NCBI RefSeq assembly: GCF_900182695.1
Contig: NZ_FXTK01000003.1
Location: 124,001-188,000 of the forward strand
DNA: 64,000 bases
Direction of reading: 5' to 3'
From: Paracoccus laeviglucosivorans
Lineage (GTDB): Bacteria; Pseudomonadota; Alphaproteobacteria; Rhodobacterales; Rhodobacteraceae
Part shown: positions 1-64,000 of the stretch, piece after piece
Layout of the letters: each line of letters opens with the position of its first letter
Numbering within the stretch: position 1 is the first letter of the stretch
Position numbers and translations under genes: made by a program
Notes under the pieces: generated by a model
The model's database searches: none
Told to the model about the DNA's origin: nothing
What the model saw: only the letters and a program-made list of their open reading frames with translations

Positions 1-909
1 CGGGATCAGAACGATGATGACCTGCTGCGCCAACCGCGACATCAGGTTGGTCTTCAGGCTTTTGTCCAGCAGGGCCGCCACATAGACCGCGATGATGGCC
101 AGCGCGGGGGCCAGAATGTCGGCATCCTTGCCGTGCGTGGGATAAAGCCAGCGAAAGGCGAACCAGCCGATTGCCGCCGTGACGAGCAGCGCGACCAGCA
201 GCGACATGACGCCCGAACCCAGCGTCCGCGCCTCGGGCGGCAGTGCCGGGACTGAGGCAGGCTTCAGGATCGACGTGACAAAGATATACAGCATATACAG
301 CCCGGTCAGCACCAGACCCGGAAACAGCGCACCTGCATACATGTCACCCACCGACCGCCCCAACTGGTCGGCCAGCACGATCAGCACCAACGAGGGCGGA
401 ATGATCTGCGCCAGCGTGCCCGAGGCCGCGATGGTCCCCGATGCGATGCGCCGGTCATAGCCATAGCGCAACATGATCGGCAATGAGATCAGCCCCATCG
501 CAATCACCGATGCCGCAACGACTCCGGTGGTCGCCGCCAGCAGCGCGCCGACGATGATCACGGCATAGGCCAGACCACCCCGGATCGGCCCGAAAAGCTG
601 ACCCACGGTGTCGAGCAGATCCTCGGCCATGCCGGATTTTTCCAGCAGGATGCCCATGAAAGTAAAGAACGGAATGGCCAGCAATGTCTCATTTGACATC
701 ACCCCCCATAAGCGTTCGGGCATGGCGTTCAGCAAAGGCCAGGACAGGTTGATCGTGCCGCCCGAAAGCGGTGCAAGCTCGACCCCGATGATAAAGAACA
801 GCAGCCCGTTTGCGGCCAGCGCGAAGGCCACCGGATAGCCGAACAGCAAAAACATCACGAGCGAGGCGAACATGATCGGCGCCATGTTCTGCGCGATGAA
901 GATCATCAT
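1..909 (-). CDS. TRAP transporter large permease (DctM), 3' part cut by window edge
   Basis: Large membrane subunit of a tripartite ATP-independent periplasmic transporter, which uses an ion gradient to import organic acids handed over by a periplasmic binding protein. About 300 N-terminal residues are visible, and the C-terminus lies beyond position 1. The translation is a series of hydrophobic segments with the family's glycine/alanine-rich hairpin and the IIPPSLVLIVLA stretch typical of DctM. The start ATG (909-907) overlaps the dctQ stop as ATGA, so the two are translationally coupled. A second ATG follows at 906. No binding-protein gene (dctP) lies upstream; it would have to be past the window edge or elsewhere. 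The substrate cannot be read from sequence; resemblance of the small subunit suggests the mannitol/chloroaromatic-acid subgroup, as inference only. Confidence 0.9.
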   Translation of the reverse strand, partial: MMIFIAQNMAPIMFASLVMFLLFGYPVAFALAANGLLFFIIGVELAPLSGGTINLSWPLLNAMPERLWGVMSNETLLAIPFFTFMGILLEKSGMAEDLLDTVGQLFGPIRGGLAYAVIIVGALLAATTGVVAASVIAMGLISLPIMLRYGYDRRIASGTIAASGTLAQIIPPSLVLIVLADQLGRSVGDMYAGALFPGLVLTGLYMLYIFVTSILKPASVPALPPEARTLGSGVMSLLVALLVTAAIGWFAFRWLYPTHGKDADILAPALAIIAVYVAALLDKSLKTNLMSRLAQQVIIVLIP

Positions 910-1526
910 TTGCGCGGCTCCGTCTTGGTATCATCGTCAAGCGCGGCTTCCATGTCGCGCGCCATCGCCTCGCCCTCAAGCGCGGCAGCCTCATGCGCTG
1001 AAACGAACGGGTTCGGATCGGGGATTATGCCGCGCATCACCGCGATTTTCTTGACGATTTCCGATATGCCCTGAAAGAACAGCATGATGAAACCGGCCAG
1101 CAGCATGGCCTTGGCCGGCCACAGAACCAGCCCGCCCGCATTGGTAGAAACCTCTCCGCTATGATAGCTGCGCATCACCCACGGGATCAGCAGCCAGATC
1201 ATCAGCGTGATAAAGGGCATCAGGAACAGCACATGGCCGATCAGGTCGATCCAGTGCTGTCTGCGCCTGCGCCATATCCCATAGATGATGTCGATGCGGA
1301 TATGTTCGTTTTCCTTCAGCGTATAGGCTGCGGCACCCAGAAACGCCGCGCCGAACAGATACCATTGCAGCTCCAGCCAAGCGTTCGATGACGTATTCAT
1401 CACCTTGCGCACCACGGCATTGCCCGCGCTGACAAGAACGGCGACAAGGATCAGCCATGTCACCGCTTGTCCAATAAAGGTATTCACGCGGTCGATCCCG
1501 CGTGACAGGCCCAACAGGGCGTTCAT
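906..1526 (-). CDS. TRAP transporter small permease (DctQ)
   Basis: Small four-helix membrane subunit of the same TRAP importer, about 206 residues. Hydrophobic segments sit at roughly residues 15-35, 50-65, 90-115 and 135-160, and the conserved SSNAWLELQWYLF region in the second quarter is a DctQ hallmark. A charged, soluble C-terminal tail of about 40 residues follows (EALEGEAMARDMEAALDDD region), as in the longer members linked to aromatic-acid TRAP systems. I place the start at ATG 1526 rather than GTG 1535, because GGGAGGTGA lies eight bases before the ATG and the GTG is itself part of that ribosome-binding site. The gene follows cobS by 112 bp on the same strand and is coupled to dctM. 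Confidence 0.9.
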   Translation of the reverse strand: MNALLGLSRGIDRVNTFIGQAVTWLILVAVLVSAGNAVVRKVMNTSSNAWLELQWYLFGAAFLGAAAYTLKENEHIRIDIIYGIWRRRRQHWIDLIGHVLFLMPFITLMIWLLIPWVMRSYHSGEVSTNAGGLVLWPAKAMLLAGFIMLFFQGISEIVKKIAVMRGIIPDPNPFVSAHEAAALEGEAMARDMEAALDDDTKTEPRK

Positions 1527-1638
1527 GCCAGTCACCTCCCTAGCTATTTAGCCGCCCTCCTCAGGCGGATCGCCGGTTTTCCGGTCGTTGATAGGGGAAA
1601 GTTATGAATGAAGCGTTGATTCCGTCAAGCAGCGGTCC

Positions 1639-2382
1639 CTATAGCACTGTGGAAAGTGCAAGTAACGCTGCGACCTCGCCCACCTGTTGCATTGCGCCCA
1701 GCACATCGCCCGTCTGTCCACCCAATCGACGGCGGGCGTTTCTGGCGACAAGCGCCTGCGCCGTGCCGCAGGCAAGAACTGCAAGAACCGCCGCACCAAA
1801 GCCGCATAGCGCCGCAAGCGCCGCGCCGATGGCCAGCCCGGTCCAGACCGCGCCTGTGGTCGGGCGGCCTGCCAGCCTGCCCAGACCGTCGCTGCGCGCA
1901 GGTGGCAACCAGCGCAAACCAGCCCCCATGCCCGCCCGCGACAACGCAGCGGCAGCGATCAGCGCCAGCGCTGCTTGATCCGTATCAGCCAGCGCCGCGA
2001 CCTTAAGCCCCACGGAAAAGATCAGCGCCAGCACACCATAGCTTCCGATGCGCGAATCGCGCATGATCGCCAATGCACGCTCGCGCGTGGCGCCGCCGCA
2101 GCCATCGGCGTAATCGGCCAGCCCGTCTTCGTGCAGCGCACCCGTCGCCAGCGCCATGACCGCCAGCGCCAGCAGCGCCGCGACCATATCGGACAGCGCT
2201 AGGGCATCGGCCACGATCAGGGTCACGCTGCCCAACAGCGCCACGACCAACCCGACGAGGGGAAACGCCCAGACCGCACGCGCCAGCGGGACGGGGATGA
2301 CGCGGCGCATCGGCAGGCGGGTCAGCCAGACCAGCGCAGTCGCGAATTCGCGGCTGGGCTCAGCCAATTCCAGCCTCGGCAA
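1639..2382 (-). CDS. cobS: adenosylcobinamide-GDP ribazoletransferase CobS
   Basis: Membrane enzyme that joins adenosylcobinamide-GDP to alpha-ribazole (or its phosphate) to complete the lower nucleotide loop of adenosylcobalamin. It has 247 residues if it starts at TTG 2382, and about 242 if it starts at TTG 2367, which has GAGG six bases upstream. Both starts overlap the end of cobT. The N-terminal TALVWLTRLPMRR stretch and the conserved DGLADYADGCGG metal-binding motif near residue 95 identify the family, and the rest is alternating hydrophobic helices with Ala/Leu-rich loops. It is last in the cobU-cobT-cobS order, consistent with an operon for nucleotide-loop assembly. A B12-dependent reductase (nrdJ) is encoded at 57-61 kb. 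Confidence 0.93.
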   Translation of the reverse strand: MPRLELAEPSREFATALVWLTRLPMRRVIPVPLARAVWAFPLVGLVVALLGSVTLIVADALALSDMVAALLALAVMALATGALHEDGLADYADGCGGATRERALAIMRDSRIGSYGVLALIFSVGLKVAALADTDQAALALIAAAALSRAGMGAGLRWLPPARSDGLGRLAGRPTTGAVWTGLAIGAALAALCGFGAAVLAVLACGTAQALVARNARRRLGGQTGDVLGAMQQVGEVAALLALSTVL

Positions 2383-3316
2383 AGGTCGCCATGCCGTTGT
2401 GGCATTCCAGTGCCGCGCGCAGGATCATCAGCGCAATCGCCGCGCCCGAGCCTTCGCCCAGCCGCATGTCCAGCCCTACCACAGGTTCCTTTTTCATCAC
2501 GGCGATCAGGCGGCGATGCCCCGGCTCGGCGCTTTCATGGCCGATCAGGCAATGGGCCAGCGCATCGGGATCGTTAACCAGCAACACCCCTGCTGCGGCC
2601 GAGCAGATGAAGCCGTCCAGAATGACCGGGATGCCCAGCTCCCGCGCCCGGATCACCGCGCCGCAGATCGCGGCCTGTTCGCGCCCGCCATAGCTGCCAA
2701 GGATCGAGGCGGCAGTGGCCGCGCCCTTGTGCCGTTTCAGACCCGTGTTCACAGCAGCGATCTTGCGGGCCATGATTTCGTCGTCCGCGCCAGTGCCGGG
2801 GCCGACCCAATCCTCGGCCACACCGCCAAAGGTCGCGGCGGCAAGGGCTGCGGCGACGGTCGAATTGCCGATGCCCATTTCCCCCAGCACGATCACATCG
2901 GCATCCGGGTTCACCGCATTCTTGCCCGTCTGGATCGAGGCGACCAGATCGGGCACCTCCAGCGCCATCCCTTGGGTGAAATCCGCCGTGGGTCGGTCAA
3001 GATCCAGCGCAATAACCTGCAGATCCGCGCCTGCCAGACGGCACAGCTGGTTGATCGCCGCCCCGCCATTTTCGAAATTCGCGACCATCTGGGCCGTGAC
3101 TTCGACCGGGAAGGGGTTCACGCCCTGCGCTGTGACGCCGTGATTGCCAGCAAAGACCAACGCCTGCGCCGTCTCGATCCGGGGGCGCGCCGTTCCCTGC
3201 CAGCCCGCCATGAAGACGGCAAGGCTTTCCAGCCGCCCCAGCGATCCGGGGGGCTTGGTCAGTTCGGCCTGACGGTTGCGGGCGGCAGTGGCGGCAGCTT
3301 CGTCGAATTGCTTCAA
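2360..3316 (-). CDS. cobT: nicotinate-nucleotide--dimethylbenzimidazole phosphoribosyltransferase CobT
   Basis: Makes alpha-ribazole phosphate from nicotinate mononucleotide and dimethylbenzimidazole for the lower ligand of cobalamin. Recognised by KPPGSLGRLE near the N-terminus, the GEMGIGNSTVAAAL nucleotide-binding segment and MRLGEGSGAAIALMIL near the C-terminus. The reading frame is open far upstream into cobU, but that part is a shadow. The best start is TTG at 3316, which forms a TTGA overlap with the cobU stop and has a purine-rich GAGAGA upstream. This gives about 318 residues, some 15-30 shorter at the N-terminus than many homologues, so the exact start is uncertain. It is sandwiched between cobU and cobS with overlaps on both sides. 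Confidence 0.92.
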   Translation of the reverse strand: MKQFDEAAATAARNRQAELTKPPGSLGRLESLAVFMAGWQGTARPRIETAQALVFAGNHGVTAQGVNPFPVEVTAQMVANFENGGAAINQLCRLAGADLQVIALDLDRPTADFTQGMALEVPDLVASIQTGKNAVNPDADVIVLGEMGIGNSTVAAALAAATFGGVAEDWVGPGTGADDEIMARKIAAVNTGLKRHKGAATAASILGSYGGREQAAICGAVIRARELGIPVILDGFICSAAAGVLLVNDPDALAHCLIGHESAEPGHRRLIAVMKKEPVVGLDMRLGEGSGAAIALMILRAALECHNGMATFAEAGIG

Positions 3317-3834
3317 GGCGTCTCTCTTTGCGGTTTCAGGCGCAGCGGCAAACCGCTGACGGCCATCCAGACCTGATCGGCGATGCGGGCCACCGATTGA
3401 TTCATCCAGCCATGCTGGTCGCGGAAGCGTCGTGCAAGCGCATTTTCCGGCACGATGCCCAGACCAAGCTCGTTCGTGACCAGCACCACCGGGCTTTTCT
3501 GGCGGTTCAGCGCATCGCACAGCGCTTCGACCTGCGGTCCCGCACCGTCGCCCAGATTGGCCAGCCACAGGGTCAGGCAATCGACCAGCCGCACGCCCTG
3601 CCCATCCGTGCGCTGCAATGCGCCACACAGATCAAGCGGTTCTTCGATGGTGATCCAGCCGTCGCGGCGGTCCTGATGCAGTTTGATACGCTGCGTCATT
3701 TCGTCATCCCACGCCTGCGCCGTGGCGATATAGATGCGCGCGCCGCCGATGCCGGAAACGATTGATTCCGCCAAGGAAGACTTGCCCGAACGGGCGCCTC
3801 CGGTAACCATGGTGATACGTGGGGCAAGGGTCAT
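3313..3834 (-). CDS. cobU: bifunctional adenosylcobinamide kinase / GTP guanylyltransferase CobU (CobP)
   Basis: Phosphorylates adenosylcobinamide and then transfers GMP to form adenosylcobinamide-GDP, the substrate of CobS. It has 173 residues, the normal length. The P-loop GGARSGKSS sits at residues 12-20, the KLHQDRR segment follows (its histidine corresponds to the guanylylated residue of the family), and VTNELGLGIVPENALARRF in the last third is a CobU signature. It is the first gene of cobUTS and divergent from oppA, with about 140 bp between the starts. I looked there for a cobalamin riboswitch and saw no B12-box-like core. Confidence 0.95.
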   Translation of the reverse strand: MTLAPRITMVTGGARSGKSSLAESIVSGIGGARIYIATAQAWDDEMTQRIKLHQDRRDGWITIEEPLDLCGALQRTDGQGVRLVDCLTLWLANLGDGAGPQVEALCDALNRQKSPVVLVTNELGLGIVPENALARRFRDQHGWMNQSVARIADQVWMAVSGLPLRLKPQRETP

Positions 3835-3974
3835 TTTGGTCTTGTTTCACAACCGGCGCAGCATAGAAAGCGACAATCTGGCCTTGCTGCCTGACAGATT
3901 TCACGGCAGCTTTGCGTATGCGCGCGCGGTTCCATACCACGAATGCGCCAATGAAAACATCAGAGAGGTGCCCC

Positions 3975-5579
3975 ATGTCCCGTCTGCTTCTGACCTCGGC
4001 GCTGTGCCTTGGCATTGCCGCCCCGGCCTTTGCCGTCCAGCCCGCCGAGGGCGAGAAACTGGCCGAAAACCAAAGCTATACCTTCTGGCTGCTGGACGCG
4101 ATCAAGACCGCCGACCCGCAGAAGAACACAGATGTCGAAGGCTCGGACATCATCCGCCAGCTGTTCGAAGGGCTGCTGAACGAAGACGCCAAAGGCGCAC
4201 CCATTCCCGGTGTTGCCACCGGCTTCGACCTGTCGGATGACAAGCTGACCTATACGTTCCACCTGCGCCCGGATGCGAAATGGTCGAACGGCGACCCGCT
4301 GACCGCCAAGGATTTCGTCTATGCGTGGCAGCGTCTGGCCAACCCCGAGACGGCTTCGGAATATGCATGGTTCATCGAGCTGATGAACGTCGAAAACGCC
4401 ACTGCCGTCGTGAAGGGCGAAAAGAAGCCCGAGGAGTTGGGCGTCAAGGCGACCGACGATCACACGCTGGAAGTCAAGCTGACCGCCCCTACCCCCTATT
4501 TCCCGAAAATGGTCACGCATGCCTCGACCTTCCCGACGCCGCAAAAGGTGATCGAGGCCGAGGGCGACAACTGGACCCAGCCCGGCAAACTGGTCGGCAA
4601 CGGGGCCTATGTCCTGACCAGCCACGATCTTGGCGTTCAGATCAGCATGGACAAGAACCCCAATTACTGGGACGCGGCCAATGTGGTCATGGAACATATC
4701 AAGGGACTGACCGTAAACGACAACAACGTCGCCCTGACCCGCTATCAGGCCGGAGAGCTTGACCGCGTGCAGATCCCGGCAGGCCAATATCCGCGCCTGA
4801 AACAGGAATCCCCCGATCAGGCGATTTCGATCCCCTATTCCTGCACCTATGGCTATCTGCTGAACCTCAGCGAGAAAGGCCCCGAGGCGTTGAAGGATGC
4901 CCGCGTGCGTCAGGCGCTGTCCTATGGGATGCAGCGCGACATCGTGGTGAACCAGATCCTGCAAGGTGGCCAGAAACCGGCCTATAACTGGACCCATTGG
5001 GCGATCGAGGGCTTCAAGATGCCCGAAATCGACTATGCCGCGTGGTCGCAGGCCGAGCGTCTGGAAAAAGCCAAGGCGCTGCTGGCCGAGGCCGGTTACG
5101 GCCCGGACAATCCGCTGAAGTTGACGCTGACTTATAACACCGACGAAAACCACAAGAAGATCGCGGTGGCCGCACAGCAGTTCTACAAGGCGCTTGGCGT
5201 GCAGCTGACGCTGAACAATGTCGAATGGAAGGTGCATACCGACCGTATGCAGTCGCAGGACTTCGAAATGGCGCGCTATGCGTGGTGTGCGGATTACAAC
5301 GAAGCCTCGACCTTCCTGGACTTCTTCCGCACGACCGGCATGAATTACGGCAAGTATTCCAACGCCGAATTCGACAAGCTGATGGACCAGTCCAAGGCGT
5401 CCGCCGATCCGAACGAGCAATATACCGCGGCCGAAAAAATCCTGGCCGCCGATATGCCCATCGTCCCGATCTATCAATATTCCAAGGTTGATATGATCCG
5501 CGACGACATCAAAGGTCTTTCGACCGAAAACGTGATGAACGACTGGTACGCCAAGGACATCTACCGCATCGCCAAGTGA
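3975..5579 (+). CDS. oppA: oligopeptide ABC transporter substrate-binding protein OppA
   Basis: Periplasmic receptor (SBP_bac_5 family) that captures oligopeptides and delivers them to OppBCDF. 534 residues. I choose ATG 3975 over the upstream ATG 3912 because AGAGAGGTG precedes it and it gives a clean signal peptide, cleaved after AFA at about residue 20. Family landmarks include LFEGLL near residue 60, WTFHLRPDAKWSNGDPLTAKDFVY-like segments (here TYTFHLRPDAKWSNG) and ARYAWCADYNEASTFLDFF near residue 435, which is close to enterobacterial OppA. The two cysteines (near residues 290 and 437) match the disulfide of that subgroup. First gene of a five-gene importer operon, followed by an intercistronic hairpin. 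Confidence 0.95.
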   Translation: MSRLLLTSALCLGIAAPAFAVQPAEGEKLAENQSYTFWLLDAIKTADPQKNTDVEGSDIIRQLFEGLLNEDAKGAPIPGVATGFDLSDDKLTYTFHLRPDAKWSNGDPLTAKDFVYAWQRLANPETASEYAWFIELMNVENATAVVKGEKKPEELGVKATDDHTLEVKLTAPTPYFPKMVTHASTFPTPQKVIEAEGDNWTQPGKLVGNGAYVLTSHDLGVQISMDKNPNYWDAANVVMEHIKGLTVNDNNVALTRYQAGELDRVQIPAGQYPRLKQESPDQAISIPYSCTYGYLLNLSEKGPEALKDARVRQALSYGMQRDIVVNQILQGGQKPAYNWTHWAIEGFKMPEIDYAAWSQAERLEKAKALLAEAGYGPDNPLKLTLTYNTDENHKKIAVAAQQFYKALGVQLTLNNVEWKVHTDRMQSQDFEMARYAWCADYNEASTFLDFFRTTGMNYGKYSNAEFDKLMDQSKASADPNEQYTAAEKILAADMPIVPIYQYSKVDMIRDDIKGLSTENVMNDWYAKDIYRIAK

Positions 5580-5588
5580 TGCATGATC

Positions 5589-5612
5589 GGGGGCGGCCCT
5601 TGCGTCGCCCCC
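5589..5612 (+). promoter_or_regulatory. intercistronic hairpin between oppA and oppB
   Basis: Perfect seven-base arms GGGGGCG (5589-5595) and CGCCCCC (5606-5612) just after the oppA stop. Such stems after binding-protein genes commonly protect the upstream message from 3' decay or partly terminate transcription, so the receptor is made in excess of the permeases. The stem is read from sequence; its role here is inferred. Confidence 0.55.
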
Positions 5613-5645
5613 TGAACAAGTCCGGCACCGATTGGGAACCTGCAC

Positions 5646-6563
<918 letters not shown>

Positions 6564-6567
6564 TGCC

Positions 6568-7491
6568 ATGGTCGACACCCAGCAAATGCGCTCGCTTGCC
6601 GCCCGTCTGGCGGAGCCCGAGGTTCGGGGCCGCAGCCCGTGGGCCGATGCCCGCCGCCGTTTTCGCCGCAACAAGGCCGCGATGGTCAGCCTGTTCGTGC
6701 TGATCCTGGTGGCGCTGTTCGCGATCTTTGGCAATCAACTGGCCGCATGGTCGAATGAAGAGATGGACTTTGCCGTCATGGGACAGGCCGCCCAGCTTGG
6801 CGCGCCAAGCTTTGCCAACGGCCATTACTTCGGCACCGACGATCTGGGGCGCGACCTGTTTTCGCGCACCGTGCAGGGCACGCAGGTGTCCCTGATGGTC
6901 GGCCTGATCGGCGCGGGCATCGCCGTCATCGTCGGCACGCTTTACGGCGCGACGGCGGGCTATGTCGGGGGCCGCACCGATGCGGTGATGATGCGGCTGG
7001 TCGATATTCTGATGTCTATCCCCTATATGTTCGTGCTGATCCTGCTTCTGGTGATGTTCGGCCGGTCCATGACCATGCTGTTTCTGGGCATCGGCCTGAT
7101 TTCGTGGCTAGACATGTCGCGCATCGTGCGCGGCCAGACCCTGAGCCTGAAGAACCGCGAATTTATCGAGGCCGCGCGCGCCACCGGCGTGCCCGCCTGG
7201 AAGATCATCCTGCGCCATATCGTCCCGAACATCCTTGGCGTGGTCGCCGTTTACGCCACGCTGCTGGTGCCGTTGATGATCCTGTCGGAAAGCTTCATCA
7301 GCTTTCTGGGGCTTGGCGTGCAGGAACCCCTGACCTCGTGGGGCGCGCTGATTTCCGAAGGTGCGGGCACGATGAATTATGGCACGCTGTGGCAGCTGGC
7401 CTTCCCGCTGTTCTTCTTTTGCATCACGCTGTTTGCCTTTTTCTTCGTCGGCGACGGTTTGCGCGATGCGCTGGACCCGAAGGATCGCTGA
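6568..7491 (+). CDS. oppC: oligopeptide ABC transporter permease OppC
   Basis: Second permease subunit, 307 residues. I take ATG 6568 (MVDTQQMRS), four bases after the oppB stop; the frame is open further upstream inside oppB without a better start. A soluble N-terminal tail (about residues 1-40, including SPWADARRRFRRNKAA) precedes the first helix, as in OppC/DppC. The HYFGTDDLGRDLFSRT motif lies in the periplasmic loop, and the EAA loop is FIEAARATGVPAWKIILRHI. Its stop is one base before the oppD start, so the genes are translated together. Confidence 0.95.
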   Translation: MVDTQQMRSLAARLAEPEVRGRSPWADARRRFRRNKAAMVSLFVLILVALFAIFGNQLAAWSNEEMDFAVMGQAAQLGAPSFANGHYFGTDDLGRDLFSRTVQGTQVSLMVGLIGAGIAVIVGTLYGATAGYVGGRTDAVMMRLVDILMSIPYMFVLILLLVMFGRSMTMLFLGIGLISWLDMSRIVRGQTLSLKNREFIEAARATGVPAWKIILRHIVPNILGVVAVYATLLVPLMILSESFISFLGLGVQEPLTSWGALISEGAGTMNYGTLWQLAFPLFFFCITLFAFFFVGDGLRDALDPKDR

Positions 7492-7492
7492 C

Positions 7493-8518
7493 ATGGCTCT
7501 ATTGCAAATCCGCGACCTGAACGTGCGCTTCGCCACCACGGACGGAGAGGTCAGCGCCGTCAACGGCATCAACCTTGACGTGCAGCGTGGCCAGACGCTG
7601 GGCATCGTCGGCGAAAGCGGCAGTGGCAAGTCGCAGCTGGCGTTTTCGATCATGGGGCTTTTGGCCCGCAATGGGCGGGCCACCGGCTCGGTCCAGTTCG
7701 ACGGGACCGAGATCCTGAACGCCAGCCCGCGCGTGCTGAACCGCATCCGCGCCGAAAAGATCGCGATGGTGTTCCAAGACCCGATGACCAGCCTGAACCC
7801 TTACATGCGCGTCTCGGACCAGATGGCCGAGGTGCTGGTGCTGCACAAGGGCATCTCGCGCAGGCAGGCATTGGTGGAATCCGTGCGGATGCTGGACGCA
7901 GTGAAAATCCCCGATGCGCGGGGCCGGATCGGGCTTTATCCGCATGAATTTTCCGGCGGGATGCGGCAGCGCGTGATGATTGCGATGTCGCTTTTGTGCC
8001 GCCCGGACCTGCTGATCGCGGATGAACCGACGACGGCGCTGGACGTGACCGTGCAGGCCCAGATCATGGAGCTGCTGGCCGATCTGCAACGCGATTTCGG
8101 CATGGCTATGGTGCTGATCACCCATGACCTTGGCGTGGTGGCCGGGTCGTGCGAGCGCGTCATGGTCATGTATGGCGGCCGCATCATGGAACGCGCCCCG
8201 GTCGAGCCGATCTTTGCCGTCCCCGCGCACCCCTATACCCAAGGGTTGCTGGCCGCGATCCCGCGCGTCGATCAGAAGGGCGATCAGCTTTCGGCCATCC
8301 CCGGCAGCCCGCCCAACATGACGAACCCGCCGCCCGGTTGCCCCTTCGCGCCGCGCTGCGCCTATGCCATGCCGGTCTGCGAAGCCATGCCGCCGCTGGA
8401 GCAGTTTGCGGTGGACCGCGAACGGGCCTGCCACGCGCCGTTATCCGCGCTGCGCCAAGGTCCACCTCCGCAGCCCGACCTGCCCGAACCCGCCGCGATC
8501 GAGGAGGTCCAGCCATGA
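7493..8518 (+). CDS. oppD: oligopeptide ABC transporter ATPase OppD
   Basis: ATP-hydrolysing subunit, 341 residues from ATG 7493. Walker A GESGSGKS at residues 40-47, Q-loop in [11 protein letters not shown], signature FSGGMRQR near residue 154, Walker [13 protein letters not shown] near 172, and the switch histidine in VLITHDLG. The C-terminal oligopeptide/dipeptide extension (about residues 235-341) carries cysteines in the [14 protein letters not shown] pattern; related ATPases bind an Fe-S cluster in this region. The frame is open upstream inside oppC, but that stretch is not coding. It ends in an ATGA overlap with oppF. Confidence 0.95.
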
Positions 8519-9519
8519 CCACGCCCCTGATGACCGCCCGCGACCTGCGTGTCCGTTTTGAACTGCCCGCGCAGGGATTGTTCCAGAAGCCGCGTGTCCT
8601 GCAAGCCGTCAGCGGCGTCGATTTCACCCTGATGCCGGGCGAAACCTTGGGCGTCGTGGGCGAAAGCGGCAGTGGCAAATCCACGCTGGCGCGCGCGCTG
8701 ATCGGTCTGGTTCCGGCCAGCGGCCACGCGGTCTGGCAGGACGGCACGAACCTGATCGGCCTTTCGCCGCGCCGGATGCTGAAATACCGCAGCGAAATCC
8801 AGATGGTGTTCCAAGACCCGCTGGCCAGCCTTGATCCGCGCATGACCGTGGGCCAGATCATCGCGGAACCCCTGCTGACCCATCGCAAGGATCTTGGCCG
8901 CGACGAAATCCGCCTCCGGGTCAAGGACATGATGGACCGCGTCGGCCTGCTGCCCAACCAGATCAACCGCTATCCGCATGAATTCAGCGGCGGGCAGTGT
9001 CAGCGCATCGGCATCGCCCGCGCGCTGATCGTCGAACCCAAGCTGGTGATCTGCGACGAACCCGTCTCGGCGCTGGACGTGTCGATTCAGGCGCAGGTGA
9101 TCAACCTGCTGGGCGACTTGCAGCGCGATCTGGGGCTGGCGCTGATCTTTATCGCGCATGACCTGTCAGTGGTAAAACATATCAGCGACCGCGTGCTGGT
9201 GATGTATCTGGGCCGTGTCATGGAACTGGCCGAGGCCGAGGCACTATATGCCGACCCGCGCCACCCCTATACGCAGGCGCTGCTGTCGGCGGTTCCCGTG
9301 CCCGATCCGGTGCTTGAGCGCGCCAAGCGCATCATCCCGCTGCGGGGCGAACTGCCCTCGCCCATGAACCCGCCGTCCGGCTGCGTCTTTCGCACGCGCT
9401 GCCCGCGTGCCGAAGCCCTTTGCGCGACCGAGCGGCCCGAACTGCAGGGCGGTGGCCATCTGACCGCCTGCCATTTCCCCGGCGCCCTGCGCCCCGAGGA
9501 ATTGTCAAAAGCCGGTTAG
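8515..9519 (+). CDS. oppF: oligopeptide ABC transporter ATPase OppF
   Basis: Second ATPase of the importer, 334 residues from ATG 8515, preceded by GAGGAGGTCC and overlapping the oppD stop. Walker [10 protein letters not shown] at residues 49-57, signature FSGGQCQR near 157, Walker B LVICDEPVSALD, switch histidine in IFIAHDLSVV. A C-terminal oligopeptide-ABC extension has the CVFRTRCPRAEALC cysteines. The last four bases overlap the stop of the convergent receiver gene (9516-9884), so little room is left for separate terminators. Confidence 0.95.
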   Translation: MTTPLMTARDLRVRFELPAQGLFQKPRVLQAVSGVDFTLMPGETLGVVGESGSGKSTLARALIGLVPASGHAVWQDGTNLIGLSPRRMLKYRSEIQMVFQDPLASLDPRMTVGQIIAEPLLTHRKDLGRDEIRLRVKDMMDRVGLLPNQINRYPHEFSGGQCQRIGIARALIVEPKLVICDEPVSALDVSIQAQVINLLGDLQRDLGLALIFIAHDLSVVKHISDRVLVMYLGRVMELAEAEALYADPRHPYTQALLSAVPVPDPVLERAKRIIPLRGELPSPMNPPSGCVFRTRCPRAEALCATERPELQGGGHLTACHFPGALRPEELSKAG

Positions 9520-9884
9520 GCGGCGCCCAGCAGGCGGCTCATCTCGGCCCGCAATTCGGCAAGTTCAAAGGGTTTGGCGATAAAGCCGTCTGCGCCAAGC
9601 GCCAGACCCTTCTTGCGTTCGACCACCGATCCGCGCGCGGTCATCATCAGCACGCGCACATCTTGCAGGCCGGGATCGGCGCGCAGCGCCTGAATGATCT
9701 GATAGCCCGAAATGTCGGGCAGCATGATGTCCAGCAGCACCAGATCGGGGCGGTTGCCCCGGATTTCGTCCAGCGCGCCCGCGCCGGTCGCAAGGCGCTT
9801 GTGGCTATGACCTGCGCGGGCCAGCAGGAATTCCAACGCGACGGCGATATTGTCCTCGTCCTCGACGATCAGGATATGCGCCAT
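9516..9884 (-). CDS. single-domain response regulator (receiver only)
   Basis: 122 residues, a CheY-like receiver with no output domain. Acidic pocket in VEDED (residues 8-10), phospho-acceptor Asp52 in LLDIMLPD, Thr82 in MMTARG and Lys104 in IAKPF are all present, so it should be phosphorylatable. It lies downstream of the MHS transporter and acs on the same strand, with a strong hairpin in between. No kinase gene is adjacent, so the phosphodonor is unknown. Single-domain receivers usually act by protein-protein contact; the link to acetate metabolism is only positional. The gene is tail to tail with oppF, sharing four bases. Confidence 0.9.
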   Translation of the reverse strand: MAHILIVEDEDNIAVALEFLLARAGHSHKRLATGAGALDEIRGNRPDLVLLDIMLPDISGYQIIQALRADPGLQDVRVLMMTARGSVVERKKGLALGADGFIAKPFELAELRAEMSRLLGAA

Positions 9885-9903
9885 GGCGGCCTCCGAAGGT
9901 GAT

Positions 9904-9928
9904 GCCGGGCCCCGCGACAGGGCCCGGC
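9904..9928 (-). terminator. strong hairpin between MHS transporter and receiver gene
   Basis: Perfect nine-base arms GCCGGGCCC (9904-9912) and GGGCCCGGC (9920-9928) with a seven-base loop, nine bases past the MHS stop. There is no U-tract on the minus strand, so it could be a Rho-assisted terminator, an attenuator or an mRNA 3'-stabilising stem. Confidence 0.5.
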
Positions 9929-9936
9929 CTGCGCCG

Positions 9937-11718
9937 TCATTCGGCGAAGATGTCTTTCTTATGCGTGCCGTTCGGGACGAAGATCGTGCCGATCACCACC
10001 GTCATCAGCGCGACGACGATCGCATACCACAGCCCCGCATAGATATTGCCGGTCTGCGCCGAGATCGCGAAGGCGGTCGCGGGCAGCAGTCCCCCGAACC
10101 AGCCATTGCCGATGTGATAGGGCAAGGACAGGCCGGAATAGCGGATGCGGGTCGGGAACAGTTCGACCAGTGCCGCCGCGATCGGGCCGTAAACCATCGT
10201 CACCAGCAGGATCAGATAGGTCAGCGTGATGACGATCATCAGCTTCTGGCCGGTGAAGATGTCGAAGAAGTGGCTGGCCTTGGCGACCGTGGTGTTGTCG
10301 CCCGCAGCCAGCGGATAGCCCGCCTGCCCCAGCGCCGCCGTCACCGCGCCGTCGAAGCGCGCCTTTTCCGCCGCCAGCGCATCGCCCGTCAGCGCCGCCC
10401 CGTCATAGGACGGGATCACGGTATCGCCCACGGTGACGGTGGTGACGCCCTCAGCCTCGGCCGAGGTATAATTGACCGAAGCCTTGGCCAACGAGGCTTT
10501 CGCGATGTCGCAGCTTGAGGTGAACTTGGCGGTGCCCGTCGGGTTGAACTGGAACGAACAATCGTCCGGCGCATGGGTCACCGTGACCGGGGTCTGCTGC
10601 GCCTGATACAGCATAGGGTTCGCCGTGCGGGTCAGATGCTCGAACACCGGGAAATAGGTCAGCGCCGCCAGCAGGCAGCCCGCCAGAATGATCGGCTTCC
10701 TGCCGATCCGGTCCGAGAGCGAGCCGAAGAACAGGAACCCGCCCGTGCCAAGGATCAGCGACCATGCCACAAAGACGTTAGCGCTGAAGCTGTCCACCTT
10801 GACGACGTTCTGCACAAAGAACAGCGCGTAGAACTGGCCCGAATACCAGACCACGGCTTGACCGGCGGTCAGGCCGAACAGCGCGATCAGGGCGATCTTG
10901 CCGTTCTTCCAGTTGCCGAACGCTTCGCGCATCGGTGCTTTCGAGGCGCGACCCTCTTCCTTCATCTTGGTAAAGGCGGGGGATTCCTCCATCTGCAGGC
11001 GGATATACAGCGAAATCAGTAGCAGGAAGATCGAGCCAAGGAACGGAATCCGCCAGCCCCAGCTGTTGAAGGCGGTGATCATGGTCTGCTGACCGTCCGG
11101 CCCCATGACGGGCGCACCCTGCAGATCGACGACGCCGACCATCGGGTAATTCGCGTTCACGTAGCCCTGCACGATCAGAATGACGATCAGCGACAAAAGC
11201 AGGCCCAGCGTGGCCGTGGTCTGGATGAATGCGGTGTAATAGCCACGGCGGTTGGCGGGTGCATGTTCGGCCACATAGACCGCAGCACCGCCATATTCGC
11301 CACCCAACGCCAAGCCCTGCAACATGCGCAGCACGATCAGGATGATCGGCGCGGCAACGCCCCAGCTAGCGTAACCCGGCAGCAAACCGACCAGAAAGGT
11401 CGAGATGCCCATGATCAGGATGGTGACGAGGAAGGTGTATTTCCGGCCCACCAGATCGCCCAGCGATCCGAAGACCAGCGCGCCAAAGGGCCGCACGATG
11501 AAGCCCGCCGCAAATGCCAGCAGCGCAAAGACGTTGCGCGTGGCTTCCGGGAAAGCGGTGAAGAACTGTGCGCCGATGATCGCCGCCAGCGAACCGTAAA
11601 GGTAGAAGTCATACCATTCGAAGATCGTCCCTGCGGACGACGCGATGATGACTTTCTTTTCCTCGGGCGTCATCGGGCGCGAGCGCACCTCTCCGACATC
11701 CGTCGTGTTGTAAGCCAT
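9937..11718 (-). CDS. MHS-family major facilitator transporter with an extra extracytoplasmic domain
   Basis: Proton symporter of the metabolite:H+ symporter branch of the MFS, 593 residues from ATG 11718 (GGGGAGG seven bases upstream). SSAGTIFEWYDFYLYGSL in the first helix, GDLVGRKYTFL and SDRIGRKPIILAG loops, and LGGEYGGAAVYVAEHAP are MHS signatures. Most MHS carriers have about 430-450 residues; here about 110-120 extra residues (encoded near 10280-10640) sit after helix 8 or so. They include two cysteines (DDCSF, SSCDI) and read as a small soluble domain. The gene lies 207 bp after acs on the same strand, which suggests a short-chain carboxylate such as acetate as substrate, but this is inference. 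Confidence 0.88.
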   Translation of the reverse strand: MAYNTTDVGEVRSRPMTPEEKKVIIASSAGTIFEWYDFYLYGSLAAIIGAQFFTAFPEATRNVFALLAFAAGFIVRPFGALVFGSLGDLVGRKYTFLVTILIMGISTFLVGLLPGYASWGVAAPIILIVLRMLQGLALGGEYGGAAVYVAEHAPANRRGYYTAFIQTTATLGLLLSLIVILIVQGYVNANYPMVGVVDLQGAPVMGPDGQQTMITAFNSWGWRIPFLGSIFLLLISLYIRLQMEESPAFTKMKEEGRASKAPMREAFGNWKNGKIALIALFGLTAGQAVVWYSGQFYALFFVQNVVKVDSFSANVFVAWSLILGTGGFLFFGSLSDRIGRKPIILAGCLLAALTYFPVFEHLTRTANPMLYQAQQTPVTVTHAPDDCSFQFNPTGTAKFTSSCDIAKASLAKASVNYTSAEAEGVTTVTVGDTVIPSYDGAALTGDALAAEKARFDGAVTAALGQAGYPLAAGDNTTVAKASHFFDIFTGQKLMIVITLTYLILLVTMVYGPIAAALVELFPTRIRYSGLSLPYHIGNGWFGGLLPATAFAISAQTGNIYAGLWYAIVVALMTVVIGTIFVPNGTHKKDIFAE

Positions 11719-11857
11719 GGGTTTCCTCCCCTGAAAGCCAGCCTGCACTGGCCGTTGATCGGCATCATGGGGCCGGTCGGTTCCGACGGGTGTCGAAAAC
11801 GATGCAGGCTTCCTGATGCGCTTGATCCGCCCTTATGGACGGCTTTTCCCTCTCCCC

Positions 11858-11920
11858 GCCCGGAACTCCCCCTCCGGGCGCGGCCTCCCCTTGTCGCGCG
11901 GCGGGATACCCTGCCGCGCG
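11858..11920 (-). terminator. two GC-rich hairpins after acs
   Basis: The first stem past the acs stop has arms CGCGCGGC (11895-11902) and GCCGCGCG (11913-11920), extended by GGG/CCC around an ATA loop with one bulged T. A second stem, GCCCGGA (11858-11864) with TCCGGGC (11873-11879), follows. Neither has a T-tract. They probably reduce read-through from acs into the MHS gene. Confidence 0.5.
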
Positions 11921-11925
11921 GTCGA

Positions 11926-13881
11926 TCAAGCCCTGTTCATGCGGTTCTCGATCAATTCGTCGACGACGCCGGGATCGGCCAGCGTCGAGGTGTCGCCAAG
12001 GCTGCCGAAATCGTCTTCGGCGATCTTGCGCAGGATGCGGCGCATGATCTTGCCGGAACGGGTCTTGGGCAGGCCCGGCGCCCATTGGATCAGGTCAGGC
12101 TTGGCGATGGGGCCGATTTCGGTGCGCACCCATGTCTCAAGCTCGCGCTTCAGGTCGTCGGACGGCTCGACCCCGTTCATCAGCGTGACATAGGCATAGA
12201 TGCCCTGCCCCTTGATCTGATGCGGAAAGCCCACCACCGCAGCCTCGGCGACCTTCTCATGCGCGACCAGCGCCGATTCCACCTCGGCTGTGCCCATGCG
12301 GTGGCCGCTGACGTTGATGACATCATCCACGCGCCCGGTGATCCAGTAATAGCCGTCCTCGTCGCGGCGGCAGCCGTCGCCGGTGAAGTAATAGCCGGGA
12401 TATTGCTGGAAATACGCCTCCATAAAGCGCTGGTGATCACCCCAAAGCGTGCGCATCTGGCCAGGCCAGCTGTCGGCGATGGCCAGCACGCCCTCGACGC
12501 CGTTGCCTTCGATGATCTGGCCCGAGGCCGGGTCCAGCACTTCGGGTTTCACGCCAAAGAAAGGCAGCGTGGCCGAGCCGGGCTTCGTCTCGATCGCGCC
12601 GGGGATCGAGGTGATCATGTGCCCGCCGGTTTCGGTCTGCCAGAAGGTATCGACGATGGGGCAGCGGCCCTTGCCTACGTGCTTGTCATACCAGACCCAC
12701 GCTTCGGGGTTGATCGGCTCGCCCACCGTGCCAAGGACGCGCAGGCTGGACAGGTCGTGACGATCGACCCATTCCGGGCCCTGACCCATCAGCGAACGGA
12801 TCGCGGTCGGCGCGGTATAAAACTGGGTCACGCGATGCTTGTCGCAGACCTCCCAGAAACGCCCCGCATCGGGCCATGTCGGCACGCCTTCGAACATCAG
12901 CGTGGTCGCGCCATTGGCCAGCGGGCCATAGACGATGTAACTGTGCCCGGTGACCCAGCCCACATCCGCCGTGCACCAGAAGATGTCCCCGTCCTTGTAA
13001 TCGAAGACATATTTATGCGTCATCGCCGCATAGACCAGATACCCGCCCGTGGTATGCACGACCCCCTTTGGCCGCCCGGTCGAGCCTGACGTATACAGGA
13101 TGAACAGCGGGTCTTCGGCATTCATCGGGCGCGGCGGGCAGTCCGGGCTGACTTCGTCCATCAGCTTCAGGACATCGACATCGCGGCCCTCGATCCATGT
13201 CGTCTGATCGCCGGTATGTTTGACGACCAGGCAGCGCACCCGGTCGGAGCAATGCAGAAGCGCCGCATCGGTGTTCGATTTCAGCGGCGTGCGACGCCCG
13301 CCCCGCGGCGCGGTGTCAGCGGTGATGACCAGCTTTGCGCCGCAATCGTTGATCCGGTTCGCCAGCGCATCCGGCGAAAAGCCCGCAAAGACCACCGAAT
13401 GCACCGCCCCGATCCGCGCACAGGCCAGCATGGCATAGGCCGCTTCGGGGATCATCGGCATGTAGATCACCACGCGGTCGCCGCGCATCACGCCCTGGCT
13501 CAGCAGCACATTGGCAAAGCGGTTCACCTTTTCCGACAGCTCGGCATAGGTGATGTGGCGGGCGGTGGCCTTGGGGTCGTCGGGTTCAAAGATAATCGCG
13601 GTCTGCTCGGCCTTGGTCGGCAGATGCCGGTCGATGCAGTTGACCGAGACGTTCAGGATCCCATCCTCGAACCACTTGATCGAGACCTTGCCAAAGGTGA
13701 AGTCGGTGTTCTTCACAACCGAATACGGGTGAATCCAGTCGATCCGCCGACCTTCGCGCGCCCAGAATGCATCAGGATCGCGGATCGATTCGTCATACAT
13801 CCGCGTGTAATCCGCAGGCTTCAGCAGAGCATCCTCAAAGCCGGGCGGAATGGGGTGTTTTGCTGTGTTATCAACGGACAT
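11926..13881 (-). CDS. acs: acetate--CoA ligase (acetyl-CoA synthetase)
   Basis: Activates acetate to acetyl-CoA through acetyl-AMP, letting the cell grow on or scavenge acetate. 651 residues, the normal length. AMP-binding P-loop [11 protein letters not shown] near residue 268, [14 protein letters not shown], the acetate-pocket tryptophan in [12 protein letters not shown] near residue 415, [21 protein letters not shown], and the C-terminal [11 protein letters not shown] whose lysine (about 612) is the conserved acetylation-controlled catalytic residue. It is divergent from a small FMN-binding protein (about 240 bp between starts) and heads a minus-strand run with the MHS transporter and receiver protein. 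Confidence 0.97.
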
Positions 13882-14122
13882 GGCGGGCCTCCTCTACTCG
13901 CTATGCGGTATCTTACGCTCTTGCGCCCTCTCCCAAGACGCGGCGGCGATCCGTGAAGATGCCGATTGGGCACAAAGTTAATACGTCGAGGATCAGGTCG
14001 TAAACCATTTTCTGATAGCAATATTTTTGTAAATTACTTCACCGATGAAGTGGTGAACTTGTAAATAATTCACAAACCGCCTCACCTTGTGCCGCCCGCC
14101 TCTGCGGATCAATCTGCGGCGC

Positions 14123-14605
14123 ATGGACCCGATTCGACCCACAGATGACCAAGCCCGCGCATTGGCGCTGAACCTGCTGGCTCAGATGCGTCACGCCGCT
14201 TTGGGGACGCTGGACCCGGATACCGGCACGCCACTGGTGACGCGCATCGCGCTGCAACTTGATCCCGATGGGGTTCCGGTGGCGCTGCTTTCCGGTCTTG
14301 CCGCCCATAGCCGCGCGCTTGCCGCCGATCCGCGTGCCGGACTGCTGGTCACAGATGACGCCGCGACCAAGGGGGACGCGATGACCCATGCGCGGCTGTC
14401 GATGCTGACGCGCGCCGAACCGGCCCCGCCCGATCCCACGCGGCGGGCGCGCTGGCTGGCCCATGACCCGAAGGCCACGATCTATATCGACCTGCCGGAT
14501 TTCCGCTTCTGGCGGCTGGTGCCGGTGTCTGGCCAGCTGAACGGCGGCTTTGGCCGTGCGTTCCGGCTGACCGCGGCGGACATGACAAAACCCCCGGCCG
14601 CCTGA
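14123..14605 (+). CDS. pyridoxamine 5'-phosphate oxidase-like FMN-binding protein
   Basis: 160 residues from ATG 14123; an ATG 36 bases upstream is in frame but adds an unlikely tail. The MRHAALGTLDPDTGTPLVTRIAL start and the VALLSGLAAHSRAL and LSMLTRAEPAP segments match the split-barrel, flavin- or heme-binding PPOX/HugZ-like family. Members are often annotated as heme-utilisation or general-stress proteins, and biochemical activity cannot be inferred further. It is a single gene divergent from acs. Its last codons overlap the terminator stem at 14591-14617. Confidence 0.8.
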   Translation: MDPIRPTDDQARALALNLLAQMRHAALGTLDPDTGTPLVTRIALQLDPDGVPVALLSGLAAHSRALAADPRAGLLVTDDAATKGDAMTHARLSMLTRAEPAPPDPTRRARWLAHDPKATIYIDLPDFRFWRLVPVSGQLNGGFGRAFRLTAADMTKPPAA

Positions 14606-14617
14606 AGCAACCGGGGG
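14591..14617 (-). terminator. intrinsic terminator of the beta-helix gene
   Basis: Arms CCCCCGG (14591-14597) and CCGGGGG (14611-14617) with a 13-base loop. On the minus strand the stem is followed by TTTTG, so it best serves the gene ending at 14641. It also covers the stop of the convergent PPOX-like gene and may act in both directions. Confidence 0.65.
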
Positions 14618-14640
14618 CGAATTCGCTTGGGTTTGTCCAA

Positions 14641-16935
14641 TTAATCCGGGCTGTCCATCCTGACCCGCATCGAGATTTCGCCGCGTGCGGGCGCGCTCCA
14701 GTTCACAGCGACCTGTTTGCGGTTCGACCCCAACGAGGTCTGCACCCACGGCATCTCGCTGATCCGGCCGTTTGCGGCATTGCTGATCTGTGACGTGGCC
14801 ACCAGCGCCTCGACGTTGCGGGCCCATCCGTCAAAGGGCAAGGCCACATCGACCGGCACCATCCAGCGGTTCGCAGCGGTGGCCTGACTGAACTTGATAT
14901 CGACCGGATTTGCGACATAGGTCAGCACGCCGTTGAACATATTACCCTGAAACTGGATGTTGCGCATCCGCGTGTAATCCATGCCCGCGATGGTCGTATC
15001 CACCCGGTCCACGCGATTGATCTTCTTGTTCAGCGACTTGAACACATTGCCCATCACGGCCAGTCCATGGATGAAATGGCCCGTACCGAATGGCTTGACC
15101 ACCAGCCAGTTGAAGCCAAGCGTCGTGTCCGAGGCAAGGAAGGTGTTCCCGGTGATCGTCAGCCCGCCAAAGGAATATTCCTCCCCCTCGAAATTCGGCT
15201 TGGGGTCGTGTTCGTTCGTCCATTCGATGGAACAATTGTCGATATAATTGCCCGTAATCGTGGTCTGCACATTGGTCTGGGTCAGCACCAACCCGCCAAA
15301 GCGCACGCCGTTCTGCGAGGTGTCGCCCTGAAACCAGTGATTGCCCTCGATCATGTGGCCACCGCCATTCATCACTGCGAAATGCCCAAAGCGGACGAAG
15401 CGGCTGTGGCGGATCTTGGTGTCGTTGTTGTTGACGTTCAGCGCGACGGATTTGCGGTTCTGCGCCAGATCACCCATCTCGTCAGACAGGAATTCACAAC
15501 GATCGACCAGCATCCCCTGACAGGCCGTCCCGATCGAGGTGATGCCGCGATCCTTGGGCCGCGTGAAATAACAGTCGCGGAAACAGTTCATCGAACCTGT
15601 CATCGCCAGCATCACACCGCTGGCATTACCCTCAAGCAGGAATTCCACATCGTCAAAATTGAAGCGGCTCAGATGCTCCATGTCGGAAAAGTCGAAAGCA
15701 TAGCGGTCGCGGGTAAAGGTATAGCTACGCGTCCCGGCCCCGCCATAAAGCGGATGCGACAGCGTAACCGTGCCCGCCCCGATATTGCGGGCGTTGACGT
15801 AAACCTCGCGCCCGACGCCGTTGCCGCTGACGCGCGCGCCCAACTCGATATTGGCGACATTGGCGACGCCGGTCAGGATCAGCGGCTGGTTCGGGTTATA
15901 GCTCGCGACCGAATTGACGACGCGGCTGTTCCAAGCGGTTCCCGGCGTCGCCGAAATCTGGCCGTTGGTGACCACGCGCCGGTTGGCAAAACTGGTCAGA
16001 CCCGGCGCGAAGTCGGCAGCCTTGATCGGCTCGCTCAGATGCACGACGCGGCCATTCAGGTCCAGCACGGCGTGATCGGTAAAGCCGAACAGCGCCTGCA
16101 TCGCACGCTTCAACCCCTCGGTCTCGTCGCCAAAGGCTGCGGCATAGCTTGCGAAATCGAACTTGCCGGTCAGCGCCAGCCGTGCCGCACGCGGCATCCG
16201 CAATGTGCCGACAAAGCGCACGGGCGCGCTCAGGCTCAGGTCCGAGCCGATGAAATAAGTCCCCGCCGGCACAAGGATTTGACCGCCGCCCGCCGCGTCA
16301 TTCGCCGCGACAAAAGCCGCACGGTCATCGGCCGTGCCGTTCCCGACCGCGCCGAAATCGCGCACATCAACCCAGTCCAGCATCCCCGGCATAAACGCCG
16401 CCGTCACGTCCTCGATCACCAGATTTTCGATGCGGACCGATCCGTTATTGTCGCCCAGCAGGTCCAGCCCGAAATGCCCGAACGTGGCGTTGCGCCCCCA
16501 GGGCATGTCCACACCGTCGCGCCTGCCGCTGCCGACGATGGCCGACACCTCGACCACGTTGCCATAGCCCGGAATGCTGACGGTCGGCCCGACTTGCACG
16601 ACCCCCGCGACATTCCCCCCCGAGGCATTGCCCGCATATGCCGCGATCCTGACCTGCGGGATGTTCCCCGCAATCGCTTTGATCCGGGTCGAGACGCGCA
16701 GATACGTGCCGGGGCTGATCGGCGTGCGCTGGGTATAGCGCAAGGATGTCACGCTTTGCTGCTTCAGGATTTCAAGGCAACTGCCGAAATCTTCATCCGC
16801 CGGGACGATGGCGACATTCGCCTGTCCAGCCCAACTGGGCGATCCGGCGGTGCCATCGGTCCGGGACCAGAAATTCAGCCCCGCCCGAAATTCGCGCGGC
16901 ATCAAAGCCTTGTTTCCCACGACAGCAACAGCCAT
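14641..16935 (-). CDS. tailspike-like right-handed beta-helix protein (pectate-lyase-3 / GH28-related fold)
   Basis: 764 residues with no signal peptide or membrane segment. Residues 1-190 look like a beta-rich lead domain. From about 195 the motif DVRDFGAVGNGTADDRAAF, followed by ILVPAGTYFIG, marks the start of a pectate-lyase-3 type parallel beta-helix; this motif is shared by phage tailspikes and GH28-related enzymes. Repeating Asn/Gly-rich turns (IEGNHWFQGD, ITGNYIDN, TITGNTF, VMGNVFKS) continue to about residue 690. The product is probably a surface or particle-borne carbohydrate-binding or -cleaving protein. It lies alone between lysS and the PPOX-like gene, behind a perfect CtrA-type box. 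Because CtrA controls gene transfer agent genes in Rhodobacterales and GTA fibres can be encoded apart from the main cluster, a GTA tail-fibre role is possible but unproven. Confidence 0.75.
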   Translation of the reverse strand: MAVAVVGNKALMPREFRAGLNFWSRTDGTAGSPSWAGQANVAIVPADEDFGSCLEILKQQSVTSLRYTQRTPISPGTYLRVSTRIKAIAGNIPQVRIAAYAGNASGGNVAGVVQVGPTVSIPGYGNVVEVSAIVGSGRRDGVDMPWGRNATFGHFGLDLLGDNNGSVRIENLVIEDVTAAFMPGMLDWVDVRDFGAVGNGTADDRAAFVAANDAAGGGQILVPAGTYFIGSDLSLSAPVRFVGTLRMPRAARLALTGKFDFASYAAAFGDETEGLKRAMQALFGFTDHAVLDLNGRVVHLSEPIKAADFAPGLTSFANRRVVTNGQISATPGTAWNSRVVNSVASYNPNQPLILTGVANVANIELGARVSGNGVGREVYVNARNIGAGTVTLSHPLYGGAGTRSYTFTRDRYAFDFSDMEHLSRFNFDDVEFLLEGNASGVMLAMTGSMNCFRDCYFTRPKDRGITSIGTACQGMLVDRCEFLSDEMGDLAQNRKSVALNVNNNDTKIRHSRFVRFGHFAVMNGGGHMIEGNHWFQGDTSQNGVRFGGLVLTQTNVQTTITGNYIDNCSIEWTNEHDPKPNFEGEEYSFGGLTITGNTFLASDTTLGFNWLVVKPFGTGHFIHGLAVMGNVFKSLNKKINRVDRVDTTIAGMDYTRMRNIQFQGNMFNGVLTYVANPVDIKFSQATAANRWMVPVDVALPFDGWARNVEALVATSQISNAANGRISEMPWVQTSLGSNRKQVAVNWSAPARGEISMRVRMDSPD

Positions 16936-17005
16936 GCCAATTCTCCTTTGTCAGATCAGGCGAGCCCTTGGGCCGCGCGTTCGGACAGGAATTTGGCGAT
17001 CTGGC

Positions 17006-17022
17006 GTTAACCGACGGTTAAC
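17006..17022 (-). promoter_or_regulatory. CtrA-type binding box
   Basis: GTTAACCGACGGTTAAC is a perfect palindrome (eight-base arms around one A). It contains TTAA-N7-TTAA followed by C, the full CtrA consensus. It lies 70 bp upstream of the beta-helix gene start and past the end of lysS, so the beta-helix gene is the likely target. Confidence 0.65.
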
Positions 17023-17027
17023 CATGC

Positions 17028-17051
17028 GCGCGCAGCAACGGGGCTGCGCGC
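17028..17051 (-). terminator. hairpin after lysS
   Basis: Perfect arms GCGCGCAG (17028-17035) and CTGCGCGC (17044-17051) with an eight-base loop, about 20 bases past the lysS stop on the minus strand. It lacks a T-tract, and the CtrA box follows immediately. Confidence 0.5.
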
Positions 17052-17070
17052 AACGTTTCAGGGTCGTGGA

Positions 17071-18660
17071 TCAGGCGGTGGCTTCGGTCGCCAATTCGCC
17101 GGCCAGCGCGCGTTCGATCAGCGCCTTGGTTTCATCGACGCCGTAAAGCGCGATGAACCCGCCGAAACGCGGCCCCTGATCGGCACCCAGCAGCACCTGA
17201 TACAGTGCCTGGAACCAGTCCTTCATCGGCTCGAACCCGTGTTCCCGGCCGATGGCAAAGACCATGGTTTGCAGCGCCTCGGCATCGGCGGGTTGATCCC
17301 AAGCGGCAAGACGGCCCGCCAGATCCTCCAACGCGCGGCGCTCCACCTCAGTCGGTGCGCGGAAGGTGCGGGTCGGTGCCACGAAATCGGTGAAATAGCG
17401 CACGGCAAACTCGGCGGCCTGATCCAGCGCGGGGTTCGTCTCGGGGCTGGCATCGGGGGCATAGCGGCGGATAAAGCCCCATAGCCCCGTCTTGTCCTTG
17501 GCCCCTGCGACGGACGCAAGGTTCAGCAGCATCTGGAACGGCACCACCATGTCGGATGCCGGAACCTCGCCGCCGTGGATGTGCCAGACCGGATTCGCGA
17601 ATTGCTGTTCCGGCGTCTGATCGGGATAGGCCCGAAGCTGCTGATGGTATTCATCCACCGCCTTGGGAATCACGTCGAAATGCATCCGCTTGGCCGTTTT
17701 CGGCTTCTGATACATGAAGTAAGACAGGCTTTCCGTCGAGGCATAGGTCAGCCATTCGTCGATCGACAGGCCATTGCCCTTGGATTTCGAGATCTTCTGG
17801 CCGTGCTGATCAAGGAACAGCTCATAGGTGAAATGCTCGGGCTTCCTGCCGCCCAGAATTTCGCAGATGCGGTCATAGATCGGCGTGTTGGTGCTGTGAT
17901 CCTTGCCATACATCTCAAAGTCCACATCCAGCGCGGCCCAGCGGGCGCCGAAATCGGGCTTCCATTGCAGCTTCACATTGCCGCCGGTGACGGGCAACGT
18001 GATTTCCTGACCATCCTCGTCAAAGGTGATCGTGCCGTTCTTGGCGTCGATATGCTTGATCGGAACGTAAAGCACCTTGCCGGTCTTGGGGCTGATCGGC
18101 AGGAAGCAGCTATAGGTCTGCTGACGCTCTTCGCGAAGCGATGCCAGCATCACCTCCATAATGGCGTCATAACGCTCGGCGGCCAGCAGCAGCGTGTCAT
18201 CGAACTTGCCTGATTTGTAATATTCGGTCGCGCTGATGAATTCGTATTGGAACCCGAACGTGTCCAGAAAGCGGCGCAGCATGGCGTTGTTATGCCCGCC
18301 AAAGCTGTCATATTCACCGAACGGGTCGGGCACAGTGGTCAGCGGTTCCTGTAGATGCTCGCGCAGCATTTCCTGCTGCGGGACGTTTTCGGGAACCTTG
18401 CGCATCCCGTCCATGTCGTCTGAAAAGCAGAACAGCCGCGTGGGGATGTCCGAGATCATCTCGAACGCCCGGCGGATCATCGTCGTGCGCGCCACTTCGC
18501 CGAAGGTGCCGATATGCGGCAGACCCGAAGGGCCGTAGCCCGTCTCGAACAGGACATAGCCCTTTTCTGGGTCCTTCTTCTCATAGCGTTTCAGCACGCG
18601 GCGGGCCTCTTCGAAAGGCCAGGCTTTGGAATTCATCGCGGCATCACGCTGAGCGGTCAT
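17071..18660 (-). CDS. lysS: lysine--tRNA ligase, class I
   Basis: Charges tRNA-Lys. This is the class I (Rossmann-fold, archaeal-type) enzyme, not the usual bacterial class II LysRS: the HIGH-type motif is [10 protein letters not shown] (about residues 47-55) and the KMSKS-type motif is KISKSKGN (about 290). 529 residues, normal for the class. The [19 protein letters not shown] and [16 protein letters not shown] segments are further class I LysRS landmarks. Start ATG 18660 has GGAG eight bases upstream. It is transcribed alone. Class I LysRS is known from archaea, spirochaetes and many alphaproteobacteria, so it supports the taxonomic placement. Confidence 0.96.
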
Positions 18661-18749
18661 CTTCGGGTCTCCATTGTCAGGCTTTCCCCCGTATTGAAAC
18701 GCGCGCGAATGGTCAATAATTACGCCCGGAAACGCAATGGAGTTTTACC

Positions 18750-19172
18750 ATGACCGACAGCCTTCCTTCCTTCTCGCCCTGCGATGCGCTGGTGGCGGTC
18801 ATGGTCGGCGTCTCGGCCTCGGACCAGAACCTGCGCACGGCAGAGCTGGTGGCGATCGAACGCGCCGTGAACCACACTCCGGTCTTTGCCAATTACGACA
18901 TCGACCGCGTCCGCGCAGTGTCTCAGACCGTGATGACCTTGTTCGAGGAAGAGGACGGGCTGGACGCCCTGTTCGGCCTTGTGCGCCAGTCCCTGCCCCA
19001 ACGCATGTGGGAAACCGCCTATCTGCTGGCTTGCGACGTGGCCGCATCAGACGGTCGTCTGGGCGAGGTCGAGGCCGAGATGCTGGTCGAAATCCGCGAC
19101 CAGCTTGAGATCGACCGCCTGCATTCCGCAGCGATCGAATTCGCGACCCGCGCCCGTCACCGCGTGTTGTAA
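18750..19172 (+). CDS. TerB-family tellurite-resistance-like protein
   Basis: 140 residues, entirely helical and soluble. It resembles the TerB domain: DALVAVMVGVSASDQNLRTAEL at residues 12-33 and the paired acidic repeat LLACDVAASDGRLGEVEAEML at about residues 90-110, each with the D-G-x-x-x-x-E pattern thought to bind metal. Many proteobacteria carry a lone TerB with no ter operon, as here, so tellurite resistance is not implied. It is divergent from lysS and ends six bases before the convergent dacB stop. Confidence 0.8.
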   Translation: MTDSLPSFSPCDALVAVMVGVSASDQNLRTAELVAIERAVNHTPVFANYDIDRVRAVSQTVMTLFEEEDGLDALFGLVRQSLPQRMWETAYLLACDVAASDGRLGEVEAEMLVEIRDQLEIDRLHSAAIEFATRARHRVL

Positions 19173-19178
19173 GCGCCT

Positions 19179-20591
19179 TTAGCGCAGGACGGCGTCGGGG
19201 GTGATTCCCGCCTGCGCCTGTCCTGCCCCGGCCACCCAGCCCTCGATCAAGACCTGCTGCAATGCCTTTGAGCGTTTGGTCCAACCGATAACGCCATCGG
19301 GCAATTCCTTGCCTTCGCTGGCGGCGCGGCGCGGCTCGTCCCCTGTCAGGATGGCAAAGGCCAGTTCGCGCCCACCCGTCGTTTCGGCATAGCCAGCAAG
19401 GTTCGATACGAAATTCAGCGTCCCGGTCTTGGCATCGACGCGGATCGGGCTGTCCATCTTTTTGCCGCCTGCGTCCCTTAGCGGGATATGCTTCAGCAAC
19501 GGACGCAGCCCCCGCGTTCGGCCCTGCACAGCAACCAGCCGCGCCAGTGTCTCGGCACTCATGCGATTGTCGGGCGAAAGGCCGGAATGGTCGTGAAAGG
19601 CAAAGCCCTGCTGGGGCGCAAATCCTGCCATCCAAGCCGACATGGCCCGCGCGGATCCTGCCAGATCGGGCGCACCGCTTGCAGTCAGGCCCAGCACCTC
19701 GGCAGTCAGGTTGGTCGAATATTCCAGCATCCCCGTGACAATCTCGGGCAAGAGCGGGCTTTGAAGGTTGGCGATTTCGCGCCCCGAGGGCGGAGCCTCC
19801 GCCACTTCGGGCTTGGGCAGCACAAGCCCCCGCGCCCTGCACAGGGTCTGGAACACGTCGCCCGCATAAAGTTCGGGTCGCCGCACCGGCAGCCAACGCG
19901 ACCCCGATTTGCCCATCGCACCCCGCGCAATGGTCCAGCTTTCCAGCTTGCCCGTGCCGTCATAGGTGAACAGCGGCCGCGATCGGTCCGCGGCGCCGAT
20001 GGCCACGGTATAAGCGCGTGGCGATTGCCGTTCGCCCCGCGCCTCCAGCGACAGATTGCCAGCCCGCCAGCTTAGATGCACGCGGTTGAAGTTCAGGATC
20101 ATGCCGGAAACAGTTGGATTGTAAGGCAGATATTCGTCCTGTGCTTCGGACAGCCGCGCGATGCGGGGCAAAGCGCCACCCCAGATCAGAAAGCGTGTGG
20201 GTGGCGTGCCCTGCCAGGCCGCCGCCGTGCTTTCGGCCAGCCGCGACAACGCATCGGTATCCAGAACCGGATCGCCGCCGCCTGCCAAAATCAAGGTATC
20301 GCCGTCGCGCCAGACGCGCGTGGTAAAGCGATGCTGCGGCCCCAACCGCTCCAACGTATAAAGCGCCGTCGCCACCTTCAACGTGCTGGCCGGGGCCATC
20401 ATGCGGTCCGCATGGCGGCTGGCAAGCATCTGCCCGCTTGCAGCGTCAATGACCGCGAAACCCACGTCACCGCCCAGTTTTGCAGCGGCAATCGCCGCCT
20501 CGGGATCGAAAACCGGCGCGGATTGCGCCCAGCCCCGCGGCGCCAGCGCCATTGCGCCCAAGCCGAAAAGCACCCCGCGACGTGTCAGCAT
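19179..20591 (-). CDS. dacB: D-alanyl-D-alanine carboxypeptidase/endopeptidase (PBP4 type, S13)
   Basis: Periplasmic penicillin-binding protein that trims or cleaves peptidoglycan cross-links. 470 residues. Signal peptide with a twin-arginine-like MLTRRGVLFGLGAMAL start, cleaved near residue 22. Catalytic SxxK is PASTLK (Ser69, Lys72), SxN is YSTN near residue 293, and KTG is DAKTGTLNF near 386, so all three active-site motifs are intact. Last gene of the tightly spaced run fhs-nadD-dacB, starting three bases after nadD ends; a nadD-dacB pairing is common in Rhodobacterales. Confidence 0.94.
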   Translation of the reverse strand: MLTRRGVLFGLGAMALAPRGWAQSAPVFDPEAAIAAAKLGGDVGFAVIDAASGQMLASRHADRMMAPASTLKVATALYTLERLGPQHRFTTRVWRDGDTLILAGGGDPVLDTDALSRLAESTAAAWQGTPPTRFLIWGGALPRIARLSEAQDEYLPYNPTVSGMILNFNRVHLSWRAGNLSLEARGERQSPRAYTVAIGAADRSRPLFTYDGTGKLESWTIARGAMGKSGSRWLPVRRPELYAGDVFQTLCRARGLVLPKPEVAEAPPSGREIANLQSPLLPEIVTGMLEYSTNLTAEVLGLTASGAPDLAGSARAMSAWMAGFAPQQGFAFHDHSGLSPDNRMSAETLARLVAVQGRTRGLRPLLKHIPLRDAGGKKMDSPIRVDAKTGTLNFVSNLAGYAETTGGRELAFAILTGDEPRRAASEGKELPDGVIGWTKRSKALQQVLIEGWVAGAGQAQAGITPDAVLR

Positions 20592-20594
20592 AGT

Positions 20595-21209
20595 CTAATC
20601 CTTTTTCGCAACTTTCCTTTGCAATGCCCTGATTGCAGTGGAAGATTGCTTACTCATCGGCACGTTGATCATGCACCAAGCCGGTGGCGCATGATCGGCC
20701 AGTTGCATGGCCTTGCCCTCGGGTATCCTGTTTCGCCACAAAATGCGAGCGGTGCGGGAAAAACGCGCCGGCATCCGCCAGCCCGGACGCGCGACGATGC
20801 CCAAGGGAACGCGGCCTGCAATCTCGCTCCAGCGATCCCAGCGGTCGAACTGCACCAGATTGTCGGCCCCCATCAGCCAGACGAACCGCACACGCGGATA
20901 AAGGCGCTGCAGGCCAGCGATCGTGTCTGCGGTCATGCGCGTGCCTAGGGCCACCTCGACCCCCGTCACATGGACCGCAGGATTTTGCATGATATTTCTT
21001 GCCGTTGCGATCCGTTCTTTAAGCGGAGCCGGACCTTGCGGTTTCAGCGGATTGCCGGGGCTGACCAGCCACCATACCCGGTCCAGTCCAAAGCGGCGCA
21101 ATGCCTCTTCGGTGATATGGACATGGCCGGGATGGGCGGGATCGAACGACCCGCCCAACAGACCGACCCGCATTCCGGGCAAGGCAAACGGCAAACCGGC
21201 GCGCAGCAC
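20595..21209 (-). CDS. nadD: nicotinate-nucleotide adenylyltransferase
   Basis: Forms nicotinate adenine dinucleotide from NaMN and ATP in NAD biosynthesis. 204 residues from GTG 21209, which abuts the fhs stop. An internal ATG at 21173 (MRVGLLGG) is an alternative, but the longer N-terminus is usual in Rhodobacterales as I remember them. Nucleotidyltransferase motif [14 protein letters not shown] at residues 19-32, [28 protein letters not shown] and the C-terminal SSTAIR motif are present. Confidence 0.94.
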
Positions 21210-22880
21210 TCAGAACAGACCTTCGACACGGCCATCGGCATCCAGCCCGATCCGCAGCGCCGCAGGCTCGCGCGGCAGGCCCGGCATCGTCATGATCTCG
21301 CCGCAGATCGCGACGACAAAGCCCGCGCCCGCCGACAGCCGCACCTCGCGCAGCGGGATCGTAAAGCCCGTGGGTGCGCCCAACGCGGTGGGATCCGAGG
21401 AGAAGGAATATTGCGTCTTGGCCATGCAGACCGGCAGATGGCCAAACCCGGCCCTTTGCCACGTCTCAAGCTGGGCACGGACGCTGGGTGGGGCCTCGAC
21501 GTGATCGGCGCGATAGATGCGGCGGCAGACGGTCTGGATTTTGTCCCAAAGCGTCATCTCATCGGGATAGATCGGCGCGAATTGCGCCGTGCCGCTTTCG
21601 GCATTGGTGACGACGGCGCGGGCCAGTTCCTCGGCCCCGGCACCGCCTTCGGCCCAGTGACGACACAGCACCGCCTTGACGTGATGCTTGGCGCAGTAAT
21701 CCTTAAGCGCCGCGACCTCGGCGTCGGTGTCGCTGGTGAAGTGGTTGATCGCCACCACGACCGGCAACCCAAAGGCATGCAGGTTTTCGATATGACGGCC
21801 CAGATTGGCACAGCCCCGCGTCAGCGCGGCGACGTCCTCGGCCCCCAGATCGGCGCGGGCAACGCCCCCATTCATCTTCAGCGCGCGCACGGTGGCGACC
21901 AGCACCACGGCATCGGGCGAAAGTCCCGCCAGACGGCATTTGATGTCCAGAAACTTTTCCGCCCCCAGATCGGCACCAAAGCCCGCTTCGGTCACGACAT
22001 ATTCCGACAGCGCCAGCGCCGACCGCGTTGCCATGACCGAGTTGCAACCATGCGCGATATTGGCAAACGGTCCGCCATGCACCATCGCCGGGTTGTTCTC
22101 CAGCGTCTGGACCAGATTGGGCTGCAAGGCATCGCGCAGCAGCACCGTCATCGCACCATTGGCCCCGATGTCGCGGGCGGTGATCGGCTCACGCTCGATC
22201 GTGTAGCCGATGACGATGCGGCCCAGCCGCTCCTCCAGATCGTGAATGTCCGATGCCAGGCACAGGATCGCCATCACCTCGGACGCGACCGTAATGTCGA
22301 AACCCGTTTCCCGCGGATAGCCGTTCGCGGGACCGCCAAGCGCGACGACGGTCTGGCGCAGCACCCGGTCGTTCATATCCATCACGCGGCGCCATGTGAT
22401 CCGGCGCGGGTCGATGCGAAGCTGGTTGCCCCAATAGATATGGTTGTCGATCATCGCCGACAGCAGGTTATGCGCACTGGTCACGGCGTGGAAATCGCCG
22501 GTGAAATGCAGGTTCATATCCTCCATCGGCACGATCTGGGCCATGCCGCCACCGGCAGCCCCGCCTTTCATGCCGAAGTTGGGCCCCAGCGACGCTTCCC
22601 GGATACAGATGGTGGTGCGCTTGCCGATGCGGTTCAGGGCATCGCCCAGACCGACCGTGGTTGTGGTCTTACCCTCTCCGGCAGGGGTCGGGTTGATGGC
22701 TGTGACCAGCACCAATCGCCCTTGCGGACGATCCGCCAGACCGCCGACGAATTCATGTGTCAGCTTTGCCTTGTCATGGCCAAAGGGCAGGAAATCATCC
22801 GGTCCCATGCCCAGTTTTGCCGCGATCTCTGCGATGGGGCGTTTCTTCGCCTCGCGTGCGATCTGAATGTCCGATTTCAT
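21210..22880 (-). CDS. fhs: formate--tetrahydrofolate ligase
   Basis: ATP-dependent synthesis of 10-formyl-THF from formate and THF. 556 residues, the usual length. Nucleotide-binding [15 protein letters not shown] at residues 64-78, [34 protein letters not shown] and [16 protein letters not shown] are strongly conserved Fhs segments. It starts 16 bp after opgC and abuts nadD, so it sits inside a co-directional run of six genes. A formate-assimilation or purine-supply role is plausible, with the folate cyclo-ligase at 61.4 kb feeding the same pool. No folD/purU neighbour is seen here. Confidence 0.96.
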
Positions 22881-22896
22881 ATCTGTCCCCGCGTTG

Positions 22897-24030
22897 TCAG
22901 CGCGTGGCGAAGCGCGCCTTGATCCGACCCATCCATTCGTCGCGCCTTAGCCATAGCGCGGCCGAGACCCAGAGCGCCGCGATGACCCAGATATCAATGG
23001 CAAGCCGCAGAAGAAAGCCCGTGAAATCCTGCGGAGCCATCATGTCCATCGCATCGCCCCAGATCGACAGCAGAACACAGCTTATGAAGGACCAAAGCCC
23101 GCCGCGACCAATTTCGCCGAATGCACGACCAATTGCCGTGTTCGCCATCCATTCGAATGGTTTGGCCAAAGGCACCGCGACCAGCCAGCTGGCCGCCATG
23201 ATCGCCATCAGCCGCAGCCCGTCCAGCGACCATTTGTCGATCGAGCCATAGACCATTTTCAGGGCGGCGCTGACGGCCTTGGCAGGCTCACCGATGCGCC
23301 ATGCCAGCGTGACCGACAGGCAGAACAGCAGCACCCCGACCGAGGCGATGGTCAGCACCTGCCCATGCTTGCGCAACGCAGGCACGATCTGGCGCCGGAA
23401 CGCGCCCAAGCCTACGCCGATAAAGAACAAAAGCTGCCAGCCGAACGGATTGAACAGCAGACCCGGACCGGGGCGCTGGTTGGGGATCAGCGCGTTCAGC
23501 GGCTCGGCGCACAGCCACACGGTGACGGAAACCGCCATCGCGGCAAAGGGCGCGCGCAGCAGGAAGGGCACGGTGATCGGCGCAGTCACCAGCATGATGA
23601 CATAAAGCGCAAGCACATCCAGCAGGTTCGGCTGCATCCACATCAGCCCCACCGTGGCGATATAGCCCGCCGGGTTTTCGAACAGCCACAGCGCGTATTT
23701 GAACCAGACGGCGGTGTGGTTCAGCTTTATCTCGAACAGGAAATGCGAGAATGCGGCCAGCAGCACCGCGCCCAGAACCAGCGCCAGCCACACCTCATAG
23801 GCGCGTTTCAGAAAACGCCATTGGGCGGCGCGGCGGCCATGCTTGGCCTCGACCTTGACCCAGACCATGCCGACCAGAAAGCCCGACAGCAGGACGAACA
23901 GTTCGGCCGCGTCGAAGACCGTGAAATTCGCCAGCGTCACGTTGCGCAGCACGCCGATCGGCATGTGGTCCACCATGATGCAGACCAGCGCGTAACCGCG
24001 CAGCATGTCCAGCGCCATGATCCGCTTCAT
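22897..24030 (-). CDS. opgC: OpgC-family membrane acyltransferase (glucan succinyl transferase)
   Basis: 377 residues with about ten hydrophobic segments. [20 protein letters not shown] at the N-terminus and the [19 protein letters not shown] segment identify the OpgC family, membrane proteins that add succinyl groups to osmoregulated periplasmic glucans. The start overlaps the opgH stop by four bases (ATGA), tying it to glucan synthesis. The assigned acyl group is by family analogy. Confidence 0.9.
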
Positions 24031-26198
24031 TTGGGCAGCTTCGCGAAGGTATCCACCAGACCGCGATCCTCAAGCATGGCCAGTTTTTCCGCTTCGGTCA
24101 GGAAGCTCAGCGCCTCGCCCTGCGTGGCGGAATGGGCCAGTTTCGCCTCGGCCGAGATGGCGTCCAGACGACCAGCGGCGGGACCGCGCGGCGCACCGCC
24201 CCGCAAAAGCGAGGCGACGCGCGCCTGCATCGCCGGATCGCGACCCATGGCAGCGATCCCGTCACGCGGCAGCGTGGCCGCGATGCGGTAGCTTAGCGCG
24301 TTTGCGGCGGCCAGAATTTCGGGGGCATCGCGTTCCTCGGGCGTGACAAGCAGGCCCTGACGACGCGCCCAGCGACCAAAGACCGGGCTTGCCGACCAGC
24401 GCGAGGTCATGGGCGACAGGATCAGCCCCGCAAGAATGGGCGACAGCCAGACCAGCTGCCCCGGCGAAAAGATCGCCAGCACGATCAGCGTGCCAAGTCC
24501 CAGCAGGACATGGCGCGAATGGCGGCGCAATACGGTGGACCACGGCGGCATCTGGCCTGCCCGGACCTGCGCCTCCCACCCGGAATCGCGTCCGCGCAGG
24601 ATGTCAAAGATCTGGCGGCTTTGGATCAGCATCTGCACCGGTGCGATCAGCGCCGACAGCACGATCTCGAAGATGGCCGAGGCAAGCAGCCGCACCGGAC
24701 CGCCCGAATTCCGCGCCAAGGGCCGCGCCCAAGCCCGGAAGATGCTGATGAATTTCGGCACCAGCAGGAACGACATGGCGGCCACGAACAGCCACAGCAT
24801 CCGCACGGGGTCGAAGACCGGCCATTCGGGGAAAAGCTGATAGGTCTGGGGGAAATAATCCGGGCGTGACAGCAGCACATTGGCCGACAGCGCCAGACCG
24901 ACAAGGATCATCGCCAACCAGATCGGCGACATCAGGAAGCCAAGGATGCCGATGATGAAATGCGCGCGGTTGGTCCATGTGAAGCCGCGCGAAAAGATCA
25001 GGCGGGCATGTTGCAGGTTGCCCTGCGCCCAGCGACGTTCGCGCACGGCCATGTCCAGAAGCGTGGGCGGGCTGCCCTCGAAACTGTCGCGCAGGTCGTG
25101 ATCCAGCCGCACTTTCCAGCCGGCACGGCGCAGCAGCGCGGCCTCGACGAAGTCATGGCTCAGGATGTGGCCGCCAAAGGGGGCGCGGCCCGGAAATTCT
25201 GGCAAACCGCAGCATTGCGCGAAAGCGGCGACCCGGATCAGCGCGTTATGACCCCAGAAATTGCCGCTATTGCCCGACCAGGCCGCGACGCCACGGGCAA
25301 TCGCCGGACCGTAGATGCGGCCCGCGAACTGCGTCAGCCGCGCAAAGATCGACTGCCCGCCGACCAACATCGGCATGGTCTGCAAAAGCCCGATGGCAGG
25401 ATCGGCATTCATCCGTGCCGAAAGCGCCTTGATCGTGGACGCGCCGACCACGCTGTCGGCATCCAGCACGACCATCTGTTCATAGCGCCCACCCCAACGC
25501 ATGACGAAATCGGCGACATTGCCCGCCTTGCGGCCTTTGTTGCTTTGACGGCGACGATACCACACCGGCACCGGAGATATGTCGCGCAACCGGCTGATTG
25601 CCAACATTTCTTCAAAGACCGGACCGGGCTTGCGGCTGTCGGACAGCACGAAAATCTCGGTCCTGTCGCCCAGACCCACGCGGTAAAGGTCACGCGCCAA
25701 AGCAGCCAGCAGACCCGCAGTGGCCGCGCTGTCTTCGTTATAGACCGGCATGATGACCGCGATGCGGGCATTGTTCGGGCCTTTGGGCGTCTCGATCCGC
25801 GGGGCCAGAAATCCCGCGATCATCGAGGCGAAGGAAAAGCCGACCCAGGTGAAGGTGATACAGAAAAAGACCAGCAGCACGGTTTGCAGGAACGTCACGT
25901 CCGGCCCGAAAACCTCGCTCATCTGGCGATAGCCGATCCATGCGATCGTGCCTGCGCCGCCAAAGGCGATCAGGCGGGCCAGCATGGTGCGGATGCTGGG
26001 CCAGCCCGCATCGGGCCCCACCGGGGGGCGCCCGCGCAGGTTCTGCTCGGGCATGTCCAAAGGTTGCTCGGGCGGCGTTGCGGGGCCACCCGGCAGCTCA
26101 ATGTCCAGCGCGTCCCACGCAGCCTCGCTTGACAGCGGCAGCGAAGGCCGGTCCGCGGGCGGGTCTTGCGGCTGATGCGTCGGTTCGATTTCGGTCAC
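24027..26198 (-). CDS. opgH: glucans biosynthesis glucosyltransferase OpgH (MdoH)
   Basis: Inner-membrane GT2 enzyme that polymerises UDP-glucose into the backbone of osmoregulated periplasmic glucans. 723 residues: a soluble Pro-rich N-terminus (1-65), two hydrophobic segments (about 70-130), the catalytic domain (about 145-400) with MVVLDADSVVG near residue 245, HDFVEAALLRRAGW and the ERRWAQGNLQH acceptor motif, then further membrane segments to about 620 and a C-terminal tail. It begins four bases after opgG and overlaps opgC. It is shorter than the 850-residue enterobacterial enzyme, as is common in alphaproteobacteria. Confidence 0.95.
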   Translation of the reverse strand: MTEIEPTHQPQDPPADRPSLPLSSEAAWDALDIELPGGPATPPEQPLDMPEQNLRGRPPVGPDAGWPSIRTMLARLIAFGGAGTIAWIGYRQMSEVFGPDVTFLQTVLLVFFCITFTWVGFSFASMIAGFLAPRIETPKGPNNARIAVIMPVYNEDSAATAGLLAALARDLYRVGLGDRTEIFVLSDSRKPGPVFEEMLAISRLRDISPVPVWYRRRQSNKGRKAGNVADFVMRWGGRYEQMVVLDADSVVGASTIKALSARMNADPAIGLLQTMPMLVGGQSIFARLTQFAGRIYGPAIARGVAAWSGNSGNFWGHNALIRVAAFAQCCGLPEFPGRAPFGGHILSHDFVEAALLRRAGWKVRLDHDLRDSFEGSPPTLLDMAVRERRWAQGNLQHARLIFSRGFTWTNRAHFIIGILGFLMSPIWLAMILVGLALSANVLLSRPDYFPQTYQLFPEWPVFDPVRMLWLFVAAMSFLLVPKFISIFRAWARPLARNSGGPVRLLASAIFEIVLSALIAPVQMLIQSRQIFDILRGRDSGWEAQVRAGQMPPWSTVLRRHSRHVLLGLGTLIVLAIFSPGQLVWLSPILAGLILSPMTSRWSASPVFGRWARRQGLLVTPEERDAPEILAAANALSYRIAATLPRDGIAAMGRDPAMQARVASLLRGGAPRGPAAGRLDAISAEAKLAHSATQGEALSFLTEAEKLAMLEDRGLVDTFAKLPK

Positions 26199-26202
26199 GT
26201 CT

Positions 26203-27783
26203 TCACTCGCGCGTCCAGCGTGCGATCCAACTTTCGCTTAGCGGGCCTTCCGGTCCATTCAGAACCGCCGAAAGGTCCGCAAGTTTCGCCCCTTCGGGAA
26301 GATATTCGAAGGCAAGCCGCATTCTGCCCTGATCGGGCAGGCGCAGCAGGTAGCTGTGGCCGATATTGCCCGACGACGCCTTGATCTGCGGCACCGGATC
26401 GTCCGGCCCGAACAGGTCAAGGTCGTAGTCGATGACATAGGTGCGCGATGCCGGATTGTTCACCGCCAGACCCGACATGGTTTCGACCACGCGGGCAATG
26501 GGGGCGCTGTCCGGCGGTTCGGGCGCGAAGCTTAGCATATAGTTGAAATCATAGCGGTTGCCGGGCCGCAGCGGGTCGGCGGGCTGCCAGAACGACACGA
26601 TATTGTCGTTGAATTCGTTCTGCACCGGGATTTCGACCAATGAGACGGTGCCCTTGCCCCAGCCGTCCTGCGGCGCGATCCACGCCGAGGGGCGTTTTTC
26701 ATACCGCGCCTCGGCGTCCTGATAGGCGTCGAAGCTGCGGGCACGCTGCGCAAGGCCGAAGCCCAGCGGATCCTGATCCATGAATGCCGAGGTCTGCAGC
26801 GTCGAATGGCCCGAAAGCACGCGCCACAGCCGCTGTTCGCCGCCGTTCAGCATCTGCAGCCCGTCGCTGTCATGGACCGCGGGGCGGTAATCATCGACCC
26901 GCGTGCGGTCGGTCGGGCCGAACCAATACATCGAGGTCAGCGGCGCGATGCCCACAGTGGTCATTTCCTGACGCGGGAACAACGTCACACGGGTGTCGAA
27001 CACGGTTTCCGCGCCGGGGGTGATGCGGAATTCGAACGCCCCGGAAACCGAGCGGCTGTCCAGAAGCGCATGGATCATCACATAGCGATCCTGCGGATTG
27101 GGCTTGTGGATCCAGAAGCCCCGGAACAGCGGGAATTCCTCGCCCTCGGGGCTGCCGGTGCCGATGGCCAGACCACGGGCTGAAACGCCGTAAAGCGTTC
27201 CACGGGCCACGCCACGGAAATAGCTGGCACCCTGGAACACCAGAAATTCGTCCATGACATCGGGCCGGTTCAGGGGCGCACGCAAGCGAAAGCCCGAAAA
27301 GCCCATATTGCCGATAGTGTCGTAATCGACGCCATCGGGGAACTGTGCCGGGTCGAATTCGAACATATGCGGGTCGAACTTGACCGGGATCACCACGCCA
27401 TTATCGACAAGGCTTATATCGACCGGCTCATGAAAGATCGCACCCGGCGGCAGCAGGTCCAGCGCGAAATCGCGGCTGCCAACCCAGGGATCGCGGTCGC
27501 GGCGGAACCGGATGCCGCGATACTGGTCATAGGTCAGGTTGCCGAAACTGCCGACCAGATCGGCATCCCGGTAAGCATAGGCGCGCGAGGAAAGATCCTG
27601 CGCCATGGCCACAACATCGTCAAAACCAAAAGGCTTTGCGGGCTGCGCCTCGGGCTGGCCCTCGGGCGCAGCGGGTGGCGTGGCGGGCGCCTCTTGGGCA
27701 AGGGCCGAACCAACTCCCAACGACAGGGCACTTGCGGCACTAAGCGCCGCCCCGGCTGAGATCACGAATTCACGACGATGCAT
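26203..27783 (-). CDS. opgG: glucan biosynthesis protein OpgG/OpgD
   Basis: Periplasmic protein needed for backbone branching or release of osmoregulated glucans. 526 residues. The N-terminus MHRREFVISAGAALSAASAL is a twin-arginine-type signal, a feature seen in OpgD more than in OpgG; cleavage after ALA at about residue 29. Typical segments are QYRGIRFRRDRDPW, ASYFRGVARGTLYGVSARGLAI and LTSMYWFGPTDRTRVDDYRPAVHDSDGL-like sequence. First gene of opgGHC. A perfect palindrome lies 90 bp upstream. Confidence 0.93.
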   Translation of the reverse strand: MHRREFVISAGAALSAASALSLGVGSALAQEAPATPPAAPEGQPEAQPAKPFGFDDVVAMAQDLSSRAYAYRDADLVGSFGNLTYDQYRGIRFRRDRDPWVGSRDFALDLLPPGAIFHEPVDISLVDNGVVIPVKFDPHMFEFDPAQFPDGVDYDTIGNMGFSGFRLRAPLNRPDVMDEFLVFQGASYFRGVARGTLYGVSARGLAIGTGSPEGEEFPLFRGFWIHKPNPQDRYVMIHALLDSRSVSGAFEFRITPGAETVFDTRVTLFPRQEMTTVGIAPLTSMYWFGPTDRTRVDDYRPAVHDSDGLQMLNGGEQRLWRVLSGHSTLQTSAFMDQDPLGFGLAQRARSFDAYQDAEARYEKRPSAWIAPQDGWGKGTVSLVEIPVQNEFNDNIVSFWQPADPLRPGNRYDFNYMLSFAPEPPDSAPIARVVETMSGLAVNNPASRTYVIDYDLDLFGPDDPVPQIKASSGNIGHSYLLRLPDQGRMRLAFEYLPEGAKLADLSAVLNGPEGPLSESWIARWTRE

Positions 27784-27873
27784 CGGCAGTTCCTATTTTC
27801 GGCCTGACAAGACCAGAATTTCGGTGCGGATGTGACATTGTGACGACGATCAGGCAAGCCTTTTCACCGCAGA

Positions 27874-27889
27874 TGGCAAGCCCTTGCCA
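27874..27889 (-). promoter_or_regulatory. perfect palindrome upstream of opgG
   Basis: TGGCAAGCCCTTGCCA: seven-base arms with a CC centre, 90 bp upstream of the opgG start. It could be an operator. It resembles a sigma-54 -24/-12 element but the spacer is one base short, so I do not call it a promoter. Confidence 0.4.
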
Positions 27890-27919
27890 ATAGTTGATCG
27901 AATTTTCGCAAAGAAGAAA

Positions 27920-27944
27920 GGGGCACGACATCAAGTCGCGCCCC
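27920..27944 (-). terminator. intrinsic terminator of the PepSY-like gene
   Basis: Arms GGGGCACGAC (27920-27929) and GTCGCGCCCC (27935-27944) with one mismatch. On the minus strand the stem is followed by CTTTCTTCTTTG. It lies 22 bases past the stop of the gene at 27966-28799. Confidence 0.75.
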
Positions 27945-27965
27945 TGTGACCATGTTCAGCGGAAA

Positions 27966-28799
27966 TCAGCGGTTGAGTTCGCGCAGAACCTTGCCGTCAA
28001 CGCCCAGTTCGACCAGCACCGGCTCTCCCTCGGGGTTGGTGGCCTGCGCGACGGTCACATGACCCTGCTGCAGGATTTCACCGATCGCGGTATAGCCCGC
28101 GCCGGTCAGGCTGGCGCGCACATCGTCGGGCGAAGGCGCAGGGCCACGGGGACCATCGCCGCGCGGACCGTCGCCACGGGGGCCGTGATCGCCGCGATGT
28201 TCGCGGTCGCCATGCGGCTTGCCATGCTTGCCGCCCCGGTCATCGCCGTGACGGCCCCGATGTTCACCCTTGTCGCGGCCCATATGGCCCATGCCCGGTC
28301 CGCGATCGTCATCGCCACGGCCAAAGCGCAGCAGGGTGCCGTCCTCGGAAAACACCGCGCGAACAGGGTTTGACTGCGCGTCGGTGCCCGCCATCATGAT
28401 GCCGCGACCGCCCATGAAGACCGCCTTGATCTGGCCCAGTTCGCCATAGATCGCCTGATCGCGGACGGCCTGCGGCACCAGCCGCTCGACCAGAGGCTGC
28501 GGCAGAACCGCGTCCTCACCAGCAGCGCGCAGACCGCGCAGCTGACCCGCATCATCAAGGAAGGCGCTGACGGTGGCATCGTTGATCTTGCCTTCGACCC
28601 GCATTCCGTGGCGCGTGGATCTGCCCACGGCCTCGGTCATGCCGGCATCGCGCAGCACCTGCGGCAGATCGACCGGGGCCGCCTCGGCGTGGCCCGCTGC
28701 GGGCGGGGCGGCCTCATGCGCTTCTTGCGCCGCAAGCGGGCTTGCCAGCATCGCGATCAGCGCGCCTGCCGCCACCGTCGAGGAAAGAAATCTGCTCAT
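27966..28799 (-). CDS. secreted PepSY-like protein with a His/Asp/Arg/Gly-rich tract
   Basis: 277 residues with a signal peptide (cleavage near residue 24, PLAA/QEAH). Not a named family that I recognise. The C-terminal 55 residues (from PSPDDVRASLTGAGY to the end) resemble a PepSY repeat: an alpha-helix, a beta hairpin and the closing VELGVDGKVLREL. Residues 40-95 look like a second, weaker copy. Between them, about residues 160-223, is a low-complexity hydrophilic tract dominated by H, D, G, R and K, with spaced histidines and acidic residues that could bind metal. It is divergent from the PepSY-regulator-kinase operon, with a compound operator between, so it is probably a target of that regulator. 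Periplasmic metal or envelope-stress sensing is speculation. Confidence 0.7.
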   Translation of the reverse strand: MSRFLSSTVAAGALIAMLASPLAAQEAHEAAPPAAGHAEAAPVDLPQVLRDAGMTEAVGRSTRHGMRVEGKINDATVSAFLDDAGQLRGLRAAGEDAVLPQPLVERLVPQAVRDQAIYGELGQIKAVFMGGRGIMMAGTDAQSNPVRAVFSEDGTLLRFGRGDDDRGPGMGHMGRDKGEHRGRHGDDRGGKHGKPHGDREHRGDHGPRGDGPRGDGPRGPAPSPDDVRASLTGAGYTAIGEILQQGHVTVAQATNPEGEPVLVELGVDGKVLRELNR

Positions 28800-28871
28800 G
28801 TCTGGTTTCCTTGCTTCGTCATCATTCGGGGCACGCTTGGCCCCATGAGAATCATCCCTACATCACCTGTC

Positions 28872-28911
28872 ACCAACCGAATTCCAACGGGCCGTTTGGT
28901 ATCCGTTTGGT
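28872..28911. promoter_or_regulatory. compound operator: four half-sites in a 40-bp imperfect palindrome
   Basis: Two direct copies of CCGTTTGGT (28892-28900 and 28903-28911) with an 11-base period are mirrored by two inverted, degenerate copies (ACCAACCGA 28872-28880 and TCCAACGGG 28883-28891), also 11 bases apart. Fifteen of 20 positions match across the centre. Tandem sites one helical turn apart are the usual target of OmpR/PhoB-type regulators, and one is encoded 450 bp downstream. The site lies between the divergent genes starting at 28799 and 28935, so it could control both. Confidence 0.65.
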
Positions 28912-28934
28912 TTCGCGGCATTAGAAATAGCGTC

Positions 28935-29351
28935 ATGACCCAGTTCCATCGGCCTAAAATCATGATGCGCGCGGCCCTGTGCCTGGGGCTGGCGCTGGCG
29001 ATCGCGCTGGCCCTGCATCGCGCACCGATGGCACAGCCGCGCGATATGGACGCGTTGCCGGACGATGATGCGTTCGGAATGCTGGCCGATCCCGGTTTCC
29101 GCGTCATTCCCCTGCACGAAGCGGCCAAGATCGCCGGTCAACGCTTCCGGGGCCGCCTGATCGCCGCCCGCCTTGCCCCCCCGCATCAGGACGAGCATGC
29201 CCGCGGGGTCGAACTGGTGCATGAGTTGCGCCTGATGACCAAGCGGCGCAATGTGCTGCTGATCCGGCTGGACGCGCGCACCGGGGATTTTCTTGAAGTG
29301 GCGGGCGCCGGCCTGACCGAGGCGCGCCGCCGGGACGGAGACAGCGAATGA
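28935..29351 (+). CDS. small membrane-anchored PepSY-domain protein
   Basis: 138 residues from ATG 28935; the longer open frame upstream runs through the operator region and is not coding. A hydrophobic segment at about residues 12-28 is a signal or anchor. The rest (about residues 55-130: GFRVIPLHEAAKIAGQRF, then ELRLMTKRRNVLLIRLDARTGDFLEV) is one PepSY domain, with the typical helix and RLDARTG turn. The last four bases overlap the response-regulator start (ATGA). PepSY proteins next to two-component systems often modulate the kinase from the periplasm; FeuN beside FeuPQ in rhizobia is a comparable arrangement. That role is inferred. Confidence 0.8.
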   Translation: MTQFHRPKIMMRAALCLGLALAIALALHRAPMAQPRDMDALPDDDAFGMLADPGFRVIPLHEAAKIAGQRFRGRLIAARLAPPHQDEHARGVELVHELRLMTKRRNVLLIRLDARTGDFLEVAGAGLTEARRRDGDSE

Positions 29352-30010
29352 AATGCCTGATCGTCGAGGATGATCCGGTTCTGGCCGGACAGCTTTCTCG
29401 GGCCATGAATGATGGCGGTTTCGCCTGTGACATCGCGCATGACGGCATACAGGGCGAATATCTGGGCGCAACGGAAAGCTATGCGCTGTCGATCCTTGAC
29501 CTTGGCCTGCCCGGATTGCCGGGGATCGAGGTGCTGACCCGCTGGCGCGACGGGGGCGTGACCATGCCCGTCCTGATCCTGACCGCGCGGGGCGACTGGA
29601 CCGACAAGGTTGCCGGTTTTCGGGCGGGGGCCGATGATTACGCTGTCAAACCCTTTCGCCTTGAGGAGGTGGTCATCCGTGCCCAGACGCTGGTGCGCCG
29701 CGCCGCCGGTCATGCGCAGGCGGTCATCAAAGCCGGACCCTTGCGGCTGGACAGCCAGCTTGGCGTCATCACCCGCAACGGCATGGCGCTGAAACTGACG
29801 GGATTTGAAACCCGAATCCTGTCCTATCTGATCCACCATCAGAACCGCATCGTCAGCCGCACAGAACTGTCGGACCATCTTTACGACGCGGCTGCCGACC
29901 GCGACTTCAAGTCGATCGAGGTGGTCATCGGTCGCCTGCGCAAAAAGATCGGCGAAGGGCTGATCGAAACCCGTCGCGGCGAAGGCTACATCCTGCGGGC
30001 CGACGGTTGA
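29348..30010 (+). CDS. OmpR/PhoP-family response regulator
   Basis: 220 residues: receiver domain (about 1-115) with Asp8/Asp9, phospho-acceptor Asp51 in ILDLGLPG, Thr79 and Lys101; then a winged-helix DNA-binding domain (about 125-218) with LTGFETRILSYLIHHQNRIVS and the recognition region VVIGRLRKKIG, ending RRGEGYIL. Resembles the PhoP/FeuP/ChvI group. Coupled upstream to the PepSY gene (ATGA) and downstream to the kinase (TTGA). Likely binds the tandem CCGTTTGGT repeats at 28872-28911 and so may autoregulate. Confidence 0.94.
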   Translation: MKCLIVEDDPVLAGQLSRAMNDGGFACDIAHDGIQGEYLGATESYALSILDLGLPGLPGIEVLTRWRDGGVTMPVLILTARGDWTDKVAGFRAGADDYAVKPFRLEEVVIRAQTLVRRAAGHAQAVIKAGPLRLDSQLGVITRNGMALKLTGFETRILSYLIHHQNRIVSRTELSDHLYDAAADRDFKSIEVVIGRLRKKIGEGLIETRRGEGYILRADG

Positions 30011-31317
30011 GATTTCCCGATTCGATACGGGCGCGGCTGATTGGCCTTTCCGCCCTGCTGATCGGTGTCGCGCTGGTCGCGGGCTATCTGGCGATTGCGG
30101 CGATCCTTGACCAGTTCATCACCGACCGTTTCGACGCCGAGGCCGAGGCGGTGGCCGATGCCCTGATCGCCGGGGCCAGCATCGACGCCGAAGGACGGCT
30201 GGTCGCAGGCCCTGCCCCCAGCGATCCGCATTTCGACATTCCCCTGTCGGGTTGGTTCTGGCAGTTGACGCAGGATGGCGTCGTCGTCGCGAAATCCCCC
30301 TCGCTTTTCGACAATGTGCTGAACGCGCCGGATGCAGATTTCATCGGCGGGCGCGGCCTTGGTCCTGCGGACGAGCCGCTGCGCGTCACGCGCCACGATT
30401 TCACGCTGCCCGATACCCGATCGGCATTGGCCGTTATCGTCACCGCTCCGGGGGCCGAAATCGACGCAAGCCTGTCCCGCCTGCGCCGCCCATTGGCGAT
30501 TTCGCTGACCGTGCTGGGTCTGGCGCTGGCGGCGGCCAGCGTGCTGCAGGTCGCGGCAGGTCTGCGCAGTCTGGACAAGCTGGGCCGTGACCTGCGCGCC
30601 ATCCGCGCGGGCCGGGCCGAGGCGCTGCCCCTGCCCCCGGTGTCGGAGCTGCGCCCCATGGCCGCCGAGATCAACGGGCTTCTGGAACAGAACCGCGCCG
30701 TCCTTGCACGCTCGCGCGAGCATGTGGGCAATCTGGCCCATTCGCTGAAAACCCCGCTGGCCGCGCTGGATAACAGCCTGCCCCCCGACCATCCCGGTCA
30801 CGCGCTGGTCGCCCGGATGGACCGCCAGATCGGCTGGCACCTGCGCCGCGCCCGCAGTTCCGGTGCGCCGCGCGTGCTGGGGCATCGCACGCTGCTGGCC
30901 CCGGTCGTCGATGACATCCTGATGGTCCTGCGCGGCCCGATCCGCGATTCCGGCATCCGCGTCGATCTGGATCTGCCCCCCGCAGCGTCCTTTGCCGGCG
31001 AGCGGCAGGATCTTGAGGAGATGATCGGCAACCTTGTCGAAAACGCCGTGAAATGGTCGGGCGGACGCATTCTGATCCATGCATGGGCACAGGTCGATGC
31101 GCTGCGCATCACGATTGCCGATGACGGCCCCGGCCTCAGCGACGAAGATCATGCCATCGCGATGGCACGCGGCGGGCGTCTGGACGAAACCGGCCCGCCC
31201 GGCTCGGGCCTTGGGCTGGCCATCGTGGCGGATATTGCCGCGCTGCATGGCGGGCGGCTGCGGCTGGAACGGGCGGAAATCGGCGGACTTGCGGCGACGC
31301 TGGAACTGCCTGCCTAG
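30007..31317 (+). CDS. sensor histidine kinase partner of the PepSY operon
   Basis: 436 residues, starting at TTG 30007 that overlaps the regulator stop. Two membrane helices (about residues 10-32 and 160-185) flank a periplasmic sensor of about 125 residues. The H-box reads HVGNLAHSLKTPLAALDN, with phospho-acceptor His245. The LAHSLKTPL form rather than HELRTPL is typical of PhoQ/FeuQ-like kinases. ATPase motifs are NLVENAVKW (N), DDGPGLS (G1) and GSGLGLAIV (G2). The signal is unknown; neighbouring opg genes and PepSY proteins hint at envelope or osmotic status. Confidence 0.93.
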   Translation: MRFPDSIRARLIGLSALLIGVALVAGYLAIAAILDQFITDRFDAEAEAVADALIAGASIDAEGRLVAGPAPSDPHFDIPLSGWFWQLTQDGVVVAKSPSLFDNVLNAPDADFIGGRGLGPADEPLRVTRHDFTLPDTRSALAVIVTAPGAEIDASLSRLRRPLAISLTVLGLALAAASVLQVAAGLRSLDKLGRDLRAIRAGRAEALPLPPVSELRPMAAEINGLLEQNRAVLARSREHVGNLAHSLKTPLAALDNSLPPDHPGHALVARMDRQIGWHLRRARSSGAPRVLGHRTLLAPVVDDILMVLRGPIRDSGIRVDLDLPPAASFAGERQDLEEMIGNLVENAVKWSGGRILIHAWAQVDALRITIADDGPGLSDEDHAIAMARGGRLDETGPPGSGLGLAIVADIAALHGGRLRLERAEIGGLAATLELPA

Positions 31318-31349
31318 GTTTTCCGCAAATCAGTCGCCGCAGAATTTTA

Positions 31350-31368
31350 CCGTTTGATAAAAAAACGG
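31350..31368 (+). promoter_or_regulatory. short inverted repeat upstream of preT
   Basis: CCGTTT (31350-31355) pairs with AAACGG (31363-31368) across an A-rich loop, about 55 bp before preT and 33 bp after the kinase stop. The left arm extended, CCGTTTGAT, matches eight of nine positions of the operator half-site at 28892. It may be an operator for preTA or a weak terminator of the kinase operon; no U-tract follows. Confidence 0.35.
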
Positions 31369-31420
31369 ACCTGTGAGAGCCTGATTGTCATAAAAACAAA
31401 GCCAGCAGGGAGGTCATGCG

Positions 31421-32758
31421 ATGACCAACAGCCAGCTTACGCCCGGTGTCGTCCCCGGTCGTTTGCCCGCCGAGGCATATGCGAAGAATTTTTCCGATCA
31501 CGCACCACCGCTTGCCCCGCATGAGGCGCGGGTGGCTGCCGATCGTTGCTACTTCTGCCATGACGCGCCTTGCGTCACGGCCTGTCCCACATCCATCGAC
31601 ATTCCGCTGTTCATCCGTCAGATCGCGACGGGAACGCCGGATGCGGCGGCAAAGACCATCTTTCATCAGAACATCCTTGGCGGCATCTGCGCCCGCGTCT
31701 GCCCGACCGAAAACCTGTGCGAAGGGTTCTGCGTGCGCGAAACCGCCGAAGGGAAGCCCGTCCAGATCGGCGCGCTGCAACGCTATGCCACCGATCACCT
31801 GATGGCCAAAGACGACCATCCGTTTCGCCGCGGTCCGGCCACCGGAAAGCGCGTGGCCGTGGTCGGCGCCGGTCCGGCGGGCCTGTCCGCCGCGCATCGC
31901 CTTGCCGCAAAAGGGCATGAGGTCACGATCTTCGACGCCCGCCCCAAGCCCGGCGGGCTGAACGAATACGGCATCGCCAGTTACAAGGCCGTCGAGGGTT
32001 TCGCCGCGCGCGAGGTGGACTGGCTGATGGGCATCGGCGGCATCACCCTGCGCCCCGGCATGGCATTGGGGCGCGACGTGACGCTTGCGGGTCTTCAAGC
32101 CGATTTCGACGCGGTGTTCCTTGGCATGGGACTGCAAGGCGTGAACGCCCTGCAGACCGAAGGCGAGGAGCGCGGCAATGTCGATGACGCCGTGGATTTC
32201 ATTCGCGACCTGCGGCAGGCCGGCGATCTGTCCGCCCTGCCCGTGGGCCGCGATGTGGTTGTGATCGGTGGCGGCATGACGGCGGTCGATGCCGCCGTGC
32301 AGGCCAAACTGCTGGGTGCGCAGAACGTCGCCATCGTCTATCGCCGCGACCAGTCGCGCATGTCGGCCAGTCGGCACGAACAGGACCATGCCACCGCGCA
32401 TGGCGTCCGCATCATCTGCAACGCCGCCCCTTTGCGCGTCATCGGCAACGGCGCTGTTCGCGAAATCGAATTCATGTTCACGGATGACAGCCTGACGGAC
32501 ACGGGCGAGCGTTTCCGCCTGCCCTGCGATCAACTGCTGCGCGCCATCGGGCAGCGGCTGGACGGTGCGCCGGACGCGCTGACCCTGACGCGCGGCAAGA
32601 TCGCTGTCACCGGGCCGGGCCGCAGCTCAATCCCCGGCATATGGGCCGGGGGCGATTGCGCCTCGGGGGGGGACGATCTGACCGTCACCGCCGTCGCCGA
32701 AGGCCGCGATGCTGCCGAAGACATTCACGCGCAACTGATGGAGGCCGCCCATGGCTGA
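31421..32758 (+). CDS. preT: dihydropyrimidine dehydrogenase (NAD+) subunit PreT
   Basis: FAD/NAD(P)-binding and Fe-S subunit that passes electrons between pyridine nucleotide and PreA for uracil/thymine reduction or the reverse. 445 residues. Two N-terminal cysteine sets (Cys43, 46, 51, 55 and Cys90, 94, 100, 104) hold the Fe-S clusters. FAD-binding VVGAGPAGLSAAHRLA is near residue 146, NAD(P)-binding VVIGGGMTAVDAA near 280, and FAD C-terminal IWAGGDCASGGDDLTVTAV near 408. Start ATG 31421 has GGGAGGTC upstream. It overlaps preA by eight bases. Homology to glutamate-synthase small subunits is expected, but the preA partner settles the call. Confidence 0.93.
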   Translation: MTNSQLTPGVVPGRLPAEAYAKNFSDHAPPLAPHEARVAADRCYFCHDAPCVTACPTSIDIPLFIRQIATGTPDAAAKTIFHQNILGGICARVCPTENLCEGFCVRETAEGKPVQIGALQRYATDHLMAKDDHPFRRGPATGKRVAVVGAGPAGLSAAHRLAAKGHEVTIFDARPKPGGLNEYGIASYKAVEGFAAREVDWLMGIGGITLRPGMALGRDVTLAGLQADFDAVFLGMGLQGVNALQTEGEERGNVDDAVDFIRDLRQAGDLSALPVGRDVVVIGGGMTAVDAAVQAKLLGAQNVAIVYRRDQSRMSASRHEQDHATAHGVRIICNAAPLRVIGNGAVREIEFMFTDDSLTDTGERFRLPCDQLLRAIGQRLDGAPDALTLTRGKIAVTGPGRSSIPGIWAGGDCASGGDDLTVTAVAEGRDAAEDIHAQLMEAAHG

Positions 32759-34052
32759 TCTGCGCTCGAACTTCATTGGGATCAAATCCCCGAACCCGTT
32801 CTGGCTGGCATCTGCCCCGCCCACCGACAAGGAAGTCAACGTTCGGCGCGCCTTTCAGGCTGGCTGGGGCGGCGTGGTCTGGAAGACCCTGGGCAGCGAA
32901 GGCCCGCCGGTCGTCAATGTCAACGGCCCGCGCTACGGCGTGGTCTACGGTGCCGACCGGCGTGTGCTGGGCATCAACAATATCGAACTGATTACCGACC
33001 GCCCGCTTGAGGTGAACCTGCGCGAGATCAAATCGGTCAAGCGCGACTATCCCGACCGCGCGCTGATCATCAGCCTGATGGTCCCCTGTGACGAGGAATC
33101 GTGGAAAGCCATCCTGCGCCAGATCGAAGATACCGGCGCGGATGGGGTCGAGCTGAACTTCGGCTGCCCGCATGGCATGGCCGAACGCGGCATGGGGTCG
33201 GCGGTCGGTCAGGTGCCGGAATATATCGAAATGGTGACGCGCTGGGTCAAACAGCATTCCCGCATGCCCTGCATCGTCAAGCTGACCCCGAACATCACCG
33301 ATGTGCGCAAACCCGCCGAGGCCGCGCGGCGCGGCGGCGCCGATGCGGTCAGCCTGATCAATACGGTGAATTCCATCACCTCGGTCGATCTGGACCTATT
33401 CTCGCCCCAGCCAACGATTGACGGTAAGGGCAGCCATGGCGGCTATTGCGGTCCGGCGGTCAAGCCCATCGCCCTGAACATGGTGGCCGAGATCGCCCGC
33501 AATCCGGCGACCGCGGGCCTGCCGATATCCGGCATCGGCGGCATCACCACATGGCGCGACGCCGCCGAATTCATGGCGCTTGGCGCAGGCAATGTGCAGG
33601 TCTGCACCGCCGCCATGACCTATGGCTTCAAGGTGGTGCAGGAAATGATCTCGGGCCTGCGGGAATATCTGGACGACAAGGACATCACCATGTCGGACCT
33701 GATCGGGCGCGCGGTGCCGAATGTGACCGACTGGCAATACCTGAACCTGAACTATACCACCAAGGCGGTGATCGATCAGGACGCCTGCATCAAATGCGGC
33801 CGTTGCTATGCCGCGTGCGAGGATACGTCGCATCAGGCCATCGCCATGGAACCCGGCCGTGTCTTTCGCGTGCGCGAGGATGAATGCGTGGCCTGCAACC
33901 TGTGTCTGGACGTCTGCCCGGTCGAGAATTGCATCACCATGCGCGAGCTGGCGATCGGAGAGATCGACCAGCGCACCGGCCAGCCCGTCCGCCCCTATGC
34001 CAACTGGACGACGCATCCCAACAACCCCATGTCGCGCAGCGCCGCCGAATAG
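32751..34052 (+). CDS. preA: dihydropyrimidine dehydrogenase (NAD+) subunit PreA
   Basis: FMN-containing catalytic subunit that reduces uracil and thymine to dihydro forms, the first step of reductive pyrimidine catabolism. 433 residues. TIM-barrel with GVELNFGCPHGMAERGMG near residue 140 and VKLTPNITD near 180, then two C-terminal [4Fe-4S] motifs CIKCGRC (about 346) and CVACNLCLDVCP (about 384). Dihydropyrimidinase, beta-ureidopropionase and a pyd regulator often accompany preTA, but none is here: a terminator and a tRNA gene follow, so the rest of the pathway must be elsewhere. Confidence 0.95.
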   Translation: MADLRSNFIGIKSPNPFWLASAPPTDKEVNVRRAFQAGWGGVVWKTLGSEGPPVVNVNGPRYGVVYGADRRVLGINNIELITDRPLEVNLREIKSVKRDYPDRALIISLMVPCDEESWKAILRQIEDTGADGVELNFGCPHGMAERGMGSAVGQVPEYIEMVTRWVKQHSRMPCIVKLTPNITDVRKPAEAARRGGADAVSLINTVNSITSVDLDLFSPQPTIDGKGSHGGYCGPAVKPIALNMVAEIARNPATAGLPISGIGGITTWRDAAEFMALGAGNVQVCTAAMTYGFKVVQEMISGLREYLDDKDITMSDLIGRAVPNVTDWQYLNLNYTTKAVIDQDACIKCGRCYAACEDTSHQAIAMEPGRVFRVREDECVACNLCLDVCPVENCITMRELAIGEIDQRTGQPVRPYANWTTHPNNPMSRSAAE

Positions 34053-34057
34053 CCGTC

Positions 34058-34082
34058 GCGGGGCCTCTTGCCGAGGCCCCGC
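34058..34082 (+). terminator. hairpin after preA
   Basis: Perfect ten-base arms GCGGGGCCTC (34058-34067) and GAGGCCCCGC (34073-34082) with a five-base loop, six bases past the preA stop. There is no strong T-tract after it, but the position and stability suit termination of preTA. Confidence 0.65.
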
Positions 34083-34105
34083 GCTTACGCTAGTGCCGTC
34101 CGGTC

Positions 34106-34195
34106 GGAGGAGTGGCAGAGTGGTCTAATGCACCGGTCTTGAAAACCGACGTGGGGGTAACTCCACCGTGGGTTCGAATCCCACCTCCTCCGCCA
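34106..34195 (+). tRNA. tRNA-Ser (UGA)
   Basis: 90 bases including an encoded CCA. Acceptor arms GGAGGAG and CTCCTCC pair perfectly, discriminator G, anticodon loop CTTGAAA with anticodon TGA, a long variable arm (serine class II) and T-loop GGTTCGAATCC. The outermost anticodon-stem pair is mismatched (C with A), which is odd but tolerable. It marks the left edge of the accessory segment: its 3' end and flank recur at 42974-43039. Confidence 0.95.
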
Positions 34196-34252
34196 CTTCG
34201 CTTGGCAAAACCAATCTCCCAAAATCGCAGCGGCAACATTTTATCGTTATTT
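34187..34252 (+). repeat. left copy of a tRNA-end repeat (candidate attachment site)
   Basis: Starts in the 3' end of tRNA-Ser. Blocks CCTCCGCCA (34187), GCTTGGCAAAAC (34200) and TCGTTATTT (34244) recur in the same order and at identical spacing at 42974-43039, with diverged sequence between. Repetition of a tRNA 3' end at the far side of a non-core segment is the classic trace of site-specific integration. Confidence 0.6.
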
Positions 34253-34418
34253 TCGACAGTTATGCGTGAAGACGGCTTCACCGTTCCCGTCTGTATGTGA
34301 CCGAAACTCATTCTCCAGGCGCCATATTCTCTCAGGCCGCTGACGGAGTCAGGTTCGTAAATCGCCAATAATGCTTTGCTTTCGCTAGCTAAAATTAGCG
34401 CGGCGCCGCGTCCATTGT

Positions 34419-35516
34419 CTAGCCGCGCATCCAAGGCGTGACCGAGGTCCCACCGAACAGAATCTCGCGCGGAATGTCGAAGATGAAATAGGGGTTGATC
34501 GCGGGCAGCGCACTGATCCGGTCCAGCCGCGCCTGCTGATCGTCAGAGAAGGAGAGCGCCAGCGCTGCCATATTGCGCTGAACCTGATCGGGCCGACTGG
34601 CCCCGAGCAACAACGAGCCCATGCCGCGTCGTTGCAGCACCCAAGCTAGGGCGACCTGCACCATCGGCACCTCCAGTTCCTCAGCAACCTCGCGCACCGT
34701 ATCGACAATGTCAAAATTGCGTTCGGTGAACAGCATCCCGCCATAGGGGTTGGCGCCATTCAGGCGTTCCTTCGCGCCTTCGCCGGTATCCGCGCCGCTG
34801 GGCACTGTCGCGCCCTCACCAGCCTCCGCAATCTTCTCGCGCCCGTACTTCCCCGTCAGCAAGCCGCCTGCCAGCGGACTCCACGGCATCATGCCTAGGC
34901 CGAACTCCTGCGCCATGGGCAGCAGGTCCAGTTCCACACCGCGCTCCACCAACGACCACGCGTATTGCAGGCCGATCGGACCCGGCAGGCCATGCGCGGC
35001 GGCCAGCGTCGCCACCTTGGCCACATACCATGAGGGGGTGTTCGAGAAGCCGTAATACAGGATTTCCCCCCGCGCGACGGCATCGGTCAGAGTGCGCAGC
35101 ACCTCGTCGGCGGGGGTCACGCGGTCCCAGACATGCATCCAGTAAAGGTCGATCCGGTCGGTCCCAAGCCGCCGGAGCGCCCCCTCGATCCCCGCACGTA
35201 TGTTAAACGCGCCGTTGCCGCCATGCATCGGGTGCCCATCGGCACGCGAAAACCCGGACTTGGTGGAGATCACCAGACGGTCGCGCAACCTGCTGTCGCC
35301 AAGAAAGCGGCCCAGCATCCGCTCGCTTTCGCCGCCACTATAGACATCGGCGCTGTCGATCAGGTTGCCTCCCGCCGCGACATAGGTGTCGAAGATGGCG
35401 CGAGAGGTGTCTTCGTCCGCGCCCCAGCGTCCTGCGCCGAAGGTCATCGTGCCAAGCGCAAGCGGGCTGACGATCAGGCCGGAACGTCCGAAGCTGCGAT
35501 AGTCGGTCATCTGCAT
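34419..35516 (-). CDS. aldo/keto reductase
   Basis: NADPH-dependent oxidoreductase of the AKR superfamily, close to the YajO/Tas-like branch. 365 residues from ATG 35516, which has AGGAG seven bases upstream; longer in-frame starts lack a site. The catalytic tetrad is intact: Asp54, Tyr59 (DSADVYSGG), Lys86 (STKSGF) and His127 (WMHVWD). NADP-binding segment GMGSLLLGASRPDQVQRNM near the C-terminus. The substrate is unknown. It is divergent from a LysR gene whose product probably regulates it. It is the first gene inside the candidate island. Confidence 0.92.
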   Translation of the reverse strand: MQMTDYRSFGRSGLIVSPLALGTMTFGAGRWGADEDTSRAIFDTYVAAGGNLIDSADVYSGGESERMLGRFLGDSRLRDRLVISTKSGFSRADGHPMHGGNGAFNIRAGIEGALRRLGTDRIDLYWMHVWDRVTPADEVLRTLTDAVARGEILYYGFSNTPSWYVAKVATLAAAHGLPGPIGLQYAWSLVERGVELDLLPMAQEFGLGMMPWSPLAGGLLTGKYGREKIAEAGEGATVPSGADTGEGAKERLNGANPYGGMLFTERNFDIVDTVREVAEELEVPMVQVALAWVLQRRGMGSLLLGASRPDQVQRNMAALALSFSDDQQARLDRISALPAINPYFIFDIPREILFGGTSVTPWMRG

Positions 35517-35543
35517 TAAGTATCTCCTGTGTTCATCAATGAA

Positions 35544-35578
35544 GATAGCGGATGCCATGGCGTGGATTAGACGCTATC
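35544..35578. promoter_or_regulatory. inverted repeat between aldo/keto reductase and LysR genes
   Basis: Perfect arms GATAGCG (35544-35550) and CGCTATC (35572-35578), 21 bases apart, in the 93-bp divergent intergenic region. Likely LysR operator; the spacing is wide, so each arm might belong to a separate site. Confidence 0.45.
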
Positions 35579-35609
35579 CCTGCGATGAGCCTGTGAGGAG
35601 AATTCAGCA

Positions 35610-36509
35610 ATGGCGCGACCGCCGCTCAATGATCTGGCTGCATTCGCAACCGTAGCTCGATGCCGTAGCTTCACCGCCGCCGCAGCCGAGATCGGCGTTT
35701 CGCCCTCGGCGCTGAGCCATGCCATGCGGGGGCTGGAGGCGCGGCTTGGCGTGCGCCTGCTGGCACGCACGACCCGTTCGGTCGCCGCGACCGAGGCCGG
35801 GAGGCGCCTTCTTGACCAGCTGGGACCCGCGCTGAACCAGATCGAAACCGGACTGGCCGCGCTGTCGGACTGGCGGGACAGCCCCGAAGGCGTGGTCCGG
35901 CTGACCACGTTCCATTGGGTTGCTTCGAACTTCCTCGCACAGCGGCTGCCAGGATTTCTAAGCGCGCATCCGGGCATCAGGGTCGAGGTGACGGTGGATG
36001 ACGGGTTTCAGGATATCGTGGCGAACGGCTTCGACGCAGGGCTTCGTTTTCGCGAGGATGTCGAGAAGGACATGATAGCGGTGCGCGTGGGTCCGCCCTT
36101 GCGCCACATCGTCGTTGCAACCCCGACTTATTGGAACGCGCATGGTCGTCCAGCGCATCCCCGCGATCTGCGTAACCATTCCTGCGTGGGGTATCACAAC
36201 CTGACCAGCGGCACCATTATGCCGTGGGAGTTCACACAAGGCGGGCGGGATCTTCGACAGCGGGTGGATGGGCCGCTGACCTGCAATTCCGTCGATCTGG
36301 CGATGGCGGTGGTCCTTTTGGGCGAAACCGTCGGGCTGTTCATGGAGGACGACGTGCGCGAGGCACTTTCATGCGGGATGTTAGAGCAGGTGCTGGACGA
36401 CTGGTGCCCACCTTTCGACGGCGTCCACCTCTATCATCCGGCCCGCCGCCAGACGCCTCCCGCCCTGAGGCACCTGATCGACTTTCTGCGGAGCAATGCG
36501 GATGGATAG
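35610..36509 (+). CDS. LysR-family transcriptional regulator (beside aldo/keto reductase)
   Basis: 299 residues: winged helix-turn-helix at about 1-65 (LAAFATVARCRSFTAAAAEIG, SPSALSHAMRGLEARLGVRLL) and a periplasmic-binding-protein-like effector domain (about 88-295). Closest in style to the group with the LRNHSCVGYHNL and GLFMEDDVREAL segments that controls adjacent oxidoreductases. Divergent from the aldo/keto reductase, so its likely target is that gene and itself. Confidence 0.93.
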   Translation: MARPPLNDLAAFATVARCRSFTAAAAEIGVSPSALSHAMRGLEARLGVRLLARTTRSVAATEAGRRLLDQLGPALNQIETGLAALSDWRDSPEGVVRLTTFHWVASNFLAQRLPGFLSAHPGIRVEVTVDDGFQDIVANGFDAGLRFREDVEKDMIAVRVGPPLRHIVVATPTYWNAHGRPAHPRDLRNHSCVGYHNLTSGTIMPWEFTQGGRDLRQRVDGPLTCNSVDLAMAVVLLGETVGLFMEDDVREALSCGMLEQVLDDWCPPFDGVHLYHPARRQTPPALRHLIDFLRSNADG

Positions 36510-36896
36510 TGATCGCAGCGACATCTGAATACTGTGTTGCATCTGACCGGCGGGAATGGGCCGAGCGCTCGGTCTGATCGGGAATTAGATAAGTGCCCGA
36601 AATCTGCCGGTCGCTGTGCCGCAGCATGTGGCTCGGAGCCCCTCTTGGACATTTGTGTTCGGTGCAGCATCGCTTTCATCCCACAGAGACGGCGAGCCGG
36701 ACTGCACCCGCAAAGCCGGATCAAGCCCGAGCAGTGAAGGACGTTTCATCCGGCCCGCGAACGCCAGAGAGAGCGGCGGAATATCCACACGCGGACGTAA
36801 TCGGGCCTCGACGAAAACAACCTTCGGCTCCTGGCAGTCTTGGCAAGTCGATCGGCACTCTTCAGGATGCACCGTATCAGGAGGTTACTCCCCGCC
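36510..36896. other. gap with no supported gene
   Basis: 387 bp between two convergent LysR genes. Several frames stay open on both strands (for example 36585-36872 minus and 36616-36993 plus), but none has a ribosome-binding site, a recognisable domain or consistent codon bias. I see no terminator or tRNA. It may be decayed sequence within the accessory segment. Confidence 0.4.
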
Positions 36897-37799
36897 TTAT
36901 TTCGTTGCGCCTCCGATTTGTGGACCGAGAGTAGAGATCAGCCAGTCAACGAAGACCCGAACACGCAGGGAGAGCTGGCGACTGCTGGGATAGAGCACCG
37001 ACACCGGGGTCGGGCTTGGCCGGAAGGTTTCGAGGATCTCGACCAGCGCGCCAGAGGCCAGATCGTCAACGAAGCGGGCGCGCGGTGCCTGAACGATCCC
37101 CATGCCCCGCCTTGCAGCCGCGGCGCTTGTCTCCGCAGCTGACACTTGCAGGCGCGACGGCAACGCAATCTCGACCATCGCCCCCGCCACAGTGAATTCC
37201 AGCGGCAGAGGCCGGTCCGTGCGCGACGACACAAAGCCGATCATCAGGTGCCCTTCAAGATCCTTGGGGGATCGCGGAACGCCGTGCCGGGCCAGATAAT
37301 CGGGACTGGCGCAGGTTATCTCCTCCAGATTGCCCACCTGCCGTGCGATCATCTCGCTGTCGCCGAGGACGCCGCCGCGCACCACACAGTCGATCCCTTC
37401 TCGCACGAGATCGACATAACGCTCACTTTCGCTGATCCGCACCGTCAACGCCGGATGCGAGGCGAGAAATGCCGGCAGCGACGGCAGCAGCATGGTCCGG
37501 GCAAGATAGCCGGGGGCACCCACATGGAGCACACCCGCGACCTTGCCGCTGATGCCGCGATCGGCATCCTCGATATCGGCAAGGATCGCGAGGCATCTGC
37601 GGAAGTATGCCTGCCCCTCCTCGGTCGGTTGCACATGACGAGTGGTGCGCTGCAGGAGCCGGACCCCGAGCCGCTGCTCCATCTCCTTGATTGCTGAAGT
37701 CGCGACGGGCCGGGAGATACGAAGATCTGCCGCCGCGGCGCTGAAGCTGCCGCGCTCGACGATGCGTACGAAGAGTTCCATAGAAGCGAGACGATCCAT
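36897..37799 (-). CDS. LysR-family transcriptional regulator (beside SDR)
   Basis: 300 residues. N-terminal winged helix MDRLASMELFVRIVERGSFS and RPVATSAIKEMEQRLGVRLL, then the effector-binding domain. The RLQVSAAETSAAAARRGMGIVQAP stretch and the FRPSPTPVSVLYPSSRQLSLRVRVF-type ending place it in the large CrgA-like branch, many of which control a divergent reductase. It faces away from an SDR gene, with a long dyad in the 100-bp intergenic region. Confidence 0.93.
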   Translation of the reverse strand: MDRLASMELFVRIVERGSFSAAAADLRISRPVATSAIKEMEQRLGVRLLQRTTRHVQPTEEGQAYFRRCLAILADIEDADRGISGKVAGVLHVGAPGYLARTMLLPSLPAFLASHPALTVRISESERYVDLVREGIDCVVRGGVLGDSEMIARQVGNLEEITCASPDYLARHGVPRSPKDLEGHLMIGFVSSRTDRPLPLEFTVAGAMVEIALPSRLQVSAAETSAAAARRGMGIVQAPRARFVDDLASGALVEILETFRPSPTPVSVLYPSSRQLSLRVRVFVDWLISTLGPQIGGATK

Positions 37800-37817
37800 G
37801 GGCTTTATTCTGTATTT

Positions 37818-37868
37818 CGGAACAACGCTGACGGCAACCGCCGTCTAATCGGCGGCAGCGCGGTTCCG
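37818..37868. promoter_or_regulatory. long dyad in the LysR/SDR divergent promoter
   Basis: Outer arms CGGAACAACGCTG (37818-37830) and CAGCGCGGTTCCG (37856-37868) match except for two central bases, and enclose a small ACGGC-GCCGT stem (37831-37844). Its placement between the two starts suggests the LysR operator. Confidence 0.5.
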
Positions 37869-37899
37869 TATCTTTGGGGGGCAAGCAACGGAGGCTTAC

Positions 37900-38661
37900 A
37901 TGTCCAATTCTCCCCGCATCGCTTTGGTCACCGGCGGCAGCCGCGGCCTTGGCCGCTCGACCGTCGAGGCTCTGGCCCGCCGCGGCGTCACATCCATCTT
38001 CACCTACAACAGCAACCGCGCCGAGGCTGATAAGGTCGTGGCCCTCGCCGGGCAGGTCGGCGCCAGAGCAATCGCGCTGCAGCTCGACACCGGAGCGACG
38101 GCTGGTTTCGAGGCTTTCGCGACGGAACTGCAGATCGCTCTAGCCACGCTTGGCGCGGACAGGATCGACTATCTGATTAATAACGCCGGCACATCCAGCG
38201 CAATGGGCTTTCTCTCTGCCGACGAAGCCGAGCTCGACGCGCTTTATGCCGTCCATGTAAAAGGCGTATTCTTCCTGACGCAAAGGCTTGCGCCGCTGAT
38301 CCGGGACGGGGGGCGGATCGTTAATATCTCCTCTGGCCTGACCCGAGTGACGATGGCCAACCGCGCCGCCTATGCGACGATGAAGGCCGCGGTAGAGACA
38401 ATGACGCGCTACATGGCGTTCGAGCTTGGGCCGCGCGGCATCGCCGTGAACTGCGTCGCCCCCGGCGCGATCGCGACCGACTTCAGCGGCGGCGCCGTGC
38501 GCGACAATCCCGCCGTGGCCAGTGCCATCGCGGACATCACCGCGCTCGGGCGGCCAGGCGTCGCTGATGACATCGGCCCAATGATCGCCGCGCTGCTTTC
38601 GGAAGACAATCGTTGGGTGAACGGCCAACGGATCGAGGTCTCTGGCGGGATGCGGCTCTGA
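37900..38661 (+). CDS. short-chain dehydrogenase/reductase
   Basis: NAD(P)-dependent classical SDR, 253 residues. Cofactor glycine motif TGGSRGLG at residues 11-18, NNAG near 95, Ser near 145 with catalytic Tyr158 and Lys162 (YATMK), and PG motif APGAIATDF. The N-terminal TYNSNRAEAD after beta-2 hints at NADP use. The C-terminal GQRIEVSGGM is usual. The substrate is unknown; regulation by the divergent LysR is likely. Confidence 0.93.
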   Translation: MSNSPRIALVTGGSRGLGRSTVEALARRGVTSIFTYNSNRAEADKVVALAGQVGARAIALQLDTGATAGFEAFATELQIALATLGADRIDYLINNAGTSSAMGFLSADEAELDALYAVHVKGVFFLTQRLAPLIRDGGRIVNISSGLTRVTMANRAAYATMKAAVETMTRYMAFELGPRGIAVNCVAPGAIATDFSGGAVRDNPAVASAIADITALGRPGVADDIGPMIAALLSEDNRWVNGQRIEVSGGMRL

Positions 38662-38914
38662 CGCAGCCGTAGCGCTGATTGCCTCGGGTTCTGCAGCGCC
38701 TCACGTGGGAACGGTGGCGCTGCAGCATTTGCGCCGCCGTTGCGCAGAAAAGGCCACCGCCCGGCATCCGACGCTGGTAACCGCCCGCTCCGAACGCGTC
38801 ACCTTGCGGGGACTGCGGCTTGATGTGGTAGCAGCCGTTCCGAGGCTATTCTGGCCCAGTGCGATGGTAATGTTGCAGGGTGAGCGTCTGCTCCATCCGC
38901 GGCGCAGAGGCTGC

Positions 38915-39634
38915 TCATCTCGAAATGCTGCGCCTCGTGCTGGATGGCTGCTTCCGGAAACGCCGCCGCGCAGCATCGGCGAGGCTCGACCGGCGGCAAT
39001 GGGCCGCCATTGCGGCTTGGGCCGTTTTATTCATCTTCATCAGGATGCGGGTGAGATCCGGATCGACCCGGCGCTGCGCGATGAGCCCCTCCAGCTGCAG
39101 CGGCTCGACGATATGGTGGTAGCCGTAAAGGTCCAGAGCCTCGCGCATATCCTTGATGATGCGCTCCTCATGCCCACTGCCGGGGAGGCGAAGGGCGATG
39201 GCGCGGGCAAGATCGGACCAGTCGACCAGGACCAGTTCCAGATCGGCAACGACGCCCTCCATGGCTTCCACGGCCTCAGCGAATTCGGATTCCAGCTGCT
39301 GGCGGCGATGCGGGGCCGGCAGACCGCCGATGGCCATGACGATCAGCTGATCGGGCAGGTTGATCACGCCAGAGGACGGGAGGTGAAAAGCTGTGACATG
39401 GCGCAGGCAATCCGGCAATAGGCCTGATTTCACATCACTCCCACCCGAAAGACCTCGCCGAAGACCGGCCCTCCCGATTTTCAGAATCACCCCGGATCTG
39501 CTAGCACCTGCGAAAACGGAGACAGGAATACAGGAGCCAAGCCCGGTTCTCCAACGCGAGTTCATCGCAGCCCTTGAGCGCGGCCGCCGGCTCGCCCATG
39601 ACATCCTCACCGGCCCGGTCATGCTCGATCGCAA
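38915..39634 (-). CDS. unrecognised open frame, possible degraded gene
   Basis: Up to 239 codons. Only the middle part (about residues 85-210, encoded near 39000-39380) looks protein-like: an acidic helical run with LESEFAEAVEAMEGVVADLELV, then EERIIKDMREALDLYGYHHI and RRVDPDLTRILMKMNKTAQ. The first 70 and last 25 residues are Arg/Ser-rich and look like out-of-frame reading. The frame overlaps the antitoxin fragment on the opposite strand at 39540-39634, so both cannot be full genes there. No start with a ribosome-binding site is evident and I do not recognise a family. Confidence 0.3.
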   Translation of the reverse strand: MRSSMTGPVRMSWASRRPRSRAAMNSRWRTGLGSCIPVSVFAGASRSGVILKIGRAGLRRGLSGGSDVKSGLLPDCLRHVTAFHLPSSGVINLPDQLIVMAIGGLPAPHRRQQLESEFAEAVEAMEGVVADLELVLVDWSDLARAIALRLPGSGHEERIIKDMREALDLYGYHHIVEPLQLEGLIAQRRVDPDLTRILMKMNKTAQAAMAAHCRRSSLADAARRRFRKQPSSTRRSISR

Positions 39635-39791
39635 CGAGGTGGCGCGTCTGATATGGCCGGATTGTGCTCTCGTCCCCGGAGCGCTCCACGAGATGATCCC
39701 ACTGCGACATCTCCTCGCGCTCGATGGCGCCGGCCTCGGCTCGCGCTTCCCAGACTGGCAGATCCAGAAAGACGGCCTGTCGTGCTCCTAG
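39540..39791 (+). pseudogene. remnant of an Xre/MbcA-type antitoxin-like protein
   Basis: The frame reads ALERGRRLAHDILTGPVML and ends LALDGAGLGSRFPDWQIQ before an early stop. The L-x-L-x-G-A-x-x-G-x-R-F-P-x-W-Q pattern is the conserved end of small DNA-binding antitoxin-like proteins in alphaproteobacteria, which normally continue with a further 30-50 residues. Here the C-terminus is missing, no partner toxin follows and there is no clear start, so I call it a fragment. Family assignment rests on remembered pattern only. Confidence 0.45.
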
Positions 39792-40082
39792 GTATAGCTG
39801 GAAGTTTGTGATGGCCCCGAGGGGCGGCATATCAAGGCGGCGTTCAAGTCACCGTCAATTTCTGCAGAGAAAGGAAGATGCCGCATGACTGCTCCTCTGC
39901 CGTGGTCATGAACTACGTCTTGGCCCAGGCCTGCGACCAAAGGGTGTGGCAGATGTTCAAATTTCACCCTCGATAACGCGACCTCGCGCGTGTTCCGTTC
40001 GCTGGCAATCTTTTCTAGTTTGAACCGCCTTTACGACAAGGCGCCTGAACGGCCATTTCGGCGAATACTGTCGAACAGGGTG

Positions 40083-40166
40083 ATGACGGGCAATGCCCAT
40101 CCAACGATTTACGTCGGAACTGATCTGTCCAAAAACACGATTGCTGTCGCGATCGCAGATAATTGA
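40083..40166 (+). pseudogene. IS110-family transposase N-terminal fragment
   Basis: A 27-residue frame from ATG 40083 containing TIYVGTDLSKNTIAVAIAD and then a TGA stop. This matches the first beta-strand of the DEDD (RuvC-like) catalytic domain of IS110 transposases, including the first acidic residue in GTDLSK. Nothing downstream continues the protein; the next LysR gene ends at 40257. No second end of the element was found. Confidence 0.55.
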
Positions 40167-40256
40167 GGAAGGCCTTTTGCCGACAGTTGTGTCGAGGAGG
40201 ATCGAGGTGCGGGACGACTTGTCGCGCCAGCTTCGCGGCGATCCTGACCATCCGTA

Positions 40257-41147
40257 TCAGGCTGAAACCTCGTGACGCTCGGCGCGGACATGCGCCAAGA
40301 AAGCTTGCAGGGCCGACCCCTGTTCGTCGCGCCGATAGACCATATAGACCTGCGCCATCGGCGGGTCCGGGCGGATCGGCAGGAAGGCAAGCGGTCCGGC
40401 CGTCAATCGGGCGATACCTGCGGGCACGATGCTGACCCCGAAACCGGACGCGATCAGCGAAGGTATGGACTGCGCATCCACGACCTGCTGCGACACCTTG
40501 GGCTGATATCCCGCGTCGATGATCCGCGACAGGACATAGGTCGCGAAATCCGAACTGTCCGGGCGCAGCAGCACGTGATCATCATCACGCAGGTCCGCGA
40601 TCGAGATGGCATCCTGCGTGGCCAGCGGGTGGTCTTGCGGCAACAAGGCCACCATTTCCTCGCACCACGCAAATTCATGGGTCAGGTCGCGATTGCGCGG
40701 GATCGAACGGTTGAAGCTGACATCCGTGCGGTGGCTGATCACCTCGGTGATCTGGACCGATGGCGGCTGCTCGGTCACGCGCAGGGTGATTCCCGGATTG
40801 CGGACCGCGAACCGCGACAGCAGATCCGACAACCCGCCGCGTAAAATCGAGCCGGTTGCACCTATTTCAAGCATCCCGGCCTGGCCTTGCTGAATGGCCG
40901 CGATTTCTTGGGTGGCACGTTCGTATTGATCCAGGATCGATCGCGCATGGCCCAGGAACGCCTCACCCGCGCGGGTCAGCGTCACCTTGCGGCTGGTGCG
41001 CAGGATCAGCTGGGCTGCCAGATCCCGCTCAAGTGTCTGGATTTGCGTGCTGAGCGGGGGTTGCGACATATTCAGCCGTTGCGCGGCGCGGGTAAAGCTC
41101 AGCTCTTCGGCCAAGACCACGAAGCATTGCAGCTGACGCATTCTCAT
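40257..41147 (-). CDS. LysR-family transcriptional regulator (beside dctA)
   Basis: 296 residues. Winged helix MRQLQCFVVLAEELSFTRAAQRLNMSQPPLS-type N-terminus, typical of the CatR/BenM-like group, with the effector domain in the remainder. Start ATG 41147 has AGGG upstream; the internal ATG two codons on is an alternative. Divergent from dctA over 112 bp that hold a perfect dyad, so control of dicarboxylate uptake is likely. Confidence 0.93.
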   Translation of the reverse strand: MRMRQLQCFVVLAEELSFTRAAQRLNMSQPPLSTQIQTLERDLAAQLILRTSRKVTLTRAGEAFLGHARSILDQYERATQEIAAIQQGQAGMLEIGATGSILRGGLSDLLSRFAVRNPGITLRVTEQPPSVQITEVISHRTDVSFNRSIPRNRDLTHEFAWCEEMVALLPQDHPLATQDAISIADLRDDDHVLLRPDSSDFATYVLSRIIDAGYQPKVSQQVVDAQSIPSLIASGFGVSIVPAGIARLTAGPLAFLPIRPDPPMAQVYMVYRRDEQGSALQAFLAHVRAERHEVSA

Positions 41148-41183
41148 ATCGTTACCCTATTGATCACCGTTAAATCGATATTA

Positions 41184-41197
41184 GACACGAAAGTGTC
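41184..41197. promoter_or_regulatory. dyad in the LysR/dctA divergent promoter
   Basis: GACACGAAAGTGTC: perfect five-base arms around GAAA. Position midway between the two starts fits a LysR operator or a short RNA hairpin in the dctA leader. Confidence 0.4.
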
Positions 41198-41259
41198 ATT
41201 CCCGAATAGTCCGCAACAGACCCGCAGAAAGACGCGGTCAAGCATCGGGAGGATAGGCC

Positions 41260-42573
41260 ATGCCGAATTGGTCAAAGTCATTGTTCGGGCAAGTGTGCAT
41301 CGCGCTTGTCCTTGGAATCGCAGCGGGCTTCTTTGTCCCTGAACTAGCGACCAAGATGAAACCCTTGGGCGATGCGTTCATCAAGCTGATCAAGATGTTG
41401 ATCCCGGTAATCGTATTCTGCGTGGTGGTCCACGGCATCGCGGGTGCGGGCGATCTGAAAAAGGTCGGGCGCGTCGGCGTGCGTGCCATCGTCTATTTCG
41501 AGGTGATCACGACGATCGCACTGATACTTGGCATTCTGCTGGCCTATCTGTTCGGGCCCGGTCATGGCATGAATGTCGATATCAGCAAGCTGGATCCGTC
41601 GGCACTGTCCAGCTATGTCGATCGCGCGCATGAGGTGTCGGATGGCGGCACGGTCGCATTTCTGCTGAAGCTGATCCCGACCACGATGATCAGCGGCTTT
41701 GCCCAGGGCGATGTGCTGCAGGTGCTGGTCGTGGCAGTGCTGTTCGGCTGCGCTCTGTCGATGATCGGCGAACGCGGCAAGCCCCTGATGCACATGATCG
41801 AACTGACCGGCGAGGTCACGTTCAAGATCATGTCCTATATCGTCCGCCTTGCGCCTTTCGGCGTCTTTGGGGCGATTGCGTTCACGGTGGGCAGCTATGG
41901 CATCGGGTCGCTGGCACAGCTTGGCTATCTGGTGGCGCTGTTCTATCTGACCATCGCGATCTTCGTCTTTGGCGTGCTGGGCTTTGTCATGCGTCTGGCA
42001 GGCTTCAACGTGGTCAAGCTGATCCGCTACATGCGCAGCGAAATCGGCATTGTCGCTGGGACCGCCAGCAGCGATGCCGTGCTGCCCCAGACCATGCGCA
42101 AGCTGGAGCATCTGGGCATCAAGGGTTCCACCGTCGGGCTGGTGGTGCCCACCGGCTACAGCTTCAACCTTGACGCATTTTCGATCTATCTGACGCTGGC
42201 TGCGGTGTTCATCGCGCAGGCCACCAACACGCCGCTATCGACGGTTGACCTGCTGACGATCCTTGGTGTCGCGCTGATCACCTCGAAGGGCGCGCATGGC
42301 GTTCCCGGTTCGGCCATCGTCATCCTGGCCGCGACGCTGACGGCTGTCCCGGCGATCCCGGCCATAGGTCTGGTTCTGGTGCTGTCGGTCGATTGGTTCA
42401 TGGGCATCGCACGCGCTTTGGGCAACTATCTTGGCAACTGCGTCGCCACCGTGGTCGTCGCCTCGTGGACCGGCGACATCGACAAGGCGCGTGCACATCG
42501 CATCCTTGACGGCGAGAGCATGCCACCTCTGGAACAAAGCGACGAACTGGAACCGACCGAACGCTTGGCGTGA
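41260..42573 (+). CDS. dctA: dicarboxylate/amino acid:cation symporter (DctA type)
   Basis: Inner-membrane carrier of the DAACS family that imports C4-dicarboxylates (succinate, fumarate, malate) or related acids with H+/Na+. 437 residues, normal length. KPLGDAFIKLIKMLIPVIVFCVVVHGI opens the family core. The serine-rich hairpin reads TASSDAVLPQTMRKLE near residue 268. VVPTGYSFNLDAFSIYLTL near 300 is the DctA-type TM7 motif, and HGVPGSAIVILAATL near 347 is the second hairpin. It is divergent from a LysR gene and followed by a terminator. It lies within the candidate island, although its codon use looks like that of the core genome. Confidence 0.94.
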   Translation: MPNWSKSLFGQVCIALVLGIAAGFFVPELATKMKPLGDAFIKLIKMLIPVIVFCVVVHGIAGAGDLKKVGRVGVRAIVYFEVITTIALILGILLAYLFGPGHGMNVDISKLDPSALSSYVDRAHEVSDGGTVAFLLKLIPTTMISGFAQGDVLQVLVVAVLFGCALSMIGERGKPLMHMIELTGEVTFKIMSYIVRLAPFGVFGAIAFTVGSYGIGSLAQLGYLVALFYLTIAIFVFGVLGFVMRLAGFNVVKLIRYMRSEIGIVAGTASSDAVLPQTMRKLEHLGIKGSTVGLVVPTGYSFNLDAFSIYLTLAAVFIAQATNTPLSTVDLLTILGVALITSKGAHGVPGSAIVILAATLTAVPAIPAIGLVLVLSVDWFMGIARALGNYLGNCVATVVVASWTGDIDKARAHRILDGESMPPLEQSDELEPTERLA

Positions 42574-42581
42574 CGACAAAA

Positions 42582-42605
42582 GAACCCGGCGGAAACGCCG
42601 GGTTC
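42582..42605 (+). terminator. intrinsic-type hairpin after dctA
   Basis: Perfect ten-base arms GAACCCGGCG (42582-42591) and CGCCGGGTTC (42596-42605) with a GAAA tetraloop, nine bases past the dctA stop and preceded by an A-run. The downstream T-tract is weak. Confidence 0.7.
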
Positions 42606-42733
42606 ATGCTTTGGATAGCATGGATGGACCTTTGCCGCGCCTAGCTGTGGAATGGCGTACCTGGCTCAAAAGGCGTTTCAGCACGATCAAGCTGGCAATG
42701 AGAACCGTGAAGTACTAGTTGGGTTAGCGCGGG

Positions 42734-42895
42734 CCGAGCGGCGAGCACCTGATTTCTCTCGCGCGGCATTCCGACGCCATCGGAATGCAGCATTTCGTGC
42801 TCTGGAAACGGTTAAACAATGGCGACATCGGGATTGTTACCACCATGCACGAGCGGGTGCACCAAGTCGGCCGATTCAAGGACGACTTAGAATAA
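42734..42895 (+). pseudogene. C-terminal remnant of a ParE/RelE-like toxin
   Basis: An open frame of 53 residues without a proper start, reading HFVLWKRLNNGDIGIVTTMH and ERVHQVGRFKDDLE to a stop. The pattern (beta-strand, x-x-D/G-x-I-x-I-V-x-x-x-H-x-R) is the end of the ParE/RelE toxin fold. The N-terminal half and an antitoxin partner are absent. It lies just inside the right edge of the candidate island. Confidence 0.5.
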
Positions 42896-42973
42896 GTCAT
42901 TGAAAAAAATTATAGGAAACGGAATCGCAGGAAGTCCAACCGAAGTGGAACAGGTCGAATATCAGGCCCATCC

Positions 42974-43039
42974 CCTCCGCCATACGGCTTGGCAAAACTG
43001 CTCTCACGGCGGATCGGCACTATTATTTCCTCGTTATTT
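42974..43039 (+). repeat. right copy of the tRNA-Ser end repeat (candidate attachment site)
   Basis: Carries CCTCCGCCA (42974), GCTTGGCAAAAC (42987) and TCGTTATTT (43031), offsets identical to those after tRNA-Ser at 34187, 34200 and 34244. A partial T-loop relic GGTCGAAT lies further 5' at 42953-42960, with six extra bases before the acceptor part. The upstream tRNA body is missing. The two copies are 8787 bp apart. The rest of 42896-43212 holds no gene I can support. Confidence 0.55.
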
Positions 43040-43212
43040 AAGAGGGATGTAACGGTGCAACCCTTCACCAATGATCGCCGTTCAGGCCCGAAACGTGGGG
43101 CGGCTGGGCGGACATCTTTACGCCCGGCAGCTTGATCAGCTCAAGCATGTGGCACCAAGCGTCGAGCAATGCACGCAGACATGCGCTGCATCCCACGCGG
43201 CTGAGCATTGAA

Positions 43213-43237
43213 GGCTTAGGTGTAAAACACCCAAGCC
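43213..43237 (-). terminator. hairpin after the small lipoprotein gene
   Basis: Eleven-base arms GGCTTAGGTGT (43213-43223) and ACACCCAAGCC (43227-43237) with one mismatch and a three-base loop, seven bases past the stop at 43245. Confidence 0.6.
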
Positions 43238-43244
43238 TGTTCAG

Positions 43245-43637
43245 CTATTTCGCTGGCAAACGCTCAAGCTCGGGGAAGGGTTGCCACGGCACGTCCTTGC
43301 GGTTGCAGATCGGGTGATCCAAGGTGCCGCCTGCGATGCGCCCATCACGCAGCGGGATGCCGATGCTGCGCACGCCCACATAGACGCCTGAAACGTTCTT
43401 GCTGTCGGCCCTGACGCATACGCCCTGAACACCGTCGCGGAACGTCGCGACGTTGGAAATCTCGGCCTTTCGGATCGACGCGGGATCATAGATCAGCTGT
43501 TCGGCCCCCTTCACGATCTCGGCCCGCAGCGCCGCGTCGGGCGGGGTCGATGCCGCGATCACCTGGCCGTAATTGTCAGCCGTATTGCAGGCGGCCAGAA
43601 GCAACGCCGCTCCCATAAGAATCAACGAATTCCGCAT
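43245..43637 (-). CDS. small predicted lipoprotein of unknown function
   Basis: 130 residues from ATG 43637; the frame is open 11 codons further upstream without a better site. A lipoprotein signal MRNSLILMGAALLLAAC places the lipidated cysteine at residue 17. The mature part has a short acidic helix (PPDAALRAEIVKGAEQLIYDPASIRKAEISN) that resembles small outer-membrane lipoproteins of Rhodobacterales in which a conserved central region contains VCVRADSKN and GVYVGVRSIGIPL. I know no function. It lies between the candidate island end and tRNA-Val. Confidence 0.8.
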   Translation of the reverse strand: MRNSLILMGAALLLAACNTADNYGQVIAASTPPDAALRAEIVKGAEQLIYDPASIRKAEISNVATFRDGVQGVCVRADSKNVSGVYVGVRSIGIPLRDGRIAGGTLDHPICNRKDVPWQPFPELERLPAK

Positions 43638-43791
43638 GTTCCGTCCCCACGATGATCCGCATTTGATCAAAGGCTATGCGGCGAAAGGGACGAAGGAAAG
43701 ACACCACATGCCGGATGACACAGCTTTTCCGCAGCAAGCCATCACTTGGCCTGCCAAAGATTCATCGAACCCCCGCACGCTTCGCAAACTA

Positions 43792-43821
43792 AAACCCCGC
43801 GCCATTTAAGGCACGGGGTTT
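43792..43821 (-). terminator. intrinsic terminator of tRNA-Val
   Basis: Arms AAACCCCGCGCC (43792-43803) and GGCACGGGGTTT (43810-43821) with one mismatch and a six-base loop, 11 bases past the tRNA end. On the minus strand the stem ends in a T-run (TTTTAG). Confidence 0.75.
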
Positions 43822-43832
43822 ACAAGGAATGA

Positions 43833-43907
43833 TGGTGGGCGATAACGGATTTGAACCGCTGACATCTTCGATGTGAACGAAGCGCTCTACCGCTGAGCTA
43901 ATCGCCC
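43833..43907 (-). tRNA. tRNA-Val (CAC)
   Basis: 75 bases with encoded CCA. Acceptor GGGCGAT pairs with ATCGCCC; D-arm GCTCAGCGGTAGAGC; anticodon stem CTTCG/CGAAG with loop TTCACAT, anticodon CAC; T-loop GGTTCAAATCC. All stems are intact. Confidence 0.95.
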
Positions 43908-43967
43908 GGTCCGCGCTAGATAGCCGCAGTCTTGCGGGTCTTCAAGGGTAAAAAAAGACGCGCCGGG

Positions 43968-44315
43968 TCAATCTTCGTCATCGTCCCGGACGGTGACATC
44001 GCCACTGCGCCGGCGCAGGCGCAAGACGATCACCTCGGCGCCCGAGACGTCGCGTTGGCGGTTGATCCGGGCCCGCCCCAAAGGCGGCAGCGCCAAAGTC
44101 TGGCCCGCCGCCATCGCTTCGCCCAGTTCGGCCAGCGTCGCTTCGACGATGTCCTTGATCTGGGCGTTGCGCATCCCCGTGCGATGCGCGATGCGGCTTA
44201 GGAACTGCCGTTTTTGCAGAACCTTTGCCGTGCCCGGATCGCCCTCTGCCTTCGGTGCTTCGACCGGATGGCGACGATCCCTTGGCAATTCCTCCTCATG
44301 GCCCCTACCCGCCAT
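43968..44315 (-). CDS. HU/IHF-like DNA-binding protein
   Basis: 115 residues, start ATG 44315 behind GGAGGTGAC. Residues 1-30 are a charged flexible tail. From about 33 (KRQFLSRIAHRTGMRNAQIKDIVEATLAELGEAM) it follows the helical half of HU/IHF, and LALPPLGRARINRQRDVSGAEVIVLRLRR replaces the beta-arm region. The usual HU arm with its IHF/HU proline motif is poorly kept, so it is a divergent HU-like protein rather than HupB itself. It sits just downstream of lon, as small HU proteins often do. Confidence 0.8.
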   Translation of the reverse strand: MAGRGHEEELPRDRRHPVEAPKAEGDPGTAKVLQKRQFLSRIAHRTGMRNAQIKDIVEATLAELGEAMAAGQTLALPPLGRARINRQRDVSGAEVIVLRLRRRSGDVTVRDDDED

Positions 44316-44360
44316 GTCACCTCCTGCATTGGGTTGAACGCAGCATACTGGTTAAAAAGA

Positions 44361-44386
44361 ACCGCGCGAGGCTTCCCCCGCGCGGT
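44361..44386 (-). terminator. intrinsic terminator of lon
   Basis: Arms ACCGCGCG (44361-44368) and CGCGCGGT (44379-44386) with a ten-base loop; on the minus strand followed by TCTTTTTAACC. Eight bases past the lon stop. Confidence 0.85.
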
Positions 44387-44394
44387 CCATTGGC

Positions 44395-46812
44395 TCAATG
44401 AGCGACCTTACTGCCGCCGCTGCCCTGATCGCGGGCCGCGGCGAGTCTACTGGCCTCGGCTGCCTCTTCGGCGGCTTCGTCCCATTCGATCGCCTCGGGC
44501 TTGCGGATCAACGCATGTGCCAGAACTTCGCGCACATGGCTGACCGGAATGATCTTTAGCCCTTCCTTCACATTGGCCGGAATGTCGGCCAAGTCTTTTT
44601 CGTTATCTGCCGGGATCAGCACCGTCTTGATGCCACCGCGCAAAGCGGCCAGCAGTTTTTCCTTGAGCCCGCCAATCGCCAGCGCATTGCCGCGCAGCGT
44701 GACCTCGCCCGTCATGGCGACATCCTTGCGGACCGGGATCTGCGTCAGCACCGACACGATCGAGGTGACCATGGCCAGACCAGCCGAAGGACCATCCTTG
44801 GGCGTCGCGCCTTCGGGCACGTGGACGTGGATGTCCACCGTTTCGAACTTGGTGGGCTTCACGCCGATTTCCGGGCTGATCGAGCGGACAAAGGACGACG
44901 CGGCATCGATCGATTCCTTCATCACCTCGCCCAGCTTGCCGGTCGTCTTCATGCGGCCCTTGCCGGGCAGTTTCAGCGCCTCGATCTGCAGCAGATCGCC
45001 GCCGACCTGTGTCCAGGCCAGCCCCGTGACCACGCCGACCTGATCGTCTTTTTCGGCCAGACCATAGCGGAAGCGGCGGACGCCCAGATATTCCTCGGCC
45101 TTTGCCTCATCCACGGCGACCGAGGTGACCTTACCTTTCAGGATTTCGGTCACGGCCTTGCGGGCCAGCTTGGCGATCTCACGCTCCAGCGACCGCACAC
45201 CGGCTTCGCGGGTGTAGTAGCGGATCACATGGGTCAAGGCTTCGTCGCTGACCGAGAATTCGCCCTTGCGAAGACCGTTGGCCGTGATCTGCTTGGACAG
45301 CAGGTGGTGGCGCGCGATCTCGCGTTTCTCATCCTCGGTATAGCCGGACAGCGAAATGATCTCCATGCGGTCCAGCAGGGGGCCGGGCATGTTATAGCTG
45401 TTGGCCGTGGTCACGAACATCACGTTCGACAGGTCGTATTCCACCTCAAGGTAGTGGTCCACGAACGTCGCGTTTTGTTCCGGGTCCAGCACCTCCAGCA
45501 TCGCCGAGGCCGGGTCGCCACGGAAATCCTGCCCCATCTTGTCGATCTCATCGAGCAGGATCAGCGGGTTCGTGGTCTTGGCCTTTTTCAGCGCCTGAAT
45601 GATCTTGCCGGGCATCGAGCCGATATAGGTCCGGCGGTGGCCGCGGATCTCGGATTCGTCGCGCACGCCGCCAAGGCTGATGCGGATGAATTCGCGACCC
45701 GTTGCCTTGGCGACCGAACGCCCCAGCGAGGTCTTGCCGACACCCGGAGGGCCGACGAGGCACAGGATCGGACCTTTCAGCTTGGCCGAACGGTTCTGCA
45801 CGGCCAGATATTCGACGATCCGTTCCTTGACCTTTTCAAGGCCATAGTGATCGGCGTCCAAAACCTCTTCTGCCTTGCCCAGATCCTTGCGGGTGCGCGA
45901 CTTCACGCCCCACGGCAGCGCCAGCAGCCAGTCCAGATAGTTGCGCGACACCGTGGCTTCGGCCGACATTGGCGACATCGACTTCAGCTTTTTCAGCTCG
46001 GCATCCGCCTTTTCGCGGGCTTCCTTGCTGAACTTGGTCGCGGCGATCTTTTCCTCAAGCTCGGTCAGCTCGTTCGAGCCATCCTCGCCATCGCCCAGTT
46101 CCTTCTGAATGGCCTTCATCTGCTCATTCAGATAGTATTCGCGCTGCGTCTTCTCCATCTGGGTCTTGACGCGAGATTTGATCTTCTTCTCGACCTGCAG
46201 CACGGACATTTCGCCCTGCATCAGGCCATAGACCTTTTCCAGACGCTCGGCAGTGTTCAGCGTCTCAAGCAATTCCTGCTTTTTATCCAGCGAGATACCC
46301 AGATGGCCGCTGACCAGATCGGCCAGACGCGCAGGTTCGCGCGCTTCGGCCACGGCCGAGACGACTTCTTCGGGGATGTTCTTGCGGACTTTGACGTAAC
46401 GCTCGAATTCCTCGGCCACGGCGCGGGTCAGCGCGGCGCGGGTATCGGGATCGCCATCCTCCTCGGAAAGCGGCTCGCAGCTGGCTTCGAAGTAATTTTC
46501 ATTCGACACGAAATCGGTGATCCGCACGCGCTCGCGCCCTTCGACCAGCACCTTGACGGTGCCATCGGGCAGCTTCAGCAGTTGCAGCACATTGGCCAGA
46601 ACGCCAGTGCGGAAGATTCCGTCATCTGCGGGCTCATCGACCGCAGCGTCTTTTTGCGCCGCAAGCAGGATCGGACGATCCTGCTCCATCACGGCTTCCA
46701 GTGCCCGAACGGATTTCTCGCGCCCCACGAAAAGCGGCACGATCATGTGCGGGAAAACCACAATGTCCCGCAACGGCAGGACGGGATGGGTGGTTTGGGC
46801 GAATTCGTTCAT
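44395..46812 (-). CDS. lon: ATP-dependent protease Lon
   Basis: AAA+ serine protease of the cytosol that degrades misfolded and regulatory proteins. 805 residues, normal. N-terminal substrate-binding domain (about 1-300), AAA+ domain with Walker [14 protein letters not shown] near residue 355 and Walker [15 protein letters not shown] near 420, then the protease domain. The catalytic serine is in [11 protein letters not shown] near 678 and the lysine in [14 protein letters not shown] near 720. It is the only gene in its unit, with an intrinsic terminator and GAGAAAGGAC before the start. Confidence 0.97.
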
Positions 46813-46957
46813 GGAATCAGTCCTTTCTCGCCAGAAGACGTGGCCCCGGAATAGGCAGCACAGGTCTCCTGCTTTGAGACAAGATAAGAAGGCCGGGCTT
46901 CGGGTTCAATGGCTTCTTGGTTCCCCCTCTGTTCGTTCGCTTTTTGCCAATGAAACA

Positions 46958-46980
46958 GGCCCCCGGCGGAACCGGGAGCC
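46958..46980 (-). terminator. terminator of the csbD gene
   Basis: Arms GGCCCCCGG (46958-46966) and CCGGGAGCC (46972-46980) with one mismatch, 36 bases past the csbD stop; followed on the minus strand by TGTTTCATTGG. Confidence 0.6.
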
Positions 46981-47015
46981 TTGCAATACTCCGAAACATG
47001 ATTGCTGCGTTCAGA

Positions 47016-47216
47016 TCAGACTTTTTCGCGGAAGAAATCGTCCACCTGACGTTCGGCCTCTTCCTTGGTCCAGCCGTATTTCTCTTGCAGCTTGCCTTCC
47101 AGACGGTCGCGGCGTCCGCCCATTTCGGTCAGTTCATCATCGGTCAGGTCGCCCCATTTCTCTTTCACGGAGCCTTTGACCTGATTCCATTTGCCTTCGA
47201 TAATATCCCAGTTCAT
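47016..47216 (-). CDS. CsbD-family small stress protein
   Basis: 66 residues from ATG 47216 (AAGGA eight bases upstream); the much longer open frame upstream is not coding. MNWDIIEGKWNQVKGSVKEK at the N-terminus is the CsbD signature, and the rest (GDLTDDELTEMGGRRDRLEG) is a charged helical stretch. CsbD-like proteins are abundant general-stress proteins of unknown mechanism. It sits between lon and a glycosyltransferase, each in its own unit. Confidence 0.92.
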   Translation of the reverse strand: MNWDIIEGKWNQVKGSVKEKWGDLTDDELTEMGGRRDRLEGKLQEKYGWTKEEAERQVDDFFREKV

Positions 47217-47331
47217 CGCGCATTCCTTTCCGTTGCTGGATCGTTTGCGATCATGGAAAGAAAACGCCCGCGACCGGGTGGGGTTCCAGCCGTTTCGCAC
47301 CAGACAATCACGCCCGCGCGAGGTGTGCTGG

Positions 47332-48150
47332 TCAACCGGCGACCAGATCGGACAGCACGCCAGCGGAAAGGAACGGGAAATCGCGTTGCAGGATGCGGGC
47401 GAAACGCGCGTCATCCATTGGTGCGATGCCCGCCACGGCATTTTCGCGGATTTCCAGCGAATCGTGCCCGGAAAACTTGGTTTGCAACGATCCATAAGGC
47501 ACGGGGTCGCACAGGCTGGGAAAGCGGCGCCCCAGCCCATAATGGCCAAAGGCAAAGATCGGCTTGCGATCCGGCAGACGCGCCGCGACCCCTGCCCCGT
47601 GGAACGGTTTCAGCAGCTCATATCGTTGCAGCCCGTTGCCGTAGTGCGTCGCCAGCAAGGCACGCGGCAGCGAATAGGCAAAGGCCGCATAATCGCGCAT
47701 GACGACCGACGCACGGCGAAGACGGGCGATGTAATCCACCGACAGGCAATCATCATCATCCAGGCGGAACTGCACCAGCGGGCCGGGATATTCCGCCAGC
47801 ACGGATTGCAAGGCACGCCCGATGTCGTTGGCGTCCGAGACCCGCAACTCGGCCTGCGGCACCGCATCACACAGCGACCGAAGCCGCGCCAGCCATTCCG
47901 GCGGCAATTCGGGCGAGGTCAGGACCAGAAAGCGAAAATCACCATCCGTCTGCGCCGCGACCGAGGGCAGCGTCAGCGTCTCGAAGCTGCGAAAGCGTGC
48001 CACCAGACGTTCGGTCCGGTATAGTGCGCGGGCGACGTCCTGGCGTGCCGCCTCCTGCTCGGGCGAATCCGGTGCGGTGCCTTTATAAGCACCCCAATCC
48101 CCCCGCCCCAGAAAGGAAAATCGGCAAATGCCAAGAATGGGTTCAGCCAA
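47332..48150 (-). CDS. putative rhamnosyltransferase-like glycosyltransferase
   Basis: 272 residues. Begins at TTG 48150 directly after an in-frame stop, without a good ribosome-binding site, so the start is unsure. The MAEPILGICRFSFLGRGDWG beginning, the RFRSFETLTLPSVAAQTDGDFRFLVLTS stretch and the acidic QFRLDDDDCLSVDYI motif near residue 130 (nucleotide-sugar metal binding) match the family annotated as putative rhamnosyl transferases. Acceptor and pathway unknown; no polysaccharide cluster is adjacent. Confidence 0.8.
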   Translation of the reverse strand: MAEPILGICRFSFLGRGDWGAYKGTAPDSPEQEAARQDVARALYRTERLVARFRSFETLTLPSVAAQTDGDFRFLVLTSPELPPEWLARLRSLCDAVPQAELRVSDANDIGRALQSVLAEYPGPLVQFRLDDDDCLSVDYIARLRRASVVMRDYAAFAYSLPRALLATHYGNGLQRYELLKPFHGAGVAARLPDRKPIFAFGHYGLGRRFPSLCDPVPYGSLQTKFSGHDSLEIRENAVAGIAPMDDARFARILQRDFPFLSAGVLSDLVAG

Positions 48151-48221
48151 TTAAGCAATACCTTGCGGGGAAAATCGAAGCCAATTCCAATCAACGGCGC
48201 CGCGCGCCGCATATGGTATTG

Positions 48222-48305
48222 TGGTACCCGAGGTCGGACTCGAACCGACATGCCTTGCGGCGGCGGATTTTGAATCCGCTACGTCTACCATTCCGTCACT
48301 CGGGC
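48222..48305 (-). tRNA. tRNA-Leu (CAA)
   Basis: 84 bases including CCA. Acceptor GCCCGAG pairs with CTCGGGT; anticodon stem GCGGA/TCCGC with loop TTCAAAA, anticodon CAA; long variable arm of the leucine class; T-loop GGTTCGAGTCC. It lies between the glycosyltransferase and lipA on the same strand. Confidence 0.95.
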
Positions 48306-48355
48306 CTTCTGCATTCCGCCCTAAGGCGCAATGCGGGGGTTTGCAAGGGGTCGGA

Positions 48356-49312
48356 TCAGGCCCGGCCCAGTTTCTTCAGGCGCGCGTCGCGCAATTGCGC
48401 GAAATCGTCGCCTGCATGATACGAAGAACGCGTCAAAGGCGTTGCCGACACCATCAGGAAGCCCTTGCCATAGGCGGCCTTTTCATAGCCCGCGAATTCT
48501 TCGGGCGTGACGAAACGGTCCACGCGGTGGTGCTTGGGCGTCGGCTGCAGATATTGCCCGATGGTCATAAAGTCGATGTCGGCAGCGCGCATGTCATCCA
48601 TGACCTGCAGGACGCTTTGCCGATCCTCGCCCAGTCCGACCATGATGCCCGACTTGGTGAACATCGCGGGGTCCAGTTCCTTGACCTTTTGCAGCAGGCG
48701 CAGCGAGTGGAAGTAGCGCGCACCGGGCCGCACGGTGGTGTAAAGATGCGGCACCGTCTCAAGGTTGTGGTTGAAAACGTCGGGACGTGCCTCGACCACG
48801 GTTTCCAACGCGCCGGGCTTGGATTTCAGGAAATCCGGGGTCAGCACCTCGATGGTCGAGGAAGGTGAGCGATGACGAATCGCGCGGATGGTCTGGGCAA
48901 AGTGATCAGCGCCGCCATCGTCCAGATCGTCGCGATCGACCGAGGTGATGACCACATGGTTCAGCCCCAGCTTTTGCACGGCATGGGCGACGCGGCCCGG
49001 CTCGAACACGTCCAGCGCATTGGGCTTGCCGGTGGCAACGTTGCAGAAGGTGCAGCCGCGCGTGCAGATCTCGCCCATGATCATCATGGTGGCGTGGCCT
49101 TGGGACCAGCATTCACCGACGTTCGGGCAGCCGGCTTCCTCGCAGACGGTGGACAGGCGGTTTTCCCGCATGATGTCGCGGGTCTGCTTGTAGCCTTCCG
49201 AAGTCGGCGCCTTGACCCGGATCCAGGAAGGCTTCTTTGGCTGTTCCTGATCGGGCCGGTGGGCCTTTTCGGGATGGCGTTGATCGGGCATCCGAAGATC
49301 GCGCAAGGTCAT
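48356..49312 (-). CDS. lipA: lipoyl synthase
   Basis: Radical-SAM enzyme that inserts two sulfurs into protein-bound octanoyl chains to make lipoyl cofactor for PDH, OGDH and GCV. 318 residues from ATG 49312 (AAAGGACC upstream). Auxiliary cluster Cys57, Cys62, Cys68 ([12 protein letters not shown]), radical-SAM Cys83, Cys87, Cys90 (CTRGCTFC), and the C-terminal RSSYHAGD whose serine ligates the auxiliary cluster. Fully intact. Confidence 0.97.
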
Positions 49313-49383
49313 GGTCCTTTCGGTCGCGGTTCCATGACAGATAGACCCTCATATCCCGGAACGCAACGCCATGCCGATATGCG

Positions 49384-49412
49384 AAAAAGGCGGGGATCGA
49401 CCCCGCCTTTTC
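49384..49412 (-). terminator. intrinsic terminator between terC and lipA
   Basis: Arms AAAAGGCGGGG (49385-49395) and CCCCGCCTTTT (49401-49411) with a five-base loop and A/T-runs on both sides; works for terC on the minus strand. Confidence 0.85.
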
Positions 49413-49453
49413 ATCTTTGTGACCGGGCCACAGGCCCGCGTCGGAAAAGGGCC

Positions 49454-50200
49454 TCAATGGCCCGCGTTCCGGCGCGCCTTCCTGCCGTTTCTGGCCCACA
49501 TGTTCAGCGCCTCGACGATGGCCGAGAACGCCATGGCCGCGTAGATATAGCCTTTGGGCACATGCACCCCGAAGCCTTCGGCGATCAGCGTTGTGCCGAT
49601 CAGCAGCAGGAACGACAGGGCCAGCATCACGATGGTCGGGTTCTTCTCGATGAAGTTCGCCAGCGGGTTCGCGGCCAGCAGCATCACCGTGACGGCGGCG
49701 ACGACGGCCACCACCATGATCTCGACATGCGGGGTCATGCCGACCGCCGTGATGATGCTGTCGATCGAAAAGACCAGATCCAGCACAAGGATCTGCACGA
49801 TCGCGGCGCCAAAGGTGGCCGTGGCCGTGCCCACCATGCTGTCCTCGTGATCGGTGGGATCGACGTGGTGGTGGATTTCCTTGGTCGCCTTCCAGACCAG
49901 AAACAGGCCGCCCGCGATCAGGATCAGATCCTTCCACGACAATTCGTTGCCAAGGATGGTTATGACGGGTTCGGTCAGCCGGACGATCCATGCGACCGTC
50001 GCCAGCAGGCCAAGCCGCATGATCAGCGCAAGACCGATGCCGATGCGGCGGGCGCGTTCGCGCTGCGACTCGGGCAGCTTGTTCGTCAGGATCGAGATGA
50101 AGATAAGGTTGTCGATGCCAAGAACCACCTCCATGACCACAAGCGTGGCCAGCGCCACCCAGGCGGCGGGGTCCTGCATCAGGGCAAGAATATTCTCCAT
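49454..50200 (-). CDS. TerC-family integral membrane protein
   Basis: 248 residues, seven to eight hydrophobic segments, start ATG 50200 behind [25 protein letters not shown] near residue 25 and [16 protein letters not shown] near 140 each carry the acidic residue in a membrane helix that marks TerC/Alx. Relatives export or handle Mn2+ and support folding of secreted proteins; tellurite resistance is historic. An Mn-sensing yybP-ykoY riboswitch often precedes such genes; I did not recognise one in 50201-50395. Divergent from a peroxiredoxin. Confidence 0.9.
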
Positions 50201-50395
50201 TGGTCCTTTTCCGGTTTCAGGTCCGCGACATGCGTGACGTCAAACCCCTAATACGGCATGGCTTGTTTAGGTTCCATGTCGCTTGTACGGAACATGCTGC
50301 CATGCGGCGTTGCGCATTCTGCGTCGCGGCACTAGGTTGCGCGCGAACAGCCGCAAAGAGGCGCGGGACCGCCCGCGCCGAACCAGGAGAATGAC

Positions 50396-50941
50396 ATGCA
50401 AATCGGTAACAAACTGCCGCAAGTGACCTTCCGCACCCGCGTCCGCGACGAATCCATCGAGGGGCCGAACCCCTATCGCTGGCAGGACGTGACCAGCGAC
50501 GAATATTTTGCGGGCAAGCGCGTCATCCTGTTCTCGTTGCCGGGTGCGTTCACGCCCACCTGTTCGACCTACCAACTGCCGGGCTTTGAAAAATCGGCTG
50601 CGGAAATGGCGGGTCTGGGCATCGACGCGATCTACTGTATGTCGGTCAACGACAGCTTCGTGATGAACCAGTGGGCCAAGTCGCAGAACCTTGAAAACGT
50701 CTCGGTCATCCCGGACGGCTCGGGCGAATTCACCGACAAGATCGGTATGCTGGTGCGCAAGGACAATCTGGGCTTCGGCGCGCGCAGCTGGCGCTATGCC
50801 GCCGTCGTCAAAGACGGCGTCATCGAAGCATGGTTCGAAGAGCCGGGCCGCTGCGACGATTGCGGCGACGACCCCTACAGCGAAACCTCGCCCGAAACGG
50901 TCATGGCTTGGCTGAAGGCCAATGCAAACGTGGCTGCATGA
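50396..50941 (+). CDS. peroxiredoxin (Prx5-like, redoxin fold)
   Basis: Thiol peroxidase that reduces H2O2 and organic peroxides. 181 residues from ATG 50396 (CAGGAGAATGAC upstream). The peroxidatic cysteine is Cys56 in PGAFTPTCS, with Cys81 in IYCMSVND as another conserved position. A C-terminal CDDCGDD motif gives two more cysteines, one a possible resolving cysteine. The Prx5 group is cytosolic and accepts electrons from glutaredoxin or thioredoxin. Ends in an intrinsic terminator. Confidence 0.93.
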   Translation: MQIGNKLPQVTFRTRVRDESIEGPNPYRWQDVTSDEYFAGKRVILFSLPGAFTPTCSTYQLPGFEKSAAEMAGLGIDAIYCMSVNDSFVMNQWAKSQNLENVSVIPDGSGEFTDKIGMLVRKDNLGFGARSWRYAAVVKDGVIEAWFEEPGRCDDCGDDPYSETSPETVMAWLKANANVAA

Positions 50942-50967
50942 TCGGCTGCAAGCTGCATCTACATGCG

Positions 50968-50996
50968 AAAGGGCGCCCGGTCTGGGCGCCCTTTTT
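50968..50996 (+). terminator. intrinsic terminator of the peroxiredoxin gene
   Basis: Arms AAAGGGCGCCC (50968-50978) and GGGCGCCCTTT (50984-50994) with a five-base loop, followed by two more T. Works in both directions, for the convergent DUF6456 gene too. Confidence 0.9.
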
Positions 50997-51017
50997 CGTT
51001 TACAGCGTTCCGGCGCG

Positions 51018-52211
51018 TCAGCCGATCAACGGCGCGCCCAGGCCATAGTTTTCGCGGTAATGCCGCTCCAGCCGCATCAGCGCCAGCCGCAGCACGATCT
51101 TGCCCGAACGTGCCGACCATCCCAGCCGCCGCTCGGTCATCTCGATCCCTTCCAGAAAACAGCAGACGCGCAGGCACATATCGCCCAGCCCCGGACCCAA
51201 CTCGCGCAGCGCCGAGGCGACGCGGTTGCGCGCACTGTCCGAACCGCCACCAAAGCCCGCCCCGCCCCGAGACACATCCACGCCCGAGGTCAGAAAGCCG
51301 TCCCAGTTCTGCGTGACACGCGGCCCCATCTGCGCCAGCTCGAAATCCTCGCGCAGCCGCTCGCCGGCCGACACCATGCCGGCGGTCAGGAACGGGCTGC
51401 CATCCGGCTCGCGTCGGCGGGCCAGCATCAGCAGCGGGCTTTCCGCGATGTTGATGCGCGCGCGGCGGCGACGGCCGTCTTCGGGATCGTTGATTTCACG
51501 CGCGTCCCAGATGCGATGCTTGTCGGCATGATCAAACCCTGCGGCTTCTTCGGCCATGCCGGCGGTCTTGGGTTGCACTGGCTCGGCCAAAGCGAAATCC
51601 CGGCCCTGCGGCAATGGCCCGCCACGACGCGCGGCCAGCAGACCCCGCAGCGCCTCGCGCCCCTGCGACGAAATCACATAGCGCCCCATCCGCCCTTGCG
51701 CGACAAGCTGGACCCATCCGCGGATCGCCATATGTTCGGCCAGCGCGCGGTCAAGGATCGCGGTGCGGATTTCGTCGCGGACCACGATGGCCTTGTCCAT
51801 GCCATCGGCCACGACAAGCTGCGCGCCGGGTTCGGCAAGGCGGCGCAGAATGCGGGCGATCAGGTTCATGCCGGTGCGCCCCAGCGCCACCCCTTCGGTT
51901 CCCGGAGCGGCGGGCTGCGGCTGCAGCGCCGCGCGTTCCACGCCCTGATCGACCAGCGGATCGTCGCGCCGCATCTCGAACCGGCGAATGCGGCGCATGA
52001 CGGTCGAGGCGTGGCAACCCAGATCGCGGGCGATGGCGCGGATCGACTCGCCGCCTTCGACATGACGCAGATACAGACCCAGATCGCCGTCATTTTCTGC
52101 ATCGGGGGCTGCGATGGGCTGTTCAGGCGCGTCGCCCAGCTTGACGCGCAGATCGCCGGGAAGCCCGGCCAGCATCGCGCCATGGGCGAACTCTCCCGTC
52201 TGAATCGTCAT
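51018..52211 (-). CDS. DUF6456 helix-turn-helix protein
   Basis: 397 residues from ATG 52211 (AAGGAAAG upstream). N-terminal helix-turn-helix at about residues 45-80 (ESIRAIARDLGCHASTVMRRIRRFE), which looks like a Cro/Xre or resolvase-type DNA-binding unit. The C-terminal half has the DUF6456 region, from GRRRRARINIAESPLLMLARRR to GEGLGD-like residues ending in RLALMRLERHYRENYG. Found in Rhodobacterales, function not established; DNA-binding regulator is the natural guess. It faces away from the DUF6477 gene, a pairing I associate with this order. Confidence 0.82.
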   Translation of the reverse strand: MTIQTGEFAHGAMLAGLPGDLRVKLGDAPEQPIAAPDAENDGDLGLYLRHVEGGESIRAIARDLGCHASTVMRRIRRFEMRRDDPLVDQGVERAALQPQPAAPGTEGVALGRTGMNLIARILRRLAEPGAQLVVADGMDKAIVVRDEIRTAILDRALAEHMAIRGWVQLVAQGRMGRYVISSQGREALRGLLAARRGGPLPQGRDFALAEPVQPKTAGMAEEAAGFDHADKHRIWDAREINDPEDGRRRRARINIAESPLLMLARRREPDGSPFLTAGMVSAGERLREDFELAQMGPRVTQNWDGFLTSGVDVSRGGAGFGGGSDSARNRVASALRELGPGLGDMCLRVCCFLEGIEMTERRLGWSARSGKIVLRLALMRLERHYRENYGLGAPLIG

Positions 52212-52414
52212 GGTCTTTCCTTCGTTTCCTAAGGGAGAGCGGATCGGCACTCACCCATCAATTTGCCCGAGACTGTGGGCCCGGCTTCCGATGGTTGAGT
52301 ATTTGCTAAGAATTCCTAATGAATCCTTGCCAAGCCGCGCGGAGCTTGCCCGCTGCGCGCAACACACGTTCCAGTTGCAGATATTCCGCTGGCCACCCCT
52401 TCAGGAGCTTGCCC

Positions 52415-52759
52415 ATGATGATGCAGCCGAACGTGATCTTTTTTCAGCCCCGCCCGCGCCAACCCGGCTTTCGCCGCCCGCGGGTGCTGGTGCAGGCCGC
52501 ACGGATCGGGCTTCGCGGATGGAACCGCGACCGTGACCTGCGCCGGTTGCTACGGTGCGAGGAACTGCCGATGACAGGCGCAGCCCTGCCCCGGCTGCGC
52601 ACCGAAGAAGAGCGGCTGAACCACGCCCGTTGCGAAAGGCAGGCCGATTACGACCTGCAACGCCACGTGCTTTTGCTTATCGCGATCATGGCAGAAACGG
52701 CTGCGGCTGCGCCGCGCCCGGTCATTTTCCCCGGAACAGCGATCCAAGCACGCCCCTGA
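52415..52759 (+). CDS. DUF6477 family protein
   Basis: 114 residues from ATG 52415 (CAGGAG seven bases upstream); the open frame begins earlier, at 52319, but lacks a site. RRPRVLVQAARIGLRGWNRDRDLRRLL and the later TEEERLNHARCERQADYDLQRHVLLLIAIMAE helix match a small family seen in Rhodobacterales; function is unknown. The three consecutive ATG codons at 52415-52423 make the exact start uncertain by two residues. It overlaps the end of the HerA-like gene by 38 bp tail to tail. Confidence 0.8.
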   Translation: MMMQPNVIFFQPRPRQPGFRRPRVLVQAARIGLRGWNRDRDLRRLLRCEELPMTGAALPRLRTEEERLNHARCERQADYDLQRHVLLLIAIMAETAAAAPRPVIFPGTAIQARP

Positions 52760-54323
52760 CCAGCGCCTGTCCGGTCTTGGTGCCCAATTGCCGCGCAAGG
52801 CTTTTGCCGAAAGCCGTGGCGATGGTGTCGCTTGATGACGCCCGGCTGGTGCGCTGACGTGGCGCAGGCGCTTCGTCCCGGATCTGGATCGAGGCGTCAT
52901 AGCGCCGTCCCCGGTTGTGTTCGCGCGGGATGGCAAAGATGTCGTCGTTCCCCTTGGCCGTGCCGGTTTCCGCCGCAGCCTTGTCGGCGGCCTCCTGCGC
53001 GGCAAGCTCGGCCCGCTTGGCCAGCAATTCGGCAGCGGATTCGCGGTCCAGCGACTTGCCATATTTCAGGCCCATCGGTGAGGCGGCGATGATTGCCGCA
53101 CGTTCGGCATCGGTGATCGGACCGTTCTGCGCCAATGGCGGGCGGATCAGCGTGCGCTGCGCAATACCGGGCACGCCCTTGGCTTCCAGAAGCGAGGTCA
53201 CCGCCTCACCCGTGCCGACCGCCTGAATGGCCTCGGCTATATCGAAATCCAGGTTCGGACGATAGTTCTGGGCGGCCAGCCGCAGCGCCTTTTGATCCTT
53301 GGCGGTAAAGGCGCGCAGCGCGTGCTGCACGCGGTTGCCAAGCTGTCCCAGCACCGATTCCGGCAGATCGGCGGGGTTCTGGCTGATGAACCAGATGCTG
53401 ACGCCCTTGGACCGGATCAGCCGCGCCACCTGTTCGATCTTGTCGATCAGCGCGGCGGGGGCATCGTCGAATAGCAGATGCGCCTCGTCGAAGAAAAAGG
53501 CGATGCGCGGTTTGTCGGGATCGCCCACCTCGGGCAGCTGCTCGAACAGTTCGGACATCAGCCACAAAAGGAATGTCGCGTATAGCCGGGGCGAGTTCAT
53601 CAGCTTTTCCGCCGACAGGATATTCACCATCCCCTTGCCCGAAGCGTCCAGCCGCATCATGTCGGCCAGTTCCAGCGCCGGTTCCCCGAACAGCAGGTTG
53701 CCCCCCTCGTTCTCCAGCACCATCAGCGCGCGCTGGATCGCGCCCACCGATGCGGTCGAGACATTGCCATATTTCAGGCTAAGATCCTTGGCGTTCTGGC
53801 CGACCCAGACCAGCATGGCCTGCAAGTCCTTCATGTCCAGCAGCGCCAGACCTTCTTCGTCCGCCACGCGGAACGCGATGTTCAGCACGCCTTCCTGCGC
53901 ATCGGTCAGGTTCATCAGCCGCGACAGCAGCAGCGGCCCCATCTCGGCAGGCGTAGTGCGGACAGGATGGCCACGCTCACCCCAGATGTCCCAGAACGTG
54001 ACCGGAAAAGCCTGATAGTCCAGCGTGATGCCAATCTGCGTCGCGCGTTTCTGGAAAGGTTCGTTCAGCGGCGCGTCAACGCTGCCCGCTTTTGCGATTC
54101 CCGCCAGATCGCCTTTCACATCCGACAGGAAAACTGGGATGCCTGCGCGCGAAAACGATTCGGCCAGCGTCTGCAGCGTCACGGTTTTGCCGGTCCCGGT
54201 GGCGCCCGCAATCAGGCCGTGGCGGTTTGCGTATTTCAGCAGCAGCTTTTGCTGGGTCGCGTAATCCGCGCCGCCACCCCCGACGACCACGGTTCCAGCA
54301 TCCAGATCGACGATATCGGCCAT
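52722..54323 (-). CDS. HerA/VirB4-like helicase-type ATPase (DUF853)
   Basis: 533 residues. I choose ATG 54323, preceded by CCGAGGGAC, over the longer frame. P-loop AGATGTGKTVT at residues 39-49, Walker B RIAFFFDEAHLLFDD near residue 250, then arginine-finger-like and sensor segments (GVSIWFISQNPADLPESVLGQLGNRVQHALRAFTAKDQKA). The family is annotated as DUF853 or HerA-like helicase; it may move DNA or proteins, but its role is unknown. The C-terminus (about 440-533) is a basic, coiled tail. Confidence 0.9.
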   Translation of the reverse strand: MADIVDLDAGTVVVGGGGADYATQQKLLLKYANRHGLIAGATGTGKTVTLQTLAESFSRAGIPVFLSDVKGDLAGIAKAGSVDAPLNEPFQKRATQIGITLDYQAFPVTFWDIWGERGHPVRTTPAEMGPLLLSRLMNLTDAQEGVLNIAFRVADEEGLALLDMKDLQAMLVWVGQNAKDLSLKYGNVSTASVGAIQRALMVLENEGGNLLFGEPALELADMMRLDASGKGMVNILSAEKLMNSPRLYATFLLWLMSELFEQLPEVGDPDKPRIAFFFDEAHLLFDDAPAALIDKIEQVARLIRSKGVSIWFISQNPADLPESVLGQLGNRVQHALRAFTAKDQKALRLAAQNYRPNLDFDIAEAIQAVGTGEAVTSLLEAKGVPGIAQRTLIRPPLAQNGPITDAERAAIIAASPMGLKYGKSLDRESAAELLAKRAELAAQEAADKAAAETGTAKGNDDIFAIPREHNRGRRYDASIQIRDEAPAPRQRTSRASSSDTIATAFGKSLARQLGTKTGQALVRGVLGSLFRGK

Positions 54324-54776
54324 GATGTCCCTCGGCATGACAAACAGAAAACAAGGCAATACCAAAGGACAATACAAGCGAAACAGATTTGCGCCAGTGT
54401 TCGACTGCCCAGCGGCCTCAGTTTGCGGTGCAGGTCGCACAGATGAAATCCGAACGATTCAGTCCAGACAAATGACAGCCTTATGACGAAAGATGACGAT
54501 TCGGACAGTTGACGCCGCTCTCGGCGCATTCTAGCTTCCGAGGCAATGACGACCGGCCAGTCCGGCAGGGATGTAAATCTTGGAAACCCGGCGCGCGGAA
54601 AATCGCGTTCCGGGTTTCTTCGTTTCTGGCGATCGGCATCGGCACGGTCCCGCTTGTGGGCGGCTATCGCACGGCAAGGAAACATAAAGTTGACAGTTTC
54701 GCGGGGGATCGCCCCTGACAAGCCGCAGGCCGCGTGTTACCACCACCGCGACAACTTGGACCAAAGGAAGAGAACC
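54324..54776. other. divergent intergenic region with one large hairpin
   Basis: 453 bp between the HerA-like and ialB genes. The only structure I see is the hairpin at 54583-54618. No protein-like frame with a ribosome-binding site is present, and both promoters probably lie here. A small RNA ending at the hairpin is possible. Confidence 0.4.
54583..54618 (+). other. hairpin upstream of ialB
   Basis: GAAACCCGG (54583-54591) pairs with CCGGGTTTC (54610-54618), and CGCG (54592-54595) with CGCG (54604-54607) inside; then TTCGTTTC. It looks like a terminator with nothing known upstream on the plus strand, so it could end a small RNA or be a leader element of ialB. Confidence 0.35.
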
Positions 54777-55547
54777 ATGGCCAACAGGACGTCCGCGGCA
54801 CTGCTCGCCGCCATCTTCACGATCGCCGGGGCTGCCGGCGCGATGGCGCAAACCTCCGAAGCCCCCGCTGCGCCCGCAGCCGAAGCTCCCGCCGCCGAAG
54901 CGCCTGCAACGCCCGCTCCGGCCGCCGAAACATCCGCTGCGCCCGCAGCAGGTGCCGAGGCCGCCGCTCCTGCTGCGCCGGGCACCACCGCCCCCGCCAA
55001 TGGCGAACCGCAGCCGGGCCAGACCTATGCCAAATCGACGCATGGCGACTGGACGCTGCGCTGCATGAAGACGCCGGACGGGAAAGACCCGTGCGAGCTT
55101 TATCAACTGCTGAAAGACCAGCAGGGCTCGGCCGTTGCTGAAACCTCGATCCTGCCGATGACCGGCAACGTCAAAGCCGTGGTCACCTTCGTCGCGCCGC
55201 TGGAGACCGATCTTCAGGCGGGTATGGGGCTTCAAGTCGATACGGGCGAAGCCCGCCGCTATCCCTTCATGCTGTGCGCGCCGGTGGGATGCATTTCGCG
55301 CATCGGGCTGACCGATGCCGAACTGGCCCCGATGAAACGCGGCAAGACCGCAGCAGTGACCCTGCTGCCGTTCGGCGCGCCCAAGGATCAGCCGGTCCGG
55401 CTGAACCTGTCGCTGTCGGGCATCACCGCCGGTCTGGACGCGCTGGCCGAAGCGAACAAAGACCTGCCCGCCGCCGCACCGGCTGGTGCAGCACCCGCAG
55501 CCGCCCCGGCAGCGCCCGCGGCACCGGCAGCACCGGCCCAGCCGTGA
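54777..55547 (+). CDS. IalB-family invasion-associated-locus-B-like protein
   Basis: 256 residues from ATG 54777 (AAAGGAAGAG upstream). Signal peptide with cleavage after AMA near residue 23. An Ala/Pro/Glu-rich segment (about 25-75, including PAPAAETSAAPAAGAEA) precedes the IalB domain (about 80-225; DWTLRCMKTPDGKDPCELYQLL, then YPFMLCAPVGCISRIGL with a cysteine pair). A second Ala/Pro tail (about 228-256) closes it. IalB-like proteins are periplasmic, linked to invasion in Bartonella but widespread in free-living alphaproteobacteria, with roles unknown. Confidence 0.9.
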   Translation: MANRTSAALLAAIFTIAGAAGAMAQTSEAPAAPAAEAPAAEAPATPAPAAETSAAPAAGAEAAAPAAPGTTAPANGEPQPGQTYAKSTHGDWTLRCMKTPDGKDPCELYQLLKDQQGSAVAETSILPMTGNVKAVVTFVAPLETDLQAGMGLQVDTGEARRYPFMLCAPVGCISRIGLTDAELAPMKRGKTAAVTLLPFGAPKDQPVRLNLSLSGITAGLDALAEANKDLPAAAPAGAAPAAAPAAPAAPAAPAQP

Positions 55548-55554
55548 CGCAAAA

Positions 55555-55622
55555 GGGGCGCCGCAAAGGGCGCCCCGATCGGACCAGTAAGAAAGGCCGG
55601 GCATCGCGCCCGGCCTTTTTCG
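55555..55622. terminator. double terminator between ialB and deg genes
   Basis: First stem GGGGCGCC (55555-55562) with GGCGCCCC (55569-55576); second stem AAAGGCCGGGC (55592-55602) with GCCCGGCCTTT (55608-55618) then TT. The second is a strong intrinsic terminator for both converging genes. Confidence 0.85.
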
Positions 55623-55625
55623 TCA

Positions 55626-57194
55626 TCAGTTCTGCTGAACAGGCAGCGCGACAAAGCGCGGCTCACCCGCGCGGCGCACCATCATCAGGATCGACTTGCG
55701 GCCTGCATCGCGGGCATCCTTGATGCGTGCCTCCAGATCGGCCAGCGTGGTCACGGGTTGCTGGCCCGCCTCGGTGATCACGTCGCCCGTGGTCAGGCCC
55801 TTGTCGGCGGCGGCACCTTCGGGATCGACCGATTGCACCACCAGCCCGGTCATGTCCCGCGACACGCCCAGTTCACCGGCGATTTCCGGCGTCATCGGCA
55901 CGACGCTCATGCCCAGCAGTTCCGATGTGCTTTCGCTGCCCGATTGTTCGCCGTTCCCCTTGCCGACCTGCGCACCGCCGCCTTCGGCCAGTTCGCGACG
56001 GCCCAGCGTGATCTTCAGATCGACCGGCTTGCCATCACGCTGAACGGTCACATCCACGGCCTCACCCACCGGGGCATCTGCGACGCGGCGCACCAAATCG
56101 CGCGGATCCTTGACCTCGCCACCGGCGAAGCTGGTGATGACGTCGCCCGCCTTCATGCCCGCATCAAGCGCCGGACCTTCGGGAACATCGGTGACCATCG
56201 CGCCATCGGCATTGGCAAGGCCCAGCGATTCGGCGATGTCCTGCGTGACGGGCTGGATCTTGACGCCCAGCCAGCCGCGACGGGTCTCGCCAAATTCCTC
56301 AAGCTGCTCGACGACCTTGCTGACGACATTCGACGCCATCGAGAAGCCAATCCCGATCGAGCCGCCGTTGGGCGACAGGATCGCGGTGTTCACGCCGATC
56401 ACCTCGCCGTCCATGTTGAACAGCGGCCCGCCCGAGTTGCCGCGGTTAATGGCTGCATCCGTTTGGATGAAGTCATCGTAAGTTCCTGAAAGCGCACGGT
56501 TCCGCGCCGAAACGATCCCGGTCGAGGCCGAAAAGCCCTGACCCAGCGGGTTCCCCAGCGCCAGCACCCAGTCGCCGACGCGCGAACGGTCGCTGTCACC
56601 GAACTTGACGAAAGGCAGCGGGTCTGCGCTTTCGACCTTGAGCACGGCGATGTCGGTCTTTTCGTCCTTGCCCACGACCTTGGCAGGCAGGGTCTTGCCC
56701 GAGAAGAATTCGATCTCGATCTCGTCCGCGCCGTCGATGACGTGGTTGTTCGTGACGATCAACCCGTCCGCCGAAACGACAAACCCCGAACCCAGCGCGT
56801 TAGAACGCTGCTCTTGCTGGGGTCCGCCGCGACCAAAGGGCTGCTGCCCATCCGGGCCCTGCGGCATACCGGGAAAACCGAATTCACGGAAAAGATCGCT
56901 GAAGGGGCTGCCCTCGGGGATCTGCAGGCCCCCCGCCAAAGGCGAGGAAACGGTCGATGTGGTGGTGATGTTCACGACGGCCGGGCTGACCTGATCGACA
57001 AGGTCCGCGAAGGTCTCGGGCATCACCTGCTCGCGCCGCGCCTCCGAGTTCGGGGCGGCAAGCGGCTGGTTGTTATTCGCAGCTTCCTGCGGGTTCTGCG
57101 TCGCGGGTGCCTGCGCGAATGCCGCAGAGGACGCGGCAATCGCAATGGCCAGCCCCGAGGCGGTCAGGAAATGACGGGGTGACAGGTTTTTCAT
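55626..57194 (-). CDS. periplasmic Do/DegP-type serine endoprotease
   Basis: Quality-control protease and chaperone of the periplasm (DegP/DegQ/HtrA family). 522 residues from ATG 57194 (GGAGACCATCCAG upstream); the longer frame upstream is not coding. Signal peptide cleaved after AFA near residue 27. Catalytic His151 (TNNHVID), Asp181 (TDIAVLKV) and Ser254 (GNSGGPLF) are intact. Two PDZ domains (about 300-395 and 430-520). The region before the protease domain has a long Gly/Pro/Gln-rich linker (SPFSDLFREFGFPGMPQGPDG). Monocistronic. Confidence 0.95.
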   Translation of the reverse strand: MKNLSPRHFLTASGLAIAIAASSAAFAQAPATQNPQEAANNNQPLAAPNSEARREQVMPETFADLVDQVSPAVVNITTTSTVSSPLAGGLQIPEGSPFSDLFREFGFPGMPQGPDGQQPFGRGGPQQEQRSNALGSGFVVSADGLIVTNNHVIDGADEIEIEFFSGKTLPAKVVGKDEKTDIAVLKVESADPLPFVKFGDSDRSRVGDWVLALGNPLGQGFSASTGIVSARNRALSGTYDDFIQTDAAINRGNSGGPLFNMDGEVIGVNTAILSPNGGSIGIGFSMASNVVSKVVEQLEEFGETRRGWLGVKIQPVTQDIAESLGLANADGAMVTDVPEGPALDAGMKAGDVITSFAGGEVKDPRDLVRRVADAPVGEAVDVTVQRDGKPVDLKITLGRRELAEGGGAQVGKGNGEQSGSESTSELLGMSVVPMTPEIAGELGVSRDMTGLVVQSVDPEGAAADKGLTTGDVITEAGQQPVTTLADLEARIKDARDAGRKSILMMVRRAGEPRFVALPVQQN

Positions 57195-57384
57195 CTGGAT
57201 GGTCTCCTTCGCTGCCAGTCGTTCTTGGCCCACGCTGGCAATATGCTCATGTTGAAGGGGATTTTCAGGGGCGTTGCAAATGAACCACGCTCGCAAGGAA
57301 TGAACTGATCGTGACTTGCCGCACAGGCGGGGTCAAGGCGTTGAAACCGCGTGGGTTCCGCCATCTACCGCGCAAGCATTAAAA

Positions 57385-57409
57385 AAGGCCCGGAAAACAT
57401 CCGGGCCTT
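57385..57409 (-). terminator. intrinsic terminator of nrdJ
   Basis: Arms AAGGCCCGGA (57385-57394) and TCCGGGCCTT (57400-57409) with a five-base loop; on the minus strand followed by TTTTTTAATGC. Eighteen bases past the nrdJ stop. Confidence 0.9.
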
Positions 57410-57427
57410 GCGCACATGCCAATGGTT

Positions 57428-60400
57428 TCAACTGCAACCGCTGGTGCCGCCGCAGGTGTTGCACTTCATGCAAGTGCCGTTCCTGACCAGCGTGTAATTG
57501 CCGCATTCGCCGCAGGGATCGCCCTCATATCCCTGCATCTTCGCTTTGGTGCGATGATCCAGCTGCGCGACCGCCGTGGCCGAAACCGAGCTTTGCAGCA
57601 CCATCAGATCCTGCGGCAGGCGTTTGCGCAGATACCCCGTCGAGCTGATCTGCTTCAGCATCTCCAACGAGCGGGAGCCCGTGGCGCTGACGGGCGTGAT
57701 GTTCGCCTGCCCTTCGGCCTCGCCATCGCCCATGTCATCGAACCGGGCGCCTTGCGGCGCGACATGGGCCAGATCGGTGCGGTCCAGATAGCTGACCGCG
57801 AGTTCGCGGAACACGTAATCAAGGATCGAGGTGGCATTCTTGATGCTGTCATTGCCCTGCACCATGCCGGCAGGTTCGAACCGGGTAAAGGTAAAGGCAT
57901 CGACGAATTCATCCAGCGGCACGCCGTATTGCAGGCCGACCGACACCGCGATGGCAAAGTTGTTCATCATCGCGCGGAAGCCCGCGCCTTCCTTGTGCAT
58001 GTCGATGAAAATCTCGCCCAAGGCCCCGTCGTCATATTCCCCCGTCCGAAGATAGACCTTGTGCCCACCCACGATGGCTTTCTGCGTATATCCTTTGCGG
58101 CGTTGCGGCAGCTTTTCGCGGTGGCTGCGCACGGCCTCTTTGACGATGATCTTTTCGACGATCTTTTCGGCGATCACCGCGACTTTTTCCTGCGGGCTGC
58201 CGGTTGCAAGAATGTCCTCGGCCTCCTCGTCATCCTCGACCAGCGCGGATGCCAGCGGCTGCGACAGTTTCGAGCCGTCGCGGTAAAGCGCATTCGCCTT
58301 GATCCCCAGTGACCAAGAAAGTTCATATGCGGCCAAGGCGTCGGAAATCGTGGCGTTGCTGGGCATGTTGATGGTTTTGGAAATCGCGCCCGAGATGAAG
58401 CTTTGCGCCGCCGCCATCATGCGGATATGGCTGTCCACCGACAGGAAGCGCGTGCCACGCTTGCCGCAGGTGCTGGCGCAATCGAACACGGCGTAATGCG
58501 CGGGCTTCAGATGCGGCGCACCTTCCAATGTCATCGTGCCGCAAACATGGTCGTTCGCCGCATCGATCTGCGCCTTGGTAAAGCCCAGATGGCGCAGCAG
58601 ATCGAAGGTCGGGTCCAGCAGCTTGGCGGCGGGGATGCCCAGTGTTTCGCGGCAGAACTCCTCGCCCAATGTCCATTGATTGAAGACGAAGCGAATATCG
58701 AAAGCCGAGGCCAGCGCGCCTTCGATCTTTTTCAGTTCCCGCGCACCGAAACCATGGCCCACAAGGCTGGAATGGTTGATGCCGGGGCAGTTGCCAAGGC
58801 TGGCATGGCCCACGGCATAGGCGACGATCTCTTCGATCTGGGCCGGACCATAGCCCAGCGTCTCCAGCGCCGCCGGAACCGAGCGGTTGATGATCTTGAA
58901 GTAACCGCCACCCGCCAGCTTCTTGAACTTGACCAGCGCAAAGTCCGGCTCGATCCCGGTGGTATCGCAATCCATCACCAGACCGATGGTGCCGGTCGGC
59001 GCGATGACCGAGGTCTGGGCGTTGCGGAAGCCATGCTCCTCGCCCAGCGTCAGCGCCTCGTCCCATGCGCCTTGGGCCAGCGCCACCAGACGCGGATCGG
59101 GGCAATTTGCAGCGTCCAGTTCCACCGGACGCACGTTCACGCCATCATAAGCGCCCGTGCCATGCGCGGCGGCGCGGTGGTTGCGGATGACGCGCAGCAT
59201 CTGATCGGCATTGCGCGCATAGCCCGGAAACGGCCCCAGCCGCGCGGCCATTTCAGCGGATGTCGCATAGGCCACGCCGGTCATGATCGCGGTCAGCGCG
59301 CCGCACAGCGCCCGGCCGGCGGCGGAATCGTAGCCAAGCCCCATATTCATCAGCAGCCCGCCGATATTGGCGTAGCCCAGACCCAGCGTGCGGAAATCAT
59401 AGCTGCGCTGCGCGATCTCCTTGGACGGGAACTGCGCCATCAGCACACTGATCTCCAGCGTCACGGTCCAAAGGCGGCTGGCATGGACATAGGCGCCCGC
59501 GTCGAACTCGGCACCGTCCCAGAAGGTCAGCAGGTTCATCGACGCAAGGTTGCAGGCCGTATCATCCAGAAACATGTATTCGCTGCACGGATTGCTGCCC
59601 CGGATCGGGCCATCCGCCGGGCAGGTATGCCATGCGTTCACCGTATCATGGAACTGGATGCCCGGATCGGCGCAGGCCCAGGCTGCATGGCCGATCTGGT
59701 CCCAAAGATCGCGCGCCTTGACGGTCTTGGCGACCTTGCCGTCGGTGCGGCGCAGCAGCTCCCAATCGGCATCCTCGCGCACGGCACGAAGAAAGCTGTC
59801 GGTCACGCGCACGGAATTGTTGGAATTCTGGCCCGAGACCGACAGATAAGCGTCACTGTCCCAATCGGTATCGTAAGTCGGAAATTCAATCGAATCAAAA
59901 CCCTGACGGGCGTATTGCAGAACCCGGTTGACATAGGTCTCCGGGATCATGCTGCGTTTTGCGGCGCGGATCGCCGATTTCAGCGCCGCGTTCCGGGCGG
60001 GATCGGTGGCCGCGTCAGCCTCCCCGTCCCATTGCCGGATCGCGGCGAAGATCTCGTTCAGCTGCCGTTCGTGCATCTTGGAACCAGCCACCAGTGAGGC
60101 GACCTTTTGTTCCTCGATGACCTTCCAGTTGATGAACTGCTCGATGTCGGGGTGATCCATGTCGCAGATCACCATCTTTGCCGCGCGTCGGGTCGTTCCG
60201 CCCGATTTGATCGCTCCGGCTGCCCGGTCTCCGATCTTCAGAAAGCCCATGAGCCCCGAAGATTTGCCGCCGCCCGACAGTTTCTCGCCCTCCCCACGCA
60301 GGGACGAAAAATTGGTGCCCGTTCCCGAGCCGTATTTGAAAAGCCGCGCCTCGCGCACCCACAGGTCCATGATGCCGCCTTCGTTCACCAGATCGTCGCT

Positions 60401-61012
60401 GACGGACTGGATGAAACAGGCATGGGGCTGCGGGTGTTCATAGGCGCTGTCGGATTTCACCAGCTTGCCGGTCTGGTGATCGACGTAGAAATGGCCCTGC
60501 GACGGGCCGTCGATGCCGTAGGCCCAATGCAGGCCGGTGTTGAACCATTGCGGGCTGTTGGGTGCACCCATCTGACGGGCCAGCATGAAGCGCATTTCGT
60601 CATAATAGGCACGGGCGTCGGATTCGTCGGTGAAATAGCCGCCCTTCCAGCCCCAATAGGCCCATGCCCCCGCCAGACGGTCAAAGACCTGCCGGGCCGA
60701 GGTTTCACCCACCAGCCGCTGATCTTCGGGAAGCTTCGCCAGCGCCTCGGTATCGGGAACGGACCGCCACAGGAACGCGGGAACGTCCTTTTCCTTGACA
60801 CGTTTCAGCCGTGCGGGGACGCCAGCCTTGCGGAAATACTTCTGCGCGATCACATCCGATGCGACCTGCGACCAGCCCTCGGGGATTTCCACGGCATCGT
60901 TCTGGAATACGACCTTGCCGTCGGGATTGCGAATCTCGCTCGCGGTCGAGGCAAAGGAGATGTCGCCATAAGCCTCGGATTTGTCGGTGGTAAAGCGCCG
61001 CTCGATCCTCAT
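57428..61012 (-). CDS. nrdJ: adenosylcobalamin-dependent ribonucleoside-diphosphate reductase (class II NrdJ)
   Basis: Makes deoxyribonucleotides using adenosylcobalamin as radical source, so it works with or without oxygen. 1194 residues, the long class II type. The active-site segment [18 protein letters not shown] lies near residues 472-490. [10 protein letters not shown] and the later [18 protein letters not shown] are family landmarks. A C-terminal zinc-ribbon-like [18 protein letters not shown] closes with TCGGTSGCS, the thioredoxin-reducible cysteine pair region. The cofactor's nucleotide-loop genes cobUTS are at 1.6-3.8 kb, but no cobalamin riboswitch was seen in the 400 bp upstream. 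Confidence 0.96.
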
Positions 61013-61412
61013 GCCTTCGCCCCTGCTAGGTTGCGGCCAAGCCTCATCCGCCGACGGAAACGTGCCCCGCCAGCAGCTGTCCGGCAGCCACTTGACTAAT
61101 TGATTGCTGGCCTGCGTCGCTACCTATCCGGGGTGACCACTAGATTTGGTGGAACGCCAAGCGTGGGATACAAACTGCCGTAGGTTCAAGCGTGGTTCAA
61201 CGCAAATATTTAAGCCGCTGCATCAGTCTTGCGTTGACAGCGGACTGTGGCTGACGCCCGCCAGATTCGGACGAAAGCCCCTGTTAATATAAGCGTTTTT
61301 CAAGGAAGGCGCGAAATCTCGTGCGATCCGGCGGGGTTCGTGAAGTCCGTTCAGGTGTTTTCCACAGGTATACCCACAGCTTTGCGGGCAAAAGGTTACG
61401 CTTCCGTTCCGC
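61013..61412 (-). promoter_or_regulatory. nrdJ upstream region with DnaA-box-like pair
   Basis: 400 bp between the folate cyclo-ligase and nrdJ, without a supported gene. At 61358-61366 TTTTCCACA matches eight of nine of the DnaA box; 12 bases on, ATACCCACA (61370-61378) matches seven of nine, same orientation. DnaA controls ribonucleotide reductase in other bacteria, but these sit about 350 bp from the nrdJ start. I saw neither a tandem NrdR box nor a cobalamin riboswitch here. Confidence 0.35.
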
Positions 61413-61961
61413 TTAGACGGTAGCGCGGTTTTTCGGATCAAATGACAGGATTTCGCGATCGGTGACGATGAAATCCAGCGGTTGATCGGTGGCTTCTGCG
61501 GGAATTGCCCGAATCTCTTGCACGGAATAGGCGAATCCGATCGCCGTGACAGGGCCTTTTGCCCGCAGCACTTCCAGCGTGCGGTCATAAAAGCCACCGC
61601 CATAGCCCAGCCGGTTGCCCGCGCGATCGAAACCGGCCAGCGGCACGATCAGAACCTCCGGCGTCAGTTCCTCGGCCTCGGCGGGCGGGTGGCTGGTGCC
61701 GAAGCTGCCCTGTTCCAGCGTGCCGTCAAAGCGGCGAAAGACCAAGGGACGGGCGGGACCAAGCACCACAGGCAGACAGACCGGGCCGTCATGCATGGCC
61801 ATTGCGGGGCGCGGATCCGCCTCGCCGCGCATGGGCCAGTATCCGGCCAGCACCTTGGCACCACGCCCGGCCAGAATTTCCGACAAATGCCGCGTCAGCG
61901 CCGCATCGTCACCGCCCTGCATCCGCGCCGCAAGCGCCTGTTTGCGAAGATCGGCCTTCAT
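61413..61961 (-). CDS. 5-formyltetrahydrofolate cyclo-ligase
   Basis: Converts 5-formyl-THF to 5,10-methenyl-THF with ATP, salvaging the stored formyl-folate. 182 residues from ATG 61961, which overlaps the mgtE stop as ATGA; the longer frame upstream is mgtE in another frame. YWPMRGEADPRPAM near residue 45 and the LGYGGGFYDRTLE motif near residue 130 are family hallmarks. The overlap with mgtE indicates one transcript; I know no functional reason for the pairing. Confidence 0.93.
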   Translation of the reverse strand: MKADLRKQALAARMQGGDDAALTRHLSEILAGRGAKVLAGYWPMRGEADPRPAMAMHDGPVCLPVVLGPARPLVFRRFDGTLEQGSFGTSHPPAEAEELTPEVLIVPLAGFDRAGNRLGYGGGFYDRTLEVLRAKGPVTAIGFAYSVQEIRAIPAEATDQPLDFIVTDREILSFDPKNRATV

Positions 61962-63343
61962 AGCAGGATCACCGAAGCGAGGCCGAGAAACGTGAAAAAG
62001 CCGACCACATCCGTCACCGTCGTCACGAATGTCCCCGAGGCCAGCGCCGGGTCCGCCCCGGCCTTTTCCAGCCCCAGGGGGATCAGGATACCGCCAAGCG
62101 CTGCAACGAAAAGATTCACGATCATGGCCATGCCGATCACAAGGCTTAACGCGGGATCGCGAAACCACGCATAGGTCACAAGTCCCATCGTCAGCCCGAA
62201 CAGCGTGCCGTTCAGCAGTCCGACCGCCATTTCGCGGCGCACGACGCGCATCGTATTGGCCCGCGTCAGGCTGCGCGTTGCCAGACCGCGCACGGCGACC
62301 GTCAGCGTCTGCGTGCCCGCATTGCCGCCCATCGACGCCACGATCGGCATTAAGACGGCCAGCGCCACCAGCTTGGAAATCGCGCCCTCGAACAACGCGA
62401 TGACGGATGCGGCCATCAGCGCCGTGCCGATATTGATCGCAAGCCACGGCACGCGTTGCCGTGCGGTTTCCATGATCGTGTCGGAAATCGAGCTGTCATC
62501 GCCGACACCTGCAAGGCGCAGGATGTCTTCTTCGTGCTCTTCGTCCAGAACCGACATGGCATCGTCGATGGTGATGATGCCGACCAGCCGGTCGTGGTCA
62601 TCGACCACCGGGGCCGAAATCAGGTGATACTTGTTAAAGGCATGTGCCACATCGCCTTCGTCCTGCCGGGCCGAGATTGTGCGGAAGCTGTCTTCGGTAA
62701 TCTCGCGCAGCGGCATGTTCCGGCGCGAGGCCAGCAGCTTGCCCAGCGTCACGTAGCCCTTGGGGTGGCGACGCGGATCGACCAGCACCACGTGATAGAA
62801 CTGATCGGGCAGCCAGTCTTCCTGACGCAGAAAGTCGATCGTTTCACCCACGGTCCAATGTTCGGGCGCAGTCACCACCTCGGACTGCATCAGGCGGCCC
62901 GCCGAATATTCGGGATATGTCAGCGACTGTTCGACCGCGGCCCGGTCGCTGTCGTCCAACGCCGCAAGGATCGCCTGCTTTTCAGGTTCCTCAAGATCCT
63001 CGATCAGGTCAACAACGTCATCGCTGTCCATCTCGCGGACGGCTTCGGCGACGACTTCGGGGGGCAGCTGTTCCAGCACCTCCTCGCGGATCGACTCGTC
63101 GATCTCGGTCAGGATTTCGCCGTCCATCTCGCCGGAATACAGGTCAAGGAACTGACGGCGGCGCGGCGCCGGAAGCTGCTCGATCAGGTCGGCAATGTCG
63201 GCGGCGTGGACGGGCAACAGCATCGCGTCCAGTGTGGCGCTATCGCCCGTGTCGATGGCGCGGCCGATCACCTCCATATCCTGCTGACTAAGCTGAAGCT
63301 TGTCCTCGGGGGCGTCAGTCTCGGCTTGGCGGTGCTCGGTCAT
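61958..63343 (-). CDS. mgtE: magnesium transporter MgtE
   Basis: Mg2+-gated inner-membrane channel. 461 residues from ATG 63343 (AAAGGAGCC upstream); the frame starts eight codons earlier without a site. N domain (about 10-130), two CBS domains (about 130-250) with the acidic EEHEEDILRLAGV linker, and five membrane helices (about 275-460) containing the conserved VLMPIVASMGGNAGTQTLTV pore motif, normal for the family. Together with the cyclo-ligase it forms a two-gene unit. Confidence 0.96.
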   Translation of the reverse strand: MTEHRQAETDAPEDKLQLSQQDMEVIGRAIDTGDSATLDAMLLPVHAADIADLIEQLPAPRRRQFLDLYSGEMDGEILTEIDESIREEVLEQLPPEVVAEAVREMDSDDVVDLIEDLEEPEKQAILAALDDSDRAAVEQSLTYPEYSAGRLMQSEVVTAPEHWTVGETIDFLRQEDWLPDQFYHVVLVDPRRHPKGYVTLGKLLASRRNMPLREITEDSFRTISARQDEGDVAHAFNKYHLISAPVVDDHDRLVGIITIDDAMSVLDEEHEEDILRLAGVGDDSSISDTIMETARQRVPWLAINIGTALMAASVIALFEGAISKLVALAVLMPIVASMGGNAGTQTLTVAVRGLATRSLTRANTMRVVRREMAVGLLNGTLFGLTMGLVTYAWFRDPALSLVIGMAMIVNLFVAALGGILIPLGLEKAGADPALASGTFVTTVTDVVGFFTFLGLASVILL

Positions 63344-63421
63344 GGCTGGCTCCTTTCGGACGGGCATTCATCTTGACGGCACCATAAGCCATGGTGCCGG
63401 GCAGCCTCAATTATCGGGCTT

Positions 63422-64000
63422 TCATTCTGCCAGCAATTCCAAAGCCTGCGCATGAAGGTCTTCCGAACCTGCTGCGACAATTCGTCCACCCTGATGCGCC
63501 GGACCGCCAGTCCAGTCGGTCACGATACCGCCCGCGGCCTGCACCACTGCGATGGGGGCCGCGACATCATAGCTTTGCAGCCCGGCCTCGATCACCAGAT
63601 CGACATGGCCCGCCGCCAGCAGCGCATAGGCATAGCAATCCAGACCATAGCGCGTCAGCCGCACACGGTCGGCAACGCGGCGGAATGCGGCATATTCCTG
63701 CGGCGATCCAACCTCGGGGTAGGTCGTCATCAGCGTGGCCTGTGACAGATCTACGCCCCGCCGAACCGCAAGCGGCGTTTGCATCCCGTCGCGCGCCGTC
63801 AGCAAGGCACGGCCAAAACCGCCTTCGAAGCGTTCGCCCAGATGCGGCTGATCGACGATGCCATAGATCGGTCCCTGATCGTCGGCCAACCCGATCAGCA
63901 CGCCCCAGCTGGGCGCCCCCGCCATAAATGCGCGCGTTCCGTCGATGGGATCAAGCACCCATGTCAGCCCGGAGACACCGGGCTGCGCGCCATATTCTTC
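63422..64000 (-). CDS. inositol-monophosphatase-family phosphatase (histidinol-phosphatase-like), 5' end cut off
   Basis: About 192 C-terminal residues; the N-terminus lies past the window end. The metal-binding WVLDPIDGTRAF near the start of the visible part and the distal SYDVAAPIAVVQAAGG, where the second aspartate sits, are the two IMPase signatures. The GTRAFMAGAPSWGVLIGLAD form resembles HisN-type histidinol-phosphatases of alphaproteobacteria more than SuhB, so I favour histidine biosynthesis, with inositol or other sugar phosphates as alternatives. Confidence 0.85.
   Translation of the reverse strand, partial: EEYGAQPGVSGLTWVLDPIDGTRAFMAGAPSWGVLIGLADDQGPIYGIVDQPHLGERFEGGFGRALLTARDGMQTPLAVRRGVDLSQATLMTTYPEVGSPQEYAAFRRVADRVRLTRYGLDCYAYALLAAGHVDLVIEAGLQSYDVAAPIAVVQAAGGIVTDWTGGPAHQGGRIVAAGSEDLHAQALELLAE

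Follow-up and report, generated by a model that had tools for sequence, protein, structure and literature searches.

We report that a 40 bp dyad at positions 28872-28911 of the window (the whole 64,000 nt stretch of Paracoccus laeviglucosivorans DNA that was analysed) is predicted from comparative sequence evidence, with a probability that we put at about 0.8, to be the common autoregulatory operator of a PepSY-containing two-component system. The dyad lies between a small PepSY-type gene, which heads an operon with a response regulator and a histidine kinase, and a divergently transcribed gene, and it is composed of two tandem arms that mirror each other. A minority of other alphaproteobacteria have a mirrored layout, built from other words, next to related sensor systems, and this recurrence of the geometry goes beyond what an earlier sequence-only reading of the same DNA had described.

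Results

The forward arm, CCGTTTGGT-AT-CCGTTTGGT (28892-28911, plus strand), is the predicted tandem box of the PepSY-regulator-kinase promoter. Its two copies of CCGTTTGGT are perfect, occupy 28892-28900 and 28903-28911 and are spaced 11 bp apart, exactly as the sequence-only reading had them; no other exact copies are present in the window, and the GTTTG pentamers of the arm fall at 28894-28898 and 28905-28909. The same reading had seen two inverted, degenerate copies at equal spacing, and these were recovered at 28872-28880 and 28883-28891, where a hand count gives two and three differences from the nonamer. The common core of both inverted copies is GTTGG-N6-GTTGG read on the minus strand (28873-28888; pentamers at 28884-28888 and 28873-28877), and this reverse arm is the predicted tandem box of the divergent promoter. 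The dyad centre is at 28891, with the inner AA and TT cores starting 9 bp apart. A single nonamer is unremarkable (14 matches at up to one mismatch in the window against 12.2 expected); it is the arrangement, and not one nonamer alone, that is the unusual part.

Matrices for the two arms were derived from 76 orthologue rows, leaving the window out. Scored in this way the forward arm reaches 28.3 bits, with a runner-up of 11.9 in the 64 kb, and the reverse arm reaches 16.9 bits, which is rank 1 of 127,966 scored positions by a narrow lead over a score of 16.6 at 27705. That position belongs to a near-match within opgG (27705-27722), which the 20 loci that have opgG do not conserve and which was taken as chance. 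The mirrored pair as a whole reaches 45.1 bits. Next comes 11.2 bits, which is the identical place read on the opposite strand, and no other place exceeds 5.6 bits. The reverse arm of the window is weaker than its forward arm (16.9 vs 28.3 bits), and the two arms are related but are not one and the same word: own matrices give medians of 28.3 bits for forward arms and 24.0 bits for reverse arms, and swapped matrices give medians of 10.7 and 8.7 bits, respectively. Across species the words of each arm stay distinct, being of the GTTTGG type in the forward arm and of the GTTGGC/GTTCGG type in the reverse arm. These distinct arm words may mean that the strengths of the two promoters are unequal by design.

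Conservation of the dyad was analysed in the best 80 of 100 regulator relatives, 79 of which are named Paracoccus while a single locus is from Rhodobacter. Alignment of the rows was anchored on the forward arm only, and 68 non-redundant rows were counted, the window included. Left out of these 68 were one mis-anchored row (L071, in which the operator is nevertheless visible by eye), two duplicates (L016 and L026) and nine rows of at least 85% identity; a further locus (L064), whose contig starts too close, was skipped. The AA/TT cores of the four half-sites are invariant in 68/68 rows and are placed 11-9-11 bp apart. This holds for the TT cores of the anchoring forward arm (28895-28896 and 28906-28907) and equally for the AA cores of the reverse arm (28875-28876 and 28886-28887), and there are zero indels between the two arms in the 68 rows. 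Since neither the reverse arm nor the reverse -10 was used for anchoring, the alignment procedure cannot account for their conservation. The motif is kept in orthologous intergenic regions, and its absence there was one of the two refuting outcomes named by the sequence-only reading.

Both arms end 12 bp before their own -10-like element, and the two -10-like elements stand at mirror positions. On the forward side the element is TAGAAA (28922-28927, plus strand), with A at 28923 in 64 of the 68 rows and T at 28922 in 40; on the divergent side it is TAGGGA (28855-28860, minus strand), of the TAGAAG type in many relatives, with T in 68/68 and A in 67/68 rows at 28859-28860. The box would fall where a -35 element is expected, at 12 bp from a conserved -10-like element in either direction; at the operator neither promoter was flagged by a sigma-70 consensus scan. 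The arrangement fits control in both directions, as had been suggested from the letters of the DNA. A block past the divergent -10 (28847-28853) is moderately conserved, with A at 28850 in 61/68 rows and neighbouring positions less so; on the minus strand it is GATTCGT-like in relatives and GATTCTC in the window, and its phase does not match that of the half-sites.

The small PepSY-type gene starts 7 nt past the forward -10, and in 70 of 80 rows its start codon is 41-43 nt away from operator column 0. A Shine-Dalgarno-like sequence precedes the small gene in 6/79 rows, vs 50/78 for the first candidate divergent start. Because the start is directly past the -10 and such a sequence is seen in 6/79 rows only, the PepSY-regulator-kinase mRNA is probably leaderless. 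A reading of the dyad as a transcript hairpin was set aside because the dyad is upstream of both presumed starts.

The forward operon encodes a small PepSY-type protein of 138 aa (28935-29351, plus strand), an OmpR/PhoB-type response regulator (29348-30010, plus strand; PF00072 and PF00486), which is the presumed binder, and a PhoQ-like histidine kinase (30007-31317, plus strand; PF02518), which is the presumed membrane sensor. The divergent gene (27966-28799, minus strand) encodes a protein of 277 aa, and inspection of the N-termini by eye predicts that both this and the 138 aa protein are exported. Neither of these two window proteins itself has a Pfam match, and the PepSY naming of both, as given in the earlier reading, gains its support through orthologues: 24 of 39 orthologues of the small protein match PF03413 (PepSY) and 16 of 29 orthologues of the divergent protein match PF13670 (PepSY_2), in each case at E <= 0.1, with best values of 1.2e-7 and 1.8e-8, respectively. 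By way of these orthologues, a small PepSY protein, predicted to be exported, is encoded together with the regulator and the kinase. The structure model of the 138 aa protein has a pLDDT of 86.6, and its best PDB match is YpmB (2gu3) at E 0.015, with none at E <= 0.001. The model of the divergent protein contains three PepSY-like folds and a linker rich in His, Asp, Gly and Arg; the linker, which is long and lies between the folds, is of low model confidence. A relative of the divergent protein was found in 78/80 loci, and in the remaining two the contigs start close upstream.

Each arm of the operator consists of two half-sites in direct repeat, 11 bp apart, which is the form of an OmpR/PhoB-type tandem operator, and the regulator encoded beside it is of the right class. 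The NCBIfam models nearest to the regulator are PmrA (178 of 330 bits) and PhoP (177 of 336), both below cut-off, and the best model for the kinase is PhoQ at 122 bits vs a cut-off of 497; by these scores the system is not a PhoPQ or PmrAB equivalogue.

The genes opgG and opgH for periplasmic glucan synthesis (24027-27783; opgG by PF04349, opgH by position and by eye) adjoin the divergent gene. Membership of opgGH in the divergent operon was considered and rejected: opgG is beside the divergent gene in only 20/80 loci (about ten of the 80 have a short upstream flank that is unable to show opgG), and an intrinsic-terminator-like hairpin lies between them, 3' of the divergent gene and before opgG (27919-27945, minus strand; 11 pairs and a T-rich tail). 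This hairpin is weak on its own, with one found vs 0.9 expected from shuffles.

Further targets were sought by the genome scan that the sequence-only reading had suggested. The 20-mer of the forward arm at up to three mismatches occurs at one place in the genome, which is the operator, and at one control place. A degenerate arm pattern at up to one mismatch gave six places vs four in the control; the operator was the only exact one among them. Weak sites are not distinguishable from chance, because a looser pattern allowing up to two mismatches yields 113 places in the window's genome vs 87 in the control. When a strict arm pattern was applied to 61 Paracoccus genomes it was found at 48 places in 38 genomes (control 8), and 41 of the 48, in 35 genomes, are at the operator as judged by position relative to kinase matches. 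Strong sites are thus nearly confined to the operator of the PepSY system. The 26 of 61 genomes with no strict-pattern place at the operator may reflect degeneracy or absence of the site. A wide regulon of strong sites was rejected, the seven of 48 places off the locus being about the control level of 8.

Three of these seven off-locus places precede a cytochrome b561 gene. Of 36 b561 upstream regions, the six that belong to the closest homologues reach 13.1-26.0 bits, with the 99% level of shuffles at 11.6 bits; three of the six genomes had started this lead and the other three had no part in it. Among the remaining 30 regions one (L198) is also above 11.6 bits, with its site on the opposite strand. 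A single strong arm is present in each of the b561 regions, and the gene behind one of the six (L176) has an internal stop codon. These upstream sequences make it likely that cytochrome b561 is a second target in six other species. For the window's genome this was rejected, since neither of the two homologues there (L201 and L206) has a site.

Kinase relatives were detected in 31 of 198 genera of the family. At E <= 1e-60 two of 199 family genomes match, both of them Paracoccus, so that no close kinase orthologue was found outside this genus among them; the one Rhodobacter locus came from the regulator relatives. Upstream regions of distant relatives, 13 in number and drawn from 20 fetched kinase-relative loci, were read by eye: seven show a mirrored pair with other words, five a tandem repeat alone and one neither. 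An 11 bp repeat of at least 7/8 bases is present in 9/13 of these regions vs 15/500 shuffles. Two search patterns took their words from the 13 regions read. The first, CTGAY-N6-CTGAY-N7-RTCAG-N6-RTCAG at up to one mismatch, occurs at 15 places in 12/199 family genomes (control 0), and the second, TGAAC-N7-GAAC-N5-GTTC-N7-GTTCA, at 36 places in 31/389 class genomes (control 0). A regulator or kinase homologue is present in the same 2-3 kb stretch in 12/15 CTGAC/GTCAG loci and in 23/30 TGAAC/GTTCA loci (30 of the 36 places were examined as loci), vs 1/28 chance loci, all of which came from the window's genome.

Leaving the centre spacing free (1-20 or 1-16 bp) placed 12 of 13 CTGAC/GTCAG sites at 7 bp and one at 17 bp, with a control of 0, counts to be read with the fact that the words were learned from sites already having the common spacing and that 5 of the 13 places come from the genomes in which the layout had initially been noticed. 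For the TGAAC/GTTCA class 14 of 15 places are at 5 bp and one is at 6 bp (control 0), here with words that also came from TGAAC/GTTCA matches and with several of the 15 places sharing a genus or genome. These two classes are in the same register when aligned by hand on TGA/TCA, and hand alignment brings all three word classes into one register.

The regulator gene faces away from the site in 29 loci, and in 22 of those (10 CTGAC/GTCAG and 12 TGAAC/GTTCA) a small gene is directly before it, that is in 22 of the 45 loci fetched. An in-frame start is found 22-27 nt past the last pentamer in 19 of the 22 small-gene operons. The proteins facing the sites, sampled as 18 hand-chosen proteins from the loci of both word classes, with L142, had Pfam matches that include PepSY_2, BOF, RTX-repeat, 17-kDa antigen-like, cytochrome b561 and carbonic anhydrase.

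Several individual sites were recorded in the course of these searches. The window's own genome carries, on contig 2 (94129-94167; L216), another PepSY-regulator-kinase system; its mirrored operator is of the CTGAC/GTCAG class, and it is divergent from an RTX calcium-binding repeat protein. On the same contig, at 199660-199698 (L222), a mirrored CTGAC/GTCAG site with one mismatch lies 16 nt before the first start of a carbonic anhydrase ORF, with no regulator homologue in the fetched stretch. In two genera (L220 and L221) a b561 fused to a dihaem cytochrome c domain is encoded beside mirrored CTGAC/GTCAG sites, one exact and one with a mismatch.

Discussion

In the mechanism that we propose for the dyad, the phosphorylated regulator would bind each arm as a head-to-tail dimer in place of a -35 element. 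Bound in this way it would activate both the PepSY-regulator-kinase operon, whose mRNA is probably leaderless, and, in the opposite direction, the gene for the multi-PepSY protein predicted to be exported, and sensor, regulator and periplasmic modulators would rise together, giving feedback through the PepSY proteins. The least certain step is the last one, in which the two dimers might touch across the centre and both promoters would switch as one unit. Overall, the interpretation offered by the sequence-only reading is supported; the cooperation of two dimers that formed part of it is a possibility, for which the constant centre spacing of the two further word classes argues indirectly. This fixed spacing could instead result from promoter packing.

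Known systems share parts of this arrangement, as described in the passages cited here. DbfQRS of Vibrio cholerae has a small PepSY protein encoded upstream of a regulator and a kinase, as in the window; positive autoregulation has been suggested for it, and modules of this type are reported to be widespread and in some cases to carry the PepSY gene on the opposite strand (PMC12714742). For DbfQ binding to the kinase has been shown, and the cited passages give no operator geometry (PMC12714742). BqsRS/CarRS of Pseudomonas aeruginosa is similar in having an activator and a tandem operator of the form pentamer-N6-pentamer, with the pentamer TTAAG; the 6 bp spacer is needed and the downstream pentamer overlaps the -35 (PMC4682146). 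What is described there, however, are operator clusters in one promoter region and not a fixed mirrored pair (PMC4682146). For FeuNPQ the candidate FeuP motif of Sinorhizobium meliloti, TTCA-N7-TTCA, has an 11 bp period equal to that of the window operator (PMC3616915, PMC12486126), but the FeuP word is GTTCA whereas that of the window is GTTTG, and the FeuP passages cited mention no mirrored pair. The window's GTTTG-N6-GTTTG is accordingly not the FeuP word; it is the TGAAC/GTTCA class whose word equals the published candidate FeuP motif. PreA, of the PreA/PreB (QseBC) system of Salmonella and E. coli, activates not only its own operon but also the adjacent ygiW and a cytochrome b561; the system differs from that of the window in that in Salmonella the start of preAB was mapped within ygiW and that of ygiW within preA (PMC2653508). 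The ygiW-qseB intergenic region of E. coli, which has a similar divergent layout, contains one CTTAA-N6-CTTAA arm only, a single arm that goes against a wider rule of mirrored pairs. The tandem box is already known, and a mirrored pair of such boxes at fixed spacing was not found described in the open-access literature searched.

A broader proposal, which we advance tentatively and with slightly less than even confidence, is that the mirrored four-half-site operator would be a general unit of alphaproteobacterial PepSY two-component systems, in which the words vary, the 11-9-11 spacing, the -10 and the leaderless start are fixed, and two dimers form one complex that fires both promoters. The first alternative, a credible one to which we nevertheless give well under even odds, is that the dyad is made up of two back-to-back tandem boxes that act independently, each dimer serving one promoter and not interacting with the other dimer. 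Each arm does have its own -10-like element at equal distance, the words of the two arms are not the same, a single strong arm is present in each of the b561 regions, and in BqsR one tandem box of this class is enough to drive a promoter (PMC4682146). Against this alternative, 12/13 and 14/15 places of the two other classes keep one spacing when the centre is left free, and the hand alignment puts three word classes in one register.

That the dyad represses, with the regulator blocking both promoters from across the centre, appears unlikely. The boxes are located where both -35 elements would be and a protein bound there could block polymerase, but this is also the position of the activating site of BqsR, whose downstream pentamer overlaps the -35 (PMC4682146), and comparable systems activate their own operon, as suggested for DbfR (PMC12714742) and reported for PreA, which activates the neighbouring ygiW as well (PMC2653508). 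Binding of the operator by another regulator, such as that of the paralogous L216 system, is improbable: this second PepSY-regulator-kinase system does have a mirrored operator, but its word is CTGAC/GTCAG and not GTTTGG, and 41/48 strong GTTTGG-type places are beside the window's PepSY system. Cross-talk with the L216 system is possible, because one genome holds both this paralogous system, with another word, and that of the window. Chance repeats in a GC-rich intergenic region would account for single nonamers, which are expected at the observed rate, but hardly for conservation in 68/68 rows and for a pair score far above that of any other place in the window, and can be dismissed.

The predicted autoregulatory operator suggests that exported PepSY proteins, the presumed modulators of the sensor in relatives, are wired into the sensor's own promoter, and the same layout with other words beside related systems suggests a shared two-way switch. 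The mirrored operator is a mark, readable in the sequence, of one kind of PepSY two-component system, and may aid the finding of targets. Should the arms work as a single unit, this would be a simple two-way promoter in which the geometry is fixed and the recognition word evolves, and as such a useful case of regulators and their sites diverging together.
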